DNA of 6,183 nt from Clostridia bacterium (GTDB lineage Bacteria > Bacillota_A > Clostridia > Peptostreptococcales > JAAYPU01): NCBI GenBank assembly GCA_022360735.1, contig JAKSCF010000206.1, forward strand, positions 1-6,183, read 5' to 3'. The notes under the pieces were generated by a model, which saw only the letters and a list, made by a program, of their open reading frames with translations, was not told the DNA's origin and ran no database searches. The position numbers and the translations under genes were made by a program. Each line of letters begins with the position of its first letter. Position 1 is the stretch's first letter. Shown here piece by piece: positions 1-6,183 of the stretch.

Positions 1-812
1 GCTTTGAAAAGGGTATTTTAAGTTTAGATGATACAGGGGGATTAGACTTATACTTTGGTAATATCGATGCTGTTTTAGAGTTAGCAGAGCAAACAGGCAA
101 AGGAGAGGGCTTTGGCAAGTTAGTGGCAGAGGGTTCTGCTTTTCTATCAAGGCGAATAGGTAAGGGCAGTGAAAAGTATCTGACTACAGTTAAAGACAAA
201 GAACTTCCTGCACACATGCCCCAGACAAAGGCCGGAGTAGGACTTGCATATGCACTGGTTCCCTTCGGTGCAGATCATGTTTCAATTGAAATGGATCCGG
301 CTATAGGAGCACTGCCGTTATCTTCTCACATGAAAGCTTTAGGCTTTGATAGAGCAGAGGATCCAGCTGAAATGAACTTAGAAAAATCCAAGTTGTTTTG
401 GAGAACTCAGTGTGCCTACAGTTTGATGGATACAGCATCGGTTTGTATATTGGCGTTTGGATTTGGAATGGCAAATGATTTGGATGATTTAGTAGAAGCC
501 ATCAACCATGCGACGGGCTGGAAAACCAATTTTTATGAGCTTATGATGGTGGGGGAGCGGAGGCTTCAGCTTATGCGAGCTTTTAACGCACGAGAAGGCT
601 TTATAAATGCTGATGATGAACTTCCCCAAAAACTTTTTACGCCGCTTAATGGTGGGGTTACCGATGGTGTCATTATGGATAAGGATGCTTTTTATAAAGT
701 ACGTGATTTTTATTATGAGATGGCTGGCTGGACAGGTGAAAATGGTGCACCAACCACAGCAAGACTTATGTCCATTAACCTTGACTGGGCTGTGGATTAT
801 TTAAAGCAATAA
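1..812 (+). CDS. Aldehyde:ferredoxin oxidoreductase (tungsten pterin family), C-terminal part, 5' end outside window
   Basis: The reading frame is open from base 3 and enters from the left edge, so the real start lies outside the window; the GTG at 123 is internal. About 269 residues are visible, against roughly 600 for the family. The order of conserved blocks fits domains 2 and 3 of AOR: a GLDLYFGN-like segment, EGFGKLVAEG, RIGKGSEKY, ELPAHMPQ, then the late helical domain ending NAREGF and LPQKLFTPL. The Cys at 444-446 (SVCIL), about 120 residues from the C-terminus, sits where the fourth [4Fe-4S] ligand (Cys494 in Pyrococcus furiosus AOR) is expected. The other three ligands would be upstream of the window. 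The family oxidises aldehydes to carboxylates in the cytoplasm using ferredoxin and a tungsten-bispterin cofactor. In amino-acid fermenters the aldehydes usually come from 2-oxo acids; the substrate here cannot be told. It probably shares a transcript with ald, 24 bases downstream. Confidence 0.9.
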   Translation, partial: FEKGILSLDDTGGLDLYFGNIDAVLELAEQTGKGEGFGKLVAEGSAFLSRRIGKGSEKYLTTVKDKELPAHMPQTKAGVGLAYALVPFGADHVSIEMDPAIGALPLSSHMKALGFDRAEDPAEMNLEKSKLFWRTQCAYSLMDTASVCILAFGFGMANDLDDLVEAINHATGWKTNFYELMMVGERRLQLMRAFNAREGFINADDELPQKLFTPLNGGVTDGVIMDKDAFYKVRDFYYEMAGWTGENGAPTTARLMSINLDWAVDYLKQ

Positions 813-822
813 TAGCTATTTG

Positions 823-828
823 AGGAGG
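823..828 (+). promoter_or_regulatory. Ribosome binding site that decides the ald start
   Basis: AGGAGG lies 8 bases before the ATG at 837 but only 2 bases before the in-frame ATG at 831. The spacing favours 837, and the resulting N-terminus ([15 protein letters not shown]) is the usual one for alanine dehydrogenase. Confidence 0.85.
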
Positions 829-836
829 ATATGGTA

Positions 837-1952
837 ATGATTGTAGGTATTCCAAAAGAAATTAAAAACAATGAGAATAGAGTTGCTCTAACACCCGGAG
901 GAACTAAAACTTTAGCCTCCAGAGGACATAAAGTTTTAATTGAAACCAATGCAGGCATTGGAAGCGGATTTATTGATGAAGCGTATATGAATGCAGGTGC
1001 TGAAATATATAAAGAAAAAGTTGACCTGTTTAACGATGCAGAAATGATTATGAAAGTAAAAGAACCCTTAGCATCTGAGTATCCGCTGTTTAAAAAAGGT
1101 CAGGCTCTTTTTACTTATCTTCACCTTGCACCCAATCGGGAATTAACTCGAGCACTTTTAGATAAAGAAGTTACTGGAATCGCTTATGAAACGATTTCAC
1201 TTCCTAATGGCGTATTACCCCTTCTTGCACCAATGAGTGAAGTCGCCGGCAGAATGTCTGTACAGATTGGCGCAAGCTTGCTTCAAAAATACAATGGCGG
1301 TTCGGGGGTATTGCTTGGGGGTGTTCCCGGAGTTGCTTCGGGAGAGGTAGTTATTATTGGAGGAGGGGTTGTTGGAACCAATGCAGCAAAGATGGCAGTA
1401 GGGTTAGGTGCACGTGTAACGGTATTAGATGTAAATCCTATGCGTTTAGCTTATTTAGATGATATTTTTAACGGCCGAGTGATGACCTTAGCATATAACG
1501 AATATAATTGTGCAGAAGCGGTTAAAAGAGCTGATCTTTTAGTTGGTGCAGTGCTTGTGACAGGAAAAAGTGCACCCAAAATAGTCAATGAGGAAATGGT
1601 TAAGACTATGAAAAAAGGATCAGTAATTGTTGATGTGGCCATTGATCAAGGCGGATCTATTGAAACCATTGATAGAGTAACCACTCATGATAATCCGAGT
1701 TATGAAAAATACGGTGTCATTCATTACTCTGTTGCCAATATGCCGGGTGCTGTACCCAGAACATCTACATTTGCTTTAGAAGCAGCTACATTAAACTATG
1801 CCATACAGTTAGCAGACAAAGGCATTACGGCATGTTTAGCTGAAAATGATGCTTTATTAAAAGGATTAAATACCTATAAAGGCAAGGTCACTTGCAGTGC
1901 AGTATCAGAAAGCCTGGGGCTGCCGTATTGCAATCCTTGTGATGTACTTTAG
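837..1952 (+). CDS. ald: Alanine dehydrogenase
   Basis: The 371-residue protein matches the usual Ald length. The enzyme reversibly converts L-alanine, NAD+ and water to pyruvate, ammonia and NADH in the cytoplasm. Numbered from the ATG at 837, the known substrate and catalytic residues of the Mycobacterium tuberculosis enzyme fall in identical places: Arg15, Lys75 (MKVKEP), His96 (YLHLAP) and Asp270 (DVAIDQGG). The NAD-binding fold shows GGGVVG at 175-180 and the ribose-binding Asp198 in VLDVN. Also conserved are EDxxLP-like ETISLPNG at 118-125 and PMSEVAGRM at 132-140. A second ATG six bases upstream (831) would add two residues but is too close to the AGGAGG. The C-terminus ends with a CNPC pair (365-368) and has no further domain. 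It follows the AOR gene closely, consistent with one amino-acid catabolic transcript, and is closed by a strong palindromic terminator at 2021-2046. No separate promoter was recognised. Confidence 0.97.
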
Positions 1953-2012
1953 AGAAATGATTAGTAGCTAAGTTATTCACAATTTATGAAAGACATAATC
2001 CAGTATCCATTA

Positions 2013-2207
2013 TTAAAAGCAAAGACGGGAAATTTCCCGTCTTTTTAGAGCTTTTTCTATAACCAAATCATCTTTTATAACATTAAGTTTACGTAAGTAT
2101 TCTAATTCGGATTGATATTGCTCTGTAATTTTCTCTTTTTCTTCCAGCAAATTTCTTATTATTATGATCTCAGTAATATCTCTATATTTAGTTGTCAAGT
2201 TTAGAAA
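2013..2207 (-). pseudogene. Remnant of a PAS-type sigma-54 activator (linker fragment)
   Basis: The - strand frame reads KYRDITEI, then a charged coiled-coil stretch with YQSELEYLRKLN, then DDLVIEKALKR, before entering the terminator palindrome and stopping at 2013. This order (end of a PAS domain with RDITE, a helical linker with SELEYLR, then a 'd-lV-ES-amk' segment just before Walker A) is what I recognise from clostridial PAS-AAA+ sigma-54 activators. Only about 57 codons survive. An in-frame stop lies at 2208-2210, the only possible start is a TTG at 2198 without a Shine-Dalgarno sequence, and no AAA+ or DNA-binding domain follows. I therefore call it a gene fragment, not a small protein. 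Homologous residues run from about 2198 to 2040; the last eight codons come from the palindrome. It lies next to an intact sigma-54 activator with a different sensor domain, which suggests replacement or rearrangement. The assignment rests on remembered family sequence, not on a search. Confidence 0.6.
2021..2046 (+). terminator. Rho-independent terminator of the AOR-ald transcript, probably bidirectional
   Basis: Bases 2021-2044 form a perfect 24-base palindrome with half-site AAAGACGGGAAA. It can fold as a stem AAAGACGGG/CCCGTCTTT with a 6-base loop and runs into five T (2042-2046). On the - strand the same stem is followed by TTTGCTTTTAATA-like sequence, so it may stop transcripts from both sides. 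It lies 68 bases after the ald stop; nothing else was recognised between 1953 and 2020. Confidence 0.85.
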
Positions 2208-2236
2208 TTATCTTGTAATAATTGTCAACTTATAAT
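2208..2236 (+). promoter_or_regulatory. Candidate sigma-70-type promoter P1 of the activator gene
   Basis: A perfect TATAAT -10 element at 2231-2236 lies 17 bases after a weak -35 (TTATCT, 2208-2213). Direct TTGTCAA repeats at 2192-2198 and 2222-2228 (30 bases apart) and an inverted TTGTC/GACAA pair (2222-2226, 2242-2246) surround the -10, and could be operator half-sites. The call rests on motif and spacing only; AT-rich DNA gives such matches by chance. Confidence 0.4.
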
Positions 2237-2258
2237 TTTTAGACAAGAGGATGTAAGT

Positions 2259-2287
2259 TTGCTCGTGTTAGATTTTTCTGATAGAAT
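2259..2287 (+). promoter_or_regulatory. Candidate sigma-70-type promoter P2 of the activator gene
   Basis: TTGCTC at 2259-2264 is separated by exactly 17 bases from TAGAAT at 2282-2287, giving a leader of about 60 bases before the ATG at 2357. It is an alternative to, or works together with, P1. No sigma-54 (-24/-12) element was found upstream of this gene. Confidence 0.4.
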
Positions 2288-2344
2288 GATTTTAATAGAA
2301 TAATGTGGTGGCATTTTGTATAGGGATGGGTGTCATCTGAGCTT

Positions 2345-2349
2345 GGAGG
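2345..2349 (+). promoter_or_regulatory. Ribosome binding site that decides the activator start
   Basis: GGAGG ends seven bases before the ATG at 2357, an ideal spacing. It lies inside the longer open frame that begins with GTG at 2330, and no Shine-Dalgarno sequence precedes that GTG, so 2357 is taken as the start. Confidence 0.85.
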
Positions 2350-2356
2350 GGAATGC

Positions 2357-4432
2357 ATGTATTCAGAACACGGTGTCAATAGAGTTTTAGAGCCAGAAAA
2401 TGTTTTTCCTGTTTCAGCATGGAAACTTGACAATAGTGAGAAAATATATAGCAATGAGTTAAGAATACGAGTAGAAAGATTGCATTTTGAAGCAGCAGCT
2501 TTTAAGCAAATATGTAATGACTGTAACAATGACATATATAAAGTCAAAGAGAAAATTATGTCCATAGTAGAAAAACGAGGGAAGCTTCACAATCCGTTTA
2601 CAGATACGGGTGGTGTTTTATATGGTATTGTGGAAGAGATGGGTGACAACTATGTTAATGACAGCGGCCTAGCGGTTGGGGATGAAGTTATTGGATTGGC
2701 TTCATTAACGATGCTGCCTCTTAAAATAAACCGAATTATTAATATCGATTTTCTATATGGACAAGTGGATATAGAAGGCTATTGTATCTATTTTAGTTTT
2801 TGTCCCATTATTAAAAAACCTGATAATGTACCGACAGAAATTGCTTTACTGACATTAGATGATTCAGGTTCAATTTTTCATATATATAAACAAGCAGAAA
2901 AAGGAAGCAAGTTCCTTGTTATAGGAAACGATGTTTTAAGTATGGTGTTATATGGATACACCATAAAAAAAGCTAACGATTTTGATTGTGAATTAATTGG
3001 AGTAATTGATAAAGGAAGCGGATACGCCAATTTAAACCAGTCAGATAAGTTAGCTCTAAACGTTAATAAAATATTTGATAAAATGTATGTTTTGGATATT
3101 CTTAAACCGTTAGAGTGTATTAAAACCTTGCAAGAAGAACACGAAAAGCTTTTTGATTTAAGCGTTAACTGCGCCAATATACCTGGGGCTGAAACCATTA
3201 ATGCTTTAATGACTCAGGAAAATGGTTTTATCTTTTTTCCCAGCCTTATTAACAATTACAGTATCGCACTATTTATATGCGAAGGAGTAGGGAAACAATT
3301 TAATATACGATGTTCTGAAGGATATATGGAAGGGTATTTGGATTTTATAGTTGATCTGCTAAAAGATATGAGTAAAACCATAAAAGACATTGCCGATTCC
3401 GGTAAGATTTTAACAGATATTAAGATGCAGCATATCGATAATACTTCTGTTAAAATATCCAATTACTACTATAAAAAAGGTTTGATTGATGATTTTATCT
3501 ACTATAGTAGTTCTATGGACAATGTCCTCAATGAAGCGCTGGATGTTGCTAAATACGATTGCAACGTATTAGTTAGAGGAGAAACCGGTGTAGGGAAAGA
3601 AAAGATTGCCTGCATTATTCATAAAAACAGCAATAGAAAGATGAATCCTTTTATTAAAATTAACTGTGCTTCAATTAATAGCAATTTGCTTGAGTCAGAG
3701 TTTTTTGGTTATGAAAAAGGTGCTTTCACAGGCGCAGCCAATACAGGAAAGCAAGGTTACTTTGAGTTAGCGGATACAGGTATTATTTTCTTAGATGAGG
3801 TAGGCGAGCTGCCTCTTGATATGCAAGCTAAATTGTTAAGGGTCATTCAAGATGGAGAGTTTTATAGAGTAGGCGGTATTCGCCCGATTAGAACCAATGT
3901 AAGAGTTATTTCCGCAACCAATCAAAATCTTGAGGAAATGATTCAAAATAATATGTTTAGAAAAGATTTGTATTATAGACTGAATGTATTTCCTATAACC
4001 ATACCACCACTTAGAGAGAGAAAGCAAGAAATCATGCCCCTTGCAGAGTATTTTGTTAAGAGTTATAGAGAAAAATTCAATCTCAATGTATCAGTGGATA
4101 GTAATGCACTTTATTACTTATCTGAATATGACTGGCCGGGAAATATTAGAGAACTGGAGAATATGATACAGAGAATATTGATAAGCAACAAAGGAGAAAG
4201 AATTACTGCATTTGATATTATTAAAGAGTTGAATAAAGATTTAATAGGACATATAAGAGAATACAGACATGATGAGTATGAACATATACCTCTAAAAGAA
4301 ATATTAGAATCTTATGAAAAAAATATCCTAGAGTATGCCATGAAAAAACACAAATCCACACGAAAAGCTGCAGAAGCTTTAGGAATCAGCCAAACTCAGA
4401 TGGTTAGAAAAAAGCATGAATATGATATATAA
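2357..4432 (+). CDS. Sigma-54-dependent transcriptional activator with an N-terminal Kdd-like (diaminohexanoate dehydrogenase) sensor domain
   Basis: The predicted protein has 691 residues. Residues about 1-335 align along their length with the Kdd protein encoded at 4856: RVLEP near the start, HNPFTDTGG (78-86) against HNPVTGSGG, NCANIPGAE (271-279) against NCVNIPNTE, CEGVGK (308-313) against AEGVGK. The Rossmann loop is destroyed: VIGNDVLSM (188-196) replaces VIGGGGKSG, so dinucleotide binding and catalysis are doubtful. A linker follows, then a complete AAA+ domain: Walker A GETGVGKE (408-415), GAFTGA (455-460), Walker B IIFLDE (476-481), RVISATNQ (516-523), FRKDLYYRL (534-542) and WPGNIREL (593-600). 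The C-terminal 25 residues form a Fis/TyrR-like helix-turn-helix (STRKAAEALGIS onward). The intact GAFTGA loop implies real contact with sigma-54 RNA polymerase. The neighbouring kdd has a -24/-12 promoter, so kdd is the obvious target. Inferred role: sensing a lysine-fermentation intermediate. The ligand is unknown; no signal peptide or membrane segment is seen. Confidence 0.93.
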   Translation: MYSEHGVNRVLEPENVFPVSAWKLDNSEKIYSNELRIRVERLHFEAAAFKQICNDCNNDIYKVKEKIMSIVEKRGKLHNPFTDTGGVLYGIVEEMGDNYVNDSGLAVGDEVIGLASLTMLPLKINRIINIDFLYGQVDIEGYCIYFSFCPIIKKPDNVPTEIALLTLDDSGSIFHIYKQAEKGSKFLVIGNDVLSMVLYGYTIKKANDFDCELIGVIDKGSGYANLNQSDKLALNVNKIFDKMYVLDILKPLECIKTLQEEHEKLFDLSVNCANIPGAETINALMTQENGFIFFPSLINNYSIALFICEGVGKQFNIRCSEGYMEGYLDFIVDLLKDMSKTIKDIADSGKILTDIKMQHIDNTSVKISNYYYKKGLIDDFIYYSSSMDNVLNEALDVAKYDCNVLVRGETGVGKEKIACIIHKNSNRKMNPFIKINCASINSNLLESEFFGYEKGAFTGAANTGKQGYFELADTGIIFLDEVGELPLDMQAKLLRVIQDGEFYRVGGIRPIRTNVRVISATNQNLEEMIQNNMFRKDLYYRLNVFPITIPPLRERKQEIMPLAEYFVKSYREKFNLNVSVDSNALYYLSEYDWPGNIRELENMIQRILISNKGERITAFDIIKELNKDLIGHIREYRHDEYEHIPLKEILESYEKNILEYAMKKHKSTRKAAEALGISQTQMVRKKHEYDI

Positions 4433-4533
4433 CCCAGATTATTCATGGAAACTGCAAAAAAGGTACAAGTATTTTGGAATTTATCGATTCTATAATTTTT
4501 TTGCTGTACTTGGTTAGTACAGTAGAAAAATTA
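4431..4533 (+). repeat. ~103-base interspersed repeat, copy 1
   Basis: This stretch, starting inside the activator stop codon with AACCCAGATTATT and ending AGAAAAATTA, recurs at 5927-6030. The copies differ by about three substitutions and one inserted C in the T-run, about 96% identity, while the DNA on either side is unrelated. Both copies lie in the same orientation just downstream of a gene. No terminal inverted repeat, open frame or target-site duplication was seen. The last 43 bases form a long hairpin (4492-4534). Between this copy and the inverted repeat at 4636 (about 100 bases) I see no gene or clear signal. Confidence 0.9.
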
Positions 4534-4534
4534 T
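4492..4534 (+). other. Long hairpin at the end of repeat copy 1
   Basis: Bases 4492-4510 can pair with 4516-4534 across a TGGTT loop: a perfect CTGTACT/AGTACAG top, then a G-T, T-A, T-G step, then an AT-only base, 19 pairs in all including two wobbles. No T-run follows, so it is not a standard terminator, though it could still end or stabilise the activator mRNA. An earlier CAAGTA (4466-4471) can pair with TACTTG (4507-4512), which would compete with this stem. Confidence 0.6.
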
Positions 4535-4635
4535 GGGAGCGAGAAAACCAAAAGACGCAGTAGATTTTTTGTAGTTTATCGTGAATAATTTGGGTATAGG
4601 TATAAGAGATTAAAAAAGTGTATAAGATAAGAGAG

Positions 4636-4727
4636 AAGCACACTGTTTTGTTCGTTTTCGGTTCACTTTTATTAACGTTTTATACGTAAAAGACTCGGAA
4701 TTAACATATGAACAATAAAGTGTGCTT
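4636..4727 (+). promoter_or_regulatory. Long inverted repeat, candidate enhancer (upstream activating sequence) for kdd
   Basis: AAGCACACT-N5-GTTC (4636-4653) is mirrored by GAAC-N5-AGTGTGCTT (4710-4727), giving 18-base arms that match at 16 positions with a 56-base interior. With transcription expected near 4817, the arms centre at roughly -172 and -98, the usual zone for sigma-54 enhancer sites. The two arms may be two binding sites for the activator. The interior holds a smaller imperfect repeat (CTTTTA 4666-4671, TAAAAG 4687-4692). The repeat is seen directly; the binding role is inferred. Confidence 0.55.
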
Positions 4728-4790
4728 TTGTATTGGCCTTTAATACGGCATATTTCAACATTTTAAATTTTATAAATTATTTCATAAAAA

Positions 4791-4806
4791 TGGCATAGGA
4801 ATTGCA
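4791..4806 (+). promoter_or_regulatory. Sigma-54 (-24/-12) promoter of kdd
   Basis: TGGCAT at 4791-4796 and TTGCA at 4802-4806 match the consensus TGGCAC-N5-TTGCW at every position except the sixth, with the required 12 bases between the GG and GC elements. Transcription should start near 4816-4818, about 40 bases before the kdd ATG. An activator of the right class is encoded immediately upstream, and 60 bases of very AT-rich, probably flexible DNA separate promoter and enhancer candidate. Confidence 0.9.
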
Positions 4807-4823
4807 CATAATATAAGTGTGCA
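4803..4823 (+). promoter_or_regulatory. Small inverted repeat over the -12 element and start site of kdd
   Basis: TGCACA (4803-4808) is mirrored by TGTGCA (4818-4823) with a 9-base spacer. It overlaps the -12 box and the expected start point, so a protein bound here would block the promoter. Six-base arms can arise by chance. Confidence 0.3.
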
Positions 4824-4855
4824 CAAAAATTTAAGATTTTAAATGGAGGTTTACA

Positions 4856-5893
4856 ATGAAGAAGGGATGCATTTATGGGACACATCGAGTATTAGAACCA
4901 AAAGGTGTATTGCCGCAACCTGCAATAAAAATTGACAATACTATGGATATCTATGATAATGAAATTTTAATTGATGTTCATACTTTAAATATTGATTCAG
5001 CAAGTTTTACACAAATTAAAGAACAAGCGGATAATGACGAAGAAAAAATAAAAGAAATTATGATGAGCATAGTGAAGGAAAGAGGTAAGCATCATAATCC
5101 GGTAACAGGGTCCGGCGGTATGCTGGTAGGAACAATAGAAAAAATAGGAGAAGCTTTAAAGGGAAAAATTGATTTAAAAGAAGGAGATAAGATTGCTACA
5201 TTGGTTTCTTTATCTTTGACACCGTTGGTCATTGAAGCAATACTAAATATAAGAAAAGAAATTGATCAAGTCGATATAAAAGGAAAAGCTATTCTATTTG
5301 AGAGTGGTATCTATGCAAAATTACCGGAAGATATGCCCATAAAGTTAGCATTATCTGCACTTGATGTTGCCGGTGCTCCGGCGCAAACTGCAAAACTAGT
5401 TAAGCCTGGTGATATCGTAGTCGTTATTGGCGGAGGTGGAAAATCCGGGCTGTTATGTTTGTATGAAGCTAAGAAAAGAGCGGGTGTTACAGGAAAAGTT
5501 ATTTGTATAGGCAGAAGTGAAAAGAGTGTCAACAAAGCAAAGAAACTTGGATTAGCAGATGCATTTATTCAAGCGGATGCAACACAAGCTATAGAGATAT
5601 ATAATAAAGTAAGAGAAGTTACAGGCGGCGAGTTAGCAGATATAGTCATTAACTGCGTCAATATTCCTAACACTGAAATGTCAAGTATTATCATTACAAA
5701 AGATAATGGCACGGTATATTTCTTTAGTATGGCAACCAGTTTTACAAAAGCTGCCCTTGGAGCAGAAGGTGTGGGGAAAGATGCCAATATGATTGTGGGT
5801 AATGGTTACACGAGAGATCATGCTGAGATAACCTTACAAGTTCTGCGAGAGTGTAAGCCATTACGCGATTTATTTGAGACAACATATGCATAA
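4856..5893 (+). CDS. kdd: L-erythro-3,5-diaminohexanoate dehydrogenase
   Basis: The 345-residue protein has the length and characteristic sequence of Kdd (EC 1.4.1.11): YGTHRVLEPKGVLPQPA near the N-terminus, NIDSASFTQIKEQA (45-58), HHNPVTGSGGM (79-89), a Rossmann-type loop VIGGGGKSG (190-198), NCVNIPNTE (266-274) and EGVGKDANM (304-312). It catalyses NAD(P)-dependent oxidative deamination of 3,5-diaminohexanoate to 5-amino-3-oxohexanoate and ammonia in the cytoplasm. This follows lysine 2,3-aminomutase and beta-lysine 5,6-aminomutase and precedes the Kce cleavage enzyme in lysine fermentation. GGAGG at 4845-4849, six bases before the ATG, supports the start. A sigma-54 promoter lies directly upstream and a Kdd-derived sigma-54 activator is the preceding gene, so inducible control by a pathway compound is likely. 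Unusually, the 290 bases after it contain no kce, kal or kam gene, so it may be transcribed alone or lie at the end of its cluster. Confidence 0.96.
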   Translation: MKKGCIYGTHRVLEPKGVLPQPAIKIDNTMDIYDNEILIDVHTLNIDSASFTQIKEQADNDEEKIKEIMMSIVKERGKHHNPVTGSGGMLVGTIEKIGEALKGKIDLKEGDKIATLVSLSLTPLVIEAILNIRKEIDQVDIKGKAILFESGIYAKLPEDMPIKLALSALDVAGAPAQTAKLVKPGDIVVVIGGGGKSGLLCLYEAKKRAGVTGKVICIGRSEKSVNKAKKLGLADAFIQADATQAIEIYNKVREVTGGELADIVINCVNIPNTEMSSIIITKDNGTVYFFSMATSFTKAALGAEGVGKDANMIVGNGYTRDHAEITLQVLRECKPLRDLFETTYA

Positions 5894-5926
5894 TAAAAAC
5901 CAGAGCATATTCTTTTTTCATCGTTA

Positions 5927-6030
5927 AACCCAGATTATTTACGGAAACTGCTAAAAAGGTACAAGTATTTTGGAATTTATCGATTCTATAATTCTTTTTG
6001 CTGTACTTGGTTAGTACAGTAGAAAAATTA
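5927..6030 (+). repeat. ~103-base interspersed repeat, copy 2
   Basis: This is the second copy of the element at 4431, starting 33 bases after the kdd stop and in the same orientation. Its terminal hairpin (5989-6030) keeps CTGTACT/AGTACAG and the TGGTT loop. The extra C at 5994 is a single-base bulge that leaves the rest of the stem paired. Together the two copies bracket the kdd promoter and gene, so recombination between them would remove or duplicate a unit of 1496 bases. The 32 bases between the kdd stop and the repeat hold only a T-run (TTTTTT at 5913-5918) without a clear stem. Confidence 0.9.
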
Positions 6031-6070
6031 ACTGAAAAACTATTAGCTAATCAAAGATTGGAGAATTCGA

Positions 6071-6174
6071 CTTGTATGAGACCTGCGACATAATCAGGCA
6101 GTAGAGAAGACGAAATTAGAAATTTCTTTCTCCTTGCATGAGACCTACATCGGAATTAGAAATTCCGTGTTAGG
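6071..6174 (+). other. Two tandem hairpin units with a conserved TAGAA loop, possibly a structured RNA or repeat family
   Basis: CTTGTATGAGACCT (6071-6084) recurs as CTTGCATGAGACCT (6133-6146). Each is followed by a hairpin with the same TAGAA loop: unit A stem GAAAT/ATTTC (6112-6116, 6122-6126) extended by GAGAAG/TTTCTC; unit B stem CGGAAT/ATTCCG (6151-6156, 6162-6167) extended by ACA/TGT and CCT/AGG. The second pair of the shared stem changes from A-T to G-C on both sides, a compensatory change. Unit A has an additional CCTG/CAGG stem (6082-6085, 6095-6098). I do not recognise it as a known riboswitch, tRNA or terminator. It may continue past the right edge. No open frame is present in 5894-6183. 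Confidence 0.5.
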
Positions 6175-6183
6175 GCTTCAAGA

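Follow-up and report, generated by a model that had tools for sequence, protein, structure and literature searches.

Several regulators sense their ligands with the fold of a metabolic enzyme, sometimes after catalysis was lost: MocR/GabR (aminotransferase fold), the ROK repressors (sugar kinase fold), and yeast Gal3. To our knowledge, these include no sigma54 activator and no protein with the fold of Kdd (L-erythro-3,5-diaminohexanoate dehydrogenase). Another point of comparison is TyrR, which senses with ACT and PAS domains, has no GAFTGA motif, and recognizes an 18-bp dyad that resembles the dyads we describe below. The nearest published function that we found is that of KamR from Bacillus thuringiensis, a PAS-type sigma54 activator that is encoded beside kamA and acts on a -12/-24 promoter of a lysine-pathway gene (PMC4428206, which cites Zhang et al. 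2014 J Bacteriol). Lysine 2,3-aminomutase is also among the genes reported as enriched under sigma54 in Bacilli (PMC12316311). A study of regulons in Clostridiales gives as sensors PAS, GAF, HPr, PrpR_N, ACT, CBS, Fer4, Fe-hydrogenase, FeS, V4R, and response-regulator domains, and the words lysine, kdd, and kam are absent from its main text (PMC6615313). Regulator terms gave no result in PMC3149608 and PMC4697335. Our searches of the open-access literature turned up no sigma54 activator reported to sense with a Kdd-like domain.

We studied a window of 6,183 nucleotides from a Clostridia bacterium, whose features are listed in Table 1. The original prediction, made from the letters of this window, was that a sigma54 activator encoded just before kdd has a Kdd-related N-terminal region as its sensor, and that its AAA+ part keeps GAFTGA, both Walker motifs, and a helix-turn-helix. 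Homology, a profile match, and the fold bear out the first claim, and motif and domain scans found everything named in the second; the AAA+ sigma54-interaction domain with Walker A and Walker B is as in other bEBPs. The C-terminal HTH_50 (52.7 bits vs. a threshold of 27) is shared with TyrR. Nevertheless, the activator does not reach the NCBIfam TyrR equivalog (275 bits vs. 576), it has GAFTGA (which a group of sister loci has lost), and the domain scan found no PAS domain in it. Nor does it reach the cut-off of the Kdd equivalog NF052381 (158.4 bits vs. 200). PHROGs added nothing on its N-terminal domain, Rfam had no match at gathering score, and a single-sequence scan found no relative among the genome contigs and no match among the viral contigs.

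Table 1. Features of the activator, kdd, and the DNA between them, with positions in the window.
Feature	Position	Strand	Basis
Kdd-fold sigma54 activator, 691 aa	2357..4432	+	ORF and domain matches
N-terminal Kdd-fold sensor domain, residues 1-345	2357..3391	+	homology and fold comparison
GNDVLSM, where Kdd has GGGGKSG (former cofactor loop)	2924..2944	+	alignment with Kdd
Walker A GETGVGKE	3578..3601	+	motif
GAFTGA sigma54-contact loop, residues 455-460	3719..3736	+	motif
Walker B IIFLDE	3782..3799	+	motif
TyrR-type helix-turn-helix (HTH_50)	4286..4429	+	domain match
Enhancer-like dyad GCAC-N8-GTTC, one mismatch from family motif GAAC-N8-GTTC	4638..4653	+	motif scan
Enhancer-like dyad GAAC-N8-GTGC, nearly repeating the other dyad in inverted orientation	4710..4725	+	motif scan and repeat search
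Sigma54 promoter of kdd, TGGCATAGGAATTGCA, without mismatch to TGGCAYRNNNNTTGCW	4791..4806	+	consensus scan; same position in relatives
kdd, L-erythro-3,5-diaminohexanoate dehydrogenase, proposed target gene	4856..5893	+	NF052381, 282 bits vs. cut-off 200
Intact cofactor loop GGGGKSG of kdd	5429-5449	+	sequence

The sensor domain matches the Kdd fold across about 340 residues (PDB 7dl0, 7dl1, 7dl3, and 7dl7), so that the comparison with Kdd crystal structures found the whole fold. What differs is the cofactor loop: as had been claimed, the alignment has GNDVLSM at the place of the glycine-rich dinucleotide loop, and the loop is lost throughout the window's branch. We also compared 76 activators (EBPs) of the main type with the 164 Kdd columns that show at least 95% conservation among 208 enzymes. 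They keep 36 of these columns, 93 are relaxed, and 35 are switched, meaning that a different residue is itself conserved at 90% or more among the main-type EBPs. The switched columns indicate re-specialisation rather than decay, and the alignment as a whole has the look of a pocket that was re-tuned.

The original prediction also suggested that a duplicated enzyme had turned into a receptor for its substrate or product (3,5-diaminohexanoate or 5-amino-3-oxohexanoate), which the Kdd ancestry makes plausible. The descent from Kdd and the loss of the dinucleotide loop stood up, but the neighboring kdd is not the parent. In a tree of 62 rows, rooted between 40 EBP N-domains and 22 enzymes, a branch with support 100/99 separates the two groups, so the fusion is older than the window locus. 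Likewise, 24 Kdd-fold EBPs group together in a tree of AAA+ parts (100/99), in which 4 other EBPs and 12 of the PAS type served for comparison. This suggests, as the simplest reading, one fusion and then joint inheritance of both parts.

Moving outward from the enzymes, the tree has locus L144, a group that we call type 5, L141, L140 (whose placement is weakly supported; three rows of the tree have long branches), and then a crown of 33 rows (100/100). L144 has the loop GAGGKIG and retains 108 of 163 conserved Kdd residues. The type 5 loops are GAWTKLG (L120 and L122), GAWGKMA (L126), and GAYGKMG (L127), with 83-92 residues retained; L141 has GASSKIG and 88 residues, and L140 has GANGKVG and 90. 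The crown rows retain 48-71, and the window's sensor domain retains 71 of the 163. Both of the later loop glycines are present in L144, L140, and L127, one is present in the other four basal rows, and none is present in the 33 crown rows. The L144 EBP (7777-9843) has an intact loop and scores 219.7 against the cut-off of 200 for the NCBI Kdd equivalog, so automatic annotation may name an EBP as an enzyme; at least this one fusion should serve as a warning. In L144, a perfect sigma54 site lies directly before a gene for a Kdd-like enzyme, which is followed by transporter-like and kal-like genes. Such a site precedes the gene for the Kdd-like enzyme in L120 and L122 as well, and is missing there in L126, L127, L140, and L141. 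The Kdd-like enzymes beside the EBPs of L120, L122, L126, L127, L140, and L144 form a separate clade (6 rows, 100/98) and are perhaps dehydrogenases for another beta-amino acid. Another Kdd-fold EBP, that of L125 from Eubacterium minutum (8023-10249), is broken into two frames.

These basal loops raise the question of whether the N-terminal domain still binds nicotinamide or another nucleotide and so reports the redox state or, as a trigger enzyme, turns over its substrate. The loop looks usable in L144, L140, and L127, and L144 is close to Kdd in its conserved residues and scores above the equivalog cut-off. Furthermore, E310 of the Cloacimonas Kdd holds the amide of NADPH (PMC9902596), and the equivalent Glu is retained in 76 of 76 main-type EBPs, so some residual nucleotide binding might persist. 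On the other hand, none of the 33 crown rows, the window included, has a glycine at either of the two later glycine positions of the loop (195 and 198 in the window's Kdd), and the loss of both should hinder the normal binding of the diphosphate of a dinucleotide. The lost loop suggests that the window's sensor domain, even with the amide-binding Glu, has lost catalysis. So nucleotide binding suits the basal members better than the window, for which we consider it unlikely.

A search with the N-domain found 604 proteins at E ≤ 0.001 among 3405 candidates, and the best 120 of the 604 carry the sigma54-activation domain. Four proteins (P0001-P0004) match the window protein at 73-86% over the N-domain, and the others among the matches listed do so at about 46%. 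For the loci of the profile scan described below, named hosts are, among others, Aminicella, Emergencia, Anaerovorax, Sinanaerobacter, Hornefia, and Clostridium aminobutyricum; the families given were Anaerovoracaceae (4 loci) and Eubacteriaceae (1 locus). Judging by record titles, many of these anaerobes are from animal guts. Of 391 genomes drawn from across the class, 31 gave a Kdd-fold match, and 7 carried the fusion, each of them along with a Kdd-sized enzyme. A draw of 398 genomes from across the phylum gave 82 with a match and 2 with the fusion, and these 2 had the enzyme too. Fusion and enzyme also occurred together in 20 of 20 genomes that were searched with a domain profile. Across these three sets, every genome with the fusion also had the enzyme, whereas the enzyme was often present on its own.

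The absence of any genomic association between such fusions and lysine-fermentation genes had been set beforehand as grounds for giving up the idea. The association was found. A profile scan of genome contigs gave 86 matches, of which we kept 80 loci, and kdd adjoins the Kdd-fold EBP in 71 of 81 loci (the 80 plus the window), divergently in L060. According to the locus maps, the usual order is a divergent kal, the EBP, kdd (one or two copies), kamA, kamB, kamC, kamD, kamE, and atoD. We checked the identity of the operon's genes with NCBIfam in one locus (L005), where Kdd, an AblA-type lysine 2,3-aminomutase, KamB, KamC, KamD, KamE, and Kal are all above their cut-offs. The 10 loci without an adjoining kdd are L001, L002, L009, L013, L035, L043, L053, L077, L078, and L079; in L009, L013, L035, L043, and L077, the contig ends in or just past the EBP. 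The window's own clade is small (P0001-P0004, L001, and L002), and in L001 and L002 its EBP stands before a second Kdd-fold EBP and kamA rather than before kdd. Behind these two tandem EBPs, kamA has a perfect sigma54 site before it and is followed by genes for a CoA transferase, a thiolase, and a class III aminotransferase (L001, 6628-11891; L002, 11527-16788). This gene set may represent another beta-lysine route, via a beta-transaminase and thiolase.

The relatives allow the GAFTGA loop to be compared with the sigma54 promoters of these genes. A sigma54 site lies before kdd in all 59 loci whose EBP has GAFTGA (52 perfect, 7 with one mismatch) and in 0 of 12 loci whose EBP lacks it (best words with 2-4 mismatches). 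Similarly, a site precedes the divergent kal in 38 of 45 loci with GAFTGA (7 have none) vs. 0 of 11 without it. On the opposite strand of the stretches upstream of kdd, the best words have 2-5 mismatches, and the consensus written backwards gave 0 matches vs. 106 sites in 1.26 Mb. The 12 loop-less orthologues at the kdd-kam operon are in L007, L008, L012, L014 (Aminicella lysinilytica), L021, L038, L039, L040, L045, L056, L058, and L065; in them the loop has either degenerated or been deleted, as with EADFFGIERGRSGYFE in L065. Two further loci of this kind, L142 and L143, have no sigma54 site before kdd (best 4 mismatches); the best word is identical in the two, which marks them as near-copies. 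We found rpoN in 73 of 78 genomes of relatives, including 11 of the 12 genomes with a loop-less EBP, so the change is local to this regulator and loss of the loop as a consequence of rpoN loss is ruled out. Loop loss is a single change on the best tree (branch support 14), so this co-loss should be viewed as one natural experiment, not 12. The loop-less orthologues are probably, by this comparison, a natural conversion to a sigma70-type regulator. Of the predicted "direct substrate control of lysine fermentation," it is control of the operon by the Kdd-fold EBP that the co-loss of GAFTGA and sigma54 promoters speaks to, and we regard it as well supported for a claim from comparative genomics.

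The promoter alone does not single out the Kdd-fold activator. As controls, we used 20 loci (L145-L164) from Clostridia that have kdd but not the fusion (20 of 24 such genomes). Of these, 15 have a conventional EBP of 462-493 amino acids beside kdd, and the 6 that we scanned all have PAS and a Fis-type HTH_8. A sigma54 site with at most one mismatch lies before kdd in 12 of the 16 control loci whose kdd start was located, and these 12 are the ones among the 16 with an EBP beside kdd. So control of this operon by sigma54 extends beyond the Kdd-fold EBP, and we ruled out that the promoter is special to genomes with the fusion. The PAS-type EBPs share with ours the chromosomal slot, the position of the promoter, and the target operon, but they differ in their sensor and helix-turn-helix and form a separate AAA+ clade (12 rows, 100/99). 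Because both the AAA+ clades and the helix-turn-helix differ (in a tree with 4 other EBPs), an in-place swap of PAS for Kdd is ruled out. It looks like non-orthologous replacement of one type by the other, in whichever direction. The control EBPs are perhaps KamR-like regulators of lysine fermentation; KamR itself, as described in the source cited above, has a PAS sensor and controls lysine 2,3-aminomutase in a Bacillus rather than a kdd-kam fermentation operon.

In other Clostridia, kdd has a similar promoter but is preceded by a PAS-type EBP from a different clade. Might another EBP act at the kdd promoter here, so that the gene for the Kdd-fold EBP is a hitch-hiker? We think this very improbable: the kdd and kal promoters are missing exactly where the Kdd-fold EBP lost GAFTGA, while rpoN mostly stays, and among the first 80 loci another EBP is nearby only in L018 and L049 (6.8 and 4.9 kb away).

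We also looked for the sites at which the activator might bind. Of 256 words at 7 spacings, GAAC-N8-GTTC ranked first in 57 regions between the EBP and the promoter; it occurs in 40 of the 57, against a mononucleotide-shuffle mean that rounds to 0, but as it was picked as the top word and the loci are related, this enrichment is descriptive. Counting stretches that end at the first kdd, the exact dyad is found in 40 of 57 loci with GAFTGA, where 0.3 would be expected; of the 12 loop-less loci, 10 have it, against an expected 0.05. For CGAACC-N6-GGTTCG with up to two mismatches, the counts are 34 of 57 (0.15 expected) and 8 of 12 (0.0 expected). So the loop-less group retains its DNA sites.

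In the window, the perfect sigma54 site is 50 bp 5' of the kdd start, and the two dyads lie 138 and 66 bp 5' of that site. Both are imperfect, with one mismatch each from GAAC-N8-GTTC, and the window has no match of the CGAACC-N6-GGTTCG type. Two or more such one-mismatch copies arose in a fraction of 0.0034 of 5000 shuffles. A palindrome, TGTAC-N7-GTACA, at 4505 and 6002 was set aside as the main enhancer: it is inside a duplicated element of about 100 bp that had no match in 5 related genomes, although that search is weakly informative. The element (about 103 bp, at 4431-4533 and 5927-6030) lies directly 3' of the activator and of kdd, with 72 nt at 94% and 36 nt at 100% and an inner palindrome CTGTACTTGGTTAGTACAG; it may be a terminator-like or mobile repeat. 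Further 3' of kdd, at 6066-6183, there are short imperfect direct repeats near CTTGTATGAGACCT / CTTGCATGAGACCT and GAAATTAGAAATT / GGAATTAGAAATT.

The prediction asked whether such fusions are always beside kdd or kam genes. The 71 loci with an adjoining kdd go a long way toward this, but "always" fails, as there are paralogues elsewhere without kdd next door. At least two EBP-sized matches were found in 14 of 20 genomes, with up to four (open frames of about 690-815 codons, excluding a frame-broken copy in G015). In L129, L131, and L132, the neighbors are atoD, atoA, a thiolase, and an aminotransferase. In L113, L114, and L135, they are an EamA-like transporter (by eye) and a B3/B4 protein (checked in L114). 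Genes of the Na+/H+ antiporter family are found by L116 and L128 (PF03553 checked) and by L115, L118, L119, L121, L123, and L134 (by eye), and L115 also has a D-serine ammonia-lyase gene beside it. The type 5 EBPs neighbor a Kdd-like enzyme, along with a TRAP-like transporter (by eye; L120, L122, and L127) and Kce (checked in L120). A perfect sigma54 site precedes a neighbor gene of many paralogues (the scan as a whole counted 133 sites, a few of them twice because of overlapping loci). These differing neighbors imply that the domain may now serve these bacteria as a sensor for amino acids more generally. We also note a protein of about 1600 amino acids encoded 3' of the EBP in L116 (11277-16046), L118 (15086-19900), and L134 (3240-8051); in the L116 copy, a cytidylyltransferase-like domain is the sole match to Pfam or NCBIfam at the thresholds applied.

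The paralogues bear on another idea, that the domain persists as a structural leftover, or else serves for docking and senses the Kdd protein or its complex rather than a small molecule. The EBP does adjoin kdd, and heteromers of homologous folds are conceivable. But paralogues lie by genes of the Na+/H+ antiporter family, D-serine ammonia-lyase, or CoA transferase and thiolase instead of kdd, and 35 positions are switched to new conserved residues, both of which speak against it. We view this idea as improbable.

We favor a circuit in which the N-terminal domain, without the usual hold on NAD(P), would bind a beta-amino acid of the lysine pathway, either 3,5-diaminohexanoate or its precursor beta-lysine. 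As in EBPs in general, binding would release or assemble the AAA+ ring. The TyrR-type helix-turn-helix would hold the dyads 5' of kdd, and the GAFTGA loop would open the sigma54 promoter and turn on kdd; in relatives, its targets would be the kdd-kamABCDE operon together with the divergently oriented kal. From the genomic evidence, we think it reasonably likely that this circuit as a whole is correct and, with it, that the window protein acts in the cytoplasm as a one-component sigma54 activator and senses with an old, re-specialised copy of the Kdd fold.

For the family, we suggest a longer history, which we hold tentatively and with slightly more doubt than confidence. The sensor family would have arisen once from Kdd, first as a fusion with the NAD(P) loop (L144, L140, L141, and type 5) that perhaps sensed by cofactor-dependent binding or turnover. 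A cofactor-free crown would then have radiated into receptors for several amino acids, including intermediates of the lysine pathway and the ligands of the antiporter, D-serine ammonia-lyase, and CoA-transferase/thiolase genes. Finally, one lysine branch would have lost GAFTGA and the sigma54 promoters, kept the dyads, and become a TyrR-like regulator of the sigma70 type.

This is a sigma54 activator with an enzyme-derived sensor, and the series of intermediate forms is unusually complete. If we are correct, then the series runs stepwise from the enzyme to a fusion with the cofactor loop, a fusion without it, a radiation of paralogues, and the loss of the sigma54 loop. It would trace the steps by which a metabolic enzyme can turn into a receptor whose candidate ligands are suggested by the parent enzyme, and it would propose a direct control circuit for lysine fermentation in a group of anaerobes.
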